A stretch of DNA of 64,000 nucleotides from Undibacterium hunanense (GTDB taxonomy: Bacteria > Pseudomonadota > Gammaproteobacteria > Burkholderiales > Burkholderiaceae_D): assembly GCF_014284335.1 (NCBI RefSeq), contig NZ_JACOGF010000002.1:266659-330658 (forward strand). The letters are read 5' to 3'. Position 1 is the first letter of the stretch. Every line of letters starts with the position of its first letter. The position numbers and the translations under genes are program-made. This document shows, piece by piece, positions 1-64,000 of the stretch. Below the pieces are notes generated by a model. It was not told where the DNA came from and did not search any database. It was given only the letters and a program-made list of their open reading frames with translations.

Positions 1-17
1 TTATACAGCTACTGCGC

Positions 18-147
18 TTATACTGCGCTTATACTGCGCTTATACTGCGCTTATACTGCGCTTATACTGCGCTTATACTGCGCTTATACTGCGCTTATAC
101 TGCGCTTATACTGCGCTTATACTGCGCTTATACTGCGCTTATACTGC
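18..147. repeat. 11-bp tandem repeat, about 12 units
   Basis: The unit TTATACTGCGC is repeated head to tail with essentially no divergence: eleven full units from 18 to 138, then a 9-base partial copy. A diverged partial unit precedes it at the window edge. The period is close to one helical turn. The array ends about 30 bp upstream of the small membrane protein gene, so it may sit in that gene's promoter region. No spacers are present, so it is not a CRISPR array. Confidence 0.95.
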
Positions 148-177
148 AACACATGCACTTCATTTTAAAGGCCACAC

Positions 178-435
178 ATGCTGGATGAACAGGAACTCAC
201 CGCCTTATTGTTAAGCTTGTTGCCCAGCCCAGCCTATATCTACGGTGCCATCATTTTCGGCATACTGGGTATGGCGGCCTACGCCTATGGCAAGAAAAAG
301 TCTAGCACCCGCATCAAATGGCTGGCCATAGGTCTGATGTTTTATCCCTACCTGATAGGGAATGAAACCTGGCTGCTCTACCTGGTGGGCGTAGCACTAT
401 GCGGGGCCATTTACTATTATCACGACAAATCCTGA
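178..435 (+). CDS. Small three-helix membrane protein, unknown function
   Basis: The product is 85 residues with three hydrophobic stretches at about 20-38, 47-61 and 64-81, separated by a basic loop (GKKKSSTRIK) that should face the cytoplasm. It resembles the many short conserved inner-membrane proteins of proteobacteria, but I recognise no specific family. The ATG lies 30 bp after the 11-bp tandem repeat and no strong Shine-Dalgarno sequence is visible. The next gene converges on it. Hydrophobicity pattern and length make it a credible gene; function is not inferable. Confidence 0.7.
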   Translation: MLDEQELTALLLSLLPSPAYIYGAIIFGILGMAAYAYGKKKSSTRIKWLAIGLMFYPYLIGNETWLLYLVGVALCGAIYYYHDKS

Positions 436-466
436 TCATTGACCAAGTGTGCACAAGCGCTTGAAA

Positions 467-1015
467 TCAGGACAGTATTTTTTCCATTTCTTCAAACTGC
501 AGGTTTTCAACCAGCATCTGTTCCTTGCCGTTATTTGAAGGGAAAGGCTTGAAGCGGCCTGTGCGTACATAACCACGGCGTTCGTAGTAAGCAATCAGTT
601 CTTTCCTGACGCTGATGACGGTCATCCAGATTTTATCTATGCCCCATGATACTTGCGCGTGTCGTTCAGCCGTTTGCATGAAATGCTTGCCTATGCCCTT
701 ACCTTGCAGTACCGGGCGTACTACAAACATGCCCAGGTAAGCGGCACCTTCGGTTTTCTCCAGATTGACACAACCTATGATGTCGTCACCTTGCAGGCAG
801 AGCAGGATGACGGAATCGGGTGTGGCGATCAGCTTGCGTACTTCTGGTGCAAGTATGCGTGAACCCTGCAATAAGTCGGCTTCCGTGGTCCAGCCCTGGC
901 GGCTGCTGTCGCCACGGTAGGCACTGTTGACTAGATCGGCGATTGTTTCGGCATCAGCATCCACCGCAGGGCGAAAGCTGATTGCGCTGGTATTGCTTGA
1001 GGTGTTTTCTGTCAT
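467..1015 (-). CDS. GNAT family N-acetyltransferase
   Basis: This 182-residue protein has the GNAT fold signature. The acetyl-CoA pyrophosphate-binding loop is QGKGIGK at about residues 104-110 after the beta strand LGMFVVRP, and the C-terminal motif ELIAYYERRGYVRTGR is typical of the family. It should transfer an acetyl group from acetyl-CoA to an unidentified amine. The first 12 residues are Ser/Thr/Asn-rich and probably disordered. It is convergent with the small membrane protein gene and divergent from the phosphatase gene. The substrate cannot be inferred. Confidence 0.9.
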   Translation of the reverse strand: MTENTSSNTSAISFRPAVDADAETIADLVNSAYRGDSSRQGWTTEADLLQGSRILAPEVRKLIATPDSVILLCLQGDDIIGCVNLEKTEGAAYLGMFVVRPVLQGKGIGKHFMQTAERHAQVSWGIDKIWMTVISVRKELIAYYERRGYVRTGRFKPFPSNNGKEQMLVENLQFEEMEKILS

Positions 1016-1037
1016 ACGTGTCTCTGTGTTATGGAGG

Positions 1038-1091
1038 GCTTGCGACTGGGCTTACAACTGCGCTTATAACTGTGATTGCAACTGAGCTTGC
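1038..1091. repeat. Degenerate 12-bp tandem repeat
   Basis: Four to five imperfect 12-bp units occur in a row: GCTTGCGACTGG, GCTTACAACTGC, GCTTATAACTGT, GATTGCAACTGA, then GCTTGCC. They resemble the perfect 11-bp unit GCTTATACTGC at the start of the window, differing mainly by one extra base. They lie in the short upstream region of the GNAT gene. Confidence 0.7.
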
Positions 1092-1231
1092 CGCGGGCCT
1101 GAAATAATAACATGTGTTTTTCCTGGGCCAGAATCCGGCTTTGCTGATGCGAAAACTGCGTGTTAGCATGTCGTGAATGTATAAAATTTTGGCTTTCTAT
1201 CAAGAATTTTCCGGTATTTTCTGATTTAGCG

Positions 1232-1726
1232 ATGAAAAACTCCACCACCAAAGCAATTCTGTTTGTCTGTATGGGTAATATTTGCCGTTCACCCAGTGCT
1301 GAAGGGGTGTTCCGTGCCCAGGCTGAAGCTGCGCAACTGAATTTGCATATCGATTCTGCCGGGACCCATGCCTATCACATCGGCGAGCCACCCGACCCAC
1401 GCTCGCAAGACTTTGCTGCCCGCCGCGGCATCGATCTGTCGCAGCAAAGGGCGCGCAAGCTCAGCGCTGATGATTTCGCAAAATTTGATTTGTTGCTGGC
1501 CATGGACAAGGACAATCTGGCCAGGATGAAGGTAGCCTGTCCTGTGGCCCATCAGCATAAGCTCAAGCTGATGATGGACTATGCCAGTCAAAGTGACAGT
1601 GATGTCGTGCCTGACCCTTACTACGGTGGCCCGGATGGCTTTGATCTGGTGCTGGACTATATAGAAGATGCCAGTGCCGGCCTGGTCCGCGCAATACAGC
1701 AAGACCTGAACAGAGGAAAAGAATAA
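1232..1726 (+). CDS. Low-molecular-weight protein-tyrosine phosphatase
   Basis: This cytoplasmic phosphatase of 164 residues hydrolyses phosphotyrosine through a Cys-phosphate intermediate. The P-loop is C13-M-G-N-I-C-R19-S, the C-x5-R signature followed by Ser. The general acid is D128 in the motif DPYYGG. The ATG at 1232 places the P-loop at the usual distance from the N-terminus; a longer GTG-initiated frame from 1160 would add an unconserved 24-residue extension. It overlaps the next gene by one base (TAATG), so the two are probably translationally coupled. No tyrosine kinase or exopolysaccharide genes are nearby, so it may be a free-standing housekeeping form. Confidence 0.94.
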   Translation: MKNSTTKAILFVCMGNICRSPSAEGVFRAQAEAAQLNLHIDSAGTHAYHIGEPPDPRSQDFAARRGIDLSQQRARKLSADDFAKFDLLLAMDKDNLARMKVACPVAHQHKLKLMMDYASQSDSDVVPDPYYGGPDGFDLVLDYIEDASAGLVRAIQQDLNRGKE

Positions 1727-1962
1727 TGCAGACTCAAGATCAGGAATTCATCGCGAATGCCATACGCCACTATTTACAGCAGCGCCCAAACAGTGCCGAT
1801 ACGGCTGAAGGTATTAATCACTTTTGGATAAACTGGCCAGGTGACGTACTGCCCACGTCGGTGGTATTACCGGTACTTGAGAACATGCGTACTGCCGGTG
1901 AGCTGGAAAGCGTGGTGGTAGGGGGGCGCACGATCTGGCGTGCCGCCCGTTCTGACAATTGA
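1726..1962 (+). CDS. Small hypothetical protein co-transcribed with the phosphatase
   Basis: This 78-residue soluble protein starts with its ATG sharing a base with the phosphatase stop codon and has a good ribosome site (GAGGAAAAG). Its C-terminal half (DVLPTSVVLPVLENMRTAGELESVVVGGRTIWRA, split here: VLPVLENMRTAGELES then VVVGGRTIW) reads like a short winged-helix: a helix followed by a two-strand wing. I do not recognise a named family. Overlap on both sides suggests a three-gene operon with the phosphatase and the M23 peptidase. Confidence 0.75.
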   Translation: MQTQDQEFIANAIRHYLQQRPNSADTAEGINHFWINWPGDVLPTSVVLPVLENMRTAGELESVVVGGRTIWRAARSDN

Positions 1963-1973
1963 CCTGGATGTCT

Positions 1974-2933
1974 ATGTCAGTTAACAGAGTATGCAGAGTA
2001 TGGCTTATCGCGGTCTTTTCTTATGCCTTATCTTTCAGTCAGTTTTCAACAGTCTATGCCGCTAACGATCTGGTGAAGATAGAAACAGTCAGAAAAGCCG
2101 GTTCAGATACCGTGGTTGCCACCAACAACAGCCGCATGCCGGTGATGGTGACACTACAGCTCAGCAGTTCCAGCAACCTGGCATCGAGTCGTAACTGGCC
2201 TATACAGGTGCTGCTGGCGGGTGGGCAAAGCATGGAACTGGTAGACGTATCCGCAGCCAACAAGCAGTTTGCTTACACGCTTTATTCCAATAGCCAGGTC
2301 GTCCAGGGTGACCCCAGGGCGCGGCATGATGCGGGTGTCAGCTACCGCATTCCTTTTCTTGCTGACCAGGCTTTTCAGATATTGCAATCGGCAGATGGCC
2401 CCCTGTTTACGCATACCACGGTGGCCACGCGCTATGCGGTCGATATCAATATGCCTGTCGGTACTGCGGTTGTTGCAGCACGGGCCGGCATGGTGGTTGA
2501 AGTGGTGCGTCAGTTTGCTGACAATGGCAAAGCTGAGCCCGAATTTTTTGACAAGGCCAATTATGTACGCGTTCTGCATGATGACGGTAGCTGGGCTGAT
2601 TATGTCCACCTGATGCAAAACTCCACCCAGGTGCAGCCTGGCCAGCGGGTGGAAATCGGGAATGTGCTTGCTTTGTCTGGCAATAGCGGTTTTTCGACCA
2701 CCCCGCACCTGCATTTTCATGTGCAGGTGAACCAGAACGGCACCATCATTTCTCTGCCATTTCGCTTTCGCAATGCGCATGACGGGGTGTTTACCCCACT
2801 CTACAAGACCTGGCTCATCCCCGATCCACCGAACCTGACCGTCAGCAGGGCAAAAACCAGGAAAACCCTGCGTGAATGCCTGTCAGCCGGCAAGGTGATT
2901 GATGATGTGGTGATACGCTGTCTGTCTTCTTAG
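1974..2933 (+). CDS. M23 family (LytM-like) metallopeptidase, exported
   Basis: The 319-residue product has an N-terminal signal peptide ending near VYAA, a beta-rich middle domain and a C-terminal M23 domain. The catalytic core is RYAVDINMPVGTAV with the zinc-ligand Asp at about 157, DYVHL with a His at 212, and the HxH pair in TPHLHFHV at about 245-249. The His usually four residues before the Asp is replaced by Arg; a His five residues further upstream (HTTVATRYAVD) may supply the ligand, as I believe occurs in a subset of the family. The enzyme would cut peptidoglycan cross-links in the periplasm or activate amidases. ATG 1974 is preferred because of GGA five bases upstream; 1968 and TTG 1959 are alternatives. 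Confidence 0.88.
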   Translation: MSVNRVCRVWLIAVFSYALSFSQFSTVYAANDLVKIETVRKAGSDTVVATNNSRMPVMVTLQLSSSSNLASSRNWPIQVLLAGGQSMELVDVSAANKQFAYTLYSNSQVVQGDPRARHDAGVSYRIPFLADQAFQILQSADGPLFTHTTVATRYAVDINMPVGTAVVAARAGMVVEVVRQFADNGKAEPEFFDKANYVRVLHDDGSWADYVHLMQNSTQVQPGQRVEIGNVLALSGNSGFSTTPHLHFHVQVNQNGTIISLPFRFRNAHDGVFTPLYKTWLIPDPPNLTVSRAKTRKTLRECLSAGKVIDDVVIRCLSS

Positions 2934-3298
2934 TGGGCTTGTGTTTGGCGACACTGTTCACTCAGACCTGATCGGTTTTTGTTTCTGACTATCACCTGCA
3001 TGTTATTGATGCATTTGACCTACATGCGCGGGATGAAACTGCATCCTGGCAGAAAAGTGGCATTACACTGTATGCCTTTGAGCGGGCTGGAAGCATATCG
3101 GGGCTATCCCTGTTTTTCCTTTATTTTTTTCTTTTATTGCCTGGATTGCTGAAAATAGCAGCAGCAAGGTCTGCCGGGATTGGAACTTATCAGGCTTATC
3201 CGGGTCTGACCCGGCACAATTCCCGTAGGGGTAAATGCATTTCAACCCGTAAAAAATGCATTTCATCCATAAAAAAGAGCAGTTCAAAACCTGGGGTA
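2934..3298. other. Intergenic region upstream of the RND operon
   Basis: No convincing gene lies here. The sequence AAATGCATTTCA occurs twice as a direct repeat near 3233 and 3254, about 20 bp apart and 45-65 bp upstream of the predicted promoter, so it could be a regulator site. A frame at 3137-3535 runs through the region but crosses the start of the next gene and has no codon or motif support. Confidence 0.5.
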
Positions 3299-3327
3299 TT
3301 GAACTGGACAGGTTCCCGGGGAATACT
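3299..3327 (+). promoter_or_regulatory. Predicted sigma-70 promoter of the RND efflux operon
   Basis: TTGAAC (3299-3304) and AATACT (3322-3327) are separated by exactly 17 bp and lie about 45 bp upstream of the adaptor-protein ATG. Both boxes match the sigma-70 consensus at four of six positions. This is a prediction from sequence alone. Confidence 0.5.
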
Positions 3328-3372
3328 CTCTCATCCAATTTTCCCAATAACAAATAGCGACAGGGATTCATC

Positions 3373-4557
3373 ATGTTACGTAAAACACTCCTCGTTCTTG
3401 CCATCGCCTCAGCCCTGGCAGCTTGCAGCAAAGACAAAGCCACGGAAAAAGCCAGTGCAAGTTCCAGTGCCAGCGCCAGTGCAACAGCAGACAAGGGTGG
3501 GGCTACGGACAAAAAACCACCGGTCAAACTGGTGATTGCACCGGAAGACATCATGACCGTGCAAAGCAATGCTCTGGCATCAGGCCCTGTTGTTACCGGC
3601 TCAATACAGCCTGAACGCAAGGCAGATCTGCGTGCGGAAGTCAGTGCCGTGGTGCTGCAAGTGCTGAAAGAAAACGGCGATGTCGTCAAACGCGGCGATA
3701 TCCTGGTGAAACTGGATGAAACCTCGATTCGCGACAACCTCAATTCAGCCGAAGACAATGCCCGTAGCGCCGCCATGGCCCTGGACCAGTCTGACCGTGC
3801 CCTGCAAAGGCTGAAAACCCTGCGTGCATCTGGCATGACATCCCTGCAGGCGCTGGATGATGCCGAAGTACGTCGCAACAGTGCCCAGAGCGAGCTGTCG
3901 GCTTCCAGAGCCCGCGCTGTGGTGGCACGTCAGCAATTACAGCGTACTGTCGTGCGTGCCCCGTTTGACGGCGTCGTCAGCGAGCGCAAGGTATCGGCGG
4001 GTGATACCGCATCAATAGGCAAAGAACTGGTCAAGGTCATCGACCCGACCAGCATGCGTTTTGCCGGTCGCGTCTCTACCGACAAGATCGCCCTGGTTAA
4101 AGTGGGACAGCCGGTTGGTTTTCGTATCAATGGTTATGCCGGTCAGGAATTTCGTGGCAAGGTAACCCGGGTGGATCCGGCAGCCAATGATGTGACACGC
4201 CAGGTGGAAGTGCTGGTGGCGTTTGCCGACAGCAACCAGCCACGGGTATCCGGCCTGTACGCCGAAGGCAATATTGAAGCTGCCATTGTCAGCGCCCTGA
4301 TGCTGCCGGAAGCTGCAGTCGTCAAGGCAGGCGACAAGGCCTATGCCTGGAAAGTGGCAGGAAAAACCCTGAACCGGGTGGATTTGCAGATCGGCAAACG
4401 TGACCAGCGCACCGGCAATTATGAAATCCGCAGTGGTCTGGTGGCGGGTGATGTGGTCATGCGCAGTCCAAGTTCCAGCTTCAAGGATGGTCAGAACATA
4501 GAAATGGCAGCGGCCAAAGTCGCCGTGGCTGACGCGACTCCAGCGCAAGGGAAATAA
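3373..4557 (+). CDS. RND efflux periplasmic adaptor (membrane fusion) lipoprotein
   Basis: This 394-residue protein links the RND pump to an outer-membrane channel. It begins with a lipoprotein signal ending in the lipobox LAAC (Cys18), then a Ser/Ala-rich linker. The biotinyl-lipoyl half-motif is around EVSAVVLQVLKENGDVVKRGDILVKL (seen as LKENGDVVKRGD), followed by a helical hairpin (about 115-185), the second lipoyl half VVRAPFDGVVSERKVSAGD and beta-barrel domains. This is the usual HlyD/AcrA domain order. The stop is two bases before the permease ATG, so the two are coupled. No TolC-type gene follows, so the outer-membrane partner is encoded elsewhere. No local regulator is present. Confidence 0.94.
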   Translation: MLRKTLLVLAIASALAACSKDKATEKASASSSASASATADKGGATDKKPPVKLVIAPEDIMTVQSNALASGPVVTGSIQPERKADLRAEVSAVVLQVLKENGDVVKRGDILVKLDETSIRDNLNSAEDNARSAAMALDQSDRALQRLKTLRASGMTSLQALDDAEVRRNSAQSELSASRARAVVARQQLQRTVVRAPFDGVVSERKVSAGDTASIGKELVKVIDPTSMRFAGRVSTDKIALVKVGQPVGFRINGYAGQEFRGKVTRVDPAANDVTRQVEVLVAFADSNQPRVSGLYAEGNIEAAIVSALMLPEAAVVKAGDKAYAWKVAGKTLNRVDLQIGKRDQRTGNYEIRSGLVAGDVVMRSPSSSFKDGQNIEMAAAKVAVADATPAQGK

Positions 4558-4559
4558 TC

Positions 4560-7500
4560 ATGTTCTTATCCGATTTCAGTATCAAAAAGCCGACTGCGAC
4601 GATCGTACTGATCATCGCCCTGATGGCTTTGGGTTTGCTGGCACTCAGCAAACTCAGGGTGAACCAGAACCCGGATGTCGAAGTACCGGGCCTGTCCGTC
4701 GTCATGCCTTATCCTGGTGCATCACCGGATACGGTGGAACGCGAAATCATCAACCGTGTTGAGAAATCCCTGCAGGCAGTATCCGGTGTGCAAGAAGTCT
4801 GGGCAACGGCAGCAGAAAACAGCGGCCGTTTCGATATCCGCTTCACCTTCAAGAAAAACATGATCGAGGCTTCGGATGAAGTCCGGAATGTGATTTCCAC
4901 CTTGCGCTATAAATTGCCGACAGAAATGCGTGAACCGGTGATCCAGCGCTGGGACCCGGGTGCACAGCCGATTCTGAACATGGCACTGTCGTCCAGCAAG
5001 CAAACGCATGCCGAAATTTCTCGTCTGGCCGAAGATAGCCTAGCCGACAAGCTGCGCAGTATCAATGGCGTGGCGACGGTAGAAGTGACAGGTTCGCTGA
5101 AGCGTGAATTGTCAGTGCTGCTGCGGGCAGAAAAATTGCGTGAATTTAATATCTCGGTCGGCGATGTGGTGAGTGCCCTGCGCAATCAAAACACCAATGC
5201 CCCGGTCGGCAAGATACGCGGCACTCTGGATGAAGAAAGTATACGCCTGGTAGGCCGTATTGAATCGCCGGAAGAATTTCAGAACATCGTGGTCAAACGC
5301 AACGGTGAGCAAATTGTTCGCCTGGCGCAGGTGGCTACCATAGAAGACAGTTTTGCTGACGTGAATGGCCTCAGCATACGCAGCGGCAAGCCGAACGTGG
5401 GCATCTATGTGACACGTGCCCGTGATGCCAGTACCGTCAGCGTGGCACAGGCAGTGCGTGAAAAGGTCAAGGAAATCAACAAGGACCTGGAAAAAAACCT
5501 GCCAGGTACCAAGCTTGAAATCACCCGCGACGGCGGTGAAGATGCGCAGCGCAGCCTGAACAATGTGATCGAATCACTGATACTGGGTGCCGGCCTGACC
5601 ATCTTCGTGGTATATGCCTTCCTGAATTCCTGGCGTTCTACCCTCATCACGGCCCTGAGCTTGCCGACTTCTGTCATTGCCGCCTTCATTGCGGTATGGC
5701 TGTGCGGCTTTACCCTGAACTTCATGACCCTGCTGGGCCTGTCGCTGGCAATTGGTGTGCTGATTGATGATGCGATTGTGGTGCGGGAAAACATTGTGCG
5801 CCATATGCAGAACGGTTCTGACCGTCGTACTGCGGCACTCGAAGGTACGGCTGAAATCGGCATGGCCGTGGCTGCTACGACGTTTTCCATCATTGCGGTG
5901 TTTATTCCTGTGGCCTTCATGCCTGGCATGCCGGGTGAATGGTTCCGTCCGTTTGCGCTGACGGTGGCCTGTTCGGTGTTTGTCAGTCTGGGTATTTCCT
6001 TCACGCTGGACCCGATGTTGTCGGCATACTGGGGTGACCCGCCAGATCACCATACTGCGCCGAAAAAAGGTATCAGCAAGGTATTGGCCAACTTCAATGA
6101 CTGGTTTGACCATCAGTCCGACCGTTACAGTAATGTGATTGCCTGGGCCCTCCATCACAGGCGCTGGATGAGTGCGATTGCCCTGTTCAGCCTGGTGGCT
6201 GCACTGGGTGTGCAGATGAAGTGGGGCGGCACCAGCTTTTTGCCAACCGCAGATTCCGGCAACCTGATGATCACCGTGCGTACACCAGCTTCTTCATCCA
6301 TAGAATATGCGCGCCTGAAAATGGAAAGAGCGGCAGAAATTGCACGTGGTATTCCAGAAACCAAGGAAACCAATAGCAATATCACTGCCGCCGGTGGCCG
6401 TATATATGTGGATATAGGCAAGCGTACACAACGCAAGCGCAGCGCCAAGGAAATCGCAGTTGAATTGCGCGAAAAAGTAAGGGCTTTGGTCGGTGCTGAA
6501 TATGTGGTGCTGGATGATTTGAACAACGGCGCACAAAAACCGGTGCAGATAGAATTCACCGGCCCGGATTCACGCAAGCTGCTGGAAATCACCAGTGCTT
6601 ACATGGATAAATTGCGTCAGGTGCCAGGTGCGGTGGATGTTGGCCTGTCTGAACAGGATCCTAAAAAGGAATTGAAGATAGAACTGAATCGTGGCCTGGC
6701 CAATTCCATGGGTATTTCATCGAATGATGCAGCGCAGGCCTTGCGTGTGGCCTTTGCCGGTATCGAAGTTGGTGACTGGGTTGACCCTACCGGTGAAACC
6801 CGCGATGTGGCAGTGCGCCTGCATCCGAACGATCGTGTCAGCAAGGAAAACATAGAACGTCTGCCTATCGCCGTATCCGGCACCAGCCAGATGGTACCGT
6901 TGGACCAGATCGCCACTGTTACCATGGGCAAAGGGCCTTCCGGTATCGAGCATGCAAATGGCAAGCGCACCATCACCGTGTCTGCCAATGCGCAGGGGCG
7001 TTCCAACGGCGAAGTCATTGCCGACGCCATGAAACTGGCGCAGTCCTTTGATTATCCGCCAGGCTATGGCCTGTCACTGGGTGGTTCTGGCCAGGATCAG
7101 CAAGAAGTATTTGGTGCCATGCTGATTGCCCTGTTGTCCGGTATTGGTTTGATGTATCTGATCCTGGTGATACAGTTTGGCTCCTTCACGGCCCCACTGG
7201 CTGTGATGCTGTCGCTGCCTCTGTCTTTGATCGGTGTGGTGCTGGCCTTGCTGATCACCGGCAGCACTCTGAATCTGATGAGCTTTATCGGCATCATCAT
7301 GCTCATGGGGCTGGTGGCGAAGAATGCGATTCTGTTGCTGGATGCTGCCCGCAAACGTGAGTCAGAAGGCTATGACCGTGAAGATTCGCTCATGCATGCT
7401 GGCCGTGTGCGTCTGCGTCCTATCCTGATGACGACCTTTGCATTGATTGCCGGCATGATGCCTGTTGCACTGGGCCTGGGTGAAGGCGGTGAGTTCTATC

Positions 7501-7799
7501 GTCCGCTGGCGATTGCGATTATCGGCGGCACCATCACGTCCACCATCCTGACGCTGCTGGTTGTGCCGACCTTCTATGACAGTATAGAAATTGCACGCGA
7601 CCGCATGATGGCAAAAATGAGCAGACGCATGACAGAACGCAACCCGCTGGTCGGTTTTTGCATGACCATACTGGAAGCCATATTTACCCTGTTGTTCATA
7701 CGCTTGATATATCGCACTTTGATGAAACTTATCGGCATGCTGACTGGTCGAAATCGTAAAGCAGCAAACACGCTGACAGTTAAGCCAGAAAATGCATGA
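4560..7799 (+). CDS. RND family multidrug efflux permease
   Basis: This 1079-residue inner-membrane pump is close to the usual AcrB/MdtB length with a somewhat longer C-terminus. TM1 starts at the N-terminus (SIKKPTATIVLIIALMALGLL) and is followed by a large periplasmic loop. TM4 carries the proton-relay Asp pair in LIDDAIVVRENI. The second half repeats the pattern with GLVAKNAILLLDAA. It should export hydrophobic compounds or dyes in exchange for protons together with the upstream adaptor. After the last normal helix there is an extra hydrophobic stretch (LEAIFTLLFIRLIYRTLMKL, about 1037-1056) and a basic tail, which is unusual. Substrates cannot be named. Confidence 0.95.
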   Translation: MFLSDFSIKKPTATIVLIIALMALGLLALSKLRVNQNPDVEVPGLSVVMPYPGASPDTVEREIINRVEKSLQAVSGVQEVWATAAENSGRFDIRFTFKKNMIEASDEVRNVISTLRYKLPTEMREPVIQRWDPGAQPILNMALSSSKQTHAEISRLAEDSLADKLRSINGVATVEVTGSLKRELSVLLRAEKLREFNISVGDVVSALRNQNTNAPVGKIRGTLDEESIRLVGRIESPEEFQNIVVKRNGEQIVRLAQVATIEDSFADVNGLSIRSGKPNVGIYVTRARDASTVSVAQAVREKVKEINKDLEKNLPGTKLEITRDGGEDAQRSLNNVIESLILGAGLTIFVVYAFLNSWRSTLITALSLPTSVIAAFIAVWLCGFTLNFMTLLGLSLAIGVLIDDAIVVRENIVRHMQNGSDRRTAALEGTAEIGMAVAATTFSIIAVFIPVAFMPGMPGEWFRPFALTVACSVFVSLGISFTLDPMLSAYWGDPPDHHTAPKKGISKVLANFNDWFDHQSDRYSNVIAWALHHRRWMSAIALFSLVAALGVQMKWGGTSFLPTADSGNLMITVRTPASSSIEYARLKMERAAEIARGIPETKETNSNITAAGGRIYVDIGKRTQRKRSAKEIAVELREKVRALVGAEYVVLDDLNNGAQKPVQIEFTGPDSRKLLEITSAYMDKLRQVPGAVDVGLSEQDPKKELKIELNRGLANSMGISSNDAAQALRVAFAGIEVGDWVDPTGETRDVAVRLHPNDRVSKENIERLPIAVSGTSQMVPLDQIATVTMGKGPSGIEHANGKRTITVSANAQGRSNGEVIADAMKLAQSFDYPPGYGLSLGGSGQDQQEVFGAMLIALLSGIGLMYLILVIQFGSFTAPLAVMLSLPLSLIGVVLALLITGSTLNLMSFIGIIMLMGLVAKNAILLLDAARKRESEGYDREDSLMHAGRVRLRPILMTTFALIAGMMPVALGLGEGGEFYRPLAIAIIGGTITSTILTLLVVPTFYDSIEIARDRMMAKMSRRMTERNPLVGFCMTILEAIFTLLFIRLIYRTLMKLIGMLTGRNRKAANTLTVKPENA

Positions 7800-7893
7800 G
7801 CAGAAAAAAGAACGAGAACAATGAAATGGAATGAATTGAAGTAGTAACGCTTCCCTCTTGCTGATAGACCGTTGTTATCTGGTCAGCAATTTC

Positions 7894-7932
7894 AAAGCCT
7901 GTGCAACGAGGTGTGCACAGGCTTTTTTTTTG
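7894..7932 (+). terminator. Rho-independent terminator of the RND operon
   Basis: The stem AAAGCCTGTGCA pairs with TGCACAGGCTTT around an eight-base loop and runs into nine T residues. It lies about 95 bp after the permease stop and directly abuts the interspersed element at 7932. Confidence 0.92.
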
Positions 7933-8129
7933 AGGACATCCGAAAAATTGCCCCAAAGCGTTGAGGCTTCCGCTTTTCATTTTAAGTTTGTACTAAAGTA
8001 CTGTCTTCGCCGTCGTGGTGTAGTCGGGGTTTCAGACAACATGTTGTCTGCCGACGAAACGAACGTCCCTTGAAAGGGACGTTTCCTAAAAGCGATAAGC
8101 CTTGTTGGGACAATTTTGTGAATGTCCTC
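7932..8129 (+). mobile_element. MITE-like interspersed element, family B, long copy
   Basis: This 198-bp segment is bounded by imperfect inverted termini: GAGGACATCCGAAAAATTG on the left, and the right end reads GAGGACATTCACAAAATTG on the other strand. The interior shares GTACTAAAGTACTGTCT, then GTGTAGTCGGGGTTTCAG and the end TTTCCTAAAAGCGATA, with the copy at 37785-37979. It contains two perfect hairpins, CAGACAACATGTTGTCTG at 8033-8050 and CGTCCCTTGAAAGGGACG at 8064-8081. No coding frame is evident. It is probably a non-autonomous element or structured repeat. Confidence 0.85.
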
Positions 8130-8137
8130 TTTAATTT

Positions 8138-9142
8138 TTACTGGATTGACGTTGCAGCCTGCAGCTGGCTGGCAATCTGTGCTGCAATTTCATATGAATG
8201 CAGGCGTGCGGTGTGGTTGTGGATTTGCGAAGTCAGCATCAATTCATCTGCGCCTGTGCTATTGATAAAGGCCTGTATTTTTTCAGCCACGGTATCGGGT
8301 GCGCCGATGGCCGAGCAAGATAAAATCTGATCCAGCAGCATTTGTTCTTGCGGCGCTGTCTGTTTCAGGAAATCACGTACCGGCAGCGGTAGTTTGGCCG
8401 GGCGGCCACTGCGCAAATTGATAAAGGCTTGCTGGGCCGAACTGGCCAGGTAATGCGCTTCGTCGTCCGTATCGGCAGCAAAGACATTAAAACCCAGCAT
8501 CACATAGGGCTTGGCCAATTGTGCAGAAGGGCGGAAAGTGGCGCGATAGATATCGATTGCCTGCATCATCTGCTGAGGTGCAAAATGCGAAGCAAAGGCA
8601 TAGGGCAAGCCCATGGCAGCAGCAAGCTGCGCACCAAACAGGCTGGAACCCAGTATCCAGACCGGGATGGACAAACCGGCGCCAGGCACCGCCCGTACAT
8701 AGCGGGCATCGCCTTCAAAATACGCAATCAGTTCCGCCACATCTTGCGGAAATTCATCCGCGTCGCTGGACAAATTGCGACGCAAGGCACGCGCCGTGCG
8801 TTGATCTGACCCAGGTGCGCGCCCCAGTCCCAAATCGATGCGGCCAGGGAAGAGTGATTCCAGCGTACCAAACTGTTCGGCAATGACCAGCGGTGAATGA
8901 TTGGGCAGCATGATGCCACCGGCACCCACGCGTATGCTTTTGGTCCCGGCGGCGATATAGCCTATCAGTACAGACGTAGCTGCACTGGCAATACCGGGCA
9001 TGCCATGGTGTTCTGCCAGCCAGTAACGCTTGTAACCCCAGTTTTCGCCATGCTGGGCCAGGCTGAGGGAATTATGGAAGGATTGTGCAGCATCGCTGCC
9101 TTCTGCTATCGGTGACAGATCGAGTATGGATAAGGGATACAT
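8138..9142 (-). CDS. LLM class flavin-dependent oxidoreductase
   Basis: The 334-residue protein belongs to the bacterial luciferase-like monooxygenase superfamily, in the MsnO8/YhbW subgroup. Hallmarks are the start [12 protein letters not shown], the segment [21 protein letters not shown], the strand [26 protein letters not shown] (seen as [16 protein letters not shown]) and [14 protein letters not shown]. These enzymes use reduced flavin and oxygen (or F420 in actinobacteria) in a TIM barrel; the physiological substrate is unknown. The gene is monocistronic on the minus strand, next to an interspersed element. Its upstream region is only 90 bp and shared with the end of the nucleotidyltransferase gene, which points the same way. 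Confidence 0.93.
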
Positions 9143-9230
9143 GAGCCTGCAATTTCAAATGACAAGAAAATCATTATGGGTGAAATTGCCAATTCTTGTT
9201 GGCAGGCTAAAAAATGCTGTCAAAAACGAA

Positions 9231-10055
9231 TTATTTTTTCGCCAAGCTTCCCATTACGGTATCACGCAGCAGGCGGTCCAGAACAGAAAAATCCATATCT
9301 TCGGTAGCATGCTGCTTCACGTTTTCTAGCCTGCCCAATTCGGTTTCAATAAAGCGGTTGATGACAGGCATGGCCGGTGCCAGTTCTGATTCTTTGGCAC
9401 GTCGCTTGATGACCAGTAGTTCAGCGATGGCTGCCTTCAACACCTCATCACTGATCAGTGCATCCACCAGGTCCTGGAAGCGCATCGGTACTGTACCGAG
9501 GTTTTTCTCTATCCATAAACTGGCCAGTAGCGGGCGCAGTACATACAGGTATTTTTTCAGCTTGACGATGTCGCCACTCAAATGCTCGCGGTAGTTTTTT
9601 GCCGCCATGTGCAGGTAATGATAGTAAGAGCGCTCTGGCCGGTGCACTTGCCTGGTTGCTGCTTGTATTGCCTGTAGAAACACCGCATCGGCCGCATACA
9701 CCACAGGTGACGACAGCCATTCGATCAGGGTTGCATTACCCATGCGCAGCAGGCCCAGTGCCTTGCGTACATCCCAGCCGCTGACATCATAAATTTCATT
9801 GACCGGTAATTCGATGACATCGCGACCGGGCACCACTGTCAGATACCAGTCTGGCCGGTTCACGTAGATAAAACGCACATCATAATCACTGTCAGGCGAG
9901 GCAAAGCCCCAGCCACGACTGCCTGATTCACAGGCAAACAAGACCCTGACATCATGCGTCTGTTCTATGCGTTGCAAGGTGGCATTGATTTCTGTGCGTA
10001 TCGCAGGGTCTATCGGGTGTTCCTGTTCTTCAAATGCCAAATGATCGTCATGCAT
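9231..10055 (-). CDS. RlaP-type nucleotidyltransferase (pol-beta superfamily)
   Basis: The 274-residue protein matches the Pfam RlaP family (RNA-ligase-associated pol-beta-like nucleotidyltransferases; YcgL-type). The signature is ACESGSRGWGFASPDSDYDV at about residues 41-60, with GS at 45-46 and the metal-binding D57/D59, followed by RFIYV and a helical C-terminal domain. Members are predicted to add a nucleotide to RNA or protein; the exact reaction is unproven. ATG 10055 is chosen for GAGGA eight bases upstream; an alternative start at 10178 would reach toward the divergent lipoprotein gene. A bona fide RNA ligase lies 4 kb away on the same strand, which fits the family's name and context. 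Confidence 0.88.
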   Translation of the reverse strand: MHDDHLAFEEQEHPIDPAIRTEINATLQRIEQTHDVRVLFACESGSRGWGFASPDSDYDVRFIYVNRPDWYLTVVPGRDVIELPVNEIYDVSGWDVRKALGLLRMGNATLIEWLSSPVVYAADAVFLQAIQAATRQVHRPERSYYHYLHMAAKNYREHLSGDIVKLKKYLYVLRPLLASLWIEKNLGTVPMRFQDLVDALISDEVLKAAIAELLVIKRRAKESELAPAMPVINRFIETELGRLENVKQHATEDMDFSVLDRLLRDTVMGSLAKK

Positions 10056-10221
10056 GTCAAAATCCTCTATTGTTTTTTGCAGCCTGCCTGAATGGCTGCT
10101 TTGTTGAAAATCATACCTTCCTGCGCAGATAATTTGTAAGAAAATGCAATTCGCATTGTCTGCCTGCCGGATCAGCACTAGGCTGGAAGCCCACTTGCCT
10201 CATGCCGGAAGTAAAACCACC

Positions 10222-11610
10222 ATGCGATGCACTACAGTTCAAGGACTATCCGTCATTACACTCATGCTTGCGCTGACAGCCTGCGGCGGTGGTTCTGGCA
10301 ATACCAGTAGTGGTGCGAGCGGCAGTACCACGGGTACGAGCGGCGGCGGCAGCAATACGGGTAACACGGGTTCTACAGGCACCACCACTGCCACAGCACC
10401 AGTAATCAACAGCTTTGTCGCCACTGCTGCCAGCATCACTTCAGGACAAAGTACACAATTGAGCTGGAATATCAGTGGTGCCACCAGTGTCACCGTCAAT
10501 GGTTCCGCCGTGACGGGCAACAGCCTTACTGTCAGTCCAGTCGCCACCACAAGCTATACCCTGCTTGCCAGCAACTCCGCTTGTAGCACCACATGCAATA
10601 CATCTGCCTCGGTCACCGTTACCGTCAATACAGCAGGCACTGGCAGCACTGGTGGTGGCACAAATGGTGGCACAACGGCTAACGCCATTTATGGCGACTT
10701 GCGCAAGGCTGATTTGGGTGCAGGGGCCAATCTGAACGGGGCTGTGCCTTTTCCGGCAAATAATGCCTGGAACATGGATATTTCGGGTGCCGCAGTTGAC
10801 CCGGCATCCGATGCGCTGATCAACAGCATAGGTCTGGGCACCAGTCTTCATCCCGACTTTGGTTCTGGCCTGTACGATGGTGCACCCATAGGCATACCCT
10901 ATGTGGTAGTTGCCAGCAGCCAGCCCAAGGTGGTCGTGCAATTTACCGACTATGGTGATGAGAGTGACCCTGGCCCTTACCCCATACCTGCCAATGCACC
11001 GATAGAAGGGCAGCAGGCCAGTGGTATCACTTTTGGCGGTGATCGCCACGTTCTGGTCATAGACCGTGACGCCAATCGCCTGTATGAAGTGGGTAATGCC
11101 TATCCACAAACAGGTGGCAGCTGGAAAGTCAGTGGCGGTGCCATCTTTGATCTGACATCCAACACGGTAAGGCCAGGCGGCAAACCAGGCTGGACCAGCG
11201 CCGATGCTGCCGGTCTGCCCATCTTCCCCGGCCTGGTGCGTTATGAAGAAGCCGCCAGCGGTGCGATACGCCATGCCCTGCGCTTTACCGTCAGCCGCAG
11301 TCGTCGTGCCTATGTGCCACCGGCTACCCACTGGGCTTCATCGAATACCAGCAACACCTTGCCACCGATGGGCATGCGGGTACGCCTGAAAGCCAGTTTC
11401 CAGATACCGGCCAATTTCTCAAACGAGAGCAAGGCCATTCTGCAAGCCATGAAAACCTATGGCATGCTGGTGGCTGACAATGGTTCCAACTGGTACATCA
11501 GCGGCGCACCAGATGCCCGCTGGAATAATGAAAAACTGGTGTCCGAACTGGGCAGTGTCAAAGGTAGCAATTTTGAAGTTGTGAGAATGGATGGACTGGT
11601 GACGCCCTAG
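10222..11610 (+). CDS. Secreted lipoprotein with Ig-like domain, unknown function
   Basis: This 462-residue protein starts with a lipoprotein signal (LALTAC, Cys21) and a low-complexity Gly/Ser/Thr linker. An Ig-like/PKD-type domain follows (about 60-125: APVINSFVATAASITSGQ, then WNISGATSVTVNG). A second Gly/Thr linker precedes a ~280-residue globular C-terminal domain with motifs NNAWNMDISGA, TFGGDRHVLVIDRDANRLYE and GLVRYEEAASGAIRHALRF. I recognise that domain as a conserved secreted type but not its function. The stop codon TAG is formed by the first bases of the inserted family A element at 11608, so the natural C-terminus may have been longer. Confidence 0.85.
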   Translation: MRCTTVQGLSVITLMLALTACGGGSGNTSSGASGSTTGTSGGGSNTGNTGSTGTTTATAPVINSFVATAASITSGQSTQLSWNISGATSVTVNGSAVTGNSLTVSPVATTSYTLLASNSACSTTCNTSASVTVTVNTAGTGSTGGGTNGGTTANAIYGDLRKADLGAGANLNGAVPFPANNAWNMDISGAAVDPASDALINSIGLGTSLHPDFGSGLYDGAPIGIPYVVVASSQPKVVVQFTDYGDESDPGPYPIPANAPIEGQQASGITFGGDRHVLVIDRDANRLYEVGNAYPQTGGSWKVSGGAIFDLTSNTVRPGGKPGWTSADAAGLPIFPGLVRYEEAASGAIRHALRFTVSRSRRAYVPPATHWASSNTSNTLPPMGMRVRLKASFQIPANFSNESKAILQAMKTYGMLVADNGSNWYISGAPDARWNNEKLVSELGSVKGSNFEVVRMDGLVTP

Positions 11611-11778
11611 TGGACTGTAACAGTTAAAACAGAAGTGAAAGACGTTTGCCCGGCGATCAGGGCAAGACAAGGTTAACACTTGGGCAGAGCGATAGTGGAC
11701 TATCGCGAGCATTTGCAACGCAGCCATGGTCGTCGCGCAAGCGGAAGGCACTCTGTTTTCAGCTGTTACAGTCCACTA
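11608..11778 (+). mobile_element. TA-flanked MITE, family A, copy 1
   Basis: This 171-bp element begins TAGTGGACTGTAACAGTT and ends with the inverted sequence AGCTGTTACAGTCCACTA. The terminal repeats are about 20 bp with TA at both edges, consistent with a TA target duplication as seen for Tc1/IS630-type transposition. The interior contains GCGATAGTGGACTATCGC (palindromic) and no gene. A second copy lies inverted at 15596-15756. Each terminus reads TAG inward, supplying the stop codon of both flanking convergent genes. Confidence 0.9.
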
Positions 11779-13194
11779 GTATTCACTGACGACAATTTTT
11801 TCAAGCGAAACGGCGTATCCGGCACTGCCGGATACGATTTTTTTCTTGCTTGTCCAACTCCAGTGTTCCCTTAAAACAGAGACGGTCAATGTATAGCTGT
11901 CTTTGGGAATAATCGGGCTCATGAACTTCAGCGCAGACACCGGGTATTTACTGTACATATCGATGATGGATGACAATACAGTTTCGCCTTTGCTGTTACG
12001 CATACTCACCCGGGCATAACCGCCATCGGGGGTCGCAAGGCTATATAAACTGATTTGTCGACCGGTAAATGACACAGAGAAAGCTGCATCCTTTACATCT
12101 GATCTGCTTTGTGCAAATGGCGTCGTTTCATGTTGCCATGCGCCGGTGTAAGTAATGCTGTCATCCGTATTCTTGATAAACCGTCTTCCATTCGCGACAG
12201 GCACAGTGACGCCGGTCGCGGCATTGATTTGCCATGCTTCCTGATATAGAGGAATGGAAACGGATATGTCGTCGATAGTCAGCGGTTGCCAGACATAGGT
12301 AGCAGCAGATGCCTGTCTGGGGTAAGACCAGCGATCACCCATGAACATATAGGTAGTGCCTTGTTGTCCTTCAATCGGTAACACAAAAGTGACTTGCGAA
12401 TTCCAGGTCAGTGTACCTTCCGGCGCGATGAAACCCCTGCGCGTCCACGGCCCCTTTAGTGAGGTGGCAGTGAAATAATAATTGTCATTGCGTTCCCAGC
12501 CGGTAAGGTCCGAACCAAAAAAATAATAGATATCGTTTTTCCTGAACAGGGCAGGGGATTCAAAACCTGACGTCATGGCATGATTGACCTGCTCACTGAC
12601 ACCGGTATAGTCGTCTGTCAGTTTGTAAATATCACCCCCGTGCAGCAGCACGTATCCGGCACCATCCTTATCCTGAAAGGTGCCCATATCCCATTTCTTG
12701 ATAGGCTTGCCCTGATATAGCAAAGGTCCGTGGTAGGTATAATGGCCGGTAATGTTCTTTGACGTGGCATAACCGACAAACTGGCTTTTGTAGTCAAGCG
12801 CATCAACGTGCATAAACATGACATATTCACCCGTGGCGGGTGACTTCATGACTTTCGGACGTTCTCCCACCGTATCCGGGCCCAAATCGCCGCTGGCCTG
12901 AACCGGCAGGGCAATGCTCTCGAATGTCCAGTTGTACAAATCTTTCGATGAATAACAATTGAAACCGGCAAACGCATTGCCCGCATCCGTGTGTGCTTCA
13001 CCAAACAGGTAATAGGTATCTTTATCCCTGATGATGCTGGCACCGTGGGCACTGACGACCTGCCCGCGGTTGTCAAACCAGGGGATACCCGAATGAATCG
13101 CCTTGTAGCTGACCGGTATTTGCGCGACTGAAAGATGCGAAATGACCATCAGGATGATGAATAATGGCCAGTCGCTGATCAGTGTGCGTTTCAT
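11776..13194 (-). CDS. Glycoside hydrolase family 43-like exported enzyme
   Basis: The 472-residue protein has a signal peptide (ending near SVAQ) and a five-bladed beta-propeller-type GH43 domain: AHGASIIRDKDTYYLFGEAH, WDMGTFQDKDGAGYVLLHGG, and GFESPALFRKNDIYYFFGSD carrying the probable general-acid Glu. The C-terminal ~140 residues look like a carbohydrate-binding module. The arrangement is closest to exo-beta-1,3-galactanase-like GH43 enzymes, which would release sugars from plant arabinogalactan; the specificity is inferred. It starts 16 bp after the nucleotidyltransferase stop on the same strand, so it is probably in one transcript with the RNA-repair genes. Its stop TAG coincides with the MITE terminus. 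Confidence 0.9.
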   Translation of the reverse strand: MKRTLISDWPLFIILMVISHLSVAQIPVSYKAIHSGIPWFDNRGQVVSAHGASIIRDKDTYYLFGEAHTDAGNAFAGFNCYSSKDLYNWTFESIALPVQASGDLGPDTVGERPKVMKSPATGEYVMFMHVDALDYKSQFVGYATSKNITGHYTYHGPLLYQGKPIKKWDMGTFQDKDGAGYVLLHGGDIYKLTDDYTGVSEQVNHAMTSGFESPALFRKNDIYYFFGSDLTGWERNDNYYFTATSLKGPWTRRGFIAPEGTLTWNSQVTFVLPIEGQQGTTYMFMGDRWSYPRQASAATYVWQPLTIDDISVSIPLYQEAWQINAATGVTVPVANGRRFIKNTDDSITYTGAWQHETTPFAQSRSDVKDAAFSVSFTGRQISLYSLATPDGGYARVSMRNSKGETVLSSIIDMYSKYPVSALKFMSPIIPKDSYTLTVSVLREHWSWTSKKKIVSGSAGYAVSLEKIVVSEY

Positions 13195-13210
13195 TTTTCC
13201 AGACGTAAAA

Positions 13211-14260
13211 TCAGGATTGCGCAGCCGCTTCCTGCAAAAACCTGGCCTTGATGGCTTCAGGGCTGGCTTCTATAAAAAAGTTTTCAAAACTGGTTTCATT
13301 GGCAAATGAATTGCGTACACGTGCCATCAGTTCGCCCAGTTCCTTGCCGGACAAGCCGGTAATCTCAGCAGCCAGGCCACCATTGAATTGGCGCTTCACC
13401 AGCTTTTTGCGGGCATAGTCTGCCAGGGCATCGTGATAGGCTAGCCTGAAATCGGGGAACTGCGCAAACGTTGTATCGAGAAATTCATTTTTCTGATTGT
13501 TGCGCTCTGTCGTGCCAGCTTCGGCCCACGGGTAGGCTGGTAATTCCACCTCATCCTGTTCGTCCAGCCAGGTCAGAAAGGCATTGTAGGTCGCTCTTTT
13601 GGCATCCCGTATGCGGGCTTTGTGATTTCTGTTATCGAGCAGGTAAATTTCGCGGTTGGCATAGGGTGATGCCACGACATAACGGAAGATGTCATTCAGG
13701 GTTCTGAACTGCCCATTGGTGCGCATGGTTTCGTAAAGCGCGGCATCGTAACCAATCAGACTCAGGGCTTCACCAAAATTCGTCGTAATGCAAACTTCGG
13801 CAATCATGTGGCTGCTGTTATCCGGATCGCGTAGTGGGTACAGCAAGCCAAGATGCCCGAACTTGGCACCAAACTTGTGGGCAATGCGGCCCACCAGATT
13901 ACCAAAGTCGTTCAAGCCAAAGTAACGCGAAGCAAAATCAAATGATGCTGGTGCTGTTCGTATCAAGTCAACCTGGAACACACCTTCGGCTATCGCCAGA
14001 CCCATGCTGGTGACATCGCCATTAAAGACCACTTCGGTCGCCTGCAATGCCTGCGCCAGTTGCGCAGCATCATAGTCCTGGCCAGCTTCGACCAGGATGT
14101 CCAGATCACCAAAATCTGTCTTATTGGCATACGCAATGACGGCTTCAATACGGCGTTGTGGAAAACACCGTTGCAATGTTGTCACTGCATGCCGTTCCAC
14201 TTCACGGTATCTTGATGCGGGCAATCGAACCGATTCAGCCTGTAGTGCATTTCCGCCCAT
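13211..14260 (-). CDS. Nucleotidyltransferase-like protein paired with RNA ligase
   Basis: The 349-residue protein carries a pol-beta nucleotidyltransferase core near the N-terminus: AYANKTDFGDLDILV with metal-binding D52 and D54, and a third carboxylate D98 in FQVDLIR. The remaining ~230 residues are helical with conserved-looking segments (NDFGNLVGRIAHKFGAKFG, NGQFRTLNDIFRYV). It starts 9 bp after the RNA ligase stop with AAGGA upstream, so the two are one operon. By context it should act on RNA ends, for example adding nucleotides before ligation. This is inference; related proteins have, to my knowledge, no assigned reaction. Confidence 0.85.
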   Translation of the reverse strand: MGGNALQAESVRLPASRYREVERHAVTTLQRCFPQRRIEAVIAYANKTDFGDLDILVEAGQDYDAAQLAQALQATEVVFNGDVTSMGLAIAEGVFQVDLIRTAPASFDFASRYFGLNDFGNLVGRIAHKFGAKFGHLGLLYPLRDPDNSSHMIAEVCITTNFGEALSLIGYDAALYETMRTNGQFRTLNDIFRYVVASPYANREIYLLDNRNHKARIRDAKRATYNAFLTWLDEQDEVELPAYPWAEAGTTERNNQKNEFLDTTFAQFPDFRLAYHDALADYARKKLVKRQFNGGLAAEITGLSGKELGELMARVRNSFANETSFENFFIEASPEAIKARFLQEAAAQS

Positions 14261-14269
14261 GACATTTCC

Positions 14270-15298
14270 TTATCTGTCGCCATGCTTTAACAAATAGCTG
14301 TTTGAAATTGCCTTGAATGACATGCTGCCGTCCAGACGCTTGAATACCACACCTTCTCTCAAAGTTGCCGGATTCAGGGAGCCACCTTCGGCATACTCCA
14401 GCACCCTGGCCACATCTGCTTGAAAGCGCTCCAGTGTCGTATTTTCCAGCCATGGTACCTCATTGACACTGGCACCCAGTGCGCGCAGATCAGCCACAAC
14501 TTGCTGGCGTTCTGCCCTGCCCAGATATTGACGGGTATCGCTGTTGAACACGTCAAACAGATAAAATTCCTGACCGCGCAGTTTTTCTGGATTACCCTGA
14601 ATGCCTTCGCCTATGATTTCGCCTTGCAAGGCAAGATTGCGACCATATGCCGTCAGTGCAGTCAGTAGCTTATTTTGCTTTGCCACCTTCCACAGGCTGT
14701 TGCTTTCTGATTCCCTGATCCACCAGTTTCTACCGCAGACACCAGATACATTGTCGTGATGGAAGACCGTCATGCTGGAACCATCCAGTTTGATGGTGAC
14801 TTCAAATTCCGTTTTTGCATCCGTGCTCAGTACTTCCGTCAGATTCTGGATACGTTCCTGATCGGTCTTGCTGATGAAATCCGGAAAGGGGCCTTCCACT
14901 TCACCAGACAGTGAGGCAGGTATGGCAGGTTCCCATTTTTCAATGCCAAGCAATGCACCAAGATCAACGTCTCCGGCTACAGCATGTGCAGTCAGTTCCG
15001 AAAATTCACCCAAAGGCAGAATCAGACCCTGTGACAATTGGCCACGCAATCTGATGGTACGCAACCGCACACCAACTTTATCGTTCCAGTTGATCTTGTT
15101 CTTTTCCAGAAAAGTAAAACGTGCGTCGCTTAAAGGCAAAAAGGAATCAATCTCGAAATATACGCAGGCATCGCCAACCTGAAATTCATTTTTCTTGACC
15201 ACGACAGACCAGCCATCCACGCTTGCGCATTCAATGGCATCTGCGCCGGGGATGGGTCTGATGTTGCTGACTTGTCTGATGGTGACTAATTTTCTCAT
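14270..15298 (-). CDS. RNA ligase, Rnl5/DraRnl type
   Basis: This is an ATP-dependent 3'-OH/5'-phosphate RNA ligase of 342 residues, the same length as Deinococcus radiodurans DraRnl. An N-terminal OB-like domain (1-100) is followed by the adenylyltransferase domain. Motif I is K170-L-D-G with the nucleophilic lysine; motif III is FYLFDVF near 245; motif IV EGVVFK at 315-320; motif V SFKAISNSYLLK near 327-338. All key ligase residues are intact. ATG 15298 has AAGGA upstream; the open frame continues upstream through a tRNA gene and a MITE, which is spurious. It lies 125 bp downstream of tRNA-Met in the same direction and heads the ligase-nucleotidyltransferase-GH43 gene string. Its likely job is sealing nicked RNA, plausibly cleaved tRNA. 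Confidence 0.94.
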   Translation of the reverse strand: MRKLVTIRQVSNIRPIPGADAIECASVDGWSVVVKKNEFQVGDACVYFEIDSFLPLSDARFTFLEKNKINWNDKVGVRLRTIRLRGQLSQGLILPLGEFSELTAHAVAGDVDLGALLGIEKWEPAIPASLSGEVEGPFPDFISKTDQERIQNLTEVLSTDAKTEFEVTIKLDGSSMTVFHHDNVSGVCGRNWWIRESESNSLWKVAKQNKLLTALTAYGRNLALQGEIIGEGIQGNPEKLRGQEFYLFDVFNSDTRQYLGRAERQQVVADLRALGASVNEVPWLENTTLERFQADVARVLEYAEGGSLNPATLREGVVFKRLDGSMSFKAISNSYLLKHGDR

Positions 15299-15333
15299 TG
15301 GAATTTCCTTGTTATTTTTATGGTTGCCGCTAT

Positions 15334-15346
15334 CGCGCAGTGCGCG
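15334..15346. promoter_or_regulatory. Palindrome in the RNA ligase leader
   Basis: CGCGCAGTGCGCG is a 13-base palindrome (odd centre) located 36-48 bp upstream of the RNA ligase ATG. It could be an operator or a small leader hairpin. No regulator is assigned. Confidence 0.3.
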
Positions 15347-15422
15347 AAAAAATGTTGATTGTATGTGATTAGGTGTATAGCTGGATAAAAAACGGGGATG
15401 GGAAGTATGGATTTTGTTGTCG

Positions 15423-15498
15423 TGGTCGAGATTGCCGGATTTGAACCAGCGACCGCTCGCATATGAAGCGAATGCTCTACCAACTGAGCTAAATCTCG
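15423..15498 (-). tRNA. tRNA-Met (CAU)
   Basis: The 76-nt cloverleaf has acceptor CGAGATT/AATCTCG, D-stem GCTC/GAGC, anticodon stem TTCGC/GCGAG with loop TTCATAT, T-arm GCTGG/CCGGC with loop TTCAAAT, discriminator A and encoded CCA. The anticodon is CAU. A lysidine-modified tRNA-Ile2 cannot be excluded from sequence. It is the last member of the tRNA array before the RNA ligase gene. Confidence 0.92.
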
Positions 15499-15577
15499 AT
15501 TTGTATCGATTGAAAAGGAGGGGATGATCGCCACGAATCAGCAATGCCGAAACGGGTCTGTGTGTGGCGATCAAAGA

Positions 15578-15812
15578 TGGTGCGTCAGGCAGGGTTAGTG
15601 GACTGTAACAGTTGAAAACAGAGTGCCTTCCGCTTGCGCGACGACCATGGCTGCGTTGCAAATGCTCGCGATAGTTCACTATCGCTCTGCTTTGCGTCTT
15701 GCCCTGATCGCCGGGCAAGCGTCTTTCACTTCTGTTTCAACTATTACAGTCCACTAGAACCCGCAACAGTCGGTGTAGAAGACCGGGGCTCTATCCTTTG
15801 AGTTACTAACGT
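15578..15812 (-). pseudogene. tRNA-Arg (UCU) split by a MITE
   Basis: The 5' part (15812 down to 15757) reads ACGTTAG TA ACTC..GAGC, anticodon stem CCGGT/ACCGA with loop CTTCTAC, then GCGGGTTC. It stops at the element edge TA. The 3' part (15595 to 15578) reads ACCCTGCCTGACGC, discriminator A and CCA. Removing 15596-15756 and one TA restores an exact 76-nt cloverleaf with T-stem GCGGG/CCTGC and acceptor ACGTTAG/CTGACGC (one A-C mismatch at the first pair). The insertion is in the T-loop, so the gene should be dead. Confidence 0.85.
15596..15756 (-). mobile_element. TA-flanked MITE, family A, copy 2
   Basis: This 161-bp copy is nearly identical, in inverted orientation, to the element at 11608-11778. 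It has the same ~20-bp terminal inverted repeats and TA edges; the main difference is a shorter segment near the middle. It interrupts a tRNA-Arg gene, which gives direct evidence of insertion with TA duplication. Confidence 0.92.
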
Positions 15813-15816
15813 AATA

Positions 15817-15827
15817 TGGCGGAAGCG
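15817..15827 (-). repeat. Candidate attachment-site remnant (tRNA-Ser 3' end)
   Basis: On the minus strand these bases read CGCTTCCGCCA, matching 10 of 11 bases of the 3' end of the tRNA-Ser(UGA) gene (CGCTTCCTCCA) at 18152-18162. The two copies bracket the island that begins with an integrase remnant next to tRNA-Ser. The repeat is short, so this rests mainly on position. Confidence 0.45.
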
Positions 15828-16031
15828 ATGTCAGTAATATCTCCCTATGAAAAATACGCGGATTTTTCATTTACCCATCTTTGCGCCCACCTGCTTCAAA
15901 AATGTATGATTTAATTTAAAAATTAAAATCAATTTCATTTAAAACAACTGGGAATTCAACTTCCGCTTACGCCCCGTTGCGGAAGTTCGCATTATTGGGC
16001 TACGCTCGTATAGCTTTCGCAGGTCGGTACA

Positions 16032-17222
16032 TCAAGAACTCGGAGTTGATCCGAGCACACCAATAATTTTGGCGATCTGCCCATTCAACTGATCTTTCGC
16101 ACCTTTGATAGTGCAAAGCTTCCCAGTTTTGTACTCGTCTACTAGTGTTCGCCCATATCGCTGGAGCATCATCACGTCTGACGGAGTAACCTTCGATTTC
16201 ATAAAACCACCGGGGAAAGCTTTCTTGAAGTGCCAATGATTGTTTGTCACGAACGAAAGAAATTCCATGAGATATTCCTCAGTAAAAATAACATCAGGCT
16301 CCAGGTTGGCAAACTTTGAAAGCATCGATTCGTATTCTGCGGGCTCCTTAACTAGATGTTCATACACCCATGAGTAGTACTCATCTGCAGCTTGGTGGAT
16401 ACGGCCTCTATTCCGGTCTACCCGTACTCCAAAGTTCAGAGGTTCAATTCTGTCTTCCCACCAGCCTGAAAAAAGCGAAGGATAAAGGTCCAGTTCAAGT
16501 AGCGTATTTACATTGTTATGCTCAGCTCTCACTACGGTAAATTTCTTGTCGAACTGTAGCCCCTTATTACGGGCGAACGAAATACACACGTGATCCAGGA
16601 GAGACTCCGAGAAGCTTGATGTGACATTGTAAACATCAATGACTTCATGCACGTTTTTTTCATTGAATTTGAAATCCGCCTTGTAGAACCACCGCCTAGT
16701 TACCCCGAGACATTCGGCAAATGCACAATGTTCAAGGTCCATGAAGGCAAGACTCGAAAAAGTCAACAAATTATCAAAAATGTCTGCCGTATTTTTAAAC
16801 GCCAAGTCAGGCGCGTATGAAGCGGGTTCTCGATGATTGCCGTGACCCAACTTAAGTTTGTAGTCAGTATTGGAATAAACTCTGAAGAGCCCGGTAACAA
16901 GAGACTCCGCAGGAAATATCAATTTTTGGTGGGCGCTCACGTTCCGAAGGTACTTGAGCATCTCGTAGTCTTTCCGATGCACCTCCCTGAACTCAGTGAC
17001 GGAAGCATTGAGCCAACTTGGTGAGTTTTTTATCGAATTCTCGACAAAGAATAAAAGGCTACGTAGAAGATTGTTAAGGCTAAGTATGAAGTGTTTCGGT
17101 TGGTGATAGGCCGAATCCAACAAACGTTTATTCTCGTGAACGATCTCGATGTTTTGCACCACCTCCGGATGCTCTGCGTCCATTCGCTCAAAAAAAAGCG
17201 AGGACCGTGCCAAATCAAACAT
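16032..17222 (-). CDS. Island protein of unknown function, possible HEPN motif
   Basis: The 396-residue protein has no recognised full-length family. Around residues 88-96 it contains YLRNVSAHQ, an R-x4-H motif within a helical context, as in HEPN-fold ribonucleases. The rest is mostly helical with aromatic-rich patches. It has AAGGA seven bases upstream of the ATG. It is the last gene of a three-gene string in the AT-richer island between tRNA genes, which suggests horizontal transfer. A ribonuclease role would suit an island next to tRNA and RNA-repair genes, but a single short motif is weak evidence. Confidence 0.7.
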   Translation of the reverse strand: MFDLARSSLFFERMDAEHPEVVQNIEIVHENKRLLDSAYHQPKHFILSLNNLLRSLLFFVENSIKNSPSWLNASVTEFREVHRKDYEMLKYLRNVSAHQKLIFPAESLVTGLFRVYSNTDYKLKLGHGNHREPASYAPDLAFKNTADIFDNLLTFSSLAFMDLEHCAFAECLGVTRRWFYKADFKFNEKNVHEVIDVYNVTSSFSESLLDHVCISFARNKGLQFDKKFTVVRAEHNNVNTLLELDLYPSLFSGWWEDRIEPLNFGVRVDRNRGRIHQAADEYYSWVYEHLVKEPAEYESMLSKFANLEPDVIFTEEYLMEFLSFVTNNHWHFKKAFPGGFMKSKVTPSDVMMLQRYGRTLVDEYKTGKLCTIKGAKDQLNGQIAKIIGVLGSTPSS

Positions 17223-17248
17223 ATATATCCTTCGCTTTCAAATCGTTA

Positions 17249-17590
17249 CTACCGCAGTGGCTCTGCATCAAAGACTCGCAACTGAAGTGAAACCCATTTT
17301 CGAAACTCAATGGGAGAAATAGGGTTTTCAACTTGCACCATTTCAGGCCACACTCGAAGTGACATGATCTCCCACTCTTGAGCAATCTTTAATATTCTTG
17401 CGTCAACTATGTCAATTTTAACAGCTTCACTTAGCTTTATAGATGCACCACAAACGTGAGAAAAGTGAACCTCATCCGCAAGGTACGAGTGAGCCAAGTC
17501 GATAAGAGTTTTCAGTTCTGGCAGGCGGCGCGATTGAGAATATTTCATAGTTATTGACACGTTGTAAATTTTTTCGAAGTCGCTGCCCAT
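17249..17590 (-). CDS. Island hypothetical protein, 113 aa
   Basis: This soluble 113-residue protein of no recognised family lies 26 bp upstream of the 396-residue island gene on the same strand. Its composition (mixed alpha/beta, central HVCGASIKLSEAVKIDIVD) resembles small accessory or immunity proteins only in a general sense. No strong ribosome site precedes the ATG. Its base composition matches the island rather than the flanking chromosome. Confidence 0.6.
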   Translation of the reverse strand: MGSDFEKIYNVSITMKYSQSRRLPELKTLIDLAHSYLADEVHFSHVCGASIKLSEAVKIDIVDARILKIAQEWEIMSLRVWPEMVQVENPISPIEFRKWVSLQLRVFDAEPLR

Positions 17591-17623
17591 TTTTTTTGAA
17601 CGACCGCAGTTGGCCGGTTACTG

Positions 17624-17890
17624 TCAATCGCCAAGTTCGTGACCGCTAGTGTAAGACAGACCTCCAACAAGTCCAACTCCTAAGATCAAAAGCGATGCCA
17701 TACCTTTGCTGGGAGCAAATGCGATTATCTGAAATCCGAAATTGTTAGCATAGAGGTCTGGAGTCGGATTCGCTTGTAACTCATCCATCGTACTAGACAC
17801 ATCTACCCAACCGTAAATCAACACCACAGACAGCCATACAAAGAAAATGACAAGTAAAATCAATTTTCGCTGTATTTTAAAGTTACTCAC
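17624..17890 (-). CDS. Small two-helix membrane protein of the island
   Basis: The 88-residue product (GTG start proposed at 17890) has hydrophobic helices at about 10-27 (ILLVIFFVWLSVVLIYGW) and 62-80, with a periplasmic loop between. An ATG 57 bp upstream (17947) would extend it through the integrase remnant and seems artificial. I do not recognise the family. It is the first gene after the integrase remnant. Confidence 0.55.
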   Translation of the reverse strand: MSNFKIQRKLILLVIFFVWLSVVLIYGWVDVSSTMDELQANPTPDLYANNFGFQIIAFAPSKGMASLLILGVGLVGGLSYTSGHELGD

Positions 17891-18011
17891 TGTCGCTTTT
17901 GGAACCGCCAACGGCAATTCCCAGCCACAGCCCGCCGCCGTCGCCATACAGGCCGCTTAGTTCGAGGCTACAAACGGACAGAGCAGAGAGCTGATTGATC
18001 CGGGAGACCAT
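17883..18011 (-). pseudogene. Truncated tyrosine integrase (N-terminal remnant)
   Basis: From the ATG at 18011 the frame encodes VSRINQLSALSV then GLYGDGGGLWLGI and AVGGSKS, which closely follows the DUF4102 N-terminal arm domain of prophage/island integrases (pattern LsalaV...GlyaDGgGLyL.v...GaKsW). It stops after 42 residues with no catalytic domain, breaking off right after GSKS. The remnant starts about 140 bp from the 3' end of tRNA-Ser and reads away from it, the usual place for an integrase of a tRNA-targeted island. Confidence 0.75.
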
Positions 18012-18151
18012 GGATTTATCCACCTTTCTTCCCACCTTTGATAGCAGGATGGTAGTGTATTTTGCTGGACAGCTGCACACGTCGGATTTGCGATTTCTCC
18101 TAAGAGAAGGCGAAAAACAAACCCCATCGCAGGGGCTTGTCTTCGGGTACT

Positions 18152-18240
18152 TGGAGGAAGCGGTGAGATTCGAACTCACGGGTCCGTTATGGACCTCCTG
18201 TTTTCAAGACAGGTGCAATGAACCGCTCTGCCACGCTTCC
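18152..18240 (-). tRNA. tRNA-Ser (UGA)
   Basis: An 89-nt class II tRNA with acceptor GGAAGCG/CGCTTCC, anticodon loop CTTGAAA (anticodon TGA), a long variable arm (GGTCCATAACGGACC-like stem) and encoded CCA. It is the last of 14 tandem tRNA genes on this strand and the probable target of the adjacent island. Confidence 0.93.
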
Positions 18241-18245
18241 ATGAT

Positions 18246-18321
18246 TGGTGCCGGTTGCAGGATTTGAACCCACGACCCACTGATTACAAATCAGTTGCTC
18301 TACCAACTGAGCTAAACCGGC
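18246..18321 (-). tRNA. tRNA-Thr (UGU)
   Basis: Complete cloverleaf: acceptor GCCGGTT/AACCGGC, anticodon stem ACTGA/TCAGT with loop TTTGTAA (TGT), T-loop TTCAAAT, discriminator A, CCA encoded. Confidence 0.94.
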
Positions 18322-18327
18322 AAAAAC

Positions 18328-18402
18328 TGGCGCCCTATAGCGGAATCGAACCGCTGGCACTTCGCTGGACAGGCGAATACTCTACCATTGAGTTAATAGG
18401 GC
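18328..18402 (-). tRNA. tRNA-Asp-like (GUC), atypical
   Basis: Acceptor GCCCTAT/ATAGGGC, D-stem ACTC/GAGT, anticodon stem TTCGC/GCGAA with loop CTGTCCA, T-arm AGCGG/CCGCT, discriminator G and CCA. The anticodon reads GTC and G73 fits Asp identity. Position 37 is C, where a purine is nearly universal, and the sequence is unlike ordinary proteobacterial tRNA-Asp. Confidence 0.75.
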
Positions 18403-18408
18403 GAAAAT

Positions 18409-18496
18409 TGGCGGAAGATGTGCGATTCGAACGCACATGGGCCTGAGGAGCCCGCCGGGTTAGCAACCCGGTGCAATACCATTATGCGAATCTTCC
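18409..18496 (-). tRNA. tRNA-Ser (GCU)
   Basis: An 88-nt class II tRNA: acceptor GGAAGAT/ATCTTCC, anticodon stem CCGGG/CCCGG with loop TTGCTAA (GCT), long variable arm, T-loop TTCGAAT, discriminator G, CCA encoded. Confidence 0.93.
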
Positions 18497-18577
18497 TTTA
18501 TTAAAAAAATTATCGTGTATGTGCATTCCACATCCTGCTGGTGAGGTAGCAGTGATCTGTTGATCACACGATAAAAC

Positions 18578-18653
18578 TGGACCCGCCTGCAGGGATCGAA
18601 CCTGCGACCTCAACATTCGTATTGTTGCGCTCTTCCAGCTGAGCTAAGGCGAG
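18578..18653 (-). tRNA. tRNA-Arg (ACG)
   Basis: Acceptor CTCGCCT/AGGCGGG (one T-G pair), anticodon stem CAACA/TGTTG with loop ATACGAA (ACG, inosine-34 expected), T-loop TTCGATC, CCA encoded. The discriminator is T, unusual for Arg. The gap of about 80 bp to tRNA-Ser(GCU) is the largest between array members except the one upstream of tRNA-Lys/Asn. Confidence 0.88.
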
Positions 18654-18659
18654 AAATAG

Positions 18660-18735
18660 TGGCATCCCAGACAGGACTTGAACCTGTAACCTTCGGTTTT
18701 GGAGACCGCGACTCTTCCAATTGAGCTACTGAGAT
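18660..18735 (-). tRNA. tRNA-Trp (CCA)
   Basis: Acceptor ATCTCAG/CTGGGAT, anticodon stem GCGGT/ACCGA with loop CTCCAAA (CCA), T-loop TTCAAGT, discriminator G, CCA encoded. Confidence 0.92.
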
Positions 18736-18789
18736 AAATGGGACTGACGAAAAAATGCGTAAAGATTTTTTCGTCAGTTCTGTTGACGT

Positions 18790-18866
18790 TGGTACTTGCA
18801 GATGGAATTGAACCACCAGCCTCTGCCTTATCAAGGCAGCGCTCTGACCAATTGAGCTATACAAGT
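18790..18866 (-). tRNA. tRNA-Ile (GAU)
   Basis: Acceptor ACTTGTA/TGCAAGT, anticodon stem CTGCC/GGCAG with loop TTGATAA (GAT), T-loop TTCAATT, discriminator A, CCA encoded. It stands outside any rRNA operon, where tRNA-Ile(GAU) is normally found. Confidence 0.92.
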
Positions 18867-18875
18867 AAAAAATCA

Positions 18876-18950
18876 TGGTGTCCCTTGCTGGCTTTGAACC
18901 AGCGACCGACCGGTTATGAGCCGGTTGCTCTACCCCTGAGCTAAAGGAAC
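18876..18950 (-). tRNA. tRNA-Met (CAU)
   Basis: Acceptor GTTCCTT/AAGGGAC, anticodon stem ACCGG/CCGGT with loop CTCATAA (CAT), T-loop TTCAAAG, discriminator A, CCA encoded. It could be elongator Met or a lysidine-modified Ile2. It differs from the other CAU tRNA at 15423. Confidence 0.9.
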
Positions 18951-18968
18951 GCGTTAAAGTGGAAAGAA

Positions 18969-19044
18969 TGGCTCCTCGACCTGGATTCGAACCAGGGACA
19001 TGCGTATTAACAGTACGCCACTCTGCCTGCTGAGTTATCGAGGA
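18969..19044 (-). tRNA. tRNA-Asn (GUU)
   Basis: Acceptor TCCTCGA/TCGAGGA, anticodon stem GCGTA/TACGC with loop CTGTTAA (GTT), T-loop TTCGAAT, discriminator G, CCA encoded. Confidence 0.94.
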
Positions 19045-19111
19045 ATTGAAAATTGGGGGGCTTGTACAAAACACCGGTTAAAACGATTGCGCTTTAATCG
19101 AAATTCTGTGG

Positions 19112-19185
19112 TGGTCGAGATAGAGAGAATTGAACTCTCGCCGTTCGGTTAAAAGCCGAATGCTCTACCTTTGAGCTACATCCTG
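19112..19185 (-). tRNA. tRNA-Lys (UUU), weak acceptor stem
   Basis: Anticodon stem TTCGG/CCGAA with loop CTTTTAA (TTT), D-stem GCTC/GAGC, T-arm GAGAG/CTCTC, discriminator A, CCA encoded. The acceptor pairs CAGGATG with TATCTCG, giving an A-C mismatch at pair 2 and G-T pairs at 3 and 7. Confidence 0.85.
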
Positions 19186-19265
19186 CGTGATTTTATGGTT
19201 TGGCATCTTGCGATGCATGGTCTTTCGTTTCATGTGATGCTCCGGTAATTGCGTTGTTAAAAAAT

Positions 19266-19341
19266 TGGTGGAAGTGGTCGGAATCGAACCGACGACATTC
19301 TGCGTGCAAAGCAGGCGCTCTCCCAACTGAGCTACACCCCC
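19266..19341 (-). tRNA. tRNA-Ala (UGC)
   Basis: Acceptor GGGGGTG/CACTTCC (two G-T pairs), anticodon stem CCTGC/GCAGA with loop TTTGCAC (TGC), T-loop TTCGATT, discriminator A, CCA encoded. The G3-T70 pair that defines Ala identity is present. Confidence 0.93.
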
Positions 19342-19367
19342 GTATTGGTTTTTTGTTTCATAAATTA

Positions 19368-19444
19368 TGGTCGGAGTACGAGGATTTGAACCTCGGACCT
19401 TCTGCTCCCAAAGCAGTTGCGCTCCCGGGCTGCGCCATACTCCG
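19368..19444 (-). tRNA. tRNA-Pro (UGG)
   Basis: Acceptor CGGAGTA/TACTCCG, anticodon loop TTTGGGA (TGG) on stem ACTGC/GCAGA with an A-A mismatch at the outer pair, T-loop TTCAAAT, discriminator A, CCA encoded. Confidence 0.92.
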
Positions 19445-19473
19445 ATTGATTAACTTTTCTTGCTTAGTGATGC

Positions 19474-19549
19474 TGGTGCGTCCCCGTGGTAACGATCCAC
19501 GCTCCCCGATTTTTCAGACCGGTGCTTTCACCTGTTTAGCTTGAGACAC
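19474..19549 (-). tRNA. tRNA-Phe (GAA), atypical T-loop
   Basis: Acceptor GTGTCTC/GGGACGC, short D-stem GCT/AGC, anticodon stem CCGGT/ATCGG with loop CTGAAAA (GAA), T-stem CGTGG/CCACG with loop ATCGTTA, discriminator A, CCA encoded. The usual T54-A58 pair appears as A54-T58, and position 8 is A instead of T. All stems still form. Confidence 0.8.
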
Positions 19550-19554
19550 AATGA

Positions 19555-19629
19555 TGGAGTCCTTGAGTGGAATCGAACCGCCATTCGCTGATAGAAAGTC
19601 AGCTGTCCTGACCTTTAGACGACAAAGAC
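19555..19629 (-). tRNA. tRNA-Glu (UUC)
   Basis: Acceptor GTCTTTG/CAAGGAC, D-stem GTCT/GGAC, anticodon stem GCTGA/TCAGC with loop CTTTCTA (TTC), T-loop TTCGATT on a stem with one C-A mismatch, CCA encoded; discriminator T. It is the first gene of the array in the direction of transcription. Confidence 0.87.
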
Positions 19630-19742
19630 ATCATGAAAAAAACCTCGAAATCATTGATTGCAAAGTCACTTTCATGATGAAACGGGCAGAGGGATTTTTA
19701 CCCTTGTGAACGGTCAATGTTCGCACTACCCTGGTATCCACT

Positions 19743-19780
19743 CTCATTCCACAGGCATGTGAAGATGCCTGTGGAATGAG
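19743..19780. promoter_or_regulatory. Perfect 16-bp stem hairpin upstream of the tRNA array
   Basis: CTCATTCCACAGGCAT and its exact complement flank the 6-base loop GTGAAG. No T-run follows on either strand, so it is not a standard terminator. It lies 114-151 bp upstream of the tRNA-Glu 5' end. The surrounding interval 19630-19910 holds no convincing gene; the tRNA promoter should lie between the hairpin and 19629, but I cannot define it. Confidence 0.6.
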
Positions 19781-19885
19781 CTTGAATAATACTTCCCGAA
19801 TTGTTAAAGAATTTCCATGGGCCGGTGTTGTCCGGTCACGACCGCTTGCACGGGTTTGACTGCTGTGATCTGCGTTGTGCGGATC

Positions 19886-19940
19886 AAAAAAACCAAAAAC
19901 AAAAAACAAAAAAGCCCGGAGCTGTTGAAGGCATCCGGGC
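19886..19940 (-). terminator. Terminator of the 83-aa hypothetical gene
   Basis: GCCCGGA (19914-19920) pairs with TCCGGGC (19934-19940). On the minus strand the stem is followed by TTTTTTGTTTTTTG and further T-rich sequence. It stands about 30 bp after the stop of the small gene at 19970 and shields the tRNA array from read-through. Confidence 0.9.
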
Positions 19941-19969
19941 TTTTCAGCGCTGGGGTCGGGGGAGCGGGC

Positions 19970-20221
19970 TTAGCTTGCTCCGGTGACCTTAAGGGTTGCC
20001 CCTCGTATGCCTGTTTGTATGAACCATGTATCTTGCAGATTCATGGGGTTGACATCATTGAACATTTCACTATCGGCGTGTTCTGGTGATGTGAAGAATG
20101 GAATCGTATTGCGGGCAGCCTTCTTCGCCGCGGCTTTGCTGGCCTTGGCCGATGCCCGGGCTTGCGCATTGAAGCGCAGGCTTGGTATCAGTTGTTGGAG
20201 CAAAGTTGTTTTCACGATCAT
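19970..20221 (-). CDS. Small basic hypothetical protein, 83 aa
   Basis: The likely product starts MIVKTTLLQQLIPSLRFNAQ and has a basic Ala/Lys-rich stretch (ARASAKASKAAAKKAARN) followed by a hydrophilic C-terminal half. I do not recognise a family. The ATG at 20221 is chosen over upstream extensions because AGGA directly precedes it, though the spacing is short. The strong terminator after the stop and a divergent HTH gene 190 bp away support a real transcription unit. A secreted or precursor peptide role is possible but unsupported. Confidence 0.55.
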   Translation of the reverse strand: MIVKTTLLQQLIPSLRFNAQARASAKASKAAAKKAARNTIPFFTSPEHADSEMFNDVNPMNLQDTWFIQTGIRGATLKVTGAS

Positions 20222-20412
20222 TCCTAAAATAGTGTTTGTTAATGCGAGTGCTAGTGGGTATTGCTTAGTCGATGGATGTATCTTGCCACAGGTTTTTGAA
20301 TAAAACAAGCATGGCATGACGAAATTAATGAAATATTTGATGTGTTTTTGCGACAGGTGCAATATTTCTTCGTTTATTGCTATGATGCGCGCCTTCGAAG
20401 TGAGGTTCGGAC

Positions 20413-20718
20413 ATGCATACCATATCAACAGTTTTACCTGAAATAGCCCTTGGCCAACAACGTATCAGGGTCGTATTGCGACTACGCGAATTAATGGCGG
20501 AACACAAAATTCGTTCGGTCTCTGCGCTGCATCGCATACTGATCAGCAAGAAGGTCACCGTATCGCATTCACAGCTATTGCGCATCGTCGATAACAAGGC
20601 AGACCACTGGAAGGTGGAATTTCTGTCTGCCTTTATTGAGGTGTTTCAATGTAGTGAAAGCGAGCTGTTCAAGATTGAACGTTATGTGGAAACAGACGAG
20701 ATTGCTGCTGGCGCCTGA
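20413..20718 (+). CDS. HTH (XRE/Cro-type) transcriptional regulator
   Basis: The 101-residue protein is a short Cro/CI-like DNA-binding protein: helices RIRVVLRLRELMAEHKI, SVSALHRIL, then VSHSQLLRIVDNKA as a recognition-helix region, followed by LSAFIEVFQCSESELFKI, the typical fifth helix. There is no effector domain. GAGG seven bases before the ATG supports the start. It is divergent from the 83-aa gene, which it might control. Confidence 0.82.
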   Translation: MHTISTVLPEIALGQQRIRVVLRLRELMAEHKIRSVSALHRILISKKVTVSHSQLLRIVDNKADHWKVEFLSAFIEVFQCSESELFKIERYVETDEIAAGA

Positions 20719-20810
20719 ATACAGCAGGAAGCCTTGTGTGCTGTTATGCTGCTAAATAGGTTTGTTCAAGTATAGAACCTGGCATTGAGGTCAAACATTA
20801 ACGCTAGACA

Positions 20811-21116
20811 TTAACCCCAGACATCACACCAGCCTTCTTCCTTCACCAACTTGCCTGGGAAGATGCCGCATGCGCCCCAGCCGTTGCGTTTGTCTTCATA
20901 GAGCTGGCAGCTACCGCATTTTTGCGTGTTCTTGAATTCGGGAAAGCGCTTGATGTCGACCTTGGCAGCATTTTCCACATAGGCATGCTGCTTGGCTTCG
21001 ACTTCATCTTCTTTCAGGGGCACTTCGTTAGCTGCGCGGCCAGGCAGGGTGTACATGGCGAGACCTGCACCGAGCAGGCGTGCGACAAATATTCTGCGTT
21101 GTTGATTCGAGTTCAT
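20811..21116 (-). CDS. High-potential iron-sulfur protein (HiPIP)
   Basis: The 101-residue periplasmic electron carrier has a twin-arginine type signal (QQRRIFVARLLGAGLAMYTL) and the HiPIP [4Fe-4S] ligands C67-x2-C70, C83 and C97, in the order CGSC, GAC, GWC. Such proteins shuttle electrons at high potential, for example to terminal oxidases or photosynthetic centres. ATG 21116 has AAAGG at good spacing; a start at 21140 would add eight residues ahead of the Tat motif. The gene is monocistronic with a family B element just upstream. Confidence 0.93.
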   Translation of the reverse strand: MNSNQQRRIFVARLLGAGLAMYTLPGRAANEVPLKEDEVEAKQHAYVENAAKVDIKRFPEFKNTQKCGSCQLYEDKRNGWGACGIFPGKLVKEEGWCDVWG

Positions 21117-21168
21117 GGCTGAGCCTTTCATCAAAGACATCCTGTCCGTCAGTGTACTTCTGTTTATT

Positions 21169-21270
21169 AGGACTTACGCAAAACCGCCCCAGCTGCGTTG
21201 CAGCTCCTTGCCGTACTAAAGTACTGTCTGCGTCGCTGACGCCTTGCCGGGACAATTTTTCGTAAGTCCT
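21169..21270 (+). mobile_element. MITE-like interspersed element, family B, short copy
   Basis: This 102-bp copy has clean inverted termini, AGGACTTACG and CGTAAGTCCT. It shares GTACTAAAGTACTGTCTGC and CCTTGCCGGGACAATTTT with the two long copies but lacks their ~80-bp internal hairpin block. ATT flanks both ends, possibly a 3-bp target duplication. Confidence 0.88.
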
Positions 21271-21296
21271 ATTTATAGATCCAAATGCACGCCGGC

Positions 21297-22628
21297 TTAT
21301 TTTTGCAGATTCTCAATCTGCTTTTGCAGGGACAAATCCACGACATAATCCGGATAAACAGTGCGGAACCTGTTCCATTCCTCCAGCGCTGTTTTGTTTT
21401 GTTTGGCCTTGATCAGTTTCTCTATCTTTGCCAATCGCAACTGCGCATCAGATACTGGTGCTGCCACTGGTGGCGTTTGCACCATGGGTGGCGGTGCTGT
21501 AGCTACCGGCGCAGGCATGGCAACATTGTTACTATTGTCTGCAAGTTGCTTTTCTACAGACGATTTCATGGCTGCCATGGCTGGCGCACTGAGGGGGGCG
21601 GCACTTTTTGCCATACGCGTATCCATGCTTGTTTGTGGTATAGCCGGTTTGGTTTCAGCCTCGTTCGCCCTTAAATATTGTCGTGGCACTTCTTCTTTCA
21701 TGGCGACTGAACCGGTGGCAAATGTGCGTGCCCTTTCAGCTTGCCCGCCGGCCGCCTGTTTGTCATCCGATGCGGCATTTGCTGCCATTTTTGCGAGGGA
21801 CGAGACTTCGGCAGCTGACATGGCGGCTGCTGGTGCAGCCGGAATAGCGCGCCGCAATGCGTCTGGTGTCGCAGACGCCACAATGACCGGTTCGGCGGCA
21901 ATGGCAGCAGCAGGGGGCACGGGGATAGCGATAGTTGCCGCAGCAGGTACAGCGGCAACTTGTGCAACAACTGGTGCAACCGGCTCGGGCCGGTTCATGG
22001 CGACAACCGTATTGTCCTTGTCCATCAGGCGTGATTTGGCTTTGACGCTGCCTGCAGGTTTGCGTGGTGATTGCGCGGGTATATTTGCTGCCGCACTGTC
22101 CATGTCGGCCATTGGCGCGGCAGCCACGACTGTTGCTGCCTTGCGCTCTTCTGGCACTTGCAGCTGCACCTCATTCTTGGCAAGTTGCGGATATGTATCC
22201 TGCTGATTTTTTTGCAGCAAGACAAAGGGTACGGCCAGCAAAACGCTGGCGGCCAAACCCAGTGGCAGTTTCCAGCGCCATAAAAATGAAGGCTTTTGTG
22301 ATGATGGTGACGTTAGTGACGATGCATCAGGATTTTGCACATCATTGGCCGCTGCCAATGGTGACAATACTGGTTGAACTGGCAGAGTTGGCTGGGGTGC
22401 CAGAATAGCTGCCTGTATCATGGGCACTTCCGACGCAGCCAGTCTCAGGTGTGGGTCCAGGGCTGCTTCGGCATCGGCCAGTATTGCTGCATCCAGTGCG
22501 GCTGAAGGTGTATCTTGCGGCAATTCATGCAGCAAATCGGCAAGCGCACCTTTGCCTTGCAGGAACTCTTCAAATTCGGCGTCCTGCATAGGGTCAATAT
22601 CGTTGATGTCGGTATCTCTGGAAGTCAT
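21297..22628 (-). CDS. Probable anti-sigma factor, single-span membrane protein
   Basis: The 443-residue protein has an acidic cytoplasmic N-terminus, one transmembrane helix at about 120-138 (KLPLGLAASVLLAVPFVLLQ) and a long Ala/Val/Pro-rich periplasmic tail ending in a short helical region (KIEKLIKAKQNKTALEEWNR). Its ATG overlaps the sigma factor stop (ATGA), the hallmark of a sigma/anti-sigma pair. No zinc-binding HxxxCxxC motif is visible, so it is not a ZAS-type anti-sigma. The role is inferred from topology and coupling. Confidence 0.8.
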   Translation of the reverse strand: MTSRDTDINDIDPMQDAEFEEFLQGKGALADLLHELPQDTPSAALDAAILADAEAALDPHLRLAASEVPMIQAAILAPQPTLPVQPVLSPLAAANDVQNPDASSLTSPSSQKPSFLWRWKLPLGLAASVLLAVPFVLLQKNQQDTYPQLAKNEVQLQVPEERKAATVVAAAPMADMDSAAANIPAQSPRKPAGSVKAKSRLMDKDNTVVAMNRPEPVAPVVAQVAAVPAAATIAIPVPPAAAIAAEPVIVASATPDALRRAIPAAPAAAMSAAEVSSLAKMAANAASDDKQAAGGQAERARTFATGSVAMKEEVPRQYLRANEAETKPAIPQTSMDTRMAKSAAPLSAPAMAAMKSSVEKQLADNSNNVAMPAPVATAPPPMVQTPPVAAPVSDAQLRLAKIEKLIKAKQNKTALEEWNRFRTVYPDYVVDLSLQKQIENLQK

Positions 22629-23227
22629 GCTGGCTCACCTTGCTTCGTCTGGCTATGCAATTGGGAGCGCAATTTCTGCATGGCATAGCGTAATCTGCTT
22701 TTGACAGTCTCCACAGGTACTGCAGTGATGGCTGCAATTTCTTCGAGGCTGAGTCCATTAAATTGCTGCAAGACGAGTGCCTCTTTCTGGTCATTCGGTA
22801 AAACCCGTATGGCTGCATGCAGCCTGTCGGCTTGCTGTTTTTTATCCAGTGCGGCTTCTGGCGACAGCGTATCCTGGTTGGCATGTGTGGCGTTGTCGAT
22901 AGCGGCATTGTCGAAGACATCGTGATGTGCGTCATCACCAACCAGAAAAATTTCTTTCTGGCGCAACAGATCAATCAGGCGGTTGCGTGCAATCTGGTAC
23001 AGATAGGTACGAAAACCTGCCAGAGGCGTGTAATGCTGGCGGGCAGTGTGCAAGGCTGCCCAGCTGTCCTGCACAATTTCATCCACCCATTCACGGCGTG
23101 GCGAACGCCAACTGATAAAACGGTACAGACCATTGCTGTGACGCTGATACAGCTCGCGAAAGGCTTGCAGGTCGCCTTCGCAGTACAGCAGCATCAATGC
23201 TTCGTCAGTTTGTGGGGTGGAAATCAT
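22625..23227 (-). CDS. ECF-type RNA polymerase sigma factor
   Basis: The 200-residue protein has region 2 (FRELYQRHSNGLYRFISWRS through EIVQDSWAALHTARQHY and FRTYLYQIARNRLIDLLR) and region 4 (ALVLQQFNGLSLEEIAAITA, then VPVETVKSRLRYAMQKL). It would direct polymerase to a stress or envelope regulon when its membrane partner releases it. ATG 23227 is chosen because the region-2 fold begins soon after; an ATG at 23260 is possible. It follows the alpha-2-macroglobulin gene by 164 bp, so co-transcription is possible. Confidence 0.93.
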   Translation of the reverse strand: MISTPQTDEALMLLYCEGDLQAFRELYQRHSNGLYRFISWRSPRREWVDEIVQDSWAALHTARQHYTPLAGFRTYLYQIARNRLIDLLRQKEIFLVGDDAHHDVFDNAAIDNATHANQDTLSPEAALDKKQQADRLHAAIRVLPNDQKEALVLQQFNGLSLEEIAAITAVPVETVKSRLRYAMQKLRSQLHSQTKQGEPA

Positions 23228-23327
23228 GCCGTCTAGTTTAACGGATATTCCCCGGTTCATCGCAGATTTTGCATTGCCTGCATTTGACAACCCAGTGTCT
23301 TTTTCAGTGCCTTTATATGCGACGTTT

Positions 23328-23367
23328 CCCGTTACCTGACACCACCAATGTGATGCCAGGTAACGGG
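23328..23367. promoter_or_regulatory. 11-bp stem hairpin between macroglobulin and sigma genes
   Basis: CCCGTTACCTG (23328-23338) pairs exactly with CAGGTAACGGG (23357-23367) across an 18-base loop. It follows the macroglobulin stop by about 25 bp on the minus strand but has no T-run. It could attenuate or stabilise the transcript, or be an operator. Confidence 0.5.
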
Positions 23368-23390
23368 GCTTGCTACATCGTGTCATCGCA

Positions 23391-26300
23391 TCAAGGCGTG
23401 ATGCTTATGCTCATTGGTGTTGTCCACGTTTTATCCGTGTCGTTGTAATACAGGTAGGCCGATGATGCCGGGCTGGTATAGGTGCCCGGTACGGTTGCCA
23501 CCAGATCAATTGCCAGTTTCCGGACTTCGCCTGGTTTCATGTCACGGAAGTAGAGTATCACTTCACGCGCACGGGTTTCAAAGAAGGCGATCTGGCCTTT
23601 TTCGCGCATTTCTTTCAACTGCCAGTTCTGGAAAGTCAGGCCACCGGGCAAACCCAGGCGTACCAGGCTCATGGGTTGGCCAGTCTGCGTTCTATTGCTG
23701 ACGACGGCATCCAGACGCACTGTTTCACCCATCTTCATGTCCGTTTTTGCCAGGCTGGTATTGAGGTTGATGACAGCATCTTTTGAAGAAGCAGGCGCTG
23801 TCGTGCGGTATTCAACAGCAATTGAATACGGCAGGGCTTCGCTGCTTTTTGACAGCAGGCTGATGCTATGTTTGCCTGGTGTCAGCAAGTCATCAATGTC
23901 GTTGAACATGACAGCTTCACGTCGGCCAGCTTCGTAATTTTGTTCACGTACCACGACGCCATCTATCAACAGGCTGATCTTGCCGGCTGTGGGGGCAATG
24001 CGGGTGGCATTGTCAAAGGCGATCATGGCTTTCAATGCCAGCACGGTTGCCTGTGTAGCACCCCATTGGCCAAAGCCGCTGCGATTGTTTTGCAGCCAGT
24101 CTATGCCTTTGCGCGCCTGTTCCAGATGGCCGCCAGCCTTCAACATACTCAAGATTGCCAGTGAAGTGGTTTCTATCTGCAAATTGCTGCCGCCACTGCG
24201 GGTGATGGAATGATCGGCATTGGTCCATGCGCCAGATGCTGCCTGCATTGCCGCCAGTTTGTTCACCGCTGCCTGACGTGCCTTGTCTGTGACGGCAGAC
24301 GCACTGCCTTTTTCCAGCATGGTGCCGGTAGCCAGTGCCAGTTGATAGGCATCCTGCGTGTTTTCTGCCAGCCTGGCTGAGCGGGCAATTTCTTTGTCGA
24401 GGCCAGTTTCACCTGCCGACACCAGCGCCCAGGTGATATAGGCATCGGTGACTTCTGGTGTAGCGCGGCCAAAACTGTCCAGTGCCTTGACATCGCGCTG
24501 GTAACCGCCATTGCCGTCGCGTCTGGATTTCAGCCATGCCGCAGTGCGTTCCAGCATGGCCCGGTCAACGGCACCGTAGATTGGTTTCATGTCAGCAAAT
24601 TCCAGCAGGCCATAGGCTGTCAAAGCCTCATGTCCGGGGTCACCGCCAAACCATTCATAGCCTTTTTTCGGCGATTCAAATCCGGCCAGTTTTTTATAGC
24701 CACTGTCGAGCAACTTGCCGGTGCGTTCCAGCAAGGCGGTGTCTGCCACGTCATGCTGCTTCAGGTATTGCATGATCATGACATTGGGGTAATTGGTGGA
24801 CGAGGTCTGTTCGAAGCAGCCATTCGGTTCACGCAACATGCCTTCCAGACCCGATATCATGGTTGACAGTGACGATGTGTACACCTTGATACTTGCCTGC
24901 GCGCTGCCCTTGCTGGCCTTGCTCAGATCAAGTTCGTGGCTGGCCTGTCCTTTGATTTGTCCGGATTTTTCGAACAGTTGTGGAAAGCCGGGTGCCACCA
25001 CCGGGATGCTGCGCAAAATTTCATCTTTCAGGCCCGCTGCGGTGGCAGACAGACGCACTTCAGACTGCCCGCGTACCCCGGTCACCTCTACCGGTATGAA
25101 CAGGCTCTTGCGCTGGCCTGCTCCCAGCACTTCCGACAGCTTGCCGTTGCCGGGCTTGCCCGCTTCGCTGCTTGCCTTGAGCATGGCACCAAAACTGCTG
25201 TCCATGGATACCGGCATCGATTGCTCGCTTTCGTTGGTCAGCGTTACAGGTATCAAAGGATGGTCACCGGCTGATATCTCCAGCGGCAGCTTGGCGGACA
25301 AAGAAAACGGCAGTGAAGATTTGATGACGGTCTCATTGCGTCCCGCCAGCCCGGTCGCTGACTGGCCACCGGCCGCCCCCACACCTTCGGTAGAAACACG
25401 GAAAGAAGTTACTGCATCAGACAAGAAAAATTTCACACTGGCTTTGCCCTGTTTATCTGTCTTGACCGATGGTGCCCACATGACGGTTTCGCGGTAATCA
25501 TCGCGAGGACCATCATGGCTGACCTGGTTTGCCTGGTAAGCCGGTACCGGGAACACGCGCACCGGTGCCAGGGCCAGCGGTTCTTCTTCGAAGCGAAAAT
25601 CCATTTTCGCGGCAGCACGGGCAAAGTCCTTGTCCACCAGTTCTTTCGCCATGAAGTTACCTGCTACGGCTCTTTCTTCCGGGATCATGACCATTGCCGG
25701 CGCAGCTGCCGCTTGCATGTCTGCGACAGCCGCGCGTTGCTGTGGTAGACGGCGGCGTATCTCGGCTTCTGCCTTGACGACATTTGGATTTTGCGCAACT
25801 GGCATGACCAGTTTGCCTTCGGCTGCTTTTTTCATATCAGGCGGCAGTGCCAATGGCATAGGTGGGCTGGGAAGCGGGGCTGGTTTCATCGGTGCTTCAG
25901 GCATTTTCATCTTGACCAGGTCTGCAAAACCGCCTCTGGCAAGCGGCGCGGCTAAAGGTGCCATCTGCGTGTGGAAGGCGTTGATAACGGGCACCCAGTC
26001 AAAGCGGCGATAGCCACGCGTCCCCATCAGCATATCCAGCGCCAAAGCGCTTTTTTCTTCAGCCAGATCCATGTAGAAATTGGGTTCTTCCACCTTGCCT
26101 GGCAATTCTGATTCCAGCAACAGGCGTGACAGCAAGTGGGCGCTCTTGTCATCGGCAAAAGACAGCACCGTATCATCGACTACCGCCAGCGCCAGTTCGG
26201 CAGGTACGGGTTTGCCGCTGATATCTCTGGTGGTGATGGACAGTGCGACCTGGCCACGTGGGGTATAGCTTTTCTTGTCTGTCTCTACCTTGATGTCGAG

Positions 26301-27755
26301 CCGGTTGCGGCGATTGCGAAACACCAGTCTTTCGGCGAGTGGGGTCAGGGCCTGATCAAATACCGTGACCCGCGCAATACCAGCCGCATTGCGGATAGCT
26401 GCATCACTGGCCTGCAAGTAAATCACGGCGGGCTTGTCGGGGCCGGCTTCGATGGCACCCACATCAAACAGGTTTTCACGCACGGTTGCTGCCACCACCA
26501 CTTTTTGTTTTTCCGAGCATTGCACGGCAATACGCAAGTCTTTTTCCTGGCCATCCAGGTCATCATAGCTACGCAGCACACAGCCACTTTCTTCGGCCAG
26601 CGGCAGGGTATAGGTTTCTGTCACCGTATCGGGTTTGCTGATTTCGGCATGATAGCTGCGGCCAGTAGCAGGGGTAAAGGCAATACGGCCCAGACCGTTT
26701 TTATACGTCGCAAAGCGCGCCACGGTATTGCCCCGGTCATCTACCAGGCGGCCTTCGACATCGGCGGGTTTGCCCAATCTGTTTCTGGCTTCAAAATACA
26801 AACGGGTGGGCAGGCCAGCCACCATTTTCCCACCTTCGGGGAAGAAGGACAGTGCCAGCTTTTTCTGCAATATCGGTATGGATTTGGAAATCGATTCGGT
26901 AATGCCGCCATCTTCTACCAGTATCGTCAACAAGCCATCGCCGGTATCTATTTTCTTTGGCAGATCAAACTTGACCAGGGCATCACCTTCACTATTGGTC
27001 GTGGCCTTGACACATGGCAGCTCCACACCATCTACCGTGACGATGGCTGTGATCTGTTTGTTTGTCAGCACCTCACCAGTGGGGCGTTTGACCTCTACCG
27101 TGGCGCTAACCTGTTCACCGGCGCCATACGATTTTTTGATGAATTCCAGCTTCTTTTTCAGGCGCGGTGCTTCATATGCCGACACAATGATGGCACGTTC
27201 GACTGTTTGCCCATCTGCACTGGTGGTACGCAAGGTATATTCACCACCCTGCGCATCCGCAGGGATTTCAAAATCATTGCTTGCTGTACCAGCCACCACG
27301 GCCACATTCTTTTTCAGGACCGTGGCACCTTTGGGCGAAATCAGCTCGACCCGGGTTTGAGATTGATCACTGCCCGTTAAGGTACGTGCTTTTAAATCCC
27401 AGGTCTTGAACCAGATGGTTTCACCCGGCTTGTACAAAGGCTTGTCCACCTGCATATACATGCGATGGCCAACCTGGTAATCAAAATAACTGTTGATCAG
27501 TTCTGGTAACTCTTTGCCGCGTGTCGTATTGTCGCGTTTGGCTGCATCCGGTGCAGCTTCTGCTGCCAGCGCCGGAAGTATGTCTTTTTTGCTTTTGGCG
27601 ACCTTGCCCTCCTGACCATCCTGACTGTCACTCGCATGCAGGTCATTGTCTGTTTTTTTTGTATCCCCCGGCCCTTGGTCGGTGCGTTCTGTCATATTGG
27701 TCAACTGGCAGCCGCCGAGTATCAGGGCTAATAATAATGTGCTGGGCTTTTTCAC
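23391..27755 (-). CDS. Bacterial alpha-2-macroglobulin family lipoprotein
   Basis: This 1454-residue periplasmic protease trap has a lipoprotein signal (LILGGC, Cys16). MG domains follow from about residue 110 (KPLYKPGETIWFKTW) to about 600. A Pro/Met-rich insertion near 640-720 precedes the bait/ANATO-equivalent region, then the thioester domain with GCFEQ at about 977-981 (genomic ~24.82 kb), which should form the Cys-Gln thioester. Start is GTG with AAGGA eight bases upstream. The usual PBP1C partner gene is absent; instead a secreted protein gene lies upstream and an ECF sigma pair downstream, suggesting an envelope-defence unit. Confidence 0.93.
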   Translation of the reverse strand: MKKPSTLLLALILGGCQLTNMTERTDQGPGDTKKTDNDLHASDSQDGQEGKVAKSKKDILPALAAEAAPDAAKRDNTTRGKELPELINSYFDYQVGHRMYMQVDKPLYKPGETIWFKTWDLKARTLTGSDQSQTRVELISPKGATVLKKNVAVVAGTASNDFEIPADAQGGEYTLRTTSADGQTVERAIIVSAYEAPRLKKKLEFIKKSYGAGEQVSATVEVKRPTGEVLTNKQITAIVTVDGVELPCVKATTNSEGDALVKFDLPKKIDTGDGLLTILVEDGGITESISKSIPILQKKLALSFFPEGGKMVAGLPTRLYFEARNRLGKPADVEGRLVDDRGNTVARFATYKNGLGRIAFTPATGRSYHAEISKPDTVTETYTLPLAEESGCVLRSYDDLDGQEKDLRIAVQCSEKQKVVVAATVRENLFDVGAIEAGPDKPAVIYLQASDAAIRNAAGIARVTVFDQALTPLAERLVFRNRRNRLDIKVETDKKSYTPRGQVALSITTRDISGKPVPAELALAVVDDTVLSFADDKSAHLLSRLLLESELPGKVEEPNFYMDLAEEKSALALDMLMGTRGYRRFDWVPVINAFHTQMAPLAAPLARGGFADLVKMKMPEAPMKPAPLPSPPMPLALPPDMKKAAEGKLVMPVAQNPNVVKAEAEIRRRLPQQRAAVADMQAAAAPAMVMIPEERAVAGNFMAKELVDKDFARAAAKMDFRFEEEPLALAPVRVFPVPAYQANQVSHDGPRDDYRETVMWAPSVKTDKQGKASVKFFLSDAVTSFRVSTEGVGAAGGQSATGLAGRNETVIKSSLPFSLSAKLPLEISAGDHPLIPVTLTNESEQSMPVSMDSSFGAMLKASSEAGKPGNGKLSEVLGAGQRKSLFIPVEVTGVRGQSEVRLSATAAGLKDEILRSIPVVAPGFPQLFEKSGQIKGQASHELDLSKASKGSAQASIKVYTSSLSTMISGLEGMLREPNGCFEQTSSTNYPNVMIMQYLKQHDVADTALLERTGKLLDSGYKKLAGFESPKKGYEWFGGDPGHEALTAYGLLEFADMKPIYGAVDRAMLERTAAWLKSRRDGNGGYQRDVKALDSFGRATPEVTDAYITWALVSAGETGLDKEIARSARLAENTQDAYQLALATGTMLEKGSASAVTDKARQAAVNKLAAMQAASGAWTNADHSITRSGGSNLQIETTSLAILSMLKAGGHLEQARKGIDWLQNNRSGFGQWGATQATVLALKAMIAFDNATRIAPTAGKISLLIDGVVVREQNYEAGRREAVMFNDIDDLLTPGKHSISLLSKSSEALPYSIAVEYRTTAPASSKDAVINLNTSLAKTDMKMGETVRLDAVVSNRTQTGQPMSLVRLGLPGGLTFQNWQLKEMREKGQIAFFETRAREVILYFRDMKPGEVRKLAIDLVATVPGTYTSPASSAYLYYNDTDKTWTTPMSISITP

Positions 27756-27842
27756 GATGGGTATCCTTTTTGTGGAATGCTATTTTTTATATGCTGGCGG
27801 GTGCAGGCGCAGTTGTTTGGGATTATTCGGAATTATTCAGAG

Positions 27843-28628
27843 TTATTCCGGATCAGGCACAAAGCCGCCGGGGAAGGGGTTGGGCTGATCATGACGTGTA
27901 CGCGGGATGATGCCGCGTGCCACCAGATGGGCATAGGTGTCGTAATGGATGCTGATGATTTCATTTGCCATGGGCGTAGCACGACGAAAATCCGTAGACC
28001 GCACGGCGCTGGGCAGACGTTCTCCATGTCCGGTGCCTATCCTGGAATCAGCCAGTTCTGCACCGTCGGCACGTTTTGCCATGCTGCCTGTGATGGCAGG
28101 GGCAGGGGCGGACGAAGGGACAGGAGCCTGTGCTGTAGCAGCGGAATTGCGCGAATACTCTTCTTGTCTGACGTATGCAGGTTCCACGTATTCACGAAAC
28201 AGGGCAATGCCTATCACGCCCACATTGTCGGGGCGGCCAGTACGGGCAGCATAGGAATCAGGCAGTTGCGAGAAGTAAAATGCCGCCACTTCATCCATAT
28301 TCTTGCGCCAGCCTTTCACTTCCATGGTTTGCCAGGTGTTCAGCACATAACCTGCCTGCGCCGGCGAAGCCGTGCTACCGGTCAGTACATTGATGCCATC
28401 GACGGACAGTACAGATAAAACCCGTTCATCTGTCTTGTTCCTGATTTCTATCGCATAGCGGTCACCGGGCTTGCCCGCGACATAGTTCACCCCCTGATGG
28501 CGCCAGATGGGCAGGCGTTCGCCTGTGGCCTGATTGATGATGCTGACAGCAGCCAGTTGCCCGGCACTGGCTATGGGAGCCAGTAAGGCCATGATCAGCG
28601 TTGTTACGATAGTTATCCAGGTTTTCAT
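27843..28628 (-). CDS. Secreted protein upstream of alpha-2-macroglobulin, unknown function
   Basis: The 261-residue protein has a signal peptide (IMALLAPIASAG) followed by a beta-rich domain (AVSIINQATGERLP, YAIEIRNKTDERVLSVLSVDG, GYVLNTWQTMEVKGWRKNM) and a disordered Ala/Pro-rich C-terminus. I recognise the type as a conserved uncharacterised partner of bacterial macroglobulin genes, without a defined function. ATG 28628 has GGAG at ideal spacing. The gap to the macroglobulin gene is about 85 bp, so one operon is likely. Confidence 0.8.
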   Translation of the reverse strand: MKTWITIVTTLIMALLAPIASAGQLAAVSIINQATGERLPIWRHQGVNYVAGKPGDRYAIEIRNKTDERVLSVLSVDGINVLTGSTASPAQAGYVLNTWQTMEVKGWRKNMDEVAAFYFSQLPDSYAARTGRPDNVGVIGIALFREYVEPAYVRQEEYSRNSAATAQAPVPSSAPAPAITGSMAKRADGAELADSRIGTGHGERLPSAVRSTDFRRATPMANEIISIHYDTYAHLVARGIIPRTRHDQPNPFPGGFVPDPE

Positions 28629-28832
28629 GTTCACTCCAAAAAATGAGGGTCTTGTTCATTAAACGGAGCAGCAAAAGAAACGGGGTTAAAGTTTTTGGAA
28701 ATTATTTGCAAGAGGCGATAAATCAGTTTTCTCGCGTTGTGGTGTCACATTTTCAATTTTTAAGGATAATATGAAGCCAATAAGGCCATTGCGGAGTATT
28801 AGCCAGCCGCAGCAACAATGACAGGAATCAGC

Positions 28833-29534
28833 ATGAACACAGAAAATACCGCCGAATCAGGCAGCCCAGCCGCAGCAGATGCCCAGTTTTTAGATGAAGT
28901 TGAAGTGCGGGTACTGGGCGCACTGGCAGAAAAAGAAGCCGCCACCCCAGACAATTACCCGCTGTCCCTGAATGCGATGGTGAACGCCTGTAACCAGCTC
29001 ACCAGTCGCGACCCCGTCATGTCCGTGACCGAGGCCGAAGTGCTGGAAGCCATAGACAGGCTGGCCACCAAAAAGCTGGTCAACGCCATCCACCAGGCTG
29101 GTGCCCGCGTCGCCAAGTATGAACACCGCATGCGTATCAAGTGGATGCTGGACCAACCCAAGGTGGCTGTACTGAGCATCCTCATGCTGCGCGGTTTTCA
29201 GACCGCAGGCGAAATCCGCAGCCGCGTTGGCCGCCTGCATGAATTTGCTACCGTAGCAGAAGTGGAAAAATGCCTCGATTACCTCATCGACAAATACCCA
29301 CCCCTGGTCGCCCGCCTGAACCTGACGCCGGGCACCAAGGAACCACGCTATGCGCACCTGCTGTCTTGCGATGAAGAAAGCCTGGACCAGGCAGAAGTCA
29401 GCCACCCAGTCAGTGCTGGCGGTGGTTCAAAAGCTGACAGAGTTGGTCAGCTGGAAGCAGAAGTCGCGCAACTGAAGCAGCAGGTCAGCGATTTGAGCCT
29501 GCAATTTGCGGAGTTTAAGAAGCAGTTTGAATGA
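28833..29534 (+). CDS. YceH family protein (DUF480)
   Basis: The 233-residue protein contains tandem winged-helix domains typical of YceH: EVRVLGALAEKEAATPDNYP near the N-terminus, PKVAVLSILMLRGFQTAGEI in the second domain and LARLNLTPGTKEPRYAHLL-like sequence (seen as ARLNLTPGTKEPRYAHLL). A C-terminal coiled coil (VGQLEAEVAQLKQQVSDLSL) is present. The cellular role is unknown. ATG 28833 is preferred for AGGA six bases upstream; 28818 is an in-frame alternative. No regulatory partner is adjacent. Confidence 0.92.
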   Translation: MNTENTAESGSPAAADAQFLDEVEVRVLGALAEKEAATPDNYPLSLNAMVNACNQLTSRDPVMSVTEAEVLEAIDRLATKKLVNAIHQAGARVAKYEHRMRIKWMLDQPKVAVLSILMLRGFQTAGEIRSRVGRLHEFATVAEVEKCLDYLIDKYPPLVARLNLTPGTKEPRYAHLLSCDEESLDQAEVSHPVSAGGGSKADRVGQLEAEVAQLKQQVSDLSLQFAEFKKQFE

Positions 29535-29575
29535 AGTTTTCTTGCGAAAATTTAGGCATGATTTGAGTGGATGAA

Positions 29576-30232
29576 TTATGTGATCCACTCTGAAGTAATC
29601 TTCAGACGGCCTTGACAATTTGGACAATTGCATTCGGGTGACCATGTTCTGACTAATGATTGATCCTTGTGGCAATAAGCGCATGTTATTGATGAGTTGA
29701 TATCGCCGTTTTCAAGGAAGATATTTCCTTCAAAATCAATCAGTTGCACGGTTCTCTGTTCGTCTTCGTCGCTAAAATTTGGTGAGCCTGGTGACCTTAG
29801 CTTGTTGGTCATTAACGGGCCAAAATGGGGATTCTTACGGTGTTCGTAAACGCGTATTGTAGTTCCGATACCGAGAACACTAAGTTCCTCTGATATGTCT
29901 TTTGCTTCATCCTCTGTCAATTCCTGTTTAAAAGTGAAAGGCAGATTGTTTATAGTCTGCCTTGCCTCTTCTAGACTCATTTGTTTTACTTGGCGTAGTT
30001 GCATCATCATTGCAACACGACTATGCTCAGAAATCACATCGATAACAATTTCAAAAATTTTCCAAAACTCTTCACCTCTATCATGTAAGGCTACCTCGAT
30101 TGAGTGACGCGTACCACAATGGCGGCAGACCGATAAGACGAAACCGCTATACCCAGTCCAAAAACGATGGCTGTCATAGCCACCAACGGAAAATTGGAGT
30201 TTGCAGTCAAGGCACTTGAAGTCAGAAACCAT
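29576..30232 (-). CDS. Zinc-ribbon protein with L7/L12-like central domain
   Basis: The 218-residue protein has N-terminal cysteine pairs (CLDC, CRHC), a central segment QMSLEEARQTINNLPFTFKQ then LTEDEAKDISEELSVLGIGT that follows the ribosomal L7/L12 C-terminal-domain pattern (helix, helix, strand), and C-terminal knuckles CAYC and CNCPNC. The L7/L12-like fold is my reading of the pattern. It follows the zinc-ribbon membrane protein gene by 7 bp, so it belongs to the same operon. Function unknown; zinc-dependent protein or nucleic-acid contact is plausible. Confidence 0.82.
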   Translation of the reverse strand: MVSDFKCLDCKLQFSVGGYDSHRFWTGYSGFVLSVCRHCGTRHSIEVALHDRGEEFWKIFEIVIDVISEHSRVAMMMQLRQVKQMSLEEARQTINNLPFTFKQELTEDEAKDISEELSVLGIGTTIRVYEHRKNPHFGPLMTNKLRSPGSPNFSDEDEQRTVQLIDFEGNIFLENGDINSSITCAYCHKDQSLVRTWSPECNCPNCQGRLKITSEWIT

Positions 30233-30239
30233 CGCTAGC

Positions 30240-31322
30240 TTACTTATGCCCCAGCATAATCAACACCCCAACCACAATCACACCCAGCAATACCGCCCCG
30301 GCGATCTTCCATGCTGAATACGGGCGTTCACCCTGTACTTCGCCCGTCTGGCCATTGACCAGAAAGCGGTAGGTCTTGTCGCCGTATTTATACGAAGACA
30401 GCCAGATAGGCAGCAGGATGTGCTTGAAGCTGATATTGGAATAGCGCGGTTGCATGGCGGTAATGCGCTGGTGGTCACCACCGATGTCGCGGCAGATGGC
30501 ATTGCGGATTTCGTCTTCCATCTTGCCCTGTGCATCCACAAAGCCCGGTTCCAGACCAACCTGATACGCTTCTACCGTGAAGCCGGATACATAATCGTCG
30601 CGATAGCCTTGCAATTTATCCAGACGCCACGGTGCCAGGTTTTCTGCATACGAAGTGGGCAGGGTTTTTGAACCGACTACCAGGACATCATCAAACGGCA
30701 CCTGTACCGCACCTACCGCCGGGTACCAGTTGGTTCTTGTGACCTGGCGGCTCTTGGTTTCACCGTTTTCGGTATAGGTTTCTGTTACCGTGTAATCAAC
30801 GCCGCGCTGGCCCTGATAGGTGGTGTCGCTGTCGGCATCATAGGTCCAATACGGGGTGTAGATACCCTTCAGGCCGCGCTCTGCACGGTAGGCGCGTTTC
30901 AGCGCATTGGGGGCAAACCACAAGCCTGTCACCCAGTTCGTAAATTTCGAACGCGCTTCCGATTCCTTGATGTCAAACGGGGCAATCGCCTTGGGCCTGA
31001 TCTTGCGTGCGGCATAAGCGTTAGCGGCTATCAGTGGCACCGAACAAAACGGGCAACGGTCAGACACCAGATTGGCCGCCAGTTGCGATTCGGCCCCGCA
31101 ACCTGTGCATTTCACATGCTGACTGGCGAGCATGGGTTCATTGCCAGCCTGTTCTGCCAGATACGCCTGGTAATCCAGCTCTTCTACTGCCGCAACCGTG
31201 GCTTGCTGGTCTTCAGGGATATCATTCTTGGCGCCGCAATACGGGCATTGCAGGGCGTGCTGGCCAGGCGCGTATTCCAGCTTTGCACCACAAGATTTGC
31301 AGGGATAGTTTTTTGTTGTCAC
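30240..31322 (-). CDS. TFIIB-type zinc-ribbon membrane protein
   Basis: The 360-residue protein has two N-terminal zinc ribbons (CKSCGAKL..CPYCGAKN and CTGCGAES..CPFCSVPL), a large middle domain with PYWTYDADSDTTYQGQRG and ending RFLVNGQTGEVQGERPYS, and a single C-terminal transmembrane helix (about 340-358). This matches the uncharacterised zinc-ribbon partners of SPFH proteins, comparable to Bacillus YdjG next to YdjI. The start is GTG at 31322 with GGA upstream. It sits 74 bp downstream of the SPFH gene and probably forms a membrane complex with it. Confidence 0.87.
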   Translation of the reverse strand: MTTKNYPCKSCGAKLEYAPGQHALQCPYCGAKNDIPEDQQATVAAVEELDYQAYLAEQAGNEPMLASQHVKCTGCGAESQLAANLVSDRCPFCSVPLIAANAYAARKIRPKAIAPFDIKESEARSKFTNWVTGLWFAPNALKRAYRAERGLKGIYTPYWTYDADSDTTYQGQRGVDYTVTETYTENGETKSRQVTRTNWYPAVGAVQVPFDDVLVVGSKTLPTSYAENLAPWRLDKLQGYRDDYVSGFTVEAYQVGLEPGFVDAQGKMEDEIRNAICRDIGGDHQRITAMQPRYSNISFKHILLPIWLSSYKYGDKTYRFLVNGQTGEVQGERPYSAWKIAGAVLLGVIVVGVLIMLGHK

Positions 31323-31396
31323 AGGTGATGGTTCCAGAACAAAACAGAAATGGCGTCGCCCCCATCCGGGTGCGACGCCGCATCATGAAGCCGGTT

Positions 31397-32551
31397 TTAT
31401 TGTGGTAGCAGTGGCGGCGGCATGGCAGCAAACAGGCCAGACAGATCCGACTGTTCACCCGCCTTGCCCCAGGCAGCCATACCCTGACGCCATACCAGGC
31501 TGTCACGCGTCAGGCTGCCACCGGCAACATGCGATTGCAGCACAGGCAAATCAAACGGGCCAGTCTGCGCGCCGTTTTGCGCGACAAAGTATTGCACTGC
31601 CGTTGGCAAAGGTGGCGGCATGCCACCGCTCGCCGCAGGGGCAGATACCGGGCTTGCAGCCGGGGCCGCAGCAGGTTGTGGATTATTACCAAACATCGTG
31701 CCCATGCTCTGGCTTAACATGCCGCCTACACCCACACCCATCATGGCGCCTGCCATGCCGGGGTTTTGTGCTGCATCACGCAAAGCCTGTGCGCCCTGGT
31801 ACTGAGCAAACTGGTTCATGTTACCTATCACGCGCATGGCACCCTGCTGGTCGATGGCTTTTTCCACCTCTTCCGGCAAGCCTATGTCCTGCACCTGCAC
31901 TTCACACAGTTCCAAACCAAACTGGACAAAATCAGCAGCAATCTTTTCCTGTATGCGCTTGCCCACTTCGGTGACCTTGGCTTCCAGATCAATTACTGGC
32001 ACGCCAATCTCAGGCATTACTTCCTTGATGCGCATGCCTATCTTGCCGCGCAGGTTTTCTTCTATATCCTGCGTGGTAAAGTCAGCCTTGGTGCCCACCA
32101 GTTCAGACAGCATGGCCTTGGCATCAACAATGCGTATGCCATAGATACCAAAGGCAGTCACACGCACCACACCAAATTCAGGGTCGCGCATGGTGGCCGG
32201 GCCAGCCGTACCCCATTTCAGGTTGGTAAAGCGGGTGGTCTTAAAGAAATACACTTCCGCCTTGAAAGGGCTGTTAAAGCCATACTTCCAACCCTTGAGC
32301 GTGCTCAGCAAAGGCATGTTTTCAGTCGACAGGTCATACATGCCTGGCATGAAGACATCTGCCACCTGGCCCTTGCCCATCTGGCCTTCATTGACCATCA
32401 CGGCAATCTGCCCTTCGCGCACCGTCAGCTTGGCACCCATCTTGATTTCGTTCTGATAGCGCTCAAAGCGATGCACCATCACATCGGGACTGTCATCCAG
32501 CCATTCGACAATATCGATAAATTCATTGCTGAGCTTATTCCACAGACCCAT
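31397..32551 (-). CDS. SPFH domain protein with C-terminal GYF_2 domain
   Basis: The 384-residue protein belongs to the YdjI-like SPFH family, often labelled virion core protein. The SPFH region spans about 30-230 (DDSPDVMVHRFERYQNEIKM start; AKVTEVGKRIQEKIAADF end). It is followed by an Ala/Pro-rich linker and a GYF_2 domain (YFVAQNGAQTGPFDLPVLQ, then LVWRQGMAAWGKA). SPFH proteins oligomerise on membranes; in Bacillus this subtype recruits PspA under envelope stress. ATG 32551 has GGAG at good spacing. It is first in a three-gene operon with the two zinc-ribbon proteins; no pspA is in the window. Confidence 0.92.
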   Translation of the reverse strand: MGLWNKLSNEFIDIVEWLDDSPDVMVHRFERYQNEIKMGAKLTVREGQIAVMVNEGQMGKGQVADVFMPGMYDLSTENMPLLSTLKGWKYGFNSPFKAEVYFFKTTRFTNLKWGTAGPATMRDPEFGVVRVTAFGIYGIRIVDAKAMLSELVGTKADFTTQDIEENLRGKIGMRIKEVMPEIGVPVIDLEAKVTEVGKRIQEKIAADFVQFGLELCEVQVQDIGLPEEVEKAIDQQGAMRVIGNMNQFAQYQGAQALRDAAQNPGMAGAMMGVGVGGMLSQSMGTMFGNNPQPAAAPAASPVSAPAASGGMPPPLPTAVQYFVAQNGAQTGPFDLPVLQSHVAGGSLTRDSLVWRQGMAAWGKAGEQSDLSGLFAAMPPPLLPQ

Positions 32552-32978
32552 AGTCTTCTCCAAAAACAAAATTCTTGCAGGATGCTGGCAGGCAATTCCA
32601 TTGATAGCGGCCAGCAGCTATTCGGCGAACAGGTGTGGATAATTAAAATCCACCAGCGCATTCGGCGTAGGCGAAGTATTGCTGAATTGGTACATTATCA
32701 CAAGGGCGGGGAGGGGGTTTTGTGTTGTAAGCGTTTGTAAATGTTAGTTGTTTGAAATATATGCATGTTCCTTTTCACAAAATGATCGCAAGATATGGCA
32801 TTTTGACCAAAATATGATGGCAAGGATTGAGAAATCCAATAGCTGGGTTTGTGAGTAGTGCTTGATTATCTTCAATTTATATTACCTGCTTACTTTGCGT
32901 AAATTTCTTGGTTATAAACTGTCTTGCTTCTAAAGGGATTAACAACGGAAATATGGCTACATTCAAATTTCGGAGACA
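32552..32978. other. AT-rich intergenic region
   Basis: This region separates the divergent SPFH operon and the 144-aa gene. It is AT-rich from about 32720. I see no gene, repeat or RNA in it. Promoters for both sides must lie here but none is clear enough to place. Confidence 0.5.
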
Positions 32979-33413
32979 ATGAGAAACGACATGCTTAAAT
33001 TCGGTATTGATATACAGCGACAAGTTATTACGGCTAACTTAGATGACTTCTCGCCAAACGCAATGTTGCCAAATGTGCATGGAGGGCAATATGGGATGAC
33101 GCCGCAAAAGTGGCGTACAGACGTTATTTCTCTTACATGCGGCATGCTGGCCGCAGAACTTATTGAGCCGCTTCCTGGGATGGAGGCTTATCATGGGAAG
33201 CATTTTGAAAAAATTAGAGAGATTTTGCAGCACGGTGATGCAGAGAATGGATTTGATGTCGATTTGACTTGGAACGTTATACATTTTTATGGAACAAAAA
33301 AACTGCATGACTTGCTTGAAAAGCTTCAGCTAGATAGTTGGGAGACAATTCATGATGAGCTGTCACCATCGCTTGGTAATATTTTGGCTGAAATGCATGT
33401 TGTGTATTTTTAA
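32979..33413 (+). CDS. Hypothetical protein, 144 aa
   Basis: This soluble acidic protein has no recognised family. GGAG lies close before the ATG. It contains a central segment HGKHFEKIREILQHGDAENG and a C-terminal WETIHDELSPSLGNILAEMH. Its AT-rich composition and position beside a hipBA module suggest an acquired gene; its size and acidity resemble bacterial immunity proteins, which is only a loose impression. Confidence 0.6.
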   Translation: MRNDMLKFGIDIQRQVITANLDDFSPNAMLPNVHGGQYGMTPQKWRTDVISLTCGMLAAELIEPLPGMEAYHGKHFEKIREILQHGDAENGFDVDLTWNVIHFYGTKKLHDLLEKLQLDSWETIHDELSPSLGNILAEMHVVYF

Positions 33414-33557
33414 TGTCAACGGCAATCAGCGCAATGGCGTCAGTTGGAGTCAGTTCTGATGTTCATGCATTTCCTGTCGGATCGACACTGAACACCTGTT
33501 GGTTGTTTCAAGTGTCGCTTGAACGGTAATCGCTGTATGTGAAATGTGTCAGCACTT

Positions 33558-34799
33558 CTAAGCCAGCAACCTTGATCGATTCGCTTCAATGGCCTTACCC
33601 ACCATTGCCAATGTTTTTCTTGAAATAGGCAAATCCCGCGCCGTATTCTTGAAATCATTCGCAGTAATTAAATCCAGCACTTCATCAATCATATGCTGCG
33701 CATCTTTTTCTTTCAGCCCACCGTCTTGCGCCACTTTTAAAATATGTGCCTGCGTTGGTGACTTGCCTTCGCCGGCAACGTCCATGAAGTGTTCGCCTTG
33801 GTAACCGGGGCAATAGGTCAGGTCGTAAGGTGGAGCGAGTTCCCATTCCTGATTTGTATTGAGCAGGTAGGACAGGTTTTTGGCGTGGTCGTCGCGGTTG
33901 TTCATCAATACGTTGAAGATGCAGCGTTGTAATGCCTTTTTTAATTCCCTTGCATCGCGTGTCAACCTGCGCGTTGCGCGCATGAATTCGCTGTAGCCCA
34001 AGGCGGGTATTTGAAAATTGACGTGTAATAAACCAGCTAATGAATGAACGTGGATACGTTGTTCATGTTCACGGTCAAAACGTTTGGTGCCAAATGCGGT
34101 CAGGCCATCGGGTAATTCAAAGAATTGCGTGTCGCCCATGCCCAGGCCGCATTTGCGAGCCAGCCGCGCGTATAGTTCTTCCAGTGCGCAACTGTCCTTG
34201 GCATCTTCTTTTGCAGGAAATTTGATGAGCCAGGCCTCTGCCGAGGGTATGTATTCGGTACTCATCTGCCCTGTTGCTGGTTTGTAATAGACCAGTGCTT
34301 TGGGGCGTGCACCGCCGGGTGATCCGCCTGCTTTAGCCAGTTCATCCAAGACCTCATGGCTATCGTTTGTCTCCAATGCCCGCACTTCTTTTGCAAGCTC
34401 GATTAATGTCAGGTCTGTGACTTCGAGATTGTTTTCGCTACATGGCTCATAGGTCAAAGCACCCATGGTGTTGTCACCAAGATAGGCGAGTCTATCCAGT
34501 ACTGAGACGGTTTCAGTATTTATGCCTTTGGCTTTCATGCGGCGGTTCATCAACTGGAAACCCCAGCTATCAGGCAAGGAATCATAGATTAATCCTGGCA
34601 CGCGCATGAGGGGCAGGTAATCAGCCTGTTTGTCAGGATAAGCATTTGGCCGGAGCGGCAGGCGTATGGGAGATAGTTCCAGACCACGTGCAATGGCGAC
34701 AGGCGAATACTGGAATAAGATATCACTACCATCGTCGGCCAATGTTCCCAGCCAAAGCGATTCGCCATGTACGGTATAGTTGACTTTAAGCTCTTTCAT
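33558..34799 (-). CDS. HipA family serine/threonine kinase toxin
   Basis: This 413-residue kinase-fold toxin phosphorylates a target such as glutamyl-tRNA synthetase in E. coli HipA. The N-subdomain 1 region has the motif SLPDSWG. The P-loop GGSPGGARPKA is at about 158-168. The catalytic segment NVLMNNRDDHAKN and the metal-binding APPYDLTYCPG follow. All key residues are present, so it should be active. Its ATG overlaps the hipB stop by four bases (ATGA). The antitoxin precedes the toxin, the classical order. Confidence 0.95.
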   Translation of the reverse strand: MKELKVNYTVHGESLWLGTLADDGSDILFQYSPVAIARGLELSPIRLPLRPNAYPDKQADYLPLMRVPGLIYDSLPDSWGFQLMNRRMKAKGINTETVSVLDRLAYLGDNTMGALTYEPCSENNLEVTDLTLIELAKEVRALETNDSHEVLDELAKAGGSPGGARPKALVYYKPATGQMSTEYIPSAEAWLIKFPAKEDAKDSCALEELYARLARKCGLGMGDTQFFELPDGLTAFGTKRFDREHEQRIHVHSLAGLLHVNFQIPALGYSEFMRATRRLTRDARELKKALQRCIFNVLMNNRDDHAKNLSYLLNTNQEWELAPPYDLTYCPGYQGEHFMDVAGEGKSPTQAHILKVAQDGGLKEKDAQHMIDEVLDLITANDFKNTARDLPISRKTLAMVGKAIEANRSRLLA

Positions 34800-35113
34800 G
34801 CTGAGCTTTTTGTTTTGCGATATGCCCGCTGCCTGGCCTGCACAGCAGATTTCGCCCGCATATCTTCTATGCTATTGGTTTGTGGTGTCAGCACAGTTTG
34901 TAAATCTGGCGTCGCATTCAAGGACTCCAGTATGCGGACAAAGTTAGTCAGCGTGCATTTGCCTGTGCGTTCAAAACTGCTGACTGTTTGCGCAGAGACG
35001 CCTATGCGTTGTGCCAACTCTTCTACGCTGATGTTCAAAAGCAAACGCCGCTCACGCGCACGTTCGCCCAGTTCTACACAAATCTCATCAGGTAAGAGTA
35101 AAGAGAAATCCAT
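34796..35113 (-). CDS. HipB-like XRE antitoxin
   Basis: The 105-residue antitoxin has an XRE helix-turn-helix (LNISVEELAQRIGVSAQTVS, then SFERTGKCTLTNFVRILESL) and a basic, probably flexible C-terminal tail. It would bind HipA and repress the operon. A palindrome GTTAG-N5-CTAAC lies 20-34 bp upstream of the ATG, next to a TATAAT box, fitting autoregulation. No strong ribosome site is seen. Confidence 0.92.
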   Translation of the reverse strand: MDFSLLLPDEICVELGERARERRLLLNISVEELAQRIGVSAQTVSSFERTGKCTLTNFVRILESLNATPDLQTVLTPQTNSIEDMRAKSAVQARQRAYRKTKSSA

Positions 35114-35132
35114 TGGTTTTCTGTAGATTATG

Positions 35133-35164
35133 GTTAGTTAATCTAACTTTCCAATAGGATTATA
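35133..35164 (-). promoter_or_regulatory. hipBA promoter and candidate operator
   Basis: On the minus strand a perfect TATAAT occupies 35164-35159. Just downstream is the inverted repeat GTTAG-N5-CTAAC at 35133-35147. An operator overlapping the start of transcription would explain repression by HipB. No clear -35 box is visible at 16-18 bp. Confidence 0.5.
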
Positions 35165-35247
35165 CTGGTTATGGTCGTGTGTAAGGTGGTTTTTTAGTCC
35201 GAATTGATCAGCAAAAAATTGTGTTATGAGTAATTACTAATCGCCCC

Positions 35248-36261
35248 CTAAGCCACCCGCATTTCCCCAAAACTCCGTACAAATTCATCCAGATATCGCT
35301 GGTAAGGCCCCAGGTCTACGGCTTGCATTTTGATCAGCAAAGCCTGTCCCTCTTTGTTGCGGCGCAGTTGCTGGTAGGCGCGTAGCAGGTTCAGGCCGGC
35401 CATGGGGTCGTGGCGTTCTGGCTGGTAGACGGGGGCGATCAGTTCGATGATGTTGGTGAGGTGGCCGTGACTGCCCAGTGCACCGGAGATGCTGGCCAGG
35501 GCGCTGGCATCAAACAGTTTTGCATGCAGAACCTTGTGGTACAGGTTGACGGCGGTTTCTGGCTGGTTTTGTTCCAGGTAATATTGTGCCAGTACCAGTT
35601 GCGCACGCCAGGTCTGGGGCAGGGCGCAGACGGTGTGCAGGGCATCCACGTAGGCGGTGTCACCATGCTGTTCGCGTTCCATGGCCAGCCACCACATCAG
35701 GCCGTTTTCCAGATTTGGGGCGGCTTGCACGGCTTCCCACAAGATGTCCTTGGCTGCCGCTTCGTTGCCGGTTTCCCATACAACCTTGGCCAGATTGGTC
35801 AGCAGGGTGCCGGTAGCACCGACCTTTTGCATGCCGGCTTTCAGCGTCGCTTCAGCTTCTGGTAATCGGCCGTTTTCCAGCAAGACGATACCGTGCACGG
35901 TGTAGCCGCGTTCGGCGATGGTGTCGATGGCCAGCAGGCGTTCTGCTGCGGCTACCAGGTCTTTGGCAAAGCCATCATTCAAGGCAGTCATGATGACGTT
36001 GTAAAGGGCATCGGCGTCATTCGCTTTTTCTGCGATGCTGGGCAACAAGACTTTTTCACGCCATTCATTGCGCGGCACCACGACCTGTCGGCCTTGTGCA
36101 TCATAGACTGTGATTGGCTCGCCTTCGTCCATCTCCGACGGTGTTGGTGCCGGGGTGCTGGTTGATAATTTTACTGTTGCTGCTGGTGTTGTGGTGGTTT
36201 CCGGTGCGGTTTGGTCGGACGATTTGGTATTGCTAAAAACAGAAAGAAGGCGTTTGAACAT
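35248..36261 (-). CDS. Tetratricopeptide repeat protein
   Basis: The 337-residue protein begins with a low-complexity Thr/Pro/Ala segment, then a short conserved region (EPITVYDAQGRQVVVPRNEW) and several TPR helix pairs from about 75 on (LPEAEATLKAGMQKVGATGT, VNLYHKVLHAKLFDASALAS). It has no signal peptide or transmembrane helix and should be a cytoplasmic scaffold. The partner is unknown. It stands alone between hipBA and the sugar transporter. Confidence 0.82.
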   Translation of the reverse strand: MFKRLLSVFSNTKSSDQTAPETTTTPAATVKLSTSTPAPTPSEMDEGEPITVYDAQGRQVVVPRNEWREKVLLPSIAEKANDADALYNVIMTALNDGFAKDLVAAAERLLAIDTIAERGYTVHGIVLLENGRLPEAEATLKAGMQKVGATGTLLTNLAKVVWETGNEAAAKDILWEAVQAAPNLENGLMWWLAMEREQHGDTAYVDALHTVCALPQTWRAQLVLAQYYLEQNQPETAVNLYHKVLHAKLFDASALASISGALGSHGHLTNIIELIAPVYQPERHDPMAGLNLLRAYQQLRRNKEGQALLIKMQAVDLGPYQRYLDEFVRSFGEMRVA

Positions 36262-36388
36262 GGCAAATGACTATTCAATATTGATAGTTCATTATGCCTG
36301 CGTGATGTTTTGGCGCAAGAAATTATGTGCAAATAAATTACCGAAGTTGTAACAATTTCTGTGGAGTCACAGAAATTGTTATAGCTCA

Positions 36389-37756
36389 TCAACCTGCCTG
36401 ATCTGCCCTTTCCAGTTTCCCTGTAGCGCTGCCCCAGCTGCGCAGTTTATGTCCCTTTATGGCATACATGAAAATCATCAGATAGCAGGGCAGCATGACC
36501 CAGTAAGCAGTTTGGGAATTGCCCGCATCTGAAAACTTACCGTACAGCATGGGCAGCAAGGCACCACCGGCAATACCCATGATGAGCAGGGCAGAACCGG
36601 CTGCCGTATATTTACCCAGGCCTTGCAAGGCCAGCGGCCAGACGGATGGCCAGACCAGCGCGTTTGCCAGGCCCAGCATGGCCAGGAACATAACGGTGTT
36701 GGGCACCACCGGCACGCCTGCCCAGCTGACCAGGACGTTGGCAATGCTGGTGTCAGTTGCTGAACTGGTCGCAACGCCTATGGTGAACAGCAGGCCACTA
36801 ACGGCAGAAAACAGCAGGGCGGTTCTTTGTGTCATCAGCCTGGGGATGGTTGTCGCACCCAGTATGTAACCCAGCACCATGAAGCTCATGGTGTAAGAAG
36901 TCAGCACGGTATAGTTGTGCACGCCCAGATTGCGGCCATACAGACCTATGGTGTCACCGGCGATGACCTCGACGCCGACATAGGCAAACAGCGACAGTGC
37001 GCCCAGCACCAGTTGCGGGTATTGCAGCACGCCCCATTTCTTGACTTTCGTGACTTCTGGCTGGTTCTTTTCTTCTTCCGCATGTAATTCTGGCAGTGAA
37101 GAAAAATGTACGATCACCATTACCACCAGCAAGCCAGCCGCCATGATGGCATACGGGTAAACCAGGCGCGATGACAGCTCTGCGCGCAAGGCCAGTCTGC
37201 CAGCATGATCCAGCGCAGCCAGGGCCGTATCGGAATATTTTTCTATACCAGATAAAATCAGCGCAGAAAACACCAGCGGTACCACGATGCCCGCACCCTT
37301 GTTGAACAGACCCATGATGCTGATGCGCATGGCAGCGCTTTCGCGTGAGCCTATGCAGACGATGTAGGGATTGATAGCCGTTTGCATCAGCGTCATGCCC
37401 GTGGCCAGCGTGAACAGGGCCAGCAAAAAGAAACCATAAAAGCTGGACTTGGCAGCCGGAATGAATAGCAGCGCACCCACTGCCATAATGCCCAGACCCA
37501 GTGTCATGCCATTCTTGTAGCCGGTACGGCTAAGTATGGCTGCCGATGGCAGGGCCATCACGGTGTAGGCGATATAAAAGGCAAACGTCACCCACAGCGC
37601 CTGAAAGTTGTTGAGGTCGCAGACTATTTTCAGGAAGGGGATCAGCGAACCATTCAGCCATGTGGCAAAACCCAGGATAAAGAATAAGAGGCTGATAAAA
37701 AACATGGCTACCACCACGTCTTTCGTTGATCCTGCTGGTTGATCATGGTTATTCAT
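36389..37756 (-). CDS. Sugar MFS transporter (FucP/GluP type)
   Basis: The 455-residue protein has twelve predicted helices and FucP-family signatures: FFILGFATWLNGSLIPFLK in TM1, GMTLMQTAINPYIVCIG and SWAGVPVVPNTVMFLAMLGL. It should import a hexose with protons across the inner membrane. ATG 37756 with GGA upstream is preferred to the TTG at 37768. It lies downstream of the TonB receptor gene in the same direction, with an interspersed element and terminator between, so it has its own promoter but probably the same task: moving sugar from periplasm to cytoplasm. Confidence 0.93.
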   Translation of the reverse strand: MNNHDQPAGSTKDVVVAMFFISLLFFILGFATWLNGSLIPFLKIVCDLNNFQALWVTFAFYIAYTVMALPSAAILSRTGYKNGMTLGLGIMAVGALLFIPAAKSSFYGFFLLALFTLATGMTLMQTAINPYIVCIGSRESAAMRISIMGLFNKGAGIVVPLVFSALILSGIEKYSDTALAALDHAGRLALRAELSSRLVYPYAIMAAGLLVVMVIVHFSSLPELHAEEEKNQPEVTKVKKWGVLQYPQLVLGALSLFAYVGVEVIAGDTIGLYGRNLGVHNYTVLTSYTMSFMVLGYILGATTIPRLMTQRTALLFSAVSGLLFTIGVATSSATDTSIANVLVSWAGVPVVPNTVMFLAMLGLANALVWPSVWPLALQGLGKYTAAGSALLIMGIAGGALLPMLYGKFSDAGNSQTAYWVMLPCYLMIFMYAIKGHKLRSWGSATGKLERADQAG

Positions 37757-37784
37757 GAGGGATTCCAAACATATTTAAATTATT

Positions 37785-37979
37785 AGGACTTACGCAAAAC
37801 CGCCCCAGTTGTGTTGCAGCTCCCGCATTTAGCAAGATTCGGTACTAAAGTACTGTCTGCATCGCTGACGGTGTAGTCGGGGTTTCAGGCAAATGCTGCC
37901 TGCCGACGAAACGAACCTCCCTTGCAAGGGAGGTTTCCTAAAAGCGATAGCCTTGCTGTGACAATTCTGCGTAAGTCCT
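37785..37979 (+). mobile_element. MITE-like interspersed element, family B, long copy 2
   Basis: This 195-bp copy has termini AGGACTTACGCAAAA and the inverse of GCGTAAGTCCT. The internal block has hairpins CAGGCAAATGCTGCCTG (37886-37902) and CCTCCCTTGCAAGGGAGG (37916-37933). Compared with the copy at 7932, stem bases changed in pairs. It lies between the MFS gene and the TonB receptor gene and may have separated them. Confidence 0.88.
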
Positions 37980-38141
37980 GTAAAGTCGGTTGCAAAATTA
38001 AAATGGCCCGGCACCTCCGGCCACGTGCGCCGACGCAGACCACACTTTATTCGCACGGTAAGAAGACACAACAACGCCAGATTGATTTTGCAACAGGTTC
38101 TTGGTAAATGAACTTTAGCAGCCATTGACTACGCATTGTGC

Positions 38142-38175
38142 AAAAAAAACCTCCCCTGTTGCTTATATAGGGAGG
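38142..38175 (-). terminator. Terminator of the TonB receptor gene
   Basis: On the minus strand CCTCCC pairs with GGGGAGG across ATATAAGCAACA and runs directly into eight T residues. It is about 50 bp after the receptor stop codon. Confidence 0.9.
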
Positions 38176-38223
38176 CTCTTCAGGTGCCCTGGTCTGAATT
38201 GCTTCAGAACATCATGTTAAAGA

Positions 38224-40839
38224 TCAGAACTTGGCTCTGACACCGAGGCTGTAACGTGCGCCGTTCTCATATACGCCAACCGGCAAACCATCTGTGGTAT
38301 TGGTGCGTATCACAGAATTGGTGAGGTTGACGGCAGTGGCAAACAGGCTGATTTTTGGTGTGATATCCCAGTTGGCTGTGGCATCCCACTGGCCATAGGC
38401 ACTGGTGACATCCTGACCACCTTCATCCAGACCACCGTAAGACTTGGACCGGTAGTTATACGACAGGCGGAAGCTGATACCATTCTTTTCATAATAGCCG
38501 CTGGCATTCAACTGATTGCGTGAATTGCCGATCACATTCAGTTTTTGCCCGCCAGCGATGGAACCTGCCTTGGCATCCGTGAAGGTGTAATTCACGATTG
38601 CACCAAAACCATTACCAAAGGCTTGCTGCCATTGCAGTTCCAGACCATTGATGACGGCGCCATTGTCCGCATTGTGCGGACGAGTGACCGGGCGCATCAC
38701 ACCGCCGACATTTTCTTGTGCGGTCGAGGTATAGATGAAGGTATCCAGGCGTTTGGTGAACAAGGTGGCAGACAACATCGATGCATCAGCAAAATACCAT
38801 TCTGCACCTATCTCTGCCTGGTCGGCATGATATGGTTTCAGTAAAGGATTACCGGCGGTGGCGGCATTGGTGGTGCCACTGACTTCGGTACTGGCGCTAA
38901 GGTCGCTATAGGTGTTGCGTGCCATCACCCGGGCTACTGCACCACGCAGTATCAGGTCTTTGCGCATGTCATACACCACGTTCACGCTGGGCAAAACATC
39001 GTTATAGGTACGTGTGGTGCTGCCGATCACATAGTTGCCCTTGCCGGTCAGATCTTGATAGGCTTCAGATGTTTGCTCGGTCTTGACCAGGCGCACACCA
39101 AAATCACCGCGCCACTGGTCGACGGCATAGTCGGCCTTGACGTAAGCTGCCGTGATTTTTTCCTTTATCTTGTAATACTCACCCTTGGCTTCGTTATACA
39201 CCATGCCCTTGTCATACATGGCAAAGCCCTTGCTGGCAGCCAGTGCATCATTGACCCAGGCATATTGCGTCAATGAACCAGAGGTAGCAGCAGCCTGGCT
39301 CAGCAATGGTGATGGGCCAGTGGATAAATCAGCCAGGCTGAAAGACTGCCAGCCTGGGCTGTCCGGGCCTACCGTGCCTATGGTGCGGTGATTTTGCACG
39401 GTGTTGTCGCGGTATTTCAGGCCCAGTTTAATATCCTTGATGAAGGAACCTGTCAGGTCCCAGGTCAGATCGCCCTGCACATAGTTCTCTTTGCTTTCCA
39501 TCTTGCGTATCCAGTCACGTGCATTTTGCAGCGTGAGTTTGGTTGGGTCGAGAGGGTTCATGTCCAGGTAAGATACTTCATAAGTATCCGGTGCGATATT
39601 CACCGTGGCGCGGGTATTGCCGGTGAACCAGAAGTTACGGTCATGTTTGCTGCCGCCTTCGGCAGATGTGGAGCCTAACTGACCATGCAGTTTCCAGCCA
39701 TCACCTTCATAATTGCCTTCCAGATCGAGTATCTTGGATTTGATATAAGCTTCACGATAGATAGGTTCAAATGAAACACCAGTTGTCGGGCCGACTGTGC
39801 CGCCGACGACTGCCTTGGTGCCATCAGAAGTGGTGATGAAACGAGGATTGGTGATACGGATAACATTATTCTTGTCCGCCAGGCCACCTATCTGCCACAG
39901 ATAGTTCTGGTTGTTATTGTCCATGTTCATGTCTGAATTGATGTAATTCAGAGAGATGTCGCTATCACGGTTAGGCTTGATTTGCAGGGTGACATTGCCG
40001 GTGGTACGTTCGCGATCCTGCCGGAAAATCGCCGAGCCACCACCCCATGATGCATACGCATTCGGTGTGGCAACATTGTTTTGATCGATGATGGTGTACT
40101 TGGTGGAGTCTGTAAAATTTTCCAGACCATCACGGCGCATGGTGCGTTTTTGTTTACTCAGCGACAGCAAAATACCCAGTGTGTTTTCATCATTCTTCCA
40201 GTTCACCAGACCGGAGATTTGCGGGTCAGTCTTCTTGGGCAAATCAGAATAGGTTGCTTCCAGCGAGAATTGCGCTGTCAGCGGTGCCTTGAATTGCAGC
40301 GGCTTGCGCGTTTTGACGTTGACCAGGCCACCGATACTGCCTTCATCCAGATCAGCGGACGGGCTCTTGTACACATCCAGGCTGCCTACCAGTTCAGAAG
40401 GCAGGATGTCATAGTTGAAGCCACGGCTTTGGGAATCGTTTTTCCACCAGTAGGCTGAAGCTACCGACTGGCCGTTCAACTGCGTCATGTTCAGGCTTTT
40501 ATCGGTACCGCGTACGAAAATGTCGCGGCCTTCACCCCAGGTACGGTCTACAGAAATACCGGGTACGCGCTGCAGCGAATCAGCGACGTTCTTGTCCGGG
40601 AATTTACCCAGATCTTCAGAATTGACGCTATCGACAATATTTTGCGAATCACGTTTGCCAGCCAGGTTCTTTTTCAATGTATCGCGTATGCCGCGTACTT
40701 CAACTGATTGTGTGCCGGGCGTATCAGGAGCAGCTTGCGGTGCTTCATCGGCGGCATATACAACGTTAAACGCAGTCGTGCTCAGTACAAGGGCTATCAG
40801 TTGCGGCAACAGTTTTTTCTTGAATACAGGCTTGGTCAT
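38224..40839 (-). CDS. TonB-dependent receptor, probable oligosaccharide uptake
   Basis: The 871-residue outer-membrane protein has a signal peptide (ending VYAA), a plug domain (VEVRGIRDTLKKNLAGKRDS, DSLQRVPGISVDRTWGEGRD, IFVRGTDKSLNMTQLNGQSV) and a beta-barrel ending in ARYSLGVRAKF with a terminal Phe. No STN signalling domain is present. This plug type belongs to carbohydrate-associated TonB receptors. AGGAG lies upstream of the ATG. Context with sugar-binding proteins, a sugar MFS and a sugar-type two-component system supports a carbohydrate substrate. Confidence 0.93.
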   Translation of the reverse strand: MTKPVFKKKLLPQLIALVLSTTAFNVVYAADEAPQAAPDTPGTQSVEVRGIRDTLKKNLAGKRDSQNIVDSVNSEDLGKFPDKNVADSLQRVPGISVDRTWGEGRDIFVRGTDKSLNMTQLNGQSVASAYWWKNDSQSRGFNYDILPSELVGSLDVYKSPSADLDEGSIGGLVNVKTRKPLQFKAPLTAQFSLEATYSDLPKKTDPQISGLVNWKNDENTLGILLSLSKQKRTMRRDGLENFTDSTKYTIIDQNNVATPNAYASWGGGSAIFRQDRERTTGNVTLQIKPNRDSDISLNYINSDMNMDNNNQNYLWQIGGLADKNNVIRITNPRFITTSDGTKAVVGGTVGPTTGVSFEPIYREAYIKSKILDLEGNYEGDGWKLHGQLGSTSAEGGSKHDRNFWFTGNTRATVNIAPDTYEVSYLDMNPLDPTKLTLQNARDWIRKMESKENYVQGDLTWDLTGSFIKDIKLGLKYRDNTVQNHRTIGTVGPDSPGWQSFSLADLSTGPSPLLSQAAATSGSLTQYAWVNDALAASKGFAMYDKGMVYNEAKGEYYKIKEKITAAYVKADYAVDQWRGDFGVRLVKTEQTSEAYQDLTGKGNYVIGSTTRTYNDVLPSVNVVYDMRKDLILRGAVARVMARNTYSDLSASTEVSGTTNAATAGNPLLKPYHADQAEIGAEWYFADASMLSATLFTKRLDTFIYTSTAQENVGGVMRPVTRPHNADNGAVINGLELQWQQAFGNGFGAIVNYTFTDAKAGSIAGGQKLNVIGNSRNQLNASGYYEKNGISFRLSYNYRSKSYGGLDEGGQDVTSAYGQWDATANWDITPKISLFATAVNLTNSVIRTNTTDGLPVGVYENGARYSLGVRAKF

Positions 40840-41133
40840 GTAAGTCTCCTCTGGATAATTGGCTATATGGCTGGGGATTTAAATTGAAGGCCGGGCAAAA
40901 TCATCTGGTGCTGTCGCTTTGCCATATTGATGTTGTATAGGCCTTGGAAAAGCTGCTTCCTTTCAGGGAATGCGGTAAGCAAGGTAAAAGAAATGGCTAT
41001 CGCCGCTACGGGGACATAGCCTGCTCATGGGCAATCTCCGTCTGTCAAGGTAAAGGGATGATTTCTGTTGTTCATTTTTACGTCTGTTTAAATATTTTGT
41101 TATGTACCAATATGGCTGGCGATATCTGTGGGT
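40840..41133. other. Intergenic region upstream of the TonB receptor
   Basis: No gene is visible. The promoter of the receptor gene must lie here on the minus strand. The right end holds the terminator of the upstream sugar-binding protein gene, so the receptor is a separate transcription unit. Confidence 0.5.
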
Positions 41134-41162
41134 AAAAAAACCGACGCCACGCCGGGCGTCGG
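41134..41162 (-). terminator. Terminator of sugar-binding protein gene
   Basis: CCGACGCC pairs with GGCGTCGG around a six-base loop (41141-41162). On the minus strand it runs into seven T residues. It is 30 bp after the stop codon. Confidence 0.93.
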
Positions 41163-41191
41163 AAAATCATACGACTTGGGGGAGGTATGAA

Positions 41192-42439
41192 TTATTTACG
41201 CAAAGATTTGTATGAAGCCGACAAACCGTTCTGTATTCTTGACGCTGCATCTTTGCCCGATAAATTGCCGTTTAACACATCGGCATTGACGCTCCATAAT
41301 TCCTGTTCCAGGCTGGGCTGGCCACGGTTCAGTATTTGTGCATTCACCCTGATGCTGGATTCACAAGCCGTGCGCCATTCCATCATCTGCTTGCCTATCG
41401 GATCACGTACCGCGATCAAATGATTCGACAGGGAGAAAAAACCGGTAACACGGTTGGTATAGATATCCGCAAATTCCTGCGAGCCCAGCCACTCCAGAAA
41501 CTTGTAGGCATCTTCCTTGTTTCTGGATTTTTTATTGATGCCTATGCCTATGTCCATGTGGTCCAGGATGTAACACTTGTCACCCGCAGCCCGCACCGGT
41601 GGTGCAAAAACGCCAAACTCCAGCCCTGCCACCTGGTTGAAATAAGAAATATCCCAGGACCCGACCGGATACACAGCTGCACGACCAGATGCAAACTGAT
41701 GCTGGCTGTCGCTATAGCTCTGGGTGCTGGCCGTATTCGGCAGATAGGCACTCAGTTTTTTTTCATAATCAAAAGCAGCGACAAAGGCAGCATCGGTAAA
41801 TTTGGCCTTGCCGCTTATTAATGCCTTGCGGCCGGTTTCACCGCGCCAGTAATTCGGGCCTATGCTGGTAAACAAGGTTTGTGTTGCTTCCCATTTTTCT
41901 GCTGTGCCCAGTGCCAGCGGTACGTAACTGCCATTCTTCTTGATGGCGTCCAGTACGCTTAAAAATTCAGCCTCGGTTTTTGGTGCCTGCAAATTGAGCT
42001 TCTTGAAAATCTTTTTGTTGTACAAAAATCCGTGTATCACGGATGCCACCGGCATGCAGAATGTCGTCCGGGCATCATCACTTTGCCAGGCCAGCAAGGC
42101 CGTGGCTTCAAAATGTTCCATGCCGGGTTTGCCATCCAGTTTGTCCAGATAACCCTTGCTGTACAAAGTCTGCGACACATCAAATGGCCGGCACGCTACC
42201 AGATCACCCACCGTACCGCTGCCAAATCGCGCCAGCAAACTGCTGTCGTATTCGGTCGGCGCAGTGGGTGAAAATTTGATATCTATACCGGGATGCCCTT
42301 TGCTGAAGGCCGGTATCAGGACCGTTTCCCACAAGGCCTTGTCGTCCACGCGCCAGCTTTCCATGACGAGCGTACCTGCATTCGCAGTACCCATCACGGC
42401 AGTGGCGCATAACATGGCGATGTTGAAAATGCGTTTCAA
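41192..42439 (-). CDS. Periplasmic carbohydrate-binding protein (ABC type)
   Basis: The 415-residue protein has a signal peptide (FNIAMLCATAVMGTANAG) and the type 2 periplasmic-binding fold of the family 1 sugar-binding proteins: LVMESWRVDDKALWETVLIP, FNQVAGLEFGVFAPPVRAAG, KFLEWLGSQEFADIY. A TTG start at 42439 is proposed because AAAGGA lies six bases upstream and the signal peptide then has normal length. No ABC permease or ATPase gene is adjacent. It may deliver sugar to a transporter encoded elsewhere or act in sensing with the neighbouring two-component system. Confidence 0.9.
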   Translation of the reverse strand: MKRIFNIAMLCATAVMGTANAGTLVMESWRVDDKALWETVLIPAFSKGHPGIDIKFSPTAPTEYDSSLLARFGSGTVGDLVACRPFDVSQTLYSKGYLDKLDGKPGMEHFEATALLAWQSDDARTTFCMPVASVIHGFLYNKKIFKKLNLQAPKTEAEFLSVLDAIKKNGSYVPLALGTAEKWEATQTLFTSIGPNYWRGETGRKALISGKAKFTDAAFVAAFDYEKKLSAYLPNTASTQSYSDSQHQFASGRAAVYPVGSWDISYFNQVAGLEFGVFAPPVRAAGDKCYILDHMDIGIGINKKSRNKEDAYKFLEWLGSQEFADIYTNRVTGFFSLSNHLIAVRDPIGKQMMEWRTACESSIRVNAQILNRGQPSLEQELWSVNADVLNGNLSGKDAASRIQNGLSASYKSLRK

Positions 42440-43006
42440 GAGACATCCTTTTGATAATATTTGTCCGGTAAAACAATCATTAAATTCCCTCCCCTTCAAG
42501 GGGAAGGCCAGGGTGGGGATGGGTTTCGGTTGATTAAGCCGTTATCAAATTACCGACGAACCCCATCCCCATCCAACCTGTCCACCGCGCTGCTTACAAA
42601 CAATTCGATATAAATGAATTACTCGTTGAAGCTGATACTAGCAACGCGATGAATGTAATGCCACTTGCATATCTGTTTGTTGCTGTATACGCCAAGTGCT
42701 TGATTTTATTGAAAAATTTATTCGGTACTCAGCTGGGCTACTTACAAATCCTTACCCGGCAATGACTACGATATGGCGGTTCGCTGGGGATAATGTGGCT
42801 TGCTGGTTTTCAGATTCCTGATGTGCAGAAACCTTACTTAAGAATTCATTACAAAACTTTACAAAAGTCCGGATAGGGATGTTGTGAATTGCGCAGACTG
42901 GTGGCAAACCAAGAGCTGACAGGCTTCAGGCAGCCGGGCAGCTGTCTGCTGTCTGACACATGACGCATGAGCGGAATCGTAAAGAGAATAAGGATGAAAT
43001 GCCTGA
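42440..43006. other. 567-bp intergenic region
   Basis: No gene is visible. It contains an interspersed GC-rich repeat at 42487-42587. The remainder is AT-richer. It separates the sensor kinase gene from the sugar-binding protein gene on the same strand, so it should hold the promoter of the latter, possibly a target of the response regulator. Confidence 0.5.
42487..42587. repeat. Interspersed GC-rich repeat, copy 1
   Basis: The stretch CCCTCCCCTTCAAGGGGAAG followed by GCCAGGGTGGGGATGGGTTT recurs at 55491-55540. In this copy it is followed by an inverted arm (AACCCCATCCCCATCC), so the whole could fold into a long hairpin. Such repeats are common between genes in Burkholderiales. Confidence 0.75.
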
Positions 43007-44518
43007 TCAGGCAATATGCTGACTGGGCAGGCTGATGATGGCTTTCAGTCCGCCTTCGGGATGGTTTTCCAGTGTCAGCGTACCACCATGGGCCTCGATG
43101 ACGCTGCGGGCTATACCCAGGCCCAGGCCCATGCCGCCTTCGTTCTGTTCGCGTCCATGCACCAGGCGCACATACGGGTCAAACAGATTGGGCAAGGCAT
43201 CTTCCGGTACACCGGGGCCGTGGTCACGTACTTCGATGATCACGCTATCGGCCAAGGCATGCACGCTGATTTCGGCACGTTCACCATAGTACAGCGCATT
43301 GTCGAGCAAATTGCCGATGGCGCGTTTCAGCGCCAGTGGCTTGCCGCGTACCGATACACCGGATTCTTCAAACAACACATTGTGTTTGGCCAGGTGGGCG
43401 CTGCGCACCAGCCGCCAGATCAGGGGATCGAGTCTGACTTCGGTCGGGTTTTCATGAATATCACTATCCTTGACGAATTGCAGGGCACCCTTGACCATCA
43501 TGTCCAGGTCATCCAGGTCTTCTTCAAATTCGGCACGCAAGACATCATCATCCAGCAGTTCTGAACGCAGTTTCAGCCGTGTGATGGGGGTGCGCAAATC
43601 ATGCGAAATCGAAATGAACAGGCGCTCGCGGTCTTCCAGATACCCCTGTATGCGCTGGCGCATGGCGCTGAAGGCGCGTGCCGTGTTGATGAATTCGCGG
43701 CTGCCGGTTTCCGGCAGGTCTGGCATATGCTCACCCTTGCCAAAGGCTTCAGCCGCATCCGACAGGGCTGCCAGCGGGCGCGTGATCCAGCGCACCACCA
43801 TGATGGACAATAACAATACTGCAGCCAGCGACAAGCCCTGCAACACCAGGCGATCAAACGACAGCGGGTCATTCCCTTTTAAAAAATATGGATTAGGCAT
43901 CAGAGCCGCCAGGTACAACCAGTTACCCGGCTCCAGCTCGGTCTGTATCACCAGTACCGGTGCCGGTTCGGGTTTGATCAGCAAGATATGCTGCACCCAG
44001 CTTTCCGGCAGGTCGCTGATGCGGGTGCCATCGGCAGAGGTAGTCAACTGGTCGGGCCAGGCGAAGGCGACTTTAAATTCGGGATACTGTGGCAGGTCGG
44101 TTTTCAGTGTATTCGTGATCTTGCCCAGTACGGTCTGCGCCAGTGCCTGTGCTTCAATTTCGCTGACAGGCACGACGGCATTATTGGCCTGCACAAAAAA
44201 ACGGGTGCCGCCCATTTCACGAAACTGCTGTATCAGTACGGTACGATAATTCGGTGGCAAACTGCGAAAGAAGCGTATTGCGCTGGATGCGCTGTGCGCC
44301 AGGTATTGCGATGCCGTGGTAGCTTCGATCTCTGCCTTGGCACGTTGTTGCGTGGTCCAGATGGCGCTGCCCACCAGTTGTGTCAGCAATACTCCAAACA
44401 CCATCACCAGCGATAGCCGCCCCAGCAGCGATTGTGGCAACCAGTGCCAGCGTCTGCTTGTGTCTATTGCCTTGCCTGGCGCTTTGCTGCTGGCCGTATC
44501 GATTTTTGATTCAGGCAC
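43007..44518 (-). CDS. Sensor histidine kinase, GtrS-like
   Basis: The 503-residue membrane kinase has TM1 near 35-55, a periplasmic sensor domain, TM2 near 230-245 (LAAVLLLSIMVVRWI), then a HAMP domain. The H-box is ISISHDLRTPITRLKLRSEL, the N-box NLLDNALYYG, with G-boxes DHGPGVP and GMGLGLGIARSVIEAHGG. The start is GTG 44518 (TTG 44524 possible), overlapping the response regulator end by 8 bp. Order sugar-binding protein, regulator, kinase matches glucose-sensing loci of the GtrS/GltR type, so the signal is probably a sugar presented by the binding protein. Confidence 0.92.
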   Translation of the reverse strand: MPESKIDTASSKAPGKAIDTSRRWHWLPQSLLGRLSLVMVFGVLLTQLVGSAIWTTQQRAKAEIEATTASQYLAHSASSAIRFFRSLPPNYRTVLIQQFREMGGTRFFVQANNAVVPVSEIEAQALAQTVLGKITNTLKTDLPQYPEFKVAFAWPDQLTTSADGTRISDLPESWVQHILLIKPEPAPVLVIQTELEPGNWLYLAALMPNPYFLKGNDPLSFDRLVLQGLSLAAVLLLSIMVVRWITRPLAALSDAAEAFGKGEHMPDLPETGSREFINTARAFSAMRQRIQGYLEDRERLFISISHDLRTPITRLKLRSELLDDDVLRAEFEEDLDDLDMMVKGALQFVKDSDIHENPTEVRLDPLIWRLVRSAHLAKHNVLFEESGVSVRGKPLALKRAIGNLLDNALYYGERAEISVHALADSVIIEVRDHGPGVPEDALPNLFDPYVRLVHGREQNEGGMGLGLGIARSVIEAHGGTLTLENHPEGGLKAIISLPSQHIA

Positions 44519-45227
44519 TGGCAATGCTCACGTCGGCAGAAAACACATAGCCGGCACCACGCACTGTCTTGATCAGGCTGGGCTGCTTGCTGTCATCTTT
44601 TAACAGCAGGCGCAGGCGGCTGATCTGCACATCCAGCGAACGGTCCAGTGGCCCGGCATCGCGGCCACGGGTTTCTTCCGAAAGAACATTACGGTCCAGC
44701 ACATCACCGGGGTGCTCTACAAAATATTTCAGTAACTGATAATCCAGCCCGGTCAGTGCTACCACTTCACCCGTGCTGTCAGTCACCTTGCGCTCCACCA
44801 GATCCAGCGTGAAGCCGACAAAGCGATAGTAGCGTGGTGCTGCCGCTACATCCAGCGCAGTGCGCCGCAAGATGGCCTTGATGCGTGCCAGCAGTTCACG
44901 CGGGTTATAGGGTTTGGCGATATAGTCATCCGCCCCTAGTTCCAGCCCGACGATGCGGTCGGTATCGTCAGAACTGGCGGTCAGCATGATGATGGGCACG
45001 TTCGAACGCTGACGCACCACCTTGCACAACGCAAAGCCATCGGTATCGGGCAGCATCACGTCCAGTATCACCAGCGACAACTGGTTTACCTGGCTGTTGA
45101 ATTCGGCCACAAAGCTTTCACCGTTATGCGACAGGATGACTTCATACTGATTCTTTTCAAGGTAGGCTTTCAGCAATACCCTGGTTTTCTGGTCGTCATC
45201 CACTATCAGTATTTTTCGCATCATCAT
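44511..45227 (-). CDS. OmpR-type response regulator, GltR-like
   Basis: The 238-residue regulator has a receiver domain (ILIVDDDQKTRVLLKAYLEK; phospho-acceptor Asp in LVILDVMLPDTDG; conserved Lys in YIAKPYNPRELLARIK) and an OmpR-type winged helix (ALTGLDYQLLKYFVEHPGDV, SLDVQISRLRLLLKDD, IKTVRGAGYVF). It should activate sugar-uptake genes. ATG 45227 with AGG upstream is chosen over GTG 45233. It starts 23 bp after the upstream sugar-binding gene and overlaps the kinase gene. Confidence 0.94.
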   Translation of the reverse strand: MMMRKILIVDDDQKTRVLLKAYLEKNQYEVILSHNGESFVAEFNSQVNQLSLVILDVMLPDTDGFALCKVVRQRSNVPIIMLTASSDDTDRIVGLELGADDYIAKPYNPRELLARIKAILRRTALDVAAAPRYYRFVGFTLDLVERKVTDSTGEVVALTGLDYQLLKYFVEHPGDVLDRNVLSEETRGRDAGPLDRSLDVQISRLRLLLKDDSKQPSLIKTVRGAGYVFSADVSIASA

Positions 45228-45250
45228 GTCCACCTGACTGTCTTATTATC

Positions 45251-46576
45251 TTATGGGTTTTGTTTTTTGTTGCTGCCAAAGGTCTTGAACATCGCTGCCA
45301 GTCTTGCCTGTGTGTCGGCAGGTGTTACCGTTGCATCAATAAAGTAACGGTGTATTACGGCGATGATTGCATCCTTGCTGGATTCATCCGTTGCCATGCG
45401 GTGCACCAGGCTGGGTGCCTGGGTGGCAGCACCCTGGGCAAACGCATGCCAGGAAGCGCGGGCGCAGCTATCCATTCTGGCCGGGTCGGCATCGCGCCGC
45501 ACTGATACGGATCCCTTGACGGCATTGTAATCAGCCTGCACGGCGGGCGTGGCTACCAGCCGCGCCAGTTTCTCTTGCGCCAGCACGCGTGAATAGTCAT
45601 TGGTAAACATCGACAGGGTGTCTACGCTGTACAGATGGTATTTGCCGGTGCCAGGCATGGGCGTGCAGGAAAACGCTTCGTCTGTTGCAAAACCCAATTC
45701 ATTCAACTCACCCTTGACCCAGTCGCCGGTGATCATCATGGCTGCTTCATTTTTTGAAAACTGCCGTACCACGTCTGTCCATGGACGTTCATCGACAGGA
45801 TTATTCATCCAGTTTTTCATCAGACGCAGGCGTTCCAGTGCCTGCGTAAAACGCTTGTCAAATACCGCCTGGGCATTTTGTTTGACGAACAGTTCGCGAT
45901 GATAATCGGGGCCGCTCTCGGCCAGAATCAGGTTTTCAAACAGGGTGGCGACTTGCCATGGTTCGCTGCTTTGCGCCAGCGGTATGACACCCGCCGCTTT
46001 CAGTCTGGCTGCCAGCAGGACCAGTTCATCCCAGCTTTCTGGTGGCGACAGCTTCAGGCTATTGAACAGCTTGCGGTTGTAAAACAGGGTATTGATGCGA
46101 TGTATGCCCAGCGGTGCCGCCACCACATGCTTGCGGTGCTGTATCAGCGTTTGTATGGTGGGGAAAAAACTGTTGCTCCACTTGTTGGCAGTGGCGACTT
46201 TGTCCAGCTCCAGCAAAAATCCCAGGTCAGCCCATTCCCGTATCGAGACGCCGATAATTTGCGTCACCTCGGGCGCATCATTGGCCAGCACGCGGCTTTT
46301 CAAGACCTTGCCTGCACCGATGCCCGCGCCGCCGGGTATGCCGACATCACGCCAGGCTACGCCTTCATCTGCCAGCCTGCTGGCCAGCAGAGTCGCCGCC
46401 TTGCGCTCGCTGGCAGATGTCCACCAGTGCAAGACTTGCAGCGTGGTATCCGCTTGAACCGTGCCCGCATCAACCCTTGTCATGCCATACAGTAGAATCA
46501 ACACACCAGACACGACCACCCGGACCAGGCCCCAGGCTAGTCGAAATGCAGCGACATGTTCAGTTAACGAAATCAC
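45251..46576 (-). CDS. Glucose-type periplasmic binding protein (GtsA-like)
   Basis: The 441-residue protein has an N-terminal hydrophobic signal (VVVSGVLILLYGM) and the family 1 sugar-binding fold close to GtsA: LQVLHWWTSASERKAATLLA, VTQIIGVSIREWADLGFLLE, WQVATLFENLILAESGPDYH, AAMMITGDWVKGELNELGF. It heads a three-gene string with the response regulator and kinase, so it probably works as a sensor subunit. GTG 46576 is the likely start without a strong ribosome site. No permease or ATPase genes follow. Confidence 0.9.
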   Translation of the reverse strand: MISLTEHVAAFRLAWGLVRVVVSGVLILLYGMTRVDAGTVQADTTLQVLHWWTSASERKAATLLASRLADEGVAWRDVGIPGGAGIGAGKVLKSRVLANDAPEVTQIIGVSIREWADLGFLLELDKVATANKWSNSFFPTIQTLIQHRKHVVAAPLGIHRINTLFYNRKLFNSLKLSPPESWDELVLLAARLKAAGVIPLAQSSEPWQVATLFENLILAESGPDYHRELFVKQNAQAVFDKRFTQALERLRLMKNWMNNPVDERPWTDVVRQFSKNEAAMMITGDWVKGELNELGFATDEAFSCTPMPGTGKYHLYSVDTLSMFTNDYSRVLAQEKLARLVATPAVQADYNAVKGSVSVRRDADPARMDSCARASWHAFAQGAATQAPSLVHRMATDESSKDAIIAVIHRYFIDATVTPADTQARLAAMFKTFGSNKKQNP

Positions 46577-46790
46577 TTAAGCGGTGTATGGGAAATAATT
46601 TATTGCATTAGGGAAATGGCTGCGCGGCTGATGTGTTTTTGTTCTGGAATGAGCATCATGACCATTGGGCCGGATGCATATTACCAAAGGGGGCAGATTT
46701 CCGGTAGGCATTGTTCTTTTGTGTACACAATGTAGCAGGCGCTAGTTGCATCTGATTGTGTCTAATGGCATCTGACTGCATCTGATGTTG

Positions 46791-48308
46791 TCAGCTATTT
46801 TTAATGCCTTTTTTTATCACCAGACGTTCCAGCAAATCAAATCCCCATTGTGTCAACAATGCCAGTGCGGCGGCAGGCAGGGCGCCAGCCAGCAGCATCT
46901 GGTTGTCGTTCAAGGCCAGACCTATGGCGATGCGTTCGCCGTAGCCACCGGCACCAATAAAGGCGGCGATAGTGGCCGTGCCCACGCTCATGACGGCAGC
47001 AGTCTTGATGCCTGCCAGAATGGTTGGTAGTGCGAGTGGCATATCTATGTGCAGCAAACGGTCACGCGCAGACAGACCCAGCGCATGGGCTGCCAGCCGT
47101 AAGCCTGCTGGTACCTGCGCTATGCCGACACTGGTATTGCGTACTATGGGCAGCAAGGCATACAGCGACAGGGCAATCAGGGCGGGTGTAAAACCTATCA
47201 TTCCCAATAGTGGTATCAGCATCGCCAGCAAAGCCAGCGATGGTATGGTTTGCAAAATGCCGACCACGCCCATGACTACTTCGCGCAGACGTGGAGTAAA
47301 CGCCGCGATAATGCCAAGTGGTATGCCCAGCACGCTGGCTACGGCAATTGCCAGCAGCACCAGCAGCAGATGTTGTGATGTCAGGCGTAAAAAATCGGGG
47401 CCAAACAACTTGTGCATGAAGCTTTCACGCGCTACCGGTGTGCCAGGTGCTTTTGCCACAAATTGTTGCGCCACCTGGGCAAAGCTCTGGCCGTCGATTT
47501 CTGCTGCTGCGTTCATGGCGATCATTTGCGTATTATTGATCTTGCCCTCCAGTCGCTGAATTGCCGCCCAGGCTTGCGGGAAACGTGCCGGCATGTCCAG
47601 CCGGTACAGCAAGACGGCGTCATAACGCGGGAAATAATTTCTGTCATCAGTCAGTACGCGCAAGCCCAGTTGCCTGATCTTGGCATCGGTAGAATAAATA
47701 TCGATGACATCAACCTGGCCTGCAGCCAGCGCTTCATACGCAATGCCATGGTCCAGCCCGGTTGCCTGCTGCGGCAGACCATATAGTTTGATCAACCCTG
47801 GCCAGCCATCGGCACGCCCTAAAAATTCATGCGACAGGCCAAAGCGCAAGCCGGGCTGCGCCGCCAGATCAGTCAGTGTTTGCGGGGCGGTGCTTGCGTT
47901 CCTGGGCAAGATCGCCAGCGCATAGGTATTATTAAAACCCAGTGGCACGGCAACACCCAGGCCTTGTAGCGCCAGTTCGGCCTGCATTTGTGGCAGGCTT
48001 AAGGCACTGTCGTGCTTCAGGATTTCGGTATTGATGGTGCCCATGTATTCCGGGTAGATATCAATGCTGCCGGTCTTCAGTGCATTGAACACGATTGCCG
48101 TATTACCCAGGCCCTGCTGATGCCGCACACGGGCATGTGGTGCGGCGGTCTGCGTCAATACTTCACCCAGGACATAAGATTCGGTAAAACGTTTGGAACC
48201 CACATTCAGCGTGTCTGCGGCCTGTGTCTGTGTCGTCATGACGCAGAAGAACAAAAACAGGTTCAGCAGCGCTGTCGTGTGGGATTGCAGTCTGCACCTG
48301 TTAAGCAT
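46791..48308 (-). CDS. Osmoprotectant ABC transporter binding protein-permease fusion
   Basis: The 505-residue protein fuses an N-terminal OpuAC-type substrate-binding domain (about 30-290: VGSKRFTESYVLGEVLTQTA, GLGNTAIVFNALKTGSIDIY, PEYMGTI) to a five- or six-helix permease domain (about 305-495) with the EAA-like loop LAAHALGLSARDRLLHIDMP. This is the OpuF/OpuBB-type architecture for glycine betaine, choline or carnitine uptake. The cognate ATPase is not adjacent in the window. A signal peptide precedes the binding domain, so the binding domain is periplasmic. Confidence 0.92.
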   Translation of the reverse strand: MLNRCRLQSHTTALLNLFLFFCVMTTQTQAADTLNVGSKRFTESYVLGEVLTQTAAPHARVRHQQGLGNTAIVFNALKTGSIDIYPEYMGTINTEILKHDSALSLPQMQAELALQGLGVAVPLGFNNTYALAILPRNASTAPQTLTDLAAQPGLRFGLSHEFLGRADGWPGLIKLYGLPQQATGLDHGIAYEALAAGQVDVIDIYSTDAKIRQLGLRVLTDDRNYFPRYDAVLLYRLDMPARFPQAWAAIQRLEGKINNTQMIAMNAAAEIDGQSFAQVAQQFVAKAPGTPVARESFMHKLFGPDFLRLTSQHLLLVLLAIAVASVLGIPLGIIAAFTPRLREVVMGVVGILQTIPSLALLAMLIPLLGMIGFTPALIALSLYALLPIVRNTSVGIAQVPAGLRLAAHALGLSARDRLLHIDMPLALPTILAGIKTAAVMSVGTATIAAFIGAGGYGERIAIGLALNDNQMLLAGALPAAALALLTQWGFDLLERLVIKKGIKNS

Positions 48309-48465
48309 GGGTTTTGCTCCGCTAAACTGCCATTGATTGAATTGCTGTGTATTCTACATGCCCCGCACGCTTGGCCAATTCAACCCTGATATTGTCCAAA
48401 CCACCGCTACGCATGTTGCTTATGCAGACTTACACTGCAGGCTCCACATCAGACAGGAGCCCGCC

Positions 48466-49347
48466 ATGTCCATCCCCATCAAAGATATCAGCAAACCAGA
48501 CATGCATGCTGATGACTTGTTGACTGATTTTACGCCGCGCGAGATCACACTCAATGATGTCAGCAAACGTGTGTACGTGACGGGTAGTGGTGGTGTTAGT
48601 GATGGCAGTAGCGGAAATGGTGGCAGTGATAGCCGGCCAGCCGTCATCGTCATGACAGAAATGCCTGGCATCAGTCCGCATGTGGCGCGCTTTGCGCGCT
48701 GGGTGCGTGATGCGGGTTTTACTGTTTACATGCCCTCACTGTTCGGGCGTGATGGTGTGGTCGCAACGGCAGAAGAGGGGGCTGCCGTGTTTCAGAAAGC
48801 CTGTGTCAGTGCAGAATTCCGTGCTTTTGCCGGCAAGGGGACCAGCCCTGTCACTTTGTGGTTACGCGCATTGGCAAAGCTGGCACATGCAGAATGCGGT
48901 GGCCCTGGTGTCGGTGCCATAGGCATGTGCTTCACCGGCAATTTTGCCTTATCCATGATGCTGGAACCGGCAGTACTTGCGCCAGTGGTGGCGCAACCAT
49001 CATTGCCCATGGATGACCCGGCAGGCACAGGCCTGGATGCAGCCGACTTGCAAGTAGTACGCCAGCGATTGGAAAACGAAAACCTGACCGTTATGGCTTA
49101 CCGCTTTGAAGGCGATGCCTTTTGTCGCGCCCAGCGCTTTGCCGCATTTTCAGATGCACTGGGCGAACGCTTTGTTAGCCGGGTATTGCCAGACAGTGCC
49201 GCCAATCAGGATACTGCCCCGTTCTTCAAACGTTATGTCACCACGCCGCACAGCGTCGTCACTGCACATTTGATTGACGAAGCAGGACAACCAACGCTGG
49301 CAGCGCGGGATGAAATACTGGCGTTTTTCCACAGCAGGCTTGTGTAG
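48466..49347 (+). CDS. Dienelactone hydrolase family protein
   Basis: The 293-residue alpha/beta hydrolase has the family nucleophile elbow GMCFTGN with a Cys nucleophile. Upstream is the strand VIVMTEMPGISPHVARFARW and the core AGFTVYMPSLFGRDG. A Ser/Gly-rich loop near 40-55 (GSGGVSDGSSGNGGSDS) is unusual and probably flexible. ATG 48466 has AGGAG six bases upstream, so longer upstream frames are rejected. It is monocistronic and divergent from the osmoprotectant gene. The natural substrate is unknown. Confidence 0.9.
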   Translation: MSIPIKDISKPDMHADDLLTDFTPREITLNDVSKRVYVTGSGGVSDGSSGNGGSDSRPAVIVMTEMPGISPHVARFARWVRDAGFTVYMPSLFGRDGVVATAEEGAAVFQKACVSAEFRAFAGKGTSPVTLWLRALAKLAHAECGGPGVGAIGMCFTGNFALSMMLEPAVLAPVVAQPSLPMDDPAGTGLDAADLQVVRQRLENENLTVMAYRFEGDAFCRAQRFAAFSDALGERFVSRVLPDSAANQDTAPFFKRYVTTPHSVVTAHLIDEAGQPTLAARDEILAFFHSRLV

Positions 49348-49510
49348 GCTTGCGCAGGCAGTGCCAACTGAGCAGGTTTAAATATCCTTTGCTCATTACC
49401 TTGATGGCAGCGACATATAGCTATGTGAGCTCATTTGCCAGACAACATACTTGAATCGGCCATGTTGAATCGGCCATGTAGGCTGGCTCAGTGCCTGCTT
49501 AATGCCTGGC

Positions 49511-50518
49511 TTAGTGCCTGGCTTTCACCGTTTCATGTCGATATGCTGAAGGGGTATTACCTGTCCAGTCCTTAAATGCCCTGATAAAGGAATTGACTTC
49601 CTGAAAGCCAAGAAGATACGCAATTTCTCCCTGCGAAACGGAAGGGCTGCTCAGGTAATGCTGTGCCAGTTGCTGACGCGTGGTATTGAGAATATCCATG
49701 AAGCTGGTAGACTCTTCATTCAATTGTCTTTGCAGCGTACGCTTGCTGACTGCAAGGTGCCTGGCGACGGACTCTATTGAATATTCCCCAGCGGGTAGCC
49801 CTTCCAGCAGCACCGCCCTGACACGATCACTCATCTTTGCTGTTGAATCCAGTGACGACAGTCGCTTGCGCAAACCGGGTTCAAAATATGCCCACATGGC
49901 TTCATTGGCAGTCAGGAAGGGTCTGACACCATCCTGGCTCGAAAACACTATCCGGATTGCAGCGCCCTTTTTTGGCGACAGGCCGAAATAGTCCACATAT
50001 TCCCCAGCATTTGCAGGAATTTCCGGCACTGTCACTTCCAGGGGAATCACGCGATGGCGGGTACCTAGCCTGACGAGTTGCGTGAGAAAGACCAGTTCCG
50101 TCATTGCCAGGCTCCTGGGAATGCTGCCCTCGCTTCCATAACACTCCAGCGTTATGGATGTCTTCAACAGCCCTGCATGCACGCTCAGCGTCATTGGCCC
50201 GATGAGCTTCTTGAATGCCGACAAACGCTGCATGGCGATATTCAGATTCGCACTGCACAGGCTCGCAAAAATCGGCGGGTCGAATGCTTCGACCGAAATA
50301 GCCGCGCCAACCTTAAGCGGCAGAGATGCGATTCCCGCCGACGTTTCAATGGCTTGCCATAAACCGAAATACTGTGCAGCCGTGATACTGGCTTCCTTGC
50401 GTGAGAACAGGTCCGCAGGGAGGTTTGCCAGGCGCAGCAAGTGATCCGGATTGAGTCCCATATCACTTAGTAGCAGCCTCCAGCCGGGCTGGACAGAGAA
50501 ATGCGTTGCTCGTTTCAT
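49511..50518 (-). CDS. AraC family regulator (OruR/ToxR-type)
   Basis: The 335-residue regulator has an N-terminal arabinose-binding-like domain of the PF12625 type (GWRLLLSDMGLNPDHLLRLA, LGLSPKKG-like segment DYFGLSPKKGAAIRIVF) and a C-terminal AraC double helix-turn-helix (YSIESVARHLAVSKRTLQRQ, GEIAYLLGFQEVNSFIRAFK). It likely controls the adjacent co-directional reductase gene at 50616 or the START/epimerase genes beyond. The ligand is unknown. Confidence 0.92.
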   Translation of the reverse strand: MKRATHFSVQPGWRLLLSDMGLNPDHLLRLANLPADLFSRKEASITAAQYFGLWQAIETSAGIASLPLKVGAAISVEAFDPPIFASLCSANLNIAMQRLSAFKKLIGPMTLSVHAGLLKTSITLECYGSEGSIPRSLAMTELVFLTQLVRLGTRHRVIPLEVTVPEIPANAGEYVDYFGLSPKKGAAIRIVFSSQDGVRPFLTANEAMWAYFEPGLRKRLSSLDSTAKMSDRVRAVLLEGLPAGEYSIESVARHLAVSKRTLQRQLNEESTSFMDILNTTRQQLAQHYLSSPSVSQGEIAYLLGFQEVNSFIRAFKDWTGNTPSAYRHETVKARH

Positions 50519-50550
50519 TGCCTGTCAGGTTTCCTGGTTAACTTTCAAAA

Positions 50551-50610
50551 AGCATTCAACAACACTCAGCAGCATTCAACAACACTCAGCAATACTGCGC
50601 AGCACTCAGC
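50551..50610. repeat. 20-bp tandem repeat, about three units
   Basis: AGCATTCAACAACACTCAGC occurs twice in tandem (50551-50570 and 50571-50590) and a diverged third unit follows to 50610. It lies between the reductase stop and the AraC regulator start. Confidence 0.75.
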
Positions 50611-50615
50611 AGCAC

Positions 50616-51680
50616 TCAAGGCCTGGGAATTTGCCCGCTGTCTATCAATTGCTGGAACATGTCCTGAATTGTAACTTGCAAGGGCCGATAGGACATCTTC
50701 AGTTCACGCACGCTCTTGCTGTTATCTGCCTGCCAGCCATAAGCAACATTCCTGGTAATCATCTTGCGGGTGATGCTTTTGTCCGCCAGTGGTGCAAACA
50801 GCCAAACCAGCCATTTTGGCAATATGCGACGCGGGACTGGGTAGGCATCATATTTCGGCAGCAGAGCCTCAGCAATCTTGGGTAGCGAGGTGTTGTGTCC
50901 GGAAACGATGTGACGCCCCTTGGCGTTTGGCAGGTAGGCTGCGTGTAGGTGCGCGTCGGCTACATCCCGCACGTCGACCGCGCCGCATCCGATATCGGGA
51001 ATGCCCGCTTTCATTCGCCCGTTACCCAGCTGGCGGACGAAATTGAAGCTCTCAGATGAGGTGCCTTGCACATTCAGCCCAGGGCCAAGAATGAAACTGG
51101 GGTTGATGACGACCAGATCCCAGCGCGACTGTTTCTGCACGATGCTCCAGGCTTCCCGTTCGGCCACAGTTTTCGAATAGGAATAAGGGACATGCTGCAG
51201 CGAAGAACTGGTATTCCAGATATCTTCCGTCAGAACTTGCCCCGGTGCGTTTTCGATATCTGCGCAATCTCCGTAAATGGCTGCGCAACTGCTGGTCAGG
51301 ACCACCCGTTGGACAGATTCCGTCTTGCTTGCTGTTTCCAGAACATTGCGCGTCCCCAGTTTTGCCGGATCAACGAGTTCCGTTTGCGGGTCGCCAACCT
51401 CCAGTTTGAAAGGTGACGCAGTATGGAAGACGACCGCACACCCCTGCATCGCTTCAGTATAAGAACCCTTGTCAAGCAGATCGGCCTTGAAGTAAAGAAT
51501 GGTCCCAGGCAAGCGCAAGGCCAACTGATTGAGGTGCGCAAGTTTGTCTGCATCCTTGGGATTGCGTACCGCGGCATGGACTGTGACGCCTTCTTCCAGA
51601 AGACGTTTCACAATCCAGCCGGCAAGATAGCCGGTGGCACCAGTCACCAGTACAGGTTTGGTCTTGTCAATATTTAGCAT
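50616..51680 (-). CDS. NAD(P)-dependent extended SDR (dihydroflavonol reductase-like)
   Basis: The 354-residue protein has the extended short-chain dehydrogenase fold: cofactor motif VLVTGATGYLAGWIVKRLLE (TGxxGxxA), VVFHTASPF, the catalytic Ser region VVLTSSCAAIYG, and YSYSK (YxxxK). The closest general type is the 4-dihydromethyl-trisporate/dihydroflavonol-4-reductase/cinnamoyl-CoA-like group that reduces carbonyls with NADPH. ATG 51680 is chosen because the Rossmann motif starts 10 residues later. The AraC-family gene lies downstream on the same strand, 97 bp away. Confidence 0.9.
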   Translation of the reverse strand: MLNIDKTKPVLVTGATGYLAGWIVKRLLEEGVTVHAAVRNPKDADKLAHLNQLALRLPGTILYFKADLLDKGSYTEAMQGCAVVFHTASPFKLEVGDPQTELVDPAKLGTRNVLETASKTESVQRVVLTSSCAAIYGDCADIENAPGQVLTEDIWNTSSSLQHVPYSYSKTVAEREAWSIVQKQSRWDLVVINPSFILGPGLNVQGTSSESFNFVRQLGNGRMKAGIPDIGCGAVDVRDVADAHLHAAYLPNAKGRHIVSGHNTSLPKIAEALLPKYDAYPVPRRILPKWLVWLFAPLADKSITRKMITRNVAYGWQADNSKSVRELKMSYRPLQVTIQDMFQQLIDSGQIPRP

Positions 51681-51925
51681 GGCTTTGCTCTCACAGGTTG
51701 TTGACTCATAAGGGGCCGGTCGCTTGCTGGTCCGGCCTTGTAAATGAAAGCCATTTTCCCCTTTAGCTGGCGCGTAAGCGTCATCAATACGCGCCGCATC
51801 ACATTCAATATGCGCCATTTGTGTGGCGCGTTCTGCATCATTACTGGCGTTATCGGGTGATGTCTGATCCAGATACGGGCCTTAAGCTACGTGAACGATC
51901 TATTTTTAACCAGGAGGCATCAGTG

Positions 51926-52567
51926 ATGAAGAACAGACTTTTCATGAGCGGGGCAACAAAAACAGTAATGATGCTGGTCAGCTTTCTTGTGTGCCATGTA
52001 TCGATGGCGGCACCGGAATGGACACTGGCCAAGGATGCAGAAGGTATCAGGGTCTATACCCAGGCCGTGGCAGGTTCGCCACTTCGTGAGTTCAGGGGTG
52101 AGGTGGACATTGCTGCTACTCCGGAGCAGGTTGTCAGGGTATTGAAGGATGCGAATTCTTTTCGCAAGTGGATGCCGAATGTAGTTGTTTCGGAACTGTT
52201 AAAATCGTCCGAAACGGATCAGCACCACTACCTTGAAAATGCAGTGCCGTGGCCGCTAGTGAATCGTGATGGGGTCTACCACTTCATGTATTCGCATTCG
52301 GATGAAGGGGGGATTGCTGTCACTACGGTACGCGTGGAAGCACTTCCTGATTATTTGCCAAAGAAGGATGGCAAAGTCCGGATTCCAAAGTCAGATGGAT
52401 ACTGGAAAATCATCCCGGTGGCTTCCGGCGTCAAAGTGATCTGGCAGATTCACGCCTATCCCGGAGGTGAGATACCTGCGTGGCTGGTCAACAGTACCGT
52501 CATTGACACGCCATTCAAAACCCTCAAGGGTTTGCGTAATTTCCTGCAGCCAGAAGCTAAGCACTAG
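51926..52567 (+). CDS. Exported START domain protein
   Basis: The 213-residue protein has a signal peptide (MMLVSFLVCHVSMAAP) and a START/SRPBCC lipid-binding fold: WTLAKDAEGIRVYTQAVAGS, FRGEVDIAATPEQVVRVLKD, FRKWMPNVVVSELLK, YHYLENAVPWPLVNRD-like segment (HHYLENAVPWPLVNRDGV). It would bind a lipid or hydrophobic ligand in the periplasm. AGGAGG eight bases before ATG 51926 fixes the start. It is divergent from the reductase gene and followed by an NAD-binding protein gene, likely co-transcribed. Confidence 0.9.
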   Translation: MKNRLFMSGATKTVMMLVSFLVCHVSMAAPEWTLAKDAEGIRVYTQAVAGSPLREFRGEVDIAATPEQVVRVLKDANSFRKWMPNVVVSELLKSSETDQHHYLENAVPWPLVNRDGVYHFMYSHSDEGGIAVTTVRVEALPDYLPKKDGKVRIPKSDGYWKIIPVASGVKVIWQIHAYPGGEIPAWLVNSTVIDTPFKTLKGLRNFLQPEAKH

Positions 52568-52644
52568 TGGACCTTGCCTGAAAGAAGTCCAAACCAATTC
52601 ACAACACATTCACCGTACATTCACCACACTTCACGGATAAACAT

Positions 52645-53361
52645 ATGCAGCAAACTCTTCCCGGTCTTGATCCTGCCCAGGCGAAAGCCGCGCCTGTAAC
52701 CAGAAAAGTCCTGATCGCCGGTGCTACCGGACTGGTGGGCGGACTTATACTTCAAGGCCTGATCGAAGATGCGACCGTCGGGGAAGTTCATGCATTGGTC
52801 AGACGGGAGCTTGCTGTCCGGCATCCCAAGCTGTTCACCCATGTGATCGATTTCAAATCGATTCCAGCCTTGCCGCCGGTTGATGAGGTGTATCTGGCAC
52901 TGGGTACAACCATCCGGCAAGCAGGAAGCCGTGCGGCTTTCCGTGCAGTGGACTTCGATGCAAATCTCGCCGTGGCCAGGGCAGCACTGATGTCCGGAGC
53001 AAAACGAATCGGACTGGTCAGTGCCTACAGCGCGAACGCCGGCGCATCAATTTTCTATACCCGCGTCAAAGGCGAACTCGAAGATGCATTGAACCTGCTT
53101 TCCACCGAAACCCTGGTCATTGCCCGGCCATCGTTCTTGCTGGGTGACCGCGATGCGCTGAAGCAGCCAAGTCGCTATGGAGAAAAGATGGGTATCTGGC
53201 TCAGCAAGCTGCTTAACCCCCTGCTACCAGCGAATTACCGACCCGTCGAAGCACGAAAAGTCGCGAATGGATTGTTGGCGATGGTGCCATCCTGTCACGG
53301 GAAGATGATACTGCTGTCAAAAGATATCCAGCATTTCGATACGCCGTCTTCCATCAGATGA
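52645..53361 (+). CDS. NAD(P)-binding oxidoreductase, HTATIP2-like
   Basis: The 238-residue atypical SDR has the Rossmann motif KVLIAGATGLVGGLILQGLI (residues about 21-40), then VHALVRRE, VDEVYLALGTTIRQAGSRAA and KRIGLVSAYSANAGASIFYT. A YxxxK pair is seen in FYTRVKGELE. It is short, as in the HTATIP2/YwnB-like group that binds NADPH. It follows the START gene by 77 bp in the same direction. Substrate unknown. Confidence 0.88.
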   Translation: MQQTLPGLDPAQAKAAPVTRKVLIAGATGLVGGLILQGLIEDATVGEVHALVRRELAVRHPKLFTHVIDFKSIPALPPVDEVYLALGTTIRQAGSRAAFRAVDFDANLAVARAALMSGAKRIGLVSAYSANAGASIFYTRVKGELEDALNLLSTETLVIARPSFLLGDRDALKQPSRYGEKMGIWLSKLLNPLLPANYRPVEARKVANGLLAMVPSCHGKMILLSKDIQHFDTPSSIR

Positions 53362-53395
53362 CGGATATTGATTGTCGATGCATCGTGCAATAAAA

Positions 53396-53417
53396 ATGCC
53401 CGGCATAGTCCGGGCAT
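53396..53417. terminator. Bidirectional terminator
   Basis: ATGCCCGG and CCGGGCAT form an 8-bp stem with a six-base loop. The minus-strand side runs into TTTTTA and the plus-strand side into CTTCATT. It lies between the converging NAD-binding protein and ene-reductase genes. Confidence 0.8.
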
Positions 53418-53457
53418 CTTCATTGCAACGAGTTTGATCAAGTTCGATCAAATTCGA

Positions 53458-54522
53458 TCAAGCAGCTTGCAGGCTGGGGTAATCCGTATAACCCTTGGCA
53501 CCTGGCGAATAGAAAGTCGAAGCATCAGGCGCGTTCAATTCTGCACCTTGTTTGATACGTTCCGGCAAGTCAGGGTTGGCCAGGAAGCTGGTGCCAAAGG
53601 CAATTGCATCGAGCTTGCCGCTGCTGATAGCCTGGTTGGCTTCATCGGCCTTGTAACCCATATTGCCTACCAATACACCCTTGTAGTTTTCGCGGGCAAC
53701 CGTCATGACATCGCCGGTTTGTGCCTGGAAGAAGTCAGAACGCATCACATGCAGATACGCCAGCTTGAAATCATTCAGGCGGGTAGTCAGGTAAGAAATC
53801 AAAGCCAGCGGATCGCTATCCTTCATGCTGTTATAGCTGTTGAGAGGCGACAGGCGCAGACCCACCTTGTCAGAGCCGATAGCAGCATTGACCGCAGTCA
53901 ATACTTCAAACAGGAAACGTGCACGGTTTTCGATAGAGCCACCATAACTGTCAGTGCGCTGGTTGGCGCTGTCACGCAAGAACTCGTCGATCAGGTAACC
54001 ATTGGCACCATGTACTTCAACACCGTCAAAGCCAGCAGCAATCGCATTTTTTGCACCTTGTGCATAGGCGGCTACCAGCGCCGGGATTTCATCCAGGCGT
54101 AGTTCACGTGGCACAGCGTTAGGGATTTTGCCGTTTGGTGTCTGTACTTCTGAATCGATGGCGATGGCGCTTGGGCCTACGTTTTCAATACCGTTGTTGA
54201 ATGCAGGCACGGCAGCGCGGCCAGCGTGCCAGATCTGCATAAAAATCTTGCCACCTTTGGCGTGCACGGCGTCTGTCACAACTTTCCATGCAGCGATTTG
54301 TTCAGCGTTGTAGATGCCTGGTTCAGCATAGAAAGCCGAGGTGTTTTCAGCCACCATCGTGCATTCAGTGATGATCAGACCGGCACTGGCGCGCTGGCTA
54401 TAGTATTCCGCCATCAGGGCGTTAGGCATATGACCGGCATCGGCACGGGCACGTGTCAACGGGGCCATCAGGATACGGTTAGGCAGTGAAACAGAACCAG
54501 TTTGCAGGGGATTGAATAACAT
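53458..54522 (-). CDS. Old yellow enzyme family alkene reductase (NemA-like)
   Basis: This 354-residue FMN enzyme reduces activated C=C bonds and nitro-compounds with NADPH. Signatures include ILMAPLTRARAD, the active-site region IFMQIWHAGRAA, FDGVEVHGANGYLIDEFLRD, NQRTDSYGGSIENRARFL and VGLRLSPLN. The substrate-binding pair appears as HGAN (His/Asn). It is transcribed toward the terminator at 53396. A copy of the operator of the adjacent TetR gene lies about 130 bp upstream of its ATG, so induction by electrophiles is likely. Confidence 0.95.
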   Translation of the reverse strand: MLFNPLQTGSVSLPNRILMAPLTRARADAGHMPNALMAEYYSQRASAGLIITECTMVAENTSAFYAEPGIYNAEQIAAWKVVTDAVHAKGGKIFMQIWHAGRAAVPAFNNGIENVGPSAIAIDSEVQTPNGKIPNAVPRELRLDEIPALVAAYAQGAKNAIAAGFDGVEVHGANGYLIDEFLRDSANQRTDSYGGSIENRARFLFEVLTAVNAAIGSDKVGLRLSPLNSYNSMKDSDPLALISYLTTRLNDFKLAYLHVMRSDFFQAQTGDVMTVARENYKGVLVGNMGYKADEANQAISSGKLDAIAFGTSFLANPDLPERIKQGAELNAPDASTFYSPGAKGYTDYPSLQAA

Positions 54523-54648
54523 TTCTTTTTTCCTTTATCGGGACATGTGGGGTCAGCAAAAACAAACAGCAAAACTTAAAAATCAAGGCAGATAAGCCAC
54601 AATTGAAATGCTATGTGTAGCTTAATTAAAATACTTCAAGATAAAAAT

Positions 54649-54663
54649 TAGACTGGTCGTCTA
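54649..54663. promoter_or_regulatory. NemR-type operator of the ene-reductase gene
   Basis: TAGACTGGTCGTCTA is an inverted repeat (TAGAC-N5-GTCTA). The same box, TAGACCAGTCGTCTA, precedes the TetR gene at 55346, with shared AAATTA on its left. Two matching sites at the two regulated genes make a TetR/NemR operator likely. Confidence 0.8.
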
Positions 54664-54736
54664 TAAAAATTGCAAAGTTAAATGCAGAGCTAAATCGTTT
54701 ATATTTATATCAACTTCGGGAAATTCGGTTTAGGTT

Positions 54737-55333
54737 TTACAACTGAAGCATCTTGCGGGTGGCCCGCATGGCGCTTTCCAGCGCACTCATGTCTCGTCGC
54801 ATCTTGGCCAGCAGTGTTGCACCCAGCCACATTTGATACAGAGTCTGGGCGCAATGGGCCGCATCCAGATCAGTTGGCAGCGAGCCATCGGCAATACCTT
54901 CACGCATACAGTCTGCCAGGCGGGCAATAATACTGTCGGTACCATGTTGTAAAGCCAGCCGCATTGCTTCAGACAAATCCGATACTTCGCCACCCAGCTT
55001 CGCCGCCAGACACTGGCATTGCACGCTTTCACCCGGACGTTCCGGCAACCAGCCTTGCCAGTAACGCATCAGGCGCTGAGCCGCAGGTTCATCACTGCTT
55101 TTCAACAGCGCATCGATTGCCGCCAGGTAACCAGCAAAATAATCGTCCAGCAAGGCTTCACCAAACAATTCCTTGGATTTGAAATAGTGATAAAACGAAC
55201 CCTTGGGCACCGCAGCCGCTTTCAACACTTCATTCAGCCCGACCACAGAAAAGCCCTTGCCCAAAATAATGGGCTTGGCAGTATCGAGGATATGTTGCCT
55301 GACATCGGCGCGCGGAGTATTCATGGTTCGCAT
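54737..55333 (-). CDS. TetR family repressor (NemR-like)
   Basis: The 198-residue repressor has an N-terminal TetR helix-turn-helix (GLNEVLKAAAVPKGSFYHYF) and a TetR_C domain. Cys106 and Cys108 in VQCQCLAAKLGGEVSDL align with the redox-sensing Cys106 region of E. coli NemR, which responds to quinones, hypochlorite and methylglyoxal. Its own promoter carries the shared operator at 55346-55360, 13 bp upstream of the start. It is co-directional with the ene-reductase gene but 214 bp upstream with a separate operator. ATG 55324 is an alternative start. Confidence 0.93.
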   Translation of the reverse strand: MRTMNTPRADVRQHILDTAKPIILGKGFSVVGLNEVLKAAAVPKGSFYHYFKSKELFGEALLDDYFAGYLAAIDALLKSSDEPAAQRLMRYWQGWLPERPGESVQCQCLAAKLGGEVSDLSEAMRLALQHGTDSIIARLADCMREGIADGSLPTDLDAAHCAQTLYQMWLGATLLAKMRRDMSALESAMRATRKMLQL

Positions 55334-55345
55334 TCTAGATCAAAT

Positions 55346-55360
55346 TAGACCAGTCGTCTA
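55346..55360. promoter_or_regulatory. NemR-type autoregulatory operator
   Basis: TAGACCAGTCGTCTA (TAGAC-N5-GTCTA) lies 13-27 bp upstream of the repressor start, matching the site upstream of the ene-reductase gene at 13 of 15 positions. Confidence 0.8.
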
Positions 55361-55490
55361 GTAAATTTATTTTAATCTTGTTTGCCGGGGTAAGGGGGCC
55401 TTACTCTTACCTGTAATCTCAAATTAGTCCCTCCAGCAAAGGCTGGCTGCCGTCCGGAATAATGTGCTTGACAGAAAATGACCAGGAAAT

Positions 55491-55540
55491 CCCCTCCCTT
55501 TCAAGGGGAGGGCCAGGGTGGGGATGGGTTTCTGTCGATT
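55491..55540. repeat. Interspersed GC-rich repeat, copy 2
   Basis: CCCCTCCCTTTCAAGGGGAG continues into GGCCAGGGTGGGGATGGGTT, matching copy 1 at 42487. It lies between the repressor and aspartokinase genes. The inverted arm present in copy 1 is missing. Confidence 0.75.
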
Positions 55541-55587
55541 GACTATAGACGAATTTACATCGAAAACTGCGAAATCCCGCTACCGCC

Positions 55588-56991
55588 TCACCCCTTAAAG
55601 AACTCGGCATGTATGGCTTGCAAAGCCAGCTTCCTGTCCTCTTGCTGCACCAGCATATAGGCCGCCACTTCACTGGCACCCGCAGCCGCGAGGCAGACAT
55701 GCACACCTGCCGCAATAGCGGCCGACAGGGCGCGGCTGGCAATCGCTCCACCTACATCAGATGCTTCCAGTACGCCATCGCCCACCACGGCAACGATGGC
55801 TACCTCGGCATTGCGTGATACTTCCACCACGCCCGCCAGGTGATGTTCCATCAGCGCCGCGTAGGCGGCATCCAGATGATCACGCGCCACCAGAATATTG
55901 ATGGCAGTCTGTGCTGTCAGCACACTCTTGATATTGATACCGTTCGCGTCCAGCGTATGAGTCACCTGCGCCAGGATGCCGGGCTTGAAACCCACGCCAG
56001 GGCCATGCAGCTTCAGTATCGCCACGTCTTCGGTTGAAGTGACACTTTTCACTACGTCGCGTGTCACCTTGCGCTGCGCATTGATGATGGTGTAAGGCTG
56101 CAAGCCGCGTTCCGGGCGGGTGATGTTCAGGATGCGGATAGGGATATTCTGATCAAACAAAGGCTCTACCGTGCGCGGGTGCAGGATCTTGGCACCAAAG
56201 TAAGACAGCTCGGCGGCTTCCAGGTAATTCAACTGCGAGATGGTGTGCGGTACGGCTACCGTGCCGGGGTCGGCACTCAGGAAACCATCGACATCCTTCC
56301 ACACGTCCAGCGATTCTGCTCCTATGCAACAGGCAATCGATGCAGCCGAATAGTCAGAACCACCACGCCCAAACAAGGTCGCCTTGCCATTGCTGTCAAC
56401 GCCATAAAAGCCGGGTACGACAATCACTTCATCGCCCTCCAGGGCTTTGGCGACAGCAGGTGTACTGACTTTAAAATCACAGGCCGCATTGCCAAACACA
56501 CCATCTGTGACTAAACCTATATCTTCTGGCAAAGCTTCACGTGCCCTGATGCCACGACTCAGCAAGACCTCTGTCAGCAACAGGCTGGACAGGCGCTCGC
56601 CATAACTGAGGATGGCATCATTCACAAACGTCGGCACGTCACCGATGCAGTGTATGCCTGTCAAATATCGGTCCAGTTGGTCCAGCCGTACTACCAATGC
56701 CTTTTCTATACGAGCGCGCTGTGCCGCATCGTTGATATTTGCTTCCAGTATTTGCTTTTTCAGTGCCCGCAGGTTGAGCGTGTAATCCTGGCTTTCGGCC
56801 AGAGCCGCTGCCGTGCCCGCCCCTTCTCTTGCGGCCTGTACACAGGCAATCAGCGCATTGGTAATGCCATAAAACGCCGAAACCACCAGCACCAGAGGAC
56901 GCTGATAAGTTTGTACTACGCTGACGACGCGGTTGATATCTTCAGGCTGACGCAGGTTGGAACCACCAAATTTGACGACGATTTTTTTCAT
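55588..56991 (-). CDS. Aspartate kinase
   Basis: This 467-residue enzyme phosphorylates aspartate, the first step toward lysine, methionine, threonine and diaminopimelate. The N-terminal kinase domain has KFGGSNL (residues 7-13; many enzymes have KFGGTS), the catalytic region GRGGSDYSAASIA and DVWKDVDGFLSADP. The C-terminal part carries two ACT domains (DVAILKLHGPGVGFKPGILA and VAIVAVVGDGVLEASDVGG). Length and order fit the monofunctional ThrA/MetL-like class rather than the shorter LysC of most betaproteobacteria, so it may be a second aspartokinase. ATG 56991 has GGA upstream. Confidence 0.93.
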   Translation of the reverse strand: MKKIVVKFGGSNLRQPEDINRVVSVVQTYQRPLVLVVSAFYGITNALIACVQAAREGAGTAAALAESQDYTLNLRALKKQILEANINDAAQRARIEKALVVRLDQLDRYLTGIHCIGDVPTFVNDAILSYGERLSSLLLTEVLLSRGIRAREALPEDIGLVTDGVFGNAACDFKVSTPAVAKALEGDEVIVVPGFYGVDSNGKATLFGRGGSDYSAASIACCIGAESLDVWKDVDGFLSADPGTVAVPHTISQLNYLEAAELSYFGAKILHPRTVEPLFDQNIPIRILNITRPERGLQPYTIINAQRKVTRDVVKSVTSTEDVAILKLHGPGVGFKPGILAQVTHTLDANGINIKSVLTAQTAINILVARDHLDAAYAALMEHHLAGVVEVSRNAEVAIVAVVGDGVLEASDVGGAIASRALSAAIAAGVHVCLAAAGASEVAAYMLVQQEDRKLALQAIHAEFFKG

Positions 56992-57238
56992 TGCAATTTC
57001 CAAAACAGGGATGGCAGATTGATCAGAGACATTCCACAGCCATGCCGCAAAAGCTGGCAACAGATATGAAATGACGCATATCGAAACCGACAAGGGTAAT
57101 GCAGGCAAGTTGACAGGTCAACGCGCTTGCTCATTCATCCCGCAAGCAAATGGCAAAACCCGGTCTTGTTCACCCATATGATCTGGCGCTTCAAGCCTTA
57201 TAGTAGGATCATTGCGCGTACTATGACCCTGCCTCACC

Positions 57239-58795
57239 ATGAAAAAATGCCAAGCCCCGGATCACCCCCATTGCACGCACTGGGTGGCTGAAGGCGAAGC
57301 CATCTGCGCTGCTGGCCACTCGCAAGCAGCGACGGCAAACGCTAGCCGCACCGCTGTGTTAAAGGCATCGGCAGGCATTATCACCCGGCAAGCGGTGGCA
57401 ACTACAGCAAGCAATCTGCATCTGCATTTCAGCGGCTACGATCCACGCGCAGCTGGTGGGCGTCAAACCATACGGCTGGAATTGCGTGGCACACTGCCGC
57501 CCGACATCCGCAGCCTGGCAGTACAGTTGCGTTCAGAGCTGATTGCCACTGGTGCATCCACACATAGGCTATTGCGCACCACGTCCGGCCAATGGCAACC
57601 TTTGCTGATCAGTTTTACCTCCAAAAACAAAGAGCATGGGCAATACCTGCTGGAAGTCGCTCTACTGCATGAACCAGCAGACAGAGACCAGCGCAAATGG
57701 ATATGCACCAGCGTGCTCTTCGTCCCGCGCTCAGATGCCACACTGACAGAAATTCATAGTGTGTTTTTGGCAGTACAAAAAAATGTCCGGGTCCTGGCGG
57801 AAGATGGTGCAATCGCTACTTTAAGTGGCTGGGGGCAGTCCAGCGCCTATGCGCAAGGCAATATGAATATAGAAATCAATGCCAAAGACGCAGCCATTGC
57901 CAAGCTGGATATGCAGCCTCTCACAGGCAAATCAGAAATTGCCATGGGTACCATCGCATGGGATGAAGAACTGATCGAAGTCGCACCAGAGCAAGAAGCC
58001 ACGACCAGGCAAGTTGCGATACCAAATGTTGCAAAAGCACCAGCCAGGATAGTCACCAATACCAGCAATACTGGCGCCAATAGCACCAGCGGTACCAGCG
58101 CCACCACCACAGCCATAGGCTCGGCCAGTCTGGTAACAATGGACAGGGCACAGCCACACGGCACCATACGGCTGTTCGCCCGGGATGAATGGGTGCTGGG
58201 TCGCATGGAACAACAAGCCCAGGCCGATATCCTGCTCAGCCACCGCACCAGCACCGCGTCAGAGAATGCCCGGCTAAGCCGCCGCATCAGCGCCCGCCAT
58301 GCCGTCATCCGCAGAAAAGGTGAGGATGCAGAAATCATTGATGTATCACGCTATGGCACTTTGCTCGACGGTATCAGTATGGAGAAAGACCAGTCCTACA
58401 CCTTGCGCACCGGCATGCACATCGAGTTTTGTGCCAGTGTCAGAGGCATAGTGAAACTGCAAGTGCTTGCTATACAGCCGCACGCCATCATTGTCGCTGA
58501 GGCAGATGCCAATCCTGGGGCTGAATTGTTGTACCTGCTGAAATCCGAAACCCGTCCCGCTGCACCAGATACCAGCGCAACGTCAGCATTGCCCTTGCTG
58601 TTTCATTTTCAGGGTAGTTTCTGGTACCGGGACGGTCGCACTTTGCAAGATACAAGGCTGAACGAGTTGGCCGACATCAAAGCAATGCCCCCGCTAGCGG
58701 CAGGCTTGCGTTATTTCGACGTGCCGTATAAGGAAATGGCATTTCATGTTTACCCGCAAATCCAATTTGCTTGGCAATCAACTACAGGAAAATGA
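57239..58795 (+). CDS. FHA domain protein with N-terminal Cys cluster
   Basis: The 518-residue protein starts with a compact metal-binding-like cluster (C4, C12, C23, H26 in KKCQAPDHPHCTHW and AICAAGHSQ). A beta-rich region of about 180 residues follows, then a low-complexity Thr/Ser/Ala linker near 265-290. An FHA domain occupies about 300-380 (WVLGR, DILLSHR, RLSRRISARHAVIRRKG, IIDVSRYGTLLDG), with the Arg/Ser/His residues for phosphothreonine binding apparently in place. The C-terminus is unassigned. No kinase is adjacent. It is convergent with the small twin-CX3C protein gene. Confidence 0.85.
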   Translation: MKKCQAPDHPHCTHWVAEGEAICAAGHSQAATANASRTAVLKASAGIITRQAVATTASNLHLHFSGYDPRAAGGRQTIRLELRGTLPPDIRSLAVQLRSELIATGASTHRLLRTTSGQWQPLLISFTSKNKEHGQYLLEVALLHEPADRDQRKWICTSVLFVPRSDATLTEIHSVFLAVQKNVRVLAEDGAIATLSGWGQSSAYAQGNMNIEINAKDAAIAKLDMQPLTGKSEIAMGTIAWDEELIEVAPEQEATTRQVAIPNVAKAPARIVTNTSNTGANSTSGTSATTTAIGSASLVTMDRAQPHGTIRLFARDEWVLGRMEQQAQADILLSHRTSTASENARLSRRISARHAVIRRKGEDAEIIDVSRYGTLLDGISMEKDQSYTLRTGMHIEFCASVRGIVKLQVLAIQPHAIIVAEADANPGAELLYLLKSETRPAAPDTSATSALPLLFHFQGSFWYRDGRTLQDTRLNELADIKAMPPLAAGLRYFDVPYKEMAFHVYPQIQFAWQSTTGK

Positions 58796-58797
58796 GC

Positions 58798-59097
58798 TTA
58801 ATCTTCAAATTTGCAGATCTTGCTGCATATTTTTGTCAGTGATCGTTTCATTCTTTCTATTTCATTTTTTTCGGCTTCATCCAGTTCTTTGATTTTGACC
58901 GGATCAGTTTCTTCTTTCTTTTTTGCCTGGATTTTCATCAATTTTTCCTTGAAGCTGTCTTCGGTAGCTTCTGGATCTTCGAATGGTAATGTAGTACAGC
59001 GCCTGTAACATTCCTTTGGCGTTGTAGCAGTTTGGGCACTGGCGTTCAATGTCGAGCCGATAGCTGCTAGCAAGAGAATTCGTACTATATTTTTCAT
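58798..59097 (-). CDS. Secreted twin-CX3C helical protein, 99 aa
   Basis: The product has a signal peptide (LLLAAIGSTLNASAQ) and a charged helical mature part. Cysteines are C30-x3-C34 and C91-x3-C95, separated by 56 residues rich in Lys and Glu with heptad-like spacing (KIQAKKKEETDPVKIKELDE). Two antiparallel helices clipped by two disulfides would be the natural fold. AAGGA precedes the ATG. It lies 45 bp downstream of the TonB receptor gene on the same strand, so they are probably co-transcribed. No family is recognised. Confidence 0.8.
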   Translation of the reverse strand: MKNIVRILLLAAIGSTLNASAQTATTPKECYRRCTTLPFEDPEATEDSFKEKLMKIQAKKKEETDPVKIKELDEAEKNEIERMKRSLTKICSKICKFED

Positions 59098-59142
59098 TTA
59101 TATTCCTTTGTATTGGTGAATCTCGAATCAATTGTGTGGGCT

Positions 59143-61335
59143 TTACATTTTCATTTCCAAACGCAATCCGATACGTCTGTAGGCAGCACTTTGCGTTGTC
59201 TGTTGCAAGAGCCCACCAGTGTTCAGATATTCATCGATACGTTTGCGGTCCGTGGGGAACAAATTTTCCAGATTTAGCGACAAACGAAGATCGGAATTGA
59301 CCTTCCAGCTAGCACTGCTATTGACGGTAAACATACGTGATTGATATGTGCGTTGGGTAAGGTTATTCCGTACCCAGTCACCAGGAAGCCAGTTTGCGTC
59401 GAGATTCAACCTAAGTGGCCAGTCACTGGCGGTATAGCTGGCGCTCAGTTTGGCTAGCCAGGGTGTTTGACCAGCCAATCGATTATCCGGCCCAGGTATG
59501 TTACTTAATTCTGAATGTGCAAATCCCACATTGCCACTTACGTCAAGTTTGGGGGCATCCTTCCAAAAATCGCGTACGGTCAGGCGCGCAGTCAGGTTTA
59601 TCCCTTGTATTTTTGCCTCGCCTAAGTTGGCCGGACGTATAACGTAGCGTGGCACACTCGCCCAAGCCAGGTTTTCAAGCGACATTTCACTACCAATTTT
59701 ATGACTAATATTGCGCATGTAATAATCGACGGCTAGCTCACTGTTTTCACTTATGCCGTGCGTATAGGATAAATTTAATCCCAATGCACTTTCTGGTTGC
59801 AGGTTTGGATTGCCAGCACTATCAGCAGTGTCTGGGGTATTTGCAGTGCAGAGCGTATTGGCATCGCACGCAGCCAAAGAATTGATGCGCGGATGTAGCA
59901 GCAATTGATTGGTCGTGGGAGCTTGAAATGTCCGTGCAAGTGAAGCGCGCAATTGACGCTTGCTGTCGCCTGCAATTTTTTTCACTACATGTATGGAGGG
60001 AGCCCACATACGAAAGTTTGCTGTATTGTGAGTCGGACCTTCATCCAAGCGAATATCTTGCTGCTCTGTCGAAATACCAAAATTAAATGCCAGACTTTTA
60101 TTCATGCGCCAGTCGTCTTGCATGAACAGGCGATAGCTGTATTTGTTTGTTGCGTTTGCATACCCCAACGCAGAAAGTGTAGTGTCTCTGCTGCCATTGA
60201 TGAAATCTTCGTACGTGGTATCACCGGTGTTGTGTGTAATACTGGTACCAGCCTCGAAATCGTGACCTCCCTGGAATTCGGTTTTGTAGTTCAGATTCAG
60301 GAACTGATTGCTATTTTCCGCTCGCCTACCCTTGTTGCGAAGATTACTGAAAATTTGTGGTCCATTTTCAGACAACTGCAAGTTTGTATTCGAACTTGAG
60401 GTTGTAATATGATTCATGCTGAGTTTTAATTCGATACGACTGTCGCTTTCAGTCAGCCAACTCCATTGCAGAGGAAAAGAGTAACTCGACATCGTATCTT
60501 TGCCGTTTTCTTGTGCTGTAAATTTGCGCCCGTCAACCCATAGACGTTGTTCGTTTCCACGCTGTGCAACCGTTACCTGACCAAGGTCAGGGGAAAATTT
60601 AAGATTTTGACCTGAACCGAGTTTCCACGCGAATTCTCCGGCTCCAAGAACATATTCGGTGGTTGACGCGGAGGTACGTATTCCCTGCAACATCGCTTGT
60701 AGTGGTAACCCAGACATTGCCTGGGTAGTTTGATAGCTGTCATAACCCGGTTTGTCAGTACGATTTGCCGATAGTGACAAATTAAAACTCAATGGCGCAT
60801 TGCCAGATGCTTGATTATTTAACCAGGACAAATTCGCTCCATACTGTCCAGCTATGCTGGAAACGCCAGCATTGAGCTGAGAAAAGCGCGTTGGATCTAT
60901 TTTGCGCCGGATAATATTGATCGTTCCTGCAATACCAAAAGGTCCCGTTGCTGCCGTAGCAGATTTAATGATTTCAATTCTTTCGACGTGAACAAGATCT
61001 AGTTCAAAAGGATCTTTTCCCGAAGGTGGCATCCCATCGACAAGTACTTGTGTATAGCCGGGTAAGCTCATTAATCCTATACGGCCATCCTTGCCTATTG
61101 TAATTGCAGGTTCACGACGCAAAATTTCATCCACATTTTGCAAGCCACTTTCAGCAATGGTTTTTTTGCTGATAATGAGCTTGCCAGCAACAAATTCACG
61201 ATTTTTTTCAATATCTGTTTGCCCACCGTTGATAATCACCTGCTGAGTAGATGTAGGAGGTTTTTGAGTTTCTTGTGCGTAAGTCAGAGAATTTACTAAC
61301 AATAGAAAGCTGAAGCACTTTAATTTACGTTGCAT
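59143..61335 (-). CDS. TonB-dependent receptor, peptide-linked locus
   Basis: The 730-residue receptor (from ATG 61335) has a signal peptide (FSFLLLVNSLTYAQ), a plug domain (GLQNVDEILRREPAITIGKD, GYTQVLVDGMPPSG, VERIEIIKSATAATGPFGIA, GTINIIRRK) and a barrel ending YRRIGLRLEMKM. No STN domain is present. The family transports siderophores, sugars, peptides or metals; this plug type does not identify one. Upstream is a 55-aa secreted Cys-rich peptide gene, downstream a 99-aa secreted Cys protein gene, all on the minus strand. No strong ribosome site is seen before the ATG. Confidence 0.92.
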   Translation of the reverse strand: MQRKLKCFSFLLLVNSLTYAQETQKPPTSTQQVIINGGQTDIEKNREFVAGKLIISKKTIAESGLQNVDEILRREPAITIGKDGRIGLMSLPGYTQVLVDGMPPSGKDPFELDLVHVERIEIIKSATAATGPFGIAGTINIIRRKIDPTRFSQLNAGVSSIAGQYGANLSWLNNQASGNAPLSFNLSLSANRTDKPGYDSYQTTQAMSGLPLQAMLQGIRTSASTTEYVLGAGEFAWKLGSGQNLKFSPDLGQVTVAQRGNEQRLWVDGRKFTAQENGKDTMSSYSFPLQWSWLTESDSRIELKLSMNHITTSSSNTNLQLSENGPQIFSNLRNKGRRAENSNQFLNLNYKTEFQGGHDFEAGTSITHNTGDTTYEDFINGSRDTTLSALGYANATNKYSYRLFMQDDWRMNKSLAFNFGISTEQQDIRLDEGPTHNTANFRMWAPSIHVVKKIAGDSKRQLRASLARTFQAPTTNQLLLHPRINSLAACDANTLCTANTPDTADSAGNPNLQPESALGLNLSYTHGISENSELAVDYYMRNISHKIGSEMSLENLAWASVPRYVIRPANLGEAKIQGINLTARLTVRDFWKDAPKLDVSGNVGFAHSELSNIPGPDNRLAGQTPWLAKLSASYTASDWPLRLNLDANWLPGDWVRNNLTQRTYQSRMFTVNSSASWKVNSDLRLSLNLENLFPTDRKRIDEYLNTGGLLQQTTQSAAYRRIGLRLEMKM

Positions 61336-61639
61336 GAGATCATTGCAAAAAATAAGCAGATTAGGTATTTGCAATTCAGGTGACGCTTAGAAAATGTCAT
61401 CAAAAGAATATGCATTTGTTTGTGTGTTGCTCCACAACAATGATTTATGTAATGCAATATTTCTTACAGAAAAGTGAGGATATTCCTTAAATGCATGCGC
61501 AATTTAAAAATGGTTTCAATGCAGCCAAACTTGGCGAGTGGGAGGATTTTTTATTTGCTCTAGCTCTCAAGAGCTACAAGTACATTTTTTCACCAGCACG
61601 AAGTCGCTCAACACATTTCACATATTTTTTTGTAAGAAA
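61336..61639. other. Intergenic region upstream of the TonB receptor
   Basis: No convincing gene is present. A short inverted repeat TGTTG-CTCCA-CAACA lies near 61424-61438, about 90-100 bp upstream of the receptor ATG, and could be a regulator site. No clear Fur box is seen. Confidence 0.45.
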
Positions 61640-61660
61640 CCGCAGGTTTAGGGCCTGCGG
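61640..61660 (-). terminator. Terminator of the 55-aa peptide gene
   Basis: CCGCAGG and CCTGCGG form a 7-bp stem, followed on the minus strand by TTTCTTAC. It is about 10 bp after the peptide stop codon. The T-run is short, so some read-through into the receptor gene is possible. Confidence 0.65.
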
Positions 61661-61670
61661 TCCATTATGC

Positions 61671-61838
61671 CTAAGGTACGCAAATAATAATGCAACCTTT
61701 TAATGTGTAGGGTCCCCCTGCCATACAATCGACGATACATTGCATTGTTGGAGACAATTCAGGTTCATCCGTTGCAGCTGCATACCCTGAAGACAAACAT
61801 GCTAAAAATACAAAAACTAACCCTAAACGACGTTTCAT
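61671..61838 (-). CDS. Small secreted peptide with CX3C-X10-CX3C motif
   Basis: The 55-residue product has a signal peptide (GLVFVFLACLSSGYAAA) and a mature part of about 33 residues containing C34-IVD-C38 and C49-III-C53 with ten residues between. CX3C-X10-15-CX3C is the spacing of alpha-hairpinin peptides (helix-loop-helix clipped by two disulfides). ATG 61838 is supported by AAGG at good spacing and by the signal peptide. It precedes the TonB receptor gene on the same strand. No bacterial family is recognised; toxin, siderophore-like carrier or signalling peptide are all open. Confidence 0.72.
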   Translation of the reverse strand: MKRRLGLVFVFLACLSSGYAAATDEPELSPTMQCIVDCMAGGPYTLKGCIIICVP

Positions 61839-62232
61839 TGTATTACCTTTCTTATTAATATGGGTGCAACATTGCATCCATATCAATAATATACTAAATG
61901 CAATTTTTTATGCTTAATAAAAAGTTATTTTTTGAATTTTATCAAATAACTATCTTAGACATAAATCTGGGGATCTAATTCGGATATAACTACTCGTCTG
62001 GGTAGCTTGTGTGTTGTCAGATACTTCTACTGTTATATGTGTCCATATTGGATTCAATATTTGTTGGGCAACAAGTAAATAGAATATCGCAGCCCATTTT
62101 CCAAAGTACATGTGTCTAATACTCCGATCTGGACCTAAAACCCCCTTCTGTTCCAGTCTTTCAAATCCACCCTCGGTGCTACCATTTTTGCTCAGGTGCA
62201 AAATTCATGTCCCCGCGCCGAAGGAGTCTCGC
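61839..62232. other. AT-rich intergenic region
   Basis: This region lies between the divergent peptide gene and the zinc-ribbon gene. A minus-strand frame at 61950-62201 could encode a short protein with one hydrophobic stretch but begins with TTG and lacks a ribosome site, so I do not call it. Promoters for both neighbours must lie here. Confidence 0.5.
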
Positions 62233-64000
62233 ATGTTCAGCCTGTTTGGTACTTCCAAGCTCAAATGTCCCCGCTGTGACCACAACAACATACAAAATGC
62301 TGTGTATTGCACGCATTGTGGATTGATGTTGAGCAGCCCCAGGCATGATGCCGTGCTGCGCCACAGCCGCTGGTTACCTACTGAGAATGAAGTCGCCCTG
62401 TTTTTCGGCGTGCGCCCACTGAGTAGCATCACCAGACAAAATCTGCATATCCCTGTCAGTGCGCGTGCCTATGTGCTGCAAGACAGTCAGATTATTGAAT
62501 TGCATGCCGGTGACTATGTAGAACAGGATGTGTCCGGCCAACTGGCTGGTTTGCAGACAGAGCAGGCGGCAGAAATTTTGCTGACCCGCCTCAACCCCTT
62601 TGCCTTGCTATTCAGTTTCGATGATTTGCATACGGCAGAATTTCTGGCGATTGCTGCCAAGTTTGTCGTCAGCGTCAAGATTGCCGACGTGCCTGCATTT
62701 GCCAAACACTTCATGCATGCACCGGGCATCATCACCTGCCAGCAGTTGCAACAACTGCTGGAACCCATGGTGCGTCAGATTGCGGTGGAATTTTTGGGCG
62801 CGCAATCACTGCGTGAACTGCAAGACAATGTCCATCTGCGTCAACAGCTTGATGAACGTCTGCTGTCCACATTGAATCAATCTGTAGCGCAATACGGTTT
62901 TATCGCCACGCAAGCTGTTACCCGCGAGGTACGTCACGACAAACTGACAGATGACAGGGAAAAACTCAGCGAGAAAATCGGCACTCTGCATCTGGTCGTC
63001 GATGGTCAGCGCGCACAACTGGAACACAGCAAACGCCTGGATGCCATCTATACCAATAGCGAATGGCAAAAAATCGCCAAGCAGGAAGAACAAATCCGCC
63101 TGCGTTACCGGCGTGAAGAAATGCGCCAGCAATTTGGTAAAGACCTGGGCTGGCTGTATATGCAGGGTCAGTTGGAAAACGCCAAAAAACGCCTGGGCCG
63201 TGCCAAACTGCGGCAGGATGAAAACGAACGCCTGCAAACCATACGTGCCCGCGAGCTGGAATTGTATGGCCGAGTGATTGAAGCGACTACCCGCAAGCAC
63301 GCGCTGGAACGCGGTGCGGCAGAAACCATCAAAGAGCTGGAACATAGTCTCAAACAAAAATCAGAACAGCGTCAGAATGAAGCCGACCAGTGGCTGCATA
63401 TACGCACCCTGGCGCGCATCAAGATGCGTTCAGAATCAGAAATCACCCAGTTGCAAAGCAAAGAAGCTGCACAACTGATGCATCAGAAAATCCAGCATCA
63501 ATTGCAAAAATTCCAGCTTGAACATGAAGTCGCACAAGCCAGCCTGATCGCCGATCAGGAGCAGCAAAAAGTCCAGACAGAATTATTACGTCACAAGCAA
63601 AACCAGTTGACCCGCCGTGAACAGGAACTGGAAGACGAAGAGCAAAAAAGCCGTCTCATCCTCATCAGCATAGAAGCCGAAGCCAGGGCGCGTGAATTCC
63701 AGCGCCTGCAAGCCTGGGAAGAAGAACTGCAGCAGCAACGCAAGCGTGCCCTGTTGCGTGAAGACAGCATCAGTGACGCCGATACCAAACTGCAACTGAG
63801 CCAGTTGCAAGAAAAGGTCAACAGCATCACACGCAACGACAGCCAGGCCGATGCCATGGCCCAGCATGAAAAATTGCTCAATACCCTGAAGGCACAGGCC
63901 CAGTTTGAACAACAATCGCAACAACAACGCCATCAGACCACGCTGGCAGATATAGATGCAGAAACCCTGCGGCAGCAACTTAAACACCAGGACGACGAAC
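62233..64000 (+). CDS. Zinc-ribbon, coiled-coil protein (partial, runs off the end)
   Basis: An open frame of 589 codons starts at ATG 62233 behind a perfect AAGGAG and reaches the window end without a stop. The N-terminus is a zinc ribbon (LKCPRCDHNN, then VYCTHCGLML). A globular region of about 150 residues follows (VPTENEVALFFGVRPL-like, ARAYVLQDSQIIELHAGDYV, FAKHFMHAPGIITCQQL), reminiscent of SPFH-type membrane-scaffold proteins. From about residue 235 to the end there is a long charged coiled coil rich in Gln, Glu, Arg and Lys. It may be a large structural or stress-scaffold protein. The SPFH resemblance is tentative. Confidence 0.85.
   Translation, partial: MFSLFGTSKLKCPRCDHNNIQNAVYCTHCGLMLSSPRHDAVLRHSRWLPTENEVALFFGVRPLSSITRQNLHIPVSARAYVLQDSQIIELHAGDYVEQDVSGQLAGLQTEQAAEILLTRLNPFALLFSFDDLHTAEFLAIAAKFVVSVKIADVPAFAKHFMHAPGIITCQQLQQLLEPMVRQIAVEFLGAQSLRELQDNVHLRQQLDERLLSTLNQSVAQYGFIATQAVTREVRHDKLTDDREKLSEKIGTLHLVVDGQRAQLEHSKRLDAIYTNSEWQKIAKQEEQIRLRYRREEMRQQFGKDLGWLYMQGQLENAKKRLGRAKLRQDENERLQTIRARELELYGRVIEATTRKHALERGAAETIKELEHSLKQKSEQRQNEADQWLHIRTLARIKMRSESEITQLQSKEAAQLMHQKIQHQLQKFQLEHEVAQASLIADQEQQKVQTELLRHKQNQLTRREQELEDEEQKSRLILISIEAEARAREFQRLQAWEEELQQQRKRALLREDSISDADTKLQLSQLQEKVNSITRNDSQADAMAQHEKLLNTLKAQAQFEQQSQQQRHQTTLADIDAETLRQQLKHQDDE

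Follow-up and report, generated by a model that had tools for sequence, protein, structure and literature searches.

A chromosomal tRNA array linked to an Rnl5-type RNA ligase and a Pol-beta-type nucleotidyltransferase in Undibacterium

The window analysed, a stretch of 64,000 nucleotides from Undibacterium hunanense, contains a real locus that is a variant of known tRNA-array and RNA-repair systems. On the minus strand, 14 tRNA genes precede an island, after which come a split tRNA-Arg(TCT), a tRNA-Met, an RNA ligase gene and a nucleotidyltransferase gene (Table 1). This arrangement had been described in a sequence-only reading and was confirmed by ARAGORN, Rfam and domain searches. The locus is, somewhat more probably than not, a resident chromosomal operon that backs up and repairs tRNAs against tRNA-cleaving toxins. 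It bears on whether bacteria too, and not phages alone, keep tRNAs in reserve against tRNA-cleaving weapons. In addition, an Rnl5 gene conserved beside many candidate substrates in an environmental bacterium could offer a way to learn what Rnl5 ligases, whose biological function is not known to have been settled, are for.

Table 1. Features of the locus, by position in the window
Feature	Positions	Strand	Basis
RlaP (RNA repair pathway DNA polymerase beta family), candidate accessory component	9231..10178	-	PF10127
Pol-beta-fold nucleotidyltransferase, 349 aa, 9 nt past the ligase stop	13211..14260	-	phrog_24943
Rnl5-type ATP-dependent RNA ligase, 342 aa	14270..15298	-	TIGR02306, PF21189, PF09414
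tRNA with CAT anticodon (tRNA-Met by ARAGORN)	15423..15498	-	ARAGORN, Rfam
tRNA-Arg(TCT), 3' part	15578..15595	-	read from sequence
MITE-like repeat splitting tRNA-Arg(TCT)	15597..15756	-	90% identity to 11608-11777
tRNA-Arg(TCT), 5' part	15757..15812	-	read from sequence
Island separating the array from the last tRNAs, with a terminator-like hairpin (18134-18122) and three ORFs (107, 113 and 396 aa)	15830..18150	-	
tRNA array, 14 genes; in order of transcription Glu(TTC) Phe(GAA) Pro(TGG) Ala(TGC) Lys(TTT) Asn(GTT) CAT Ile(GAT) Trp(CCA) Arg(ACG) Ser(GCT) Asp(GTC) Thr(TGT) Ser(TGA)	18152..19629	-	ARAGORN, Rfam
Leader of the array, with a pair of predicted hairpins (19853-19842, 19840-19816) ahead of a boxA-type element (about 19812-19792)	19792..19853	-	alignment of 6 genomes

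The ligase is intact in the window genome and scored 222.1 bits against TIGR02306 (curated cutoff 151.15). With an N-terminal OB domain (PF21189) and a nucleotidyltransferase domain (PF09414), it belongs to the Rnl5/DRB0094 family, and its relative of known structure is the Naegleria gruberi RNA ligase 5cot (E 9.2e-114). Pfam gave the nucleotidyltransferase no match with E up to 5, PF10127 included. Its AlphaFold model (pLDDT 93.7) found Pol X, beta and lambda structures in the PDB, which places it in the Pol beta superfamily by fold. Its kin in the viral library are DNA polymerase-like or unnamed, and no CCA-adding enzyme was among the 50 matches listed, which settles nothing. The window has its own RlaP, which reached 298.3 bits against PF10127 (cutoff 23) and showed no meaningful BLASTP match to the nucleotidyltransferase; identification of the latter as an RlaP, having no sequence support from Pfam or BLASTP, was rejected. 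RlaP was present at the corresponding locus in all six array-bearing genomes, and a relative (43-60% identical) also occurred in 8 of the 37 array-less genomes of the genus.

Of 43 genomes of the genus, the same 6 carry both ligase and nucleotidyltransferase, adjacent in every case. Immediately upstream, at a single chromosomal locus, each has 15-19 tRNAs, and the site and the operon neighbours are identical in all six species. Array genes were gained and lost among relatives, and their order was largely kept. Since the linkage held in 6/6 ligase-bearing Undibacterium genomes, chance neighbourhood was rejected. The sequence-only reading had conceded that the pairing might be coincidental if these were the sole tRNA copies and the ligase were unlinked in relatives; the tRNAs proved to be duplicated and the linkage complete within the genus. 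Where intact, both proteins are under purifying selection, with omega of 0.07-0.18 in 25 pairwise comparisons. The ligase frame was broken in one of the six genomes (TS12), yet 19 tRNAs remain there.

The same reading had suggested looking for the two enzymes near tRNA arrays in other genomes, and besides the six Undibacterium species some plasmids and viral loci had Rnl5 beside a tRNA array. Outside Undibacterium, one contig of 95,993 bases appears to carry the ligase and the nucleotidyltransferase together. The ligase was found in 3 of 399 genomes of an order sample, and in 7 ligase-bearing bacterial genomes examined outside the genus no link to an array was present. Of 39 plasmids with a match, 8 were examined, and 2 of these had Rnl5 next to a tRNA array. 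Among dereplicated viral Rnl5 loci, 9/26 had at least five tRNAs, against 3/59 viral nucleotidyltransferase loci (Fisher p 0.0008), two sets that differ in other respects too; the latter served as control because a GyrB-based one yielded a single locus. No empty site was found in other species. The flanking A2M gene was unmatched at E 1e-50 in each of the 7 genomes searched.

Every array anticodon is covered by the 59 further tRNAs detected in the window genome, so the proposed duplication of tRNAs was borne out at the level of anticodons. Identity between array tRNAs and the other copies of the same genome was 58-83%, with 94% for Pro. The array is therefore a redundant and divergent set, and an ordinary rRNA-linked or housekeeping cluster was rejected because the 59 other tRNAs supply every anticodon. 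With 14 tRNAs in 1.5 kb, it qualifies as a tRNA array unit, in which many isotypes are densely packed and duplicate tRNAs encoded elsewhere in the genome. The arrays cover 13-17 amino acids depending on the species and 18 across the six.

In the alignment of the arrays, 1806 of 1848 stem cells were paired; pairing was kept in 39 one-sided and 35 two-sided departures and broken in 9. The array tRNAs thus hold their stems through paired changes and are under structural constraint. They evolve faster than 20 sampled chromosomal tRNAs (94% vs 98% identity, genome G252 against G000). Anticodon-loop changes outside the anticodon were observed in 8 of 15 array tRNAs, with the host's loop retained in 7. 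The array tRNA-Asp has a pyrimidine at position 37 in all six arrays, as do some array tRNA-Glu, which could make them poor decoders. None of 10 viral tRNAs shares the T37 of array Glu, and none of 7 shares the A32 found in array Arg(ACG). Compared with 253 distinct viral and plasmid tRNAs, array tRNAs were mostly no nearer to those of the same anticodon than to the host's, with the exception of tRNA-Trp (91% identity to L082 vs 76% to the host). In the ligase tree, the Undibacterium ligases form one clade (100/97) that clusters with bacterial ligases, separate from the main viral Rnl5-array branch. On both grounds, descent from a viral array in the sample was rejected.

The array leader is conserved, with 60 of 107 alignment columns invariant across the six genomes, and since its hairpins are nearly invariant they have almost no covariation support. 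A boxA-like leader precedes all six arrays. The boxA core, CTTTAACAA, recurs in the same genome's rrn leader and spacer and was absent from the viral array loci. The leader showed no sigma-70-like promoter. A conserved small ORF without known function lies just upstream.

The three island ORFs had no match at the corresponding locus in the other five genomes. Terminator-like sites in the region were at chance level (8 found vs 7.7 expected). The family of the 396-aa island protein, considered as a candidate HEPN RNase, has an invariant R-x4-H motif, and HEPN RNases are defined by a HEPN fold with an R-x4-6-H motif; the predicted model has an N-terminal helical bundle and no fold match exceeding noise. 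Downstream of the island, tRNA-Arg(TCT) is split at an identical site in 4 of the 5 species having it, and the uninterrupted orthologue was recognised by ARAGORN in G252.

Pfam searches of 20 proteins between 467 and 29534 recognised no RNA kinase or RNA-end phosphatase, and so no linked polynucleotide kinase/phosphatase of T4-type repair. ATP-grasp RNA ligases are described as requiring 5'-phosphate and 3'-OH ends (PMC7824862). Given this requirement and no end-healing enzyme recognised nearby, many anticodon-nuclease products would be unsealable without help. Assignment to a known defence family was rejected, as PADLOC matches (E up to 0.1) were weak, with E 0.0055 for the ligase and 0.023 for RlaP. 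A prophage remnant was also rejected, with no phage structural or integration gene confidently recognised among the scanned neighbours, the one exception being a partial virion-protein match of the 488-aa ORF (E 1.2e-08, 115 residues).

In the proposed back-up and repair operon, the boxA-type leader probably lets RNA polymerase traverse the long untranslated tRNA array by antitermination, and a single transcript, possibly induced by stress, would also encode the ligase and the nucleotidyltransferase. This transcript would provide redundant tRNAs with bodies, and sometimes anticodon loops, unlike those of the host, which may let some of them escape toxins that recognise host tRNAs. The putative substrates would be cleaved tRNAs with 3'-OH/5'-phosphate ends, in which the nucleotidyltransferase may refill lost nucleotides before the ligase rejoins them. 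In favour of this explanation are the redundant and divergent tRNAs, the 6/6 linkage at one locus, the low omega, the paired stem changes, the faster change of the array tRNAs, their altered loops, the boxA-like leader and the Rnl5 genes beside arrays on some plasmids and viral contigs, with precedents in loop-mutated phage tRNAs and the stress-induced Anabaena trn operon. Against it stand the island, which parts 14 tRNAs from the ligase in the window genome, the presence of the system in just 6/43 genus genomes, the broken TS12 ligase, the failure to recognise an end-healing enzyme among the scanned neighbours, the seven array tRNAs with the host's loop, the Glu and Arg(ACG) loop bases not seen in viral tRNAs, the pyrimidine at position 37, the leader's lack of a sigma-70-like promoter, the absence of the boxA core from viral array loci and the weak PADLOC matches. 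The operon parts belong to families that also occur on phages and plasmids. A more tentative proposal, of rather less than even probability, is that the chromosome domesticated, for its own protection, their strategy of spare tRNAs and ligation, with a near-complete second tRNA set whose bodies and some of whose anticodon loops were reshaped to escape tRNases, rrn-type antitermination, and refilling and sealing of cleaved tRNAs by a Pol-beta nucleotidyltransferase outside Pfam and Rnl5.

The rrn-type boxA core, the anticodons already present in the genome and the CCA encoded by 96 of the 97 genes in the six arrays would also fit an rrn-like growth-rate booster, providing extra tRNAs for fast translation with the ligase gene as a linked passenger. 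This is unlikely, since the array tRNAs are mostly too divergent from the host isoacceptors to be copies, some of their anticodon loops are non-canonical, and the two enzyme genes are adjacent in 6/6 genomes and under purifying selection where intact. The complete cloverleaves and encoded CCA argue in turn against array tRNAs acting as decoys or as charged-tRNA donors for a non-translational pathway, with ligase and nucleotidyltransferase maturing them. No tRNA-dependent amino-acid transferase was recognised among the proteins scanned, and this explanation is very improbable despite the pyrimidine-37 loops of Asp and some Glu and the conserved small ORF upstream.

Gain and loss of array genes, the split tRNA-Arg of four species, the broken TS12 ligase, the island of the window genome and the related parts on phages and plasmids could instead indicate a relic, slowly decaying and without present role, of an anti-defence module from a phage or plasmid. 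The low omega of both proteins, the compensatory stem changes, the conserved leader and the failure to recognise phage structural or integration genes confidently among the scanned neighbours make such decay improbable. The cassette had been called transferable in the sequence-only reading, that is, a mobile unit of tRNA supply and repair moving between genomes. Its patchy occurrence, in the genus as well as in the order sample, and the plasmid-borne Rnl5 arrays elsewhere are in its favour. Nevertheless, locus and neighbours are fixed in 6/6 species, the Undibacterium ligases are a single clade, and no integrase was recognised in the 20 neighbouring proteins nor any relaxase in those scanned. 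The term is therefore unsupported, membership of a mobile genetic element was not found, and such movement is quite unlikely.

Compared with known systems, the ligase shares its family with Deinococcus radiodurans DRB0094 and Naegleria gruberi Rnl (TIGR02306; PDB 5cot), but the DRB0094 gene, unlike that of Undibacterium, has no tRNA genes within 12 kb. Phage T4, with Rnl1 and Pnkp, has a tRNA and RNA ligase system. Phage systems of this kind are likewise described as joining tRNA genes, ATP-grasp RNA ligases and nucleotidyltransferases: RlaP and ligases are reported in jumbo phages (PMC7824862), a DRB0094 ligase in 54.5% of theta-ribozyme phages (PMC10879173), and loop mutations in phage tRNAs (PMC10264068). 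Unlike these, the Undibacterium locus is chromosomal, is shared by six species, has no recognised end-healing enzyme nearby and carries a ligase that falls outside the principal viral Rnl5-array branch. Mycobacterial tRNA array units, including those on M. avium linear plasmids, are described as similarly dense, redundant, divergent and apart from housekeeping genes, with a proposed anti-defence role (PMC5966550, PMC12803027); "RNA ligase" has no occurrence in the main text of either report. The Undibacterium array differs in being chromosomal and tied to Rnl5 and a Pol-beta nucleotidyltransferase in six species. According to PMC10272220, the trn operon of Anabaena PCC 7120 is a second set of 26 tRNA genes on a megaplasmid, which is induced by translational stress, favours survival under it and is repressed by TrcR, whose targets include the RNA ligase RtcB, encoded elsewhere. 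In Undibacterium, by contrast, the Rnl5 ligase is encoded in cis and the array is preceded by a boxA-like leader.

The pairing of a tRNA array with an RNA ligase and a nucleotidyltransferase, proposed in the sequence-only reading, was borne out in relatives. The ligase is present in 6 of 43 genomes of the genus and the nucleotidyltransferase in the identical six. In all of them, 15–19 tRNAs lie upstream of the ligase on the same strand, with the last tRNA 86–193 bp from the ligase and a gap of 7–9 nt between ligase and nucleotidyltransferase. Combined, the six arrays cover 18 amino acids, with Val and Cys absent. RlaP (RNA repair pathway DNA polymerase beta family protein), a luciferase-like monooxygenase and a sigma-factor gene are shared neighbours in all six, and alpha-2-macroglobulin in five, the stretch of the sixth stopping within the sigma gene. 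RlaP and the adjoining 488-aa ORF were both matched at the locus in the six genomes, although G270 has this ORF broken into two pieces. The ligase of TS12, one of the six, reads as two overlapping pieces with stops, and the GH43-family gene occurs at the locus in the window genome only. In four species a relative of the MITE-like repeat interrupts tRNA-Arg(TCT), each time at one and the same point of the T-arm; in the genome G252 this tRNA is whole.

Features neighbouring the array and the ligase (window coordinates)
Feature	Position	Strand	Remark
RlaP	9231-10178	-	overlaps the divergent 488-aa ORF
488-aa ORF	10144-11610	+	
MITE-like repeat	11608-11777 and 15597-15756		13 genomic places, some partial
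GH43-family glycosyl hydrolase	11776-13194	-	between nucleotidyltransferase and MITE
Island protein	16032-17222	-	396 aa; 90 family sequences, including that of the window, in scattered proteobacteria
Conserved short ORF	19970-20428	-	followed by hairpin-and-T-run sequence directly before the leader; similar ORF in 6/6 loci

The tRNAs of the array are a second set. Genome-wide (6.28 Mb, 108 contigs), 74 tRNA matches were obtained, a lower bound since 150 of 214 candidates were scored, and 15 of them lie inside the window. Every array anticodon is present among the other 59, as identified by ARAGORN on the stretches holding them. Identity between array and host tRNAs of the same anticodon is 58–83%, with the exception of tRNA-Pro (94%), and on these values a recent duplication is excluded as the origin of the array, save perhaps for Pro.

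Both proteins show low pairwise omega by NG86, 0.068–0.114 for the ligase (10 pairs from five genomes, without TS12) and 0.084–0.177 for the nucleotidyltransferase (15 pairs). For the 16 tRNA types present in five or six arrays, standard pairs were found in 1806 of 1848 stem cells, which are not independent events because the species are related. In 83 cells the pair was not the commonest one: 39 of these changes were one-sided and paired, 35 two-sided and paired, and 9 broken; pairing was kept in 39 of 47 one-sided changes, far more than 1/6 or even 1/2. Between G252 and G000, array tRNAs were 94% identical (14 compared) and distinct chromosomal tRNAs 98% (n = 20, 13 of them identical), the latter leaning to canonical tRNAs since they were drawn from the best-scoring 30 of 88 matches.

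Outside Undibacterium the ligase is rare. It was detected in 7 of 245 genomes of the family sample at E 1e-10 (two being Undibacterium), in 3 of 399 of the order sample at 1e-20 (one the window's own) and in 1 of 369 of the class sample at 1e-60, the window's own. No array was found in the stretch around the ligase in the seven non-Undibacterium genomes, five from the family and two from the order. Of the five family loci, three lie close to a pair of tRNA-Ser(CGA) genes and two are without any tRNA; no tRNA was seen in the stretches of the two order loci, nor at two deltaproteobacterial ligase loci. The order sample contains one genome besides the window's own with the nucleotidyltransferase at 1e-40, where the ligase is on a separate contig and no tRNA lies near either gene. 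Among the genomes examined, a locus that unites ligase, nucleotidyltransferase and array is thus an Undibacterium trait. Both proteins may also share one metagenomic contig, as the longest contig of P0017 and that of P0136 each measure 95,993 bases.

Kin of the parts were also found on phages and plasmids. The ligase occurs on 55 viral contigs; among the 46 loci spanning 10 kb or more, 22 have at least one tRNA and 17 at least five (12/26 and 9/26 after dereplication at 90%). Viral nucleotidyltransferase loci number 74, or 59 after the same filter, with at least one tRNA in 20 and at least five in 3. A ligase is encoded within the stretch in 8 of the 74; the two genes are 481 bp apart in locus L236. 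The nucleotidyltransferase of L203 has a tRNA, one of a group of 13, at a distance of 40 bp. Neither the nucleotidyltransferase nor the RlaP of the window was matched at any of the 55 viral ligase loci, and phage BcepSaruman has no array within 12 kb of its ligase. With 39 plasmid records matched by the ligase, 2 of 8 plasmids examined have arrays: Curtobacterium pS16, where an Rnl5 ligase is surrounded by 37 tRNAs and a predicted tmRNA, and Bifidobacterium pMP7017, with 18 tRNAs in an array at the ligase. An RtcB gene lies about 12 kb downstream in pS16 (L180). Plasmid records with the nucleotidyltransferase family number 62 and come chiefly from Xanthomonas and Pseudomonas; no tRNAs or ligase were near it at six loci (L129, L130, L131 and L134 from four plasmids of the 62 records, and two phages of 27). 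In a ligase tree of 89 rows, the six Undibacterium ligases form one clade (100/97), within a set whose remaining rows are 14 from bacteria and one from a plasmid. Array-adjacent viral ligases are spread over several branches elsewhere in the tree; the nearest is that of L077, a locus with six tRNAs.

A GCTCTTTAACAATTTGGGAAG-like block with two possible hairpins is located 80–180 nt upstream of the first tRNA in all six genomes. By comparison with rrn operons, this element is taken to be a boxA, presumably involved in antitermination. The host genome's own rrn leader and spacer, whose rRNA identity was checked, contain GTTCTTTAACAATT, and among the host tRNA stretches scanned (L002–L066) the motif is confined to the array and the rrn spacer. 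The core CTTTAACAA has 6 occurrences in 5 of 57 viral or plasmid ligase loci, all five without tRNAs, which argues that the leader is not common to viral arrays. As the hairpins hardly vary, covariation speaks neither for nor against them.

In the mechanism proposed, a long transcript would give spare tRNAs and then the enzymes mending cut tRNAs. Cleavage of the PIN/VapC type leaves 5'-phosphate and 3'-OH ends. As the scan of the neighbourhood showed no end-healing enzyme, damage of this type is most likely the one repaired, and other kinds would have to be healed in trans. According to PMC7824862, ATP-grasp ligases require a 5'-phosphate and a 3'-OH, and the role predicted for RlaP-type enzymes is to put back nucleotides that were lost; by analogy, the nucleotidyltransferase may do the latter, though it is of a different family. 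The island that follows tRNA number fourteen in the window genome may separate the bulk of the array from the ligase functionally; terminator-like sites, of which the island hairpin is one, occur in the region at no more than chance frequency. In the family of the island protein, R93 and H98 are invariant (87/87 each), and the R93-x4-H98 motif recalls HEPN RNases; a fold comparison of this protein gave no match above the noise.

Compared with one host tRNA of the same anticodon each, the loop outside the anticodon differs in 8 of 15 array tRNAs and is the same in 7. Array tRNA-Asp has a pyrimidine at position 37 in all six arrays, and tRNA-Glu has T37 in three of five, with G or A in the rest; T37 is found in 2 of 7 Asp and 0 of 10 Glu viral or plasmid tRNAs. 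A32 of tRNA-Arg(ACG) is present in 6/6 arrays and in 0/7 viral or plasmid tRNAs. For phage tRNAs, the argument in PMC10264068 rests on loop changes near known cleavage sites; by analogy, and only as a hypothesis, those of the array might be an escape from toxin cleavage.

No published report of the Undibacterium operon, or of any Rnl5 ligase encoded in cis with a tRNA array on a chromosome, was found in a literature search of titles, abstract starts and passages, largely outside subscription journals. Related systems appear in the parts of the literature covered: redundant tRNA arrays for which an anti-defence role is proposed (PMC12803027, PMC5966550), other nucleic-acid enzymes adjoining tRNA arrays (PMC10910872), and a stress-induced trn operon whose repressor controls RtcB too (PMC10272220). 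Among phages, there are systems of tRNA and ligase (PMC7824862, PMC10879173) and a phage having tRNA clusters together with an RNA ligase (PMC9025141).
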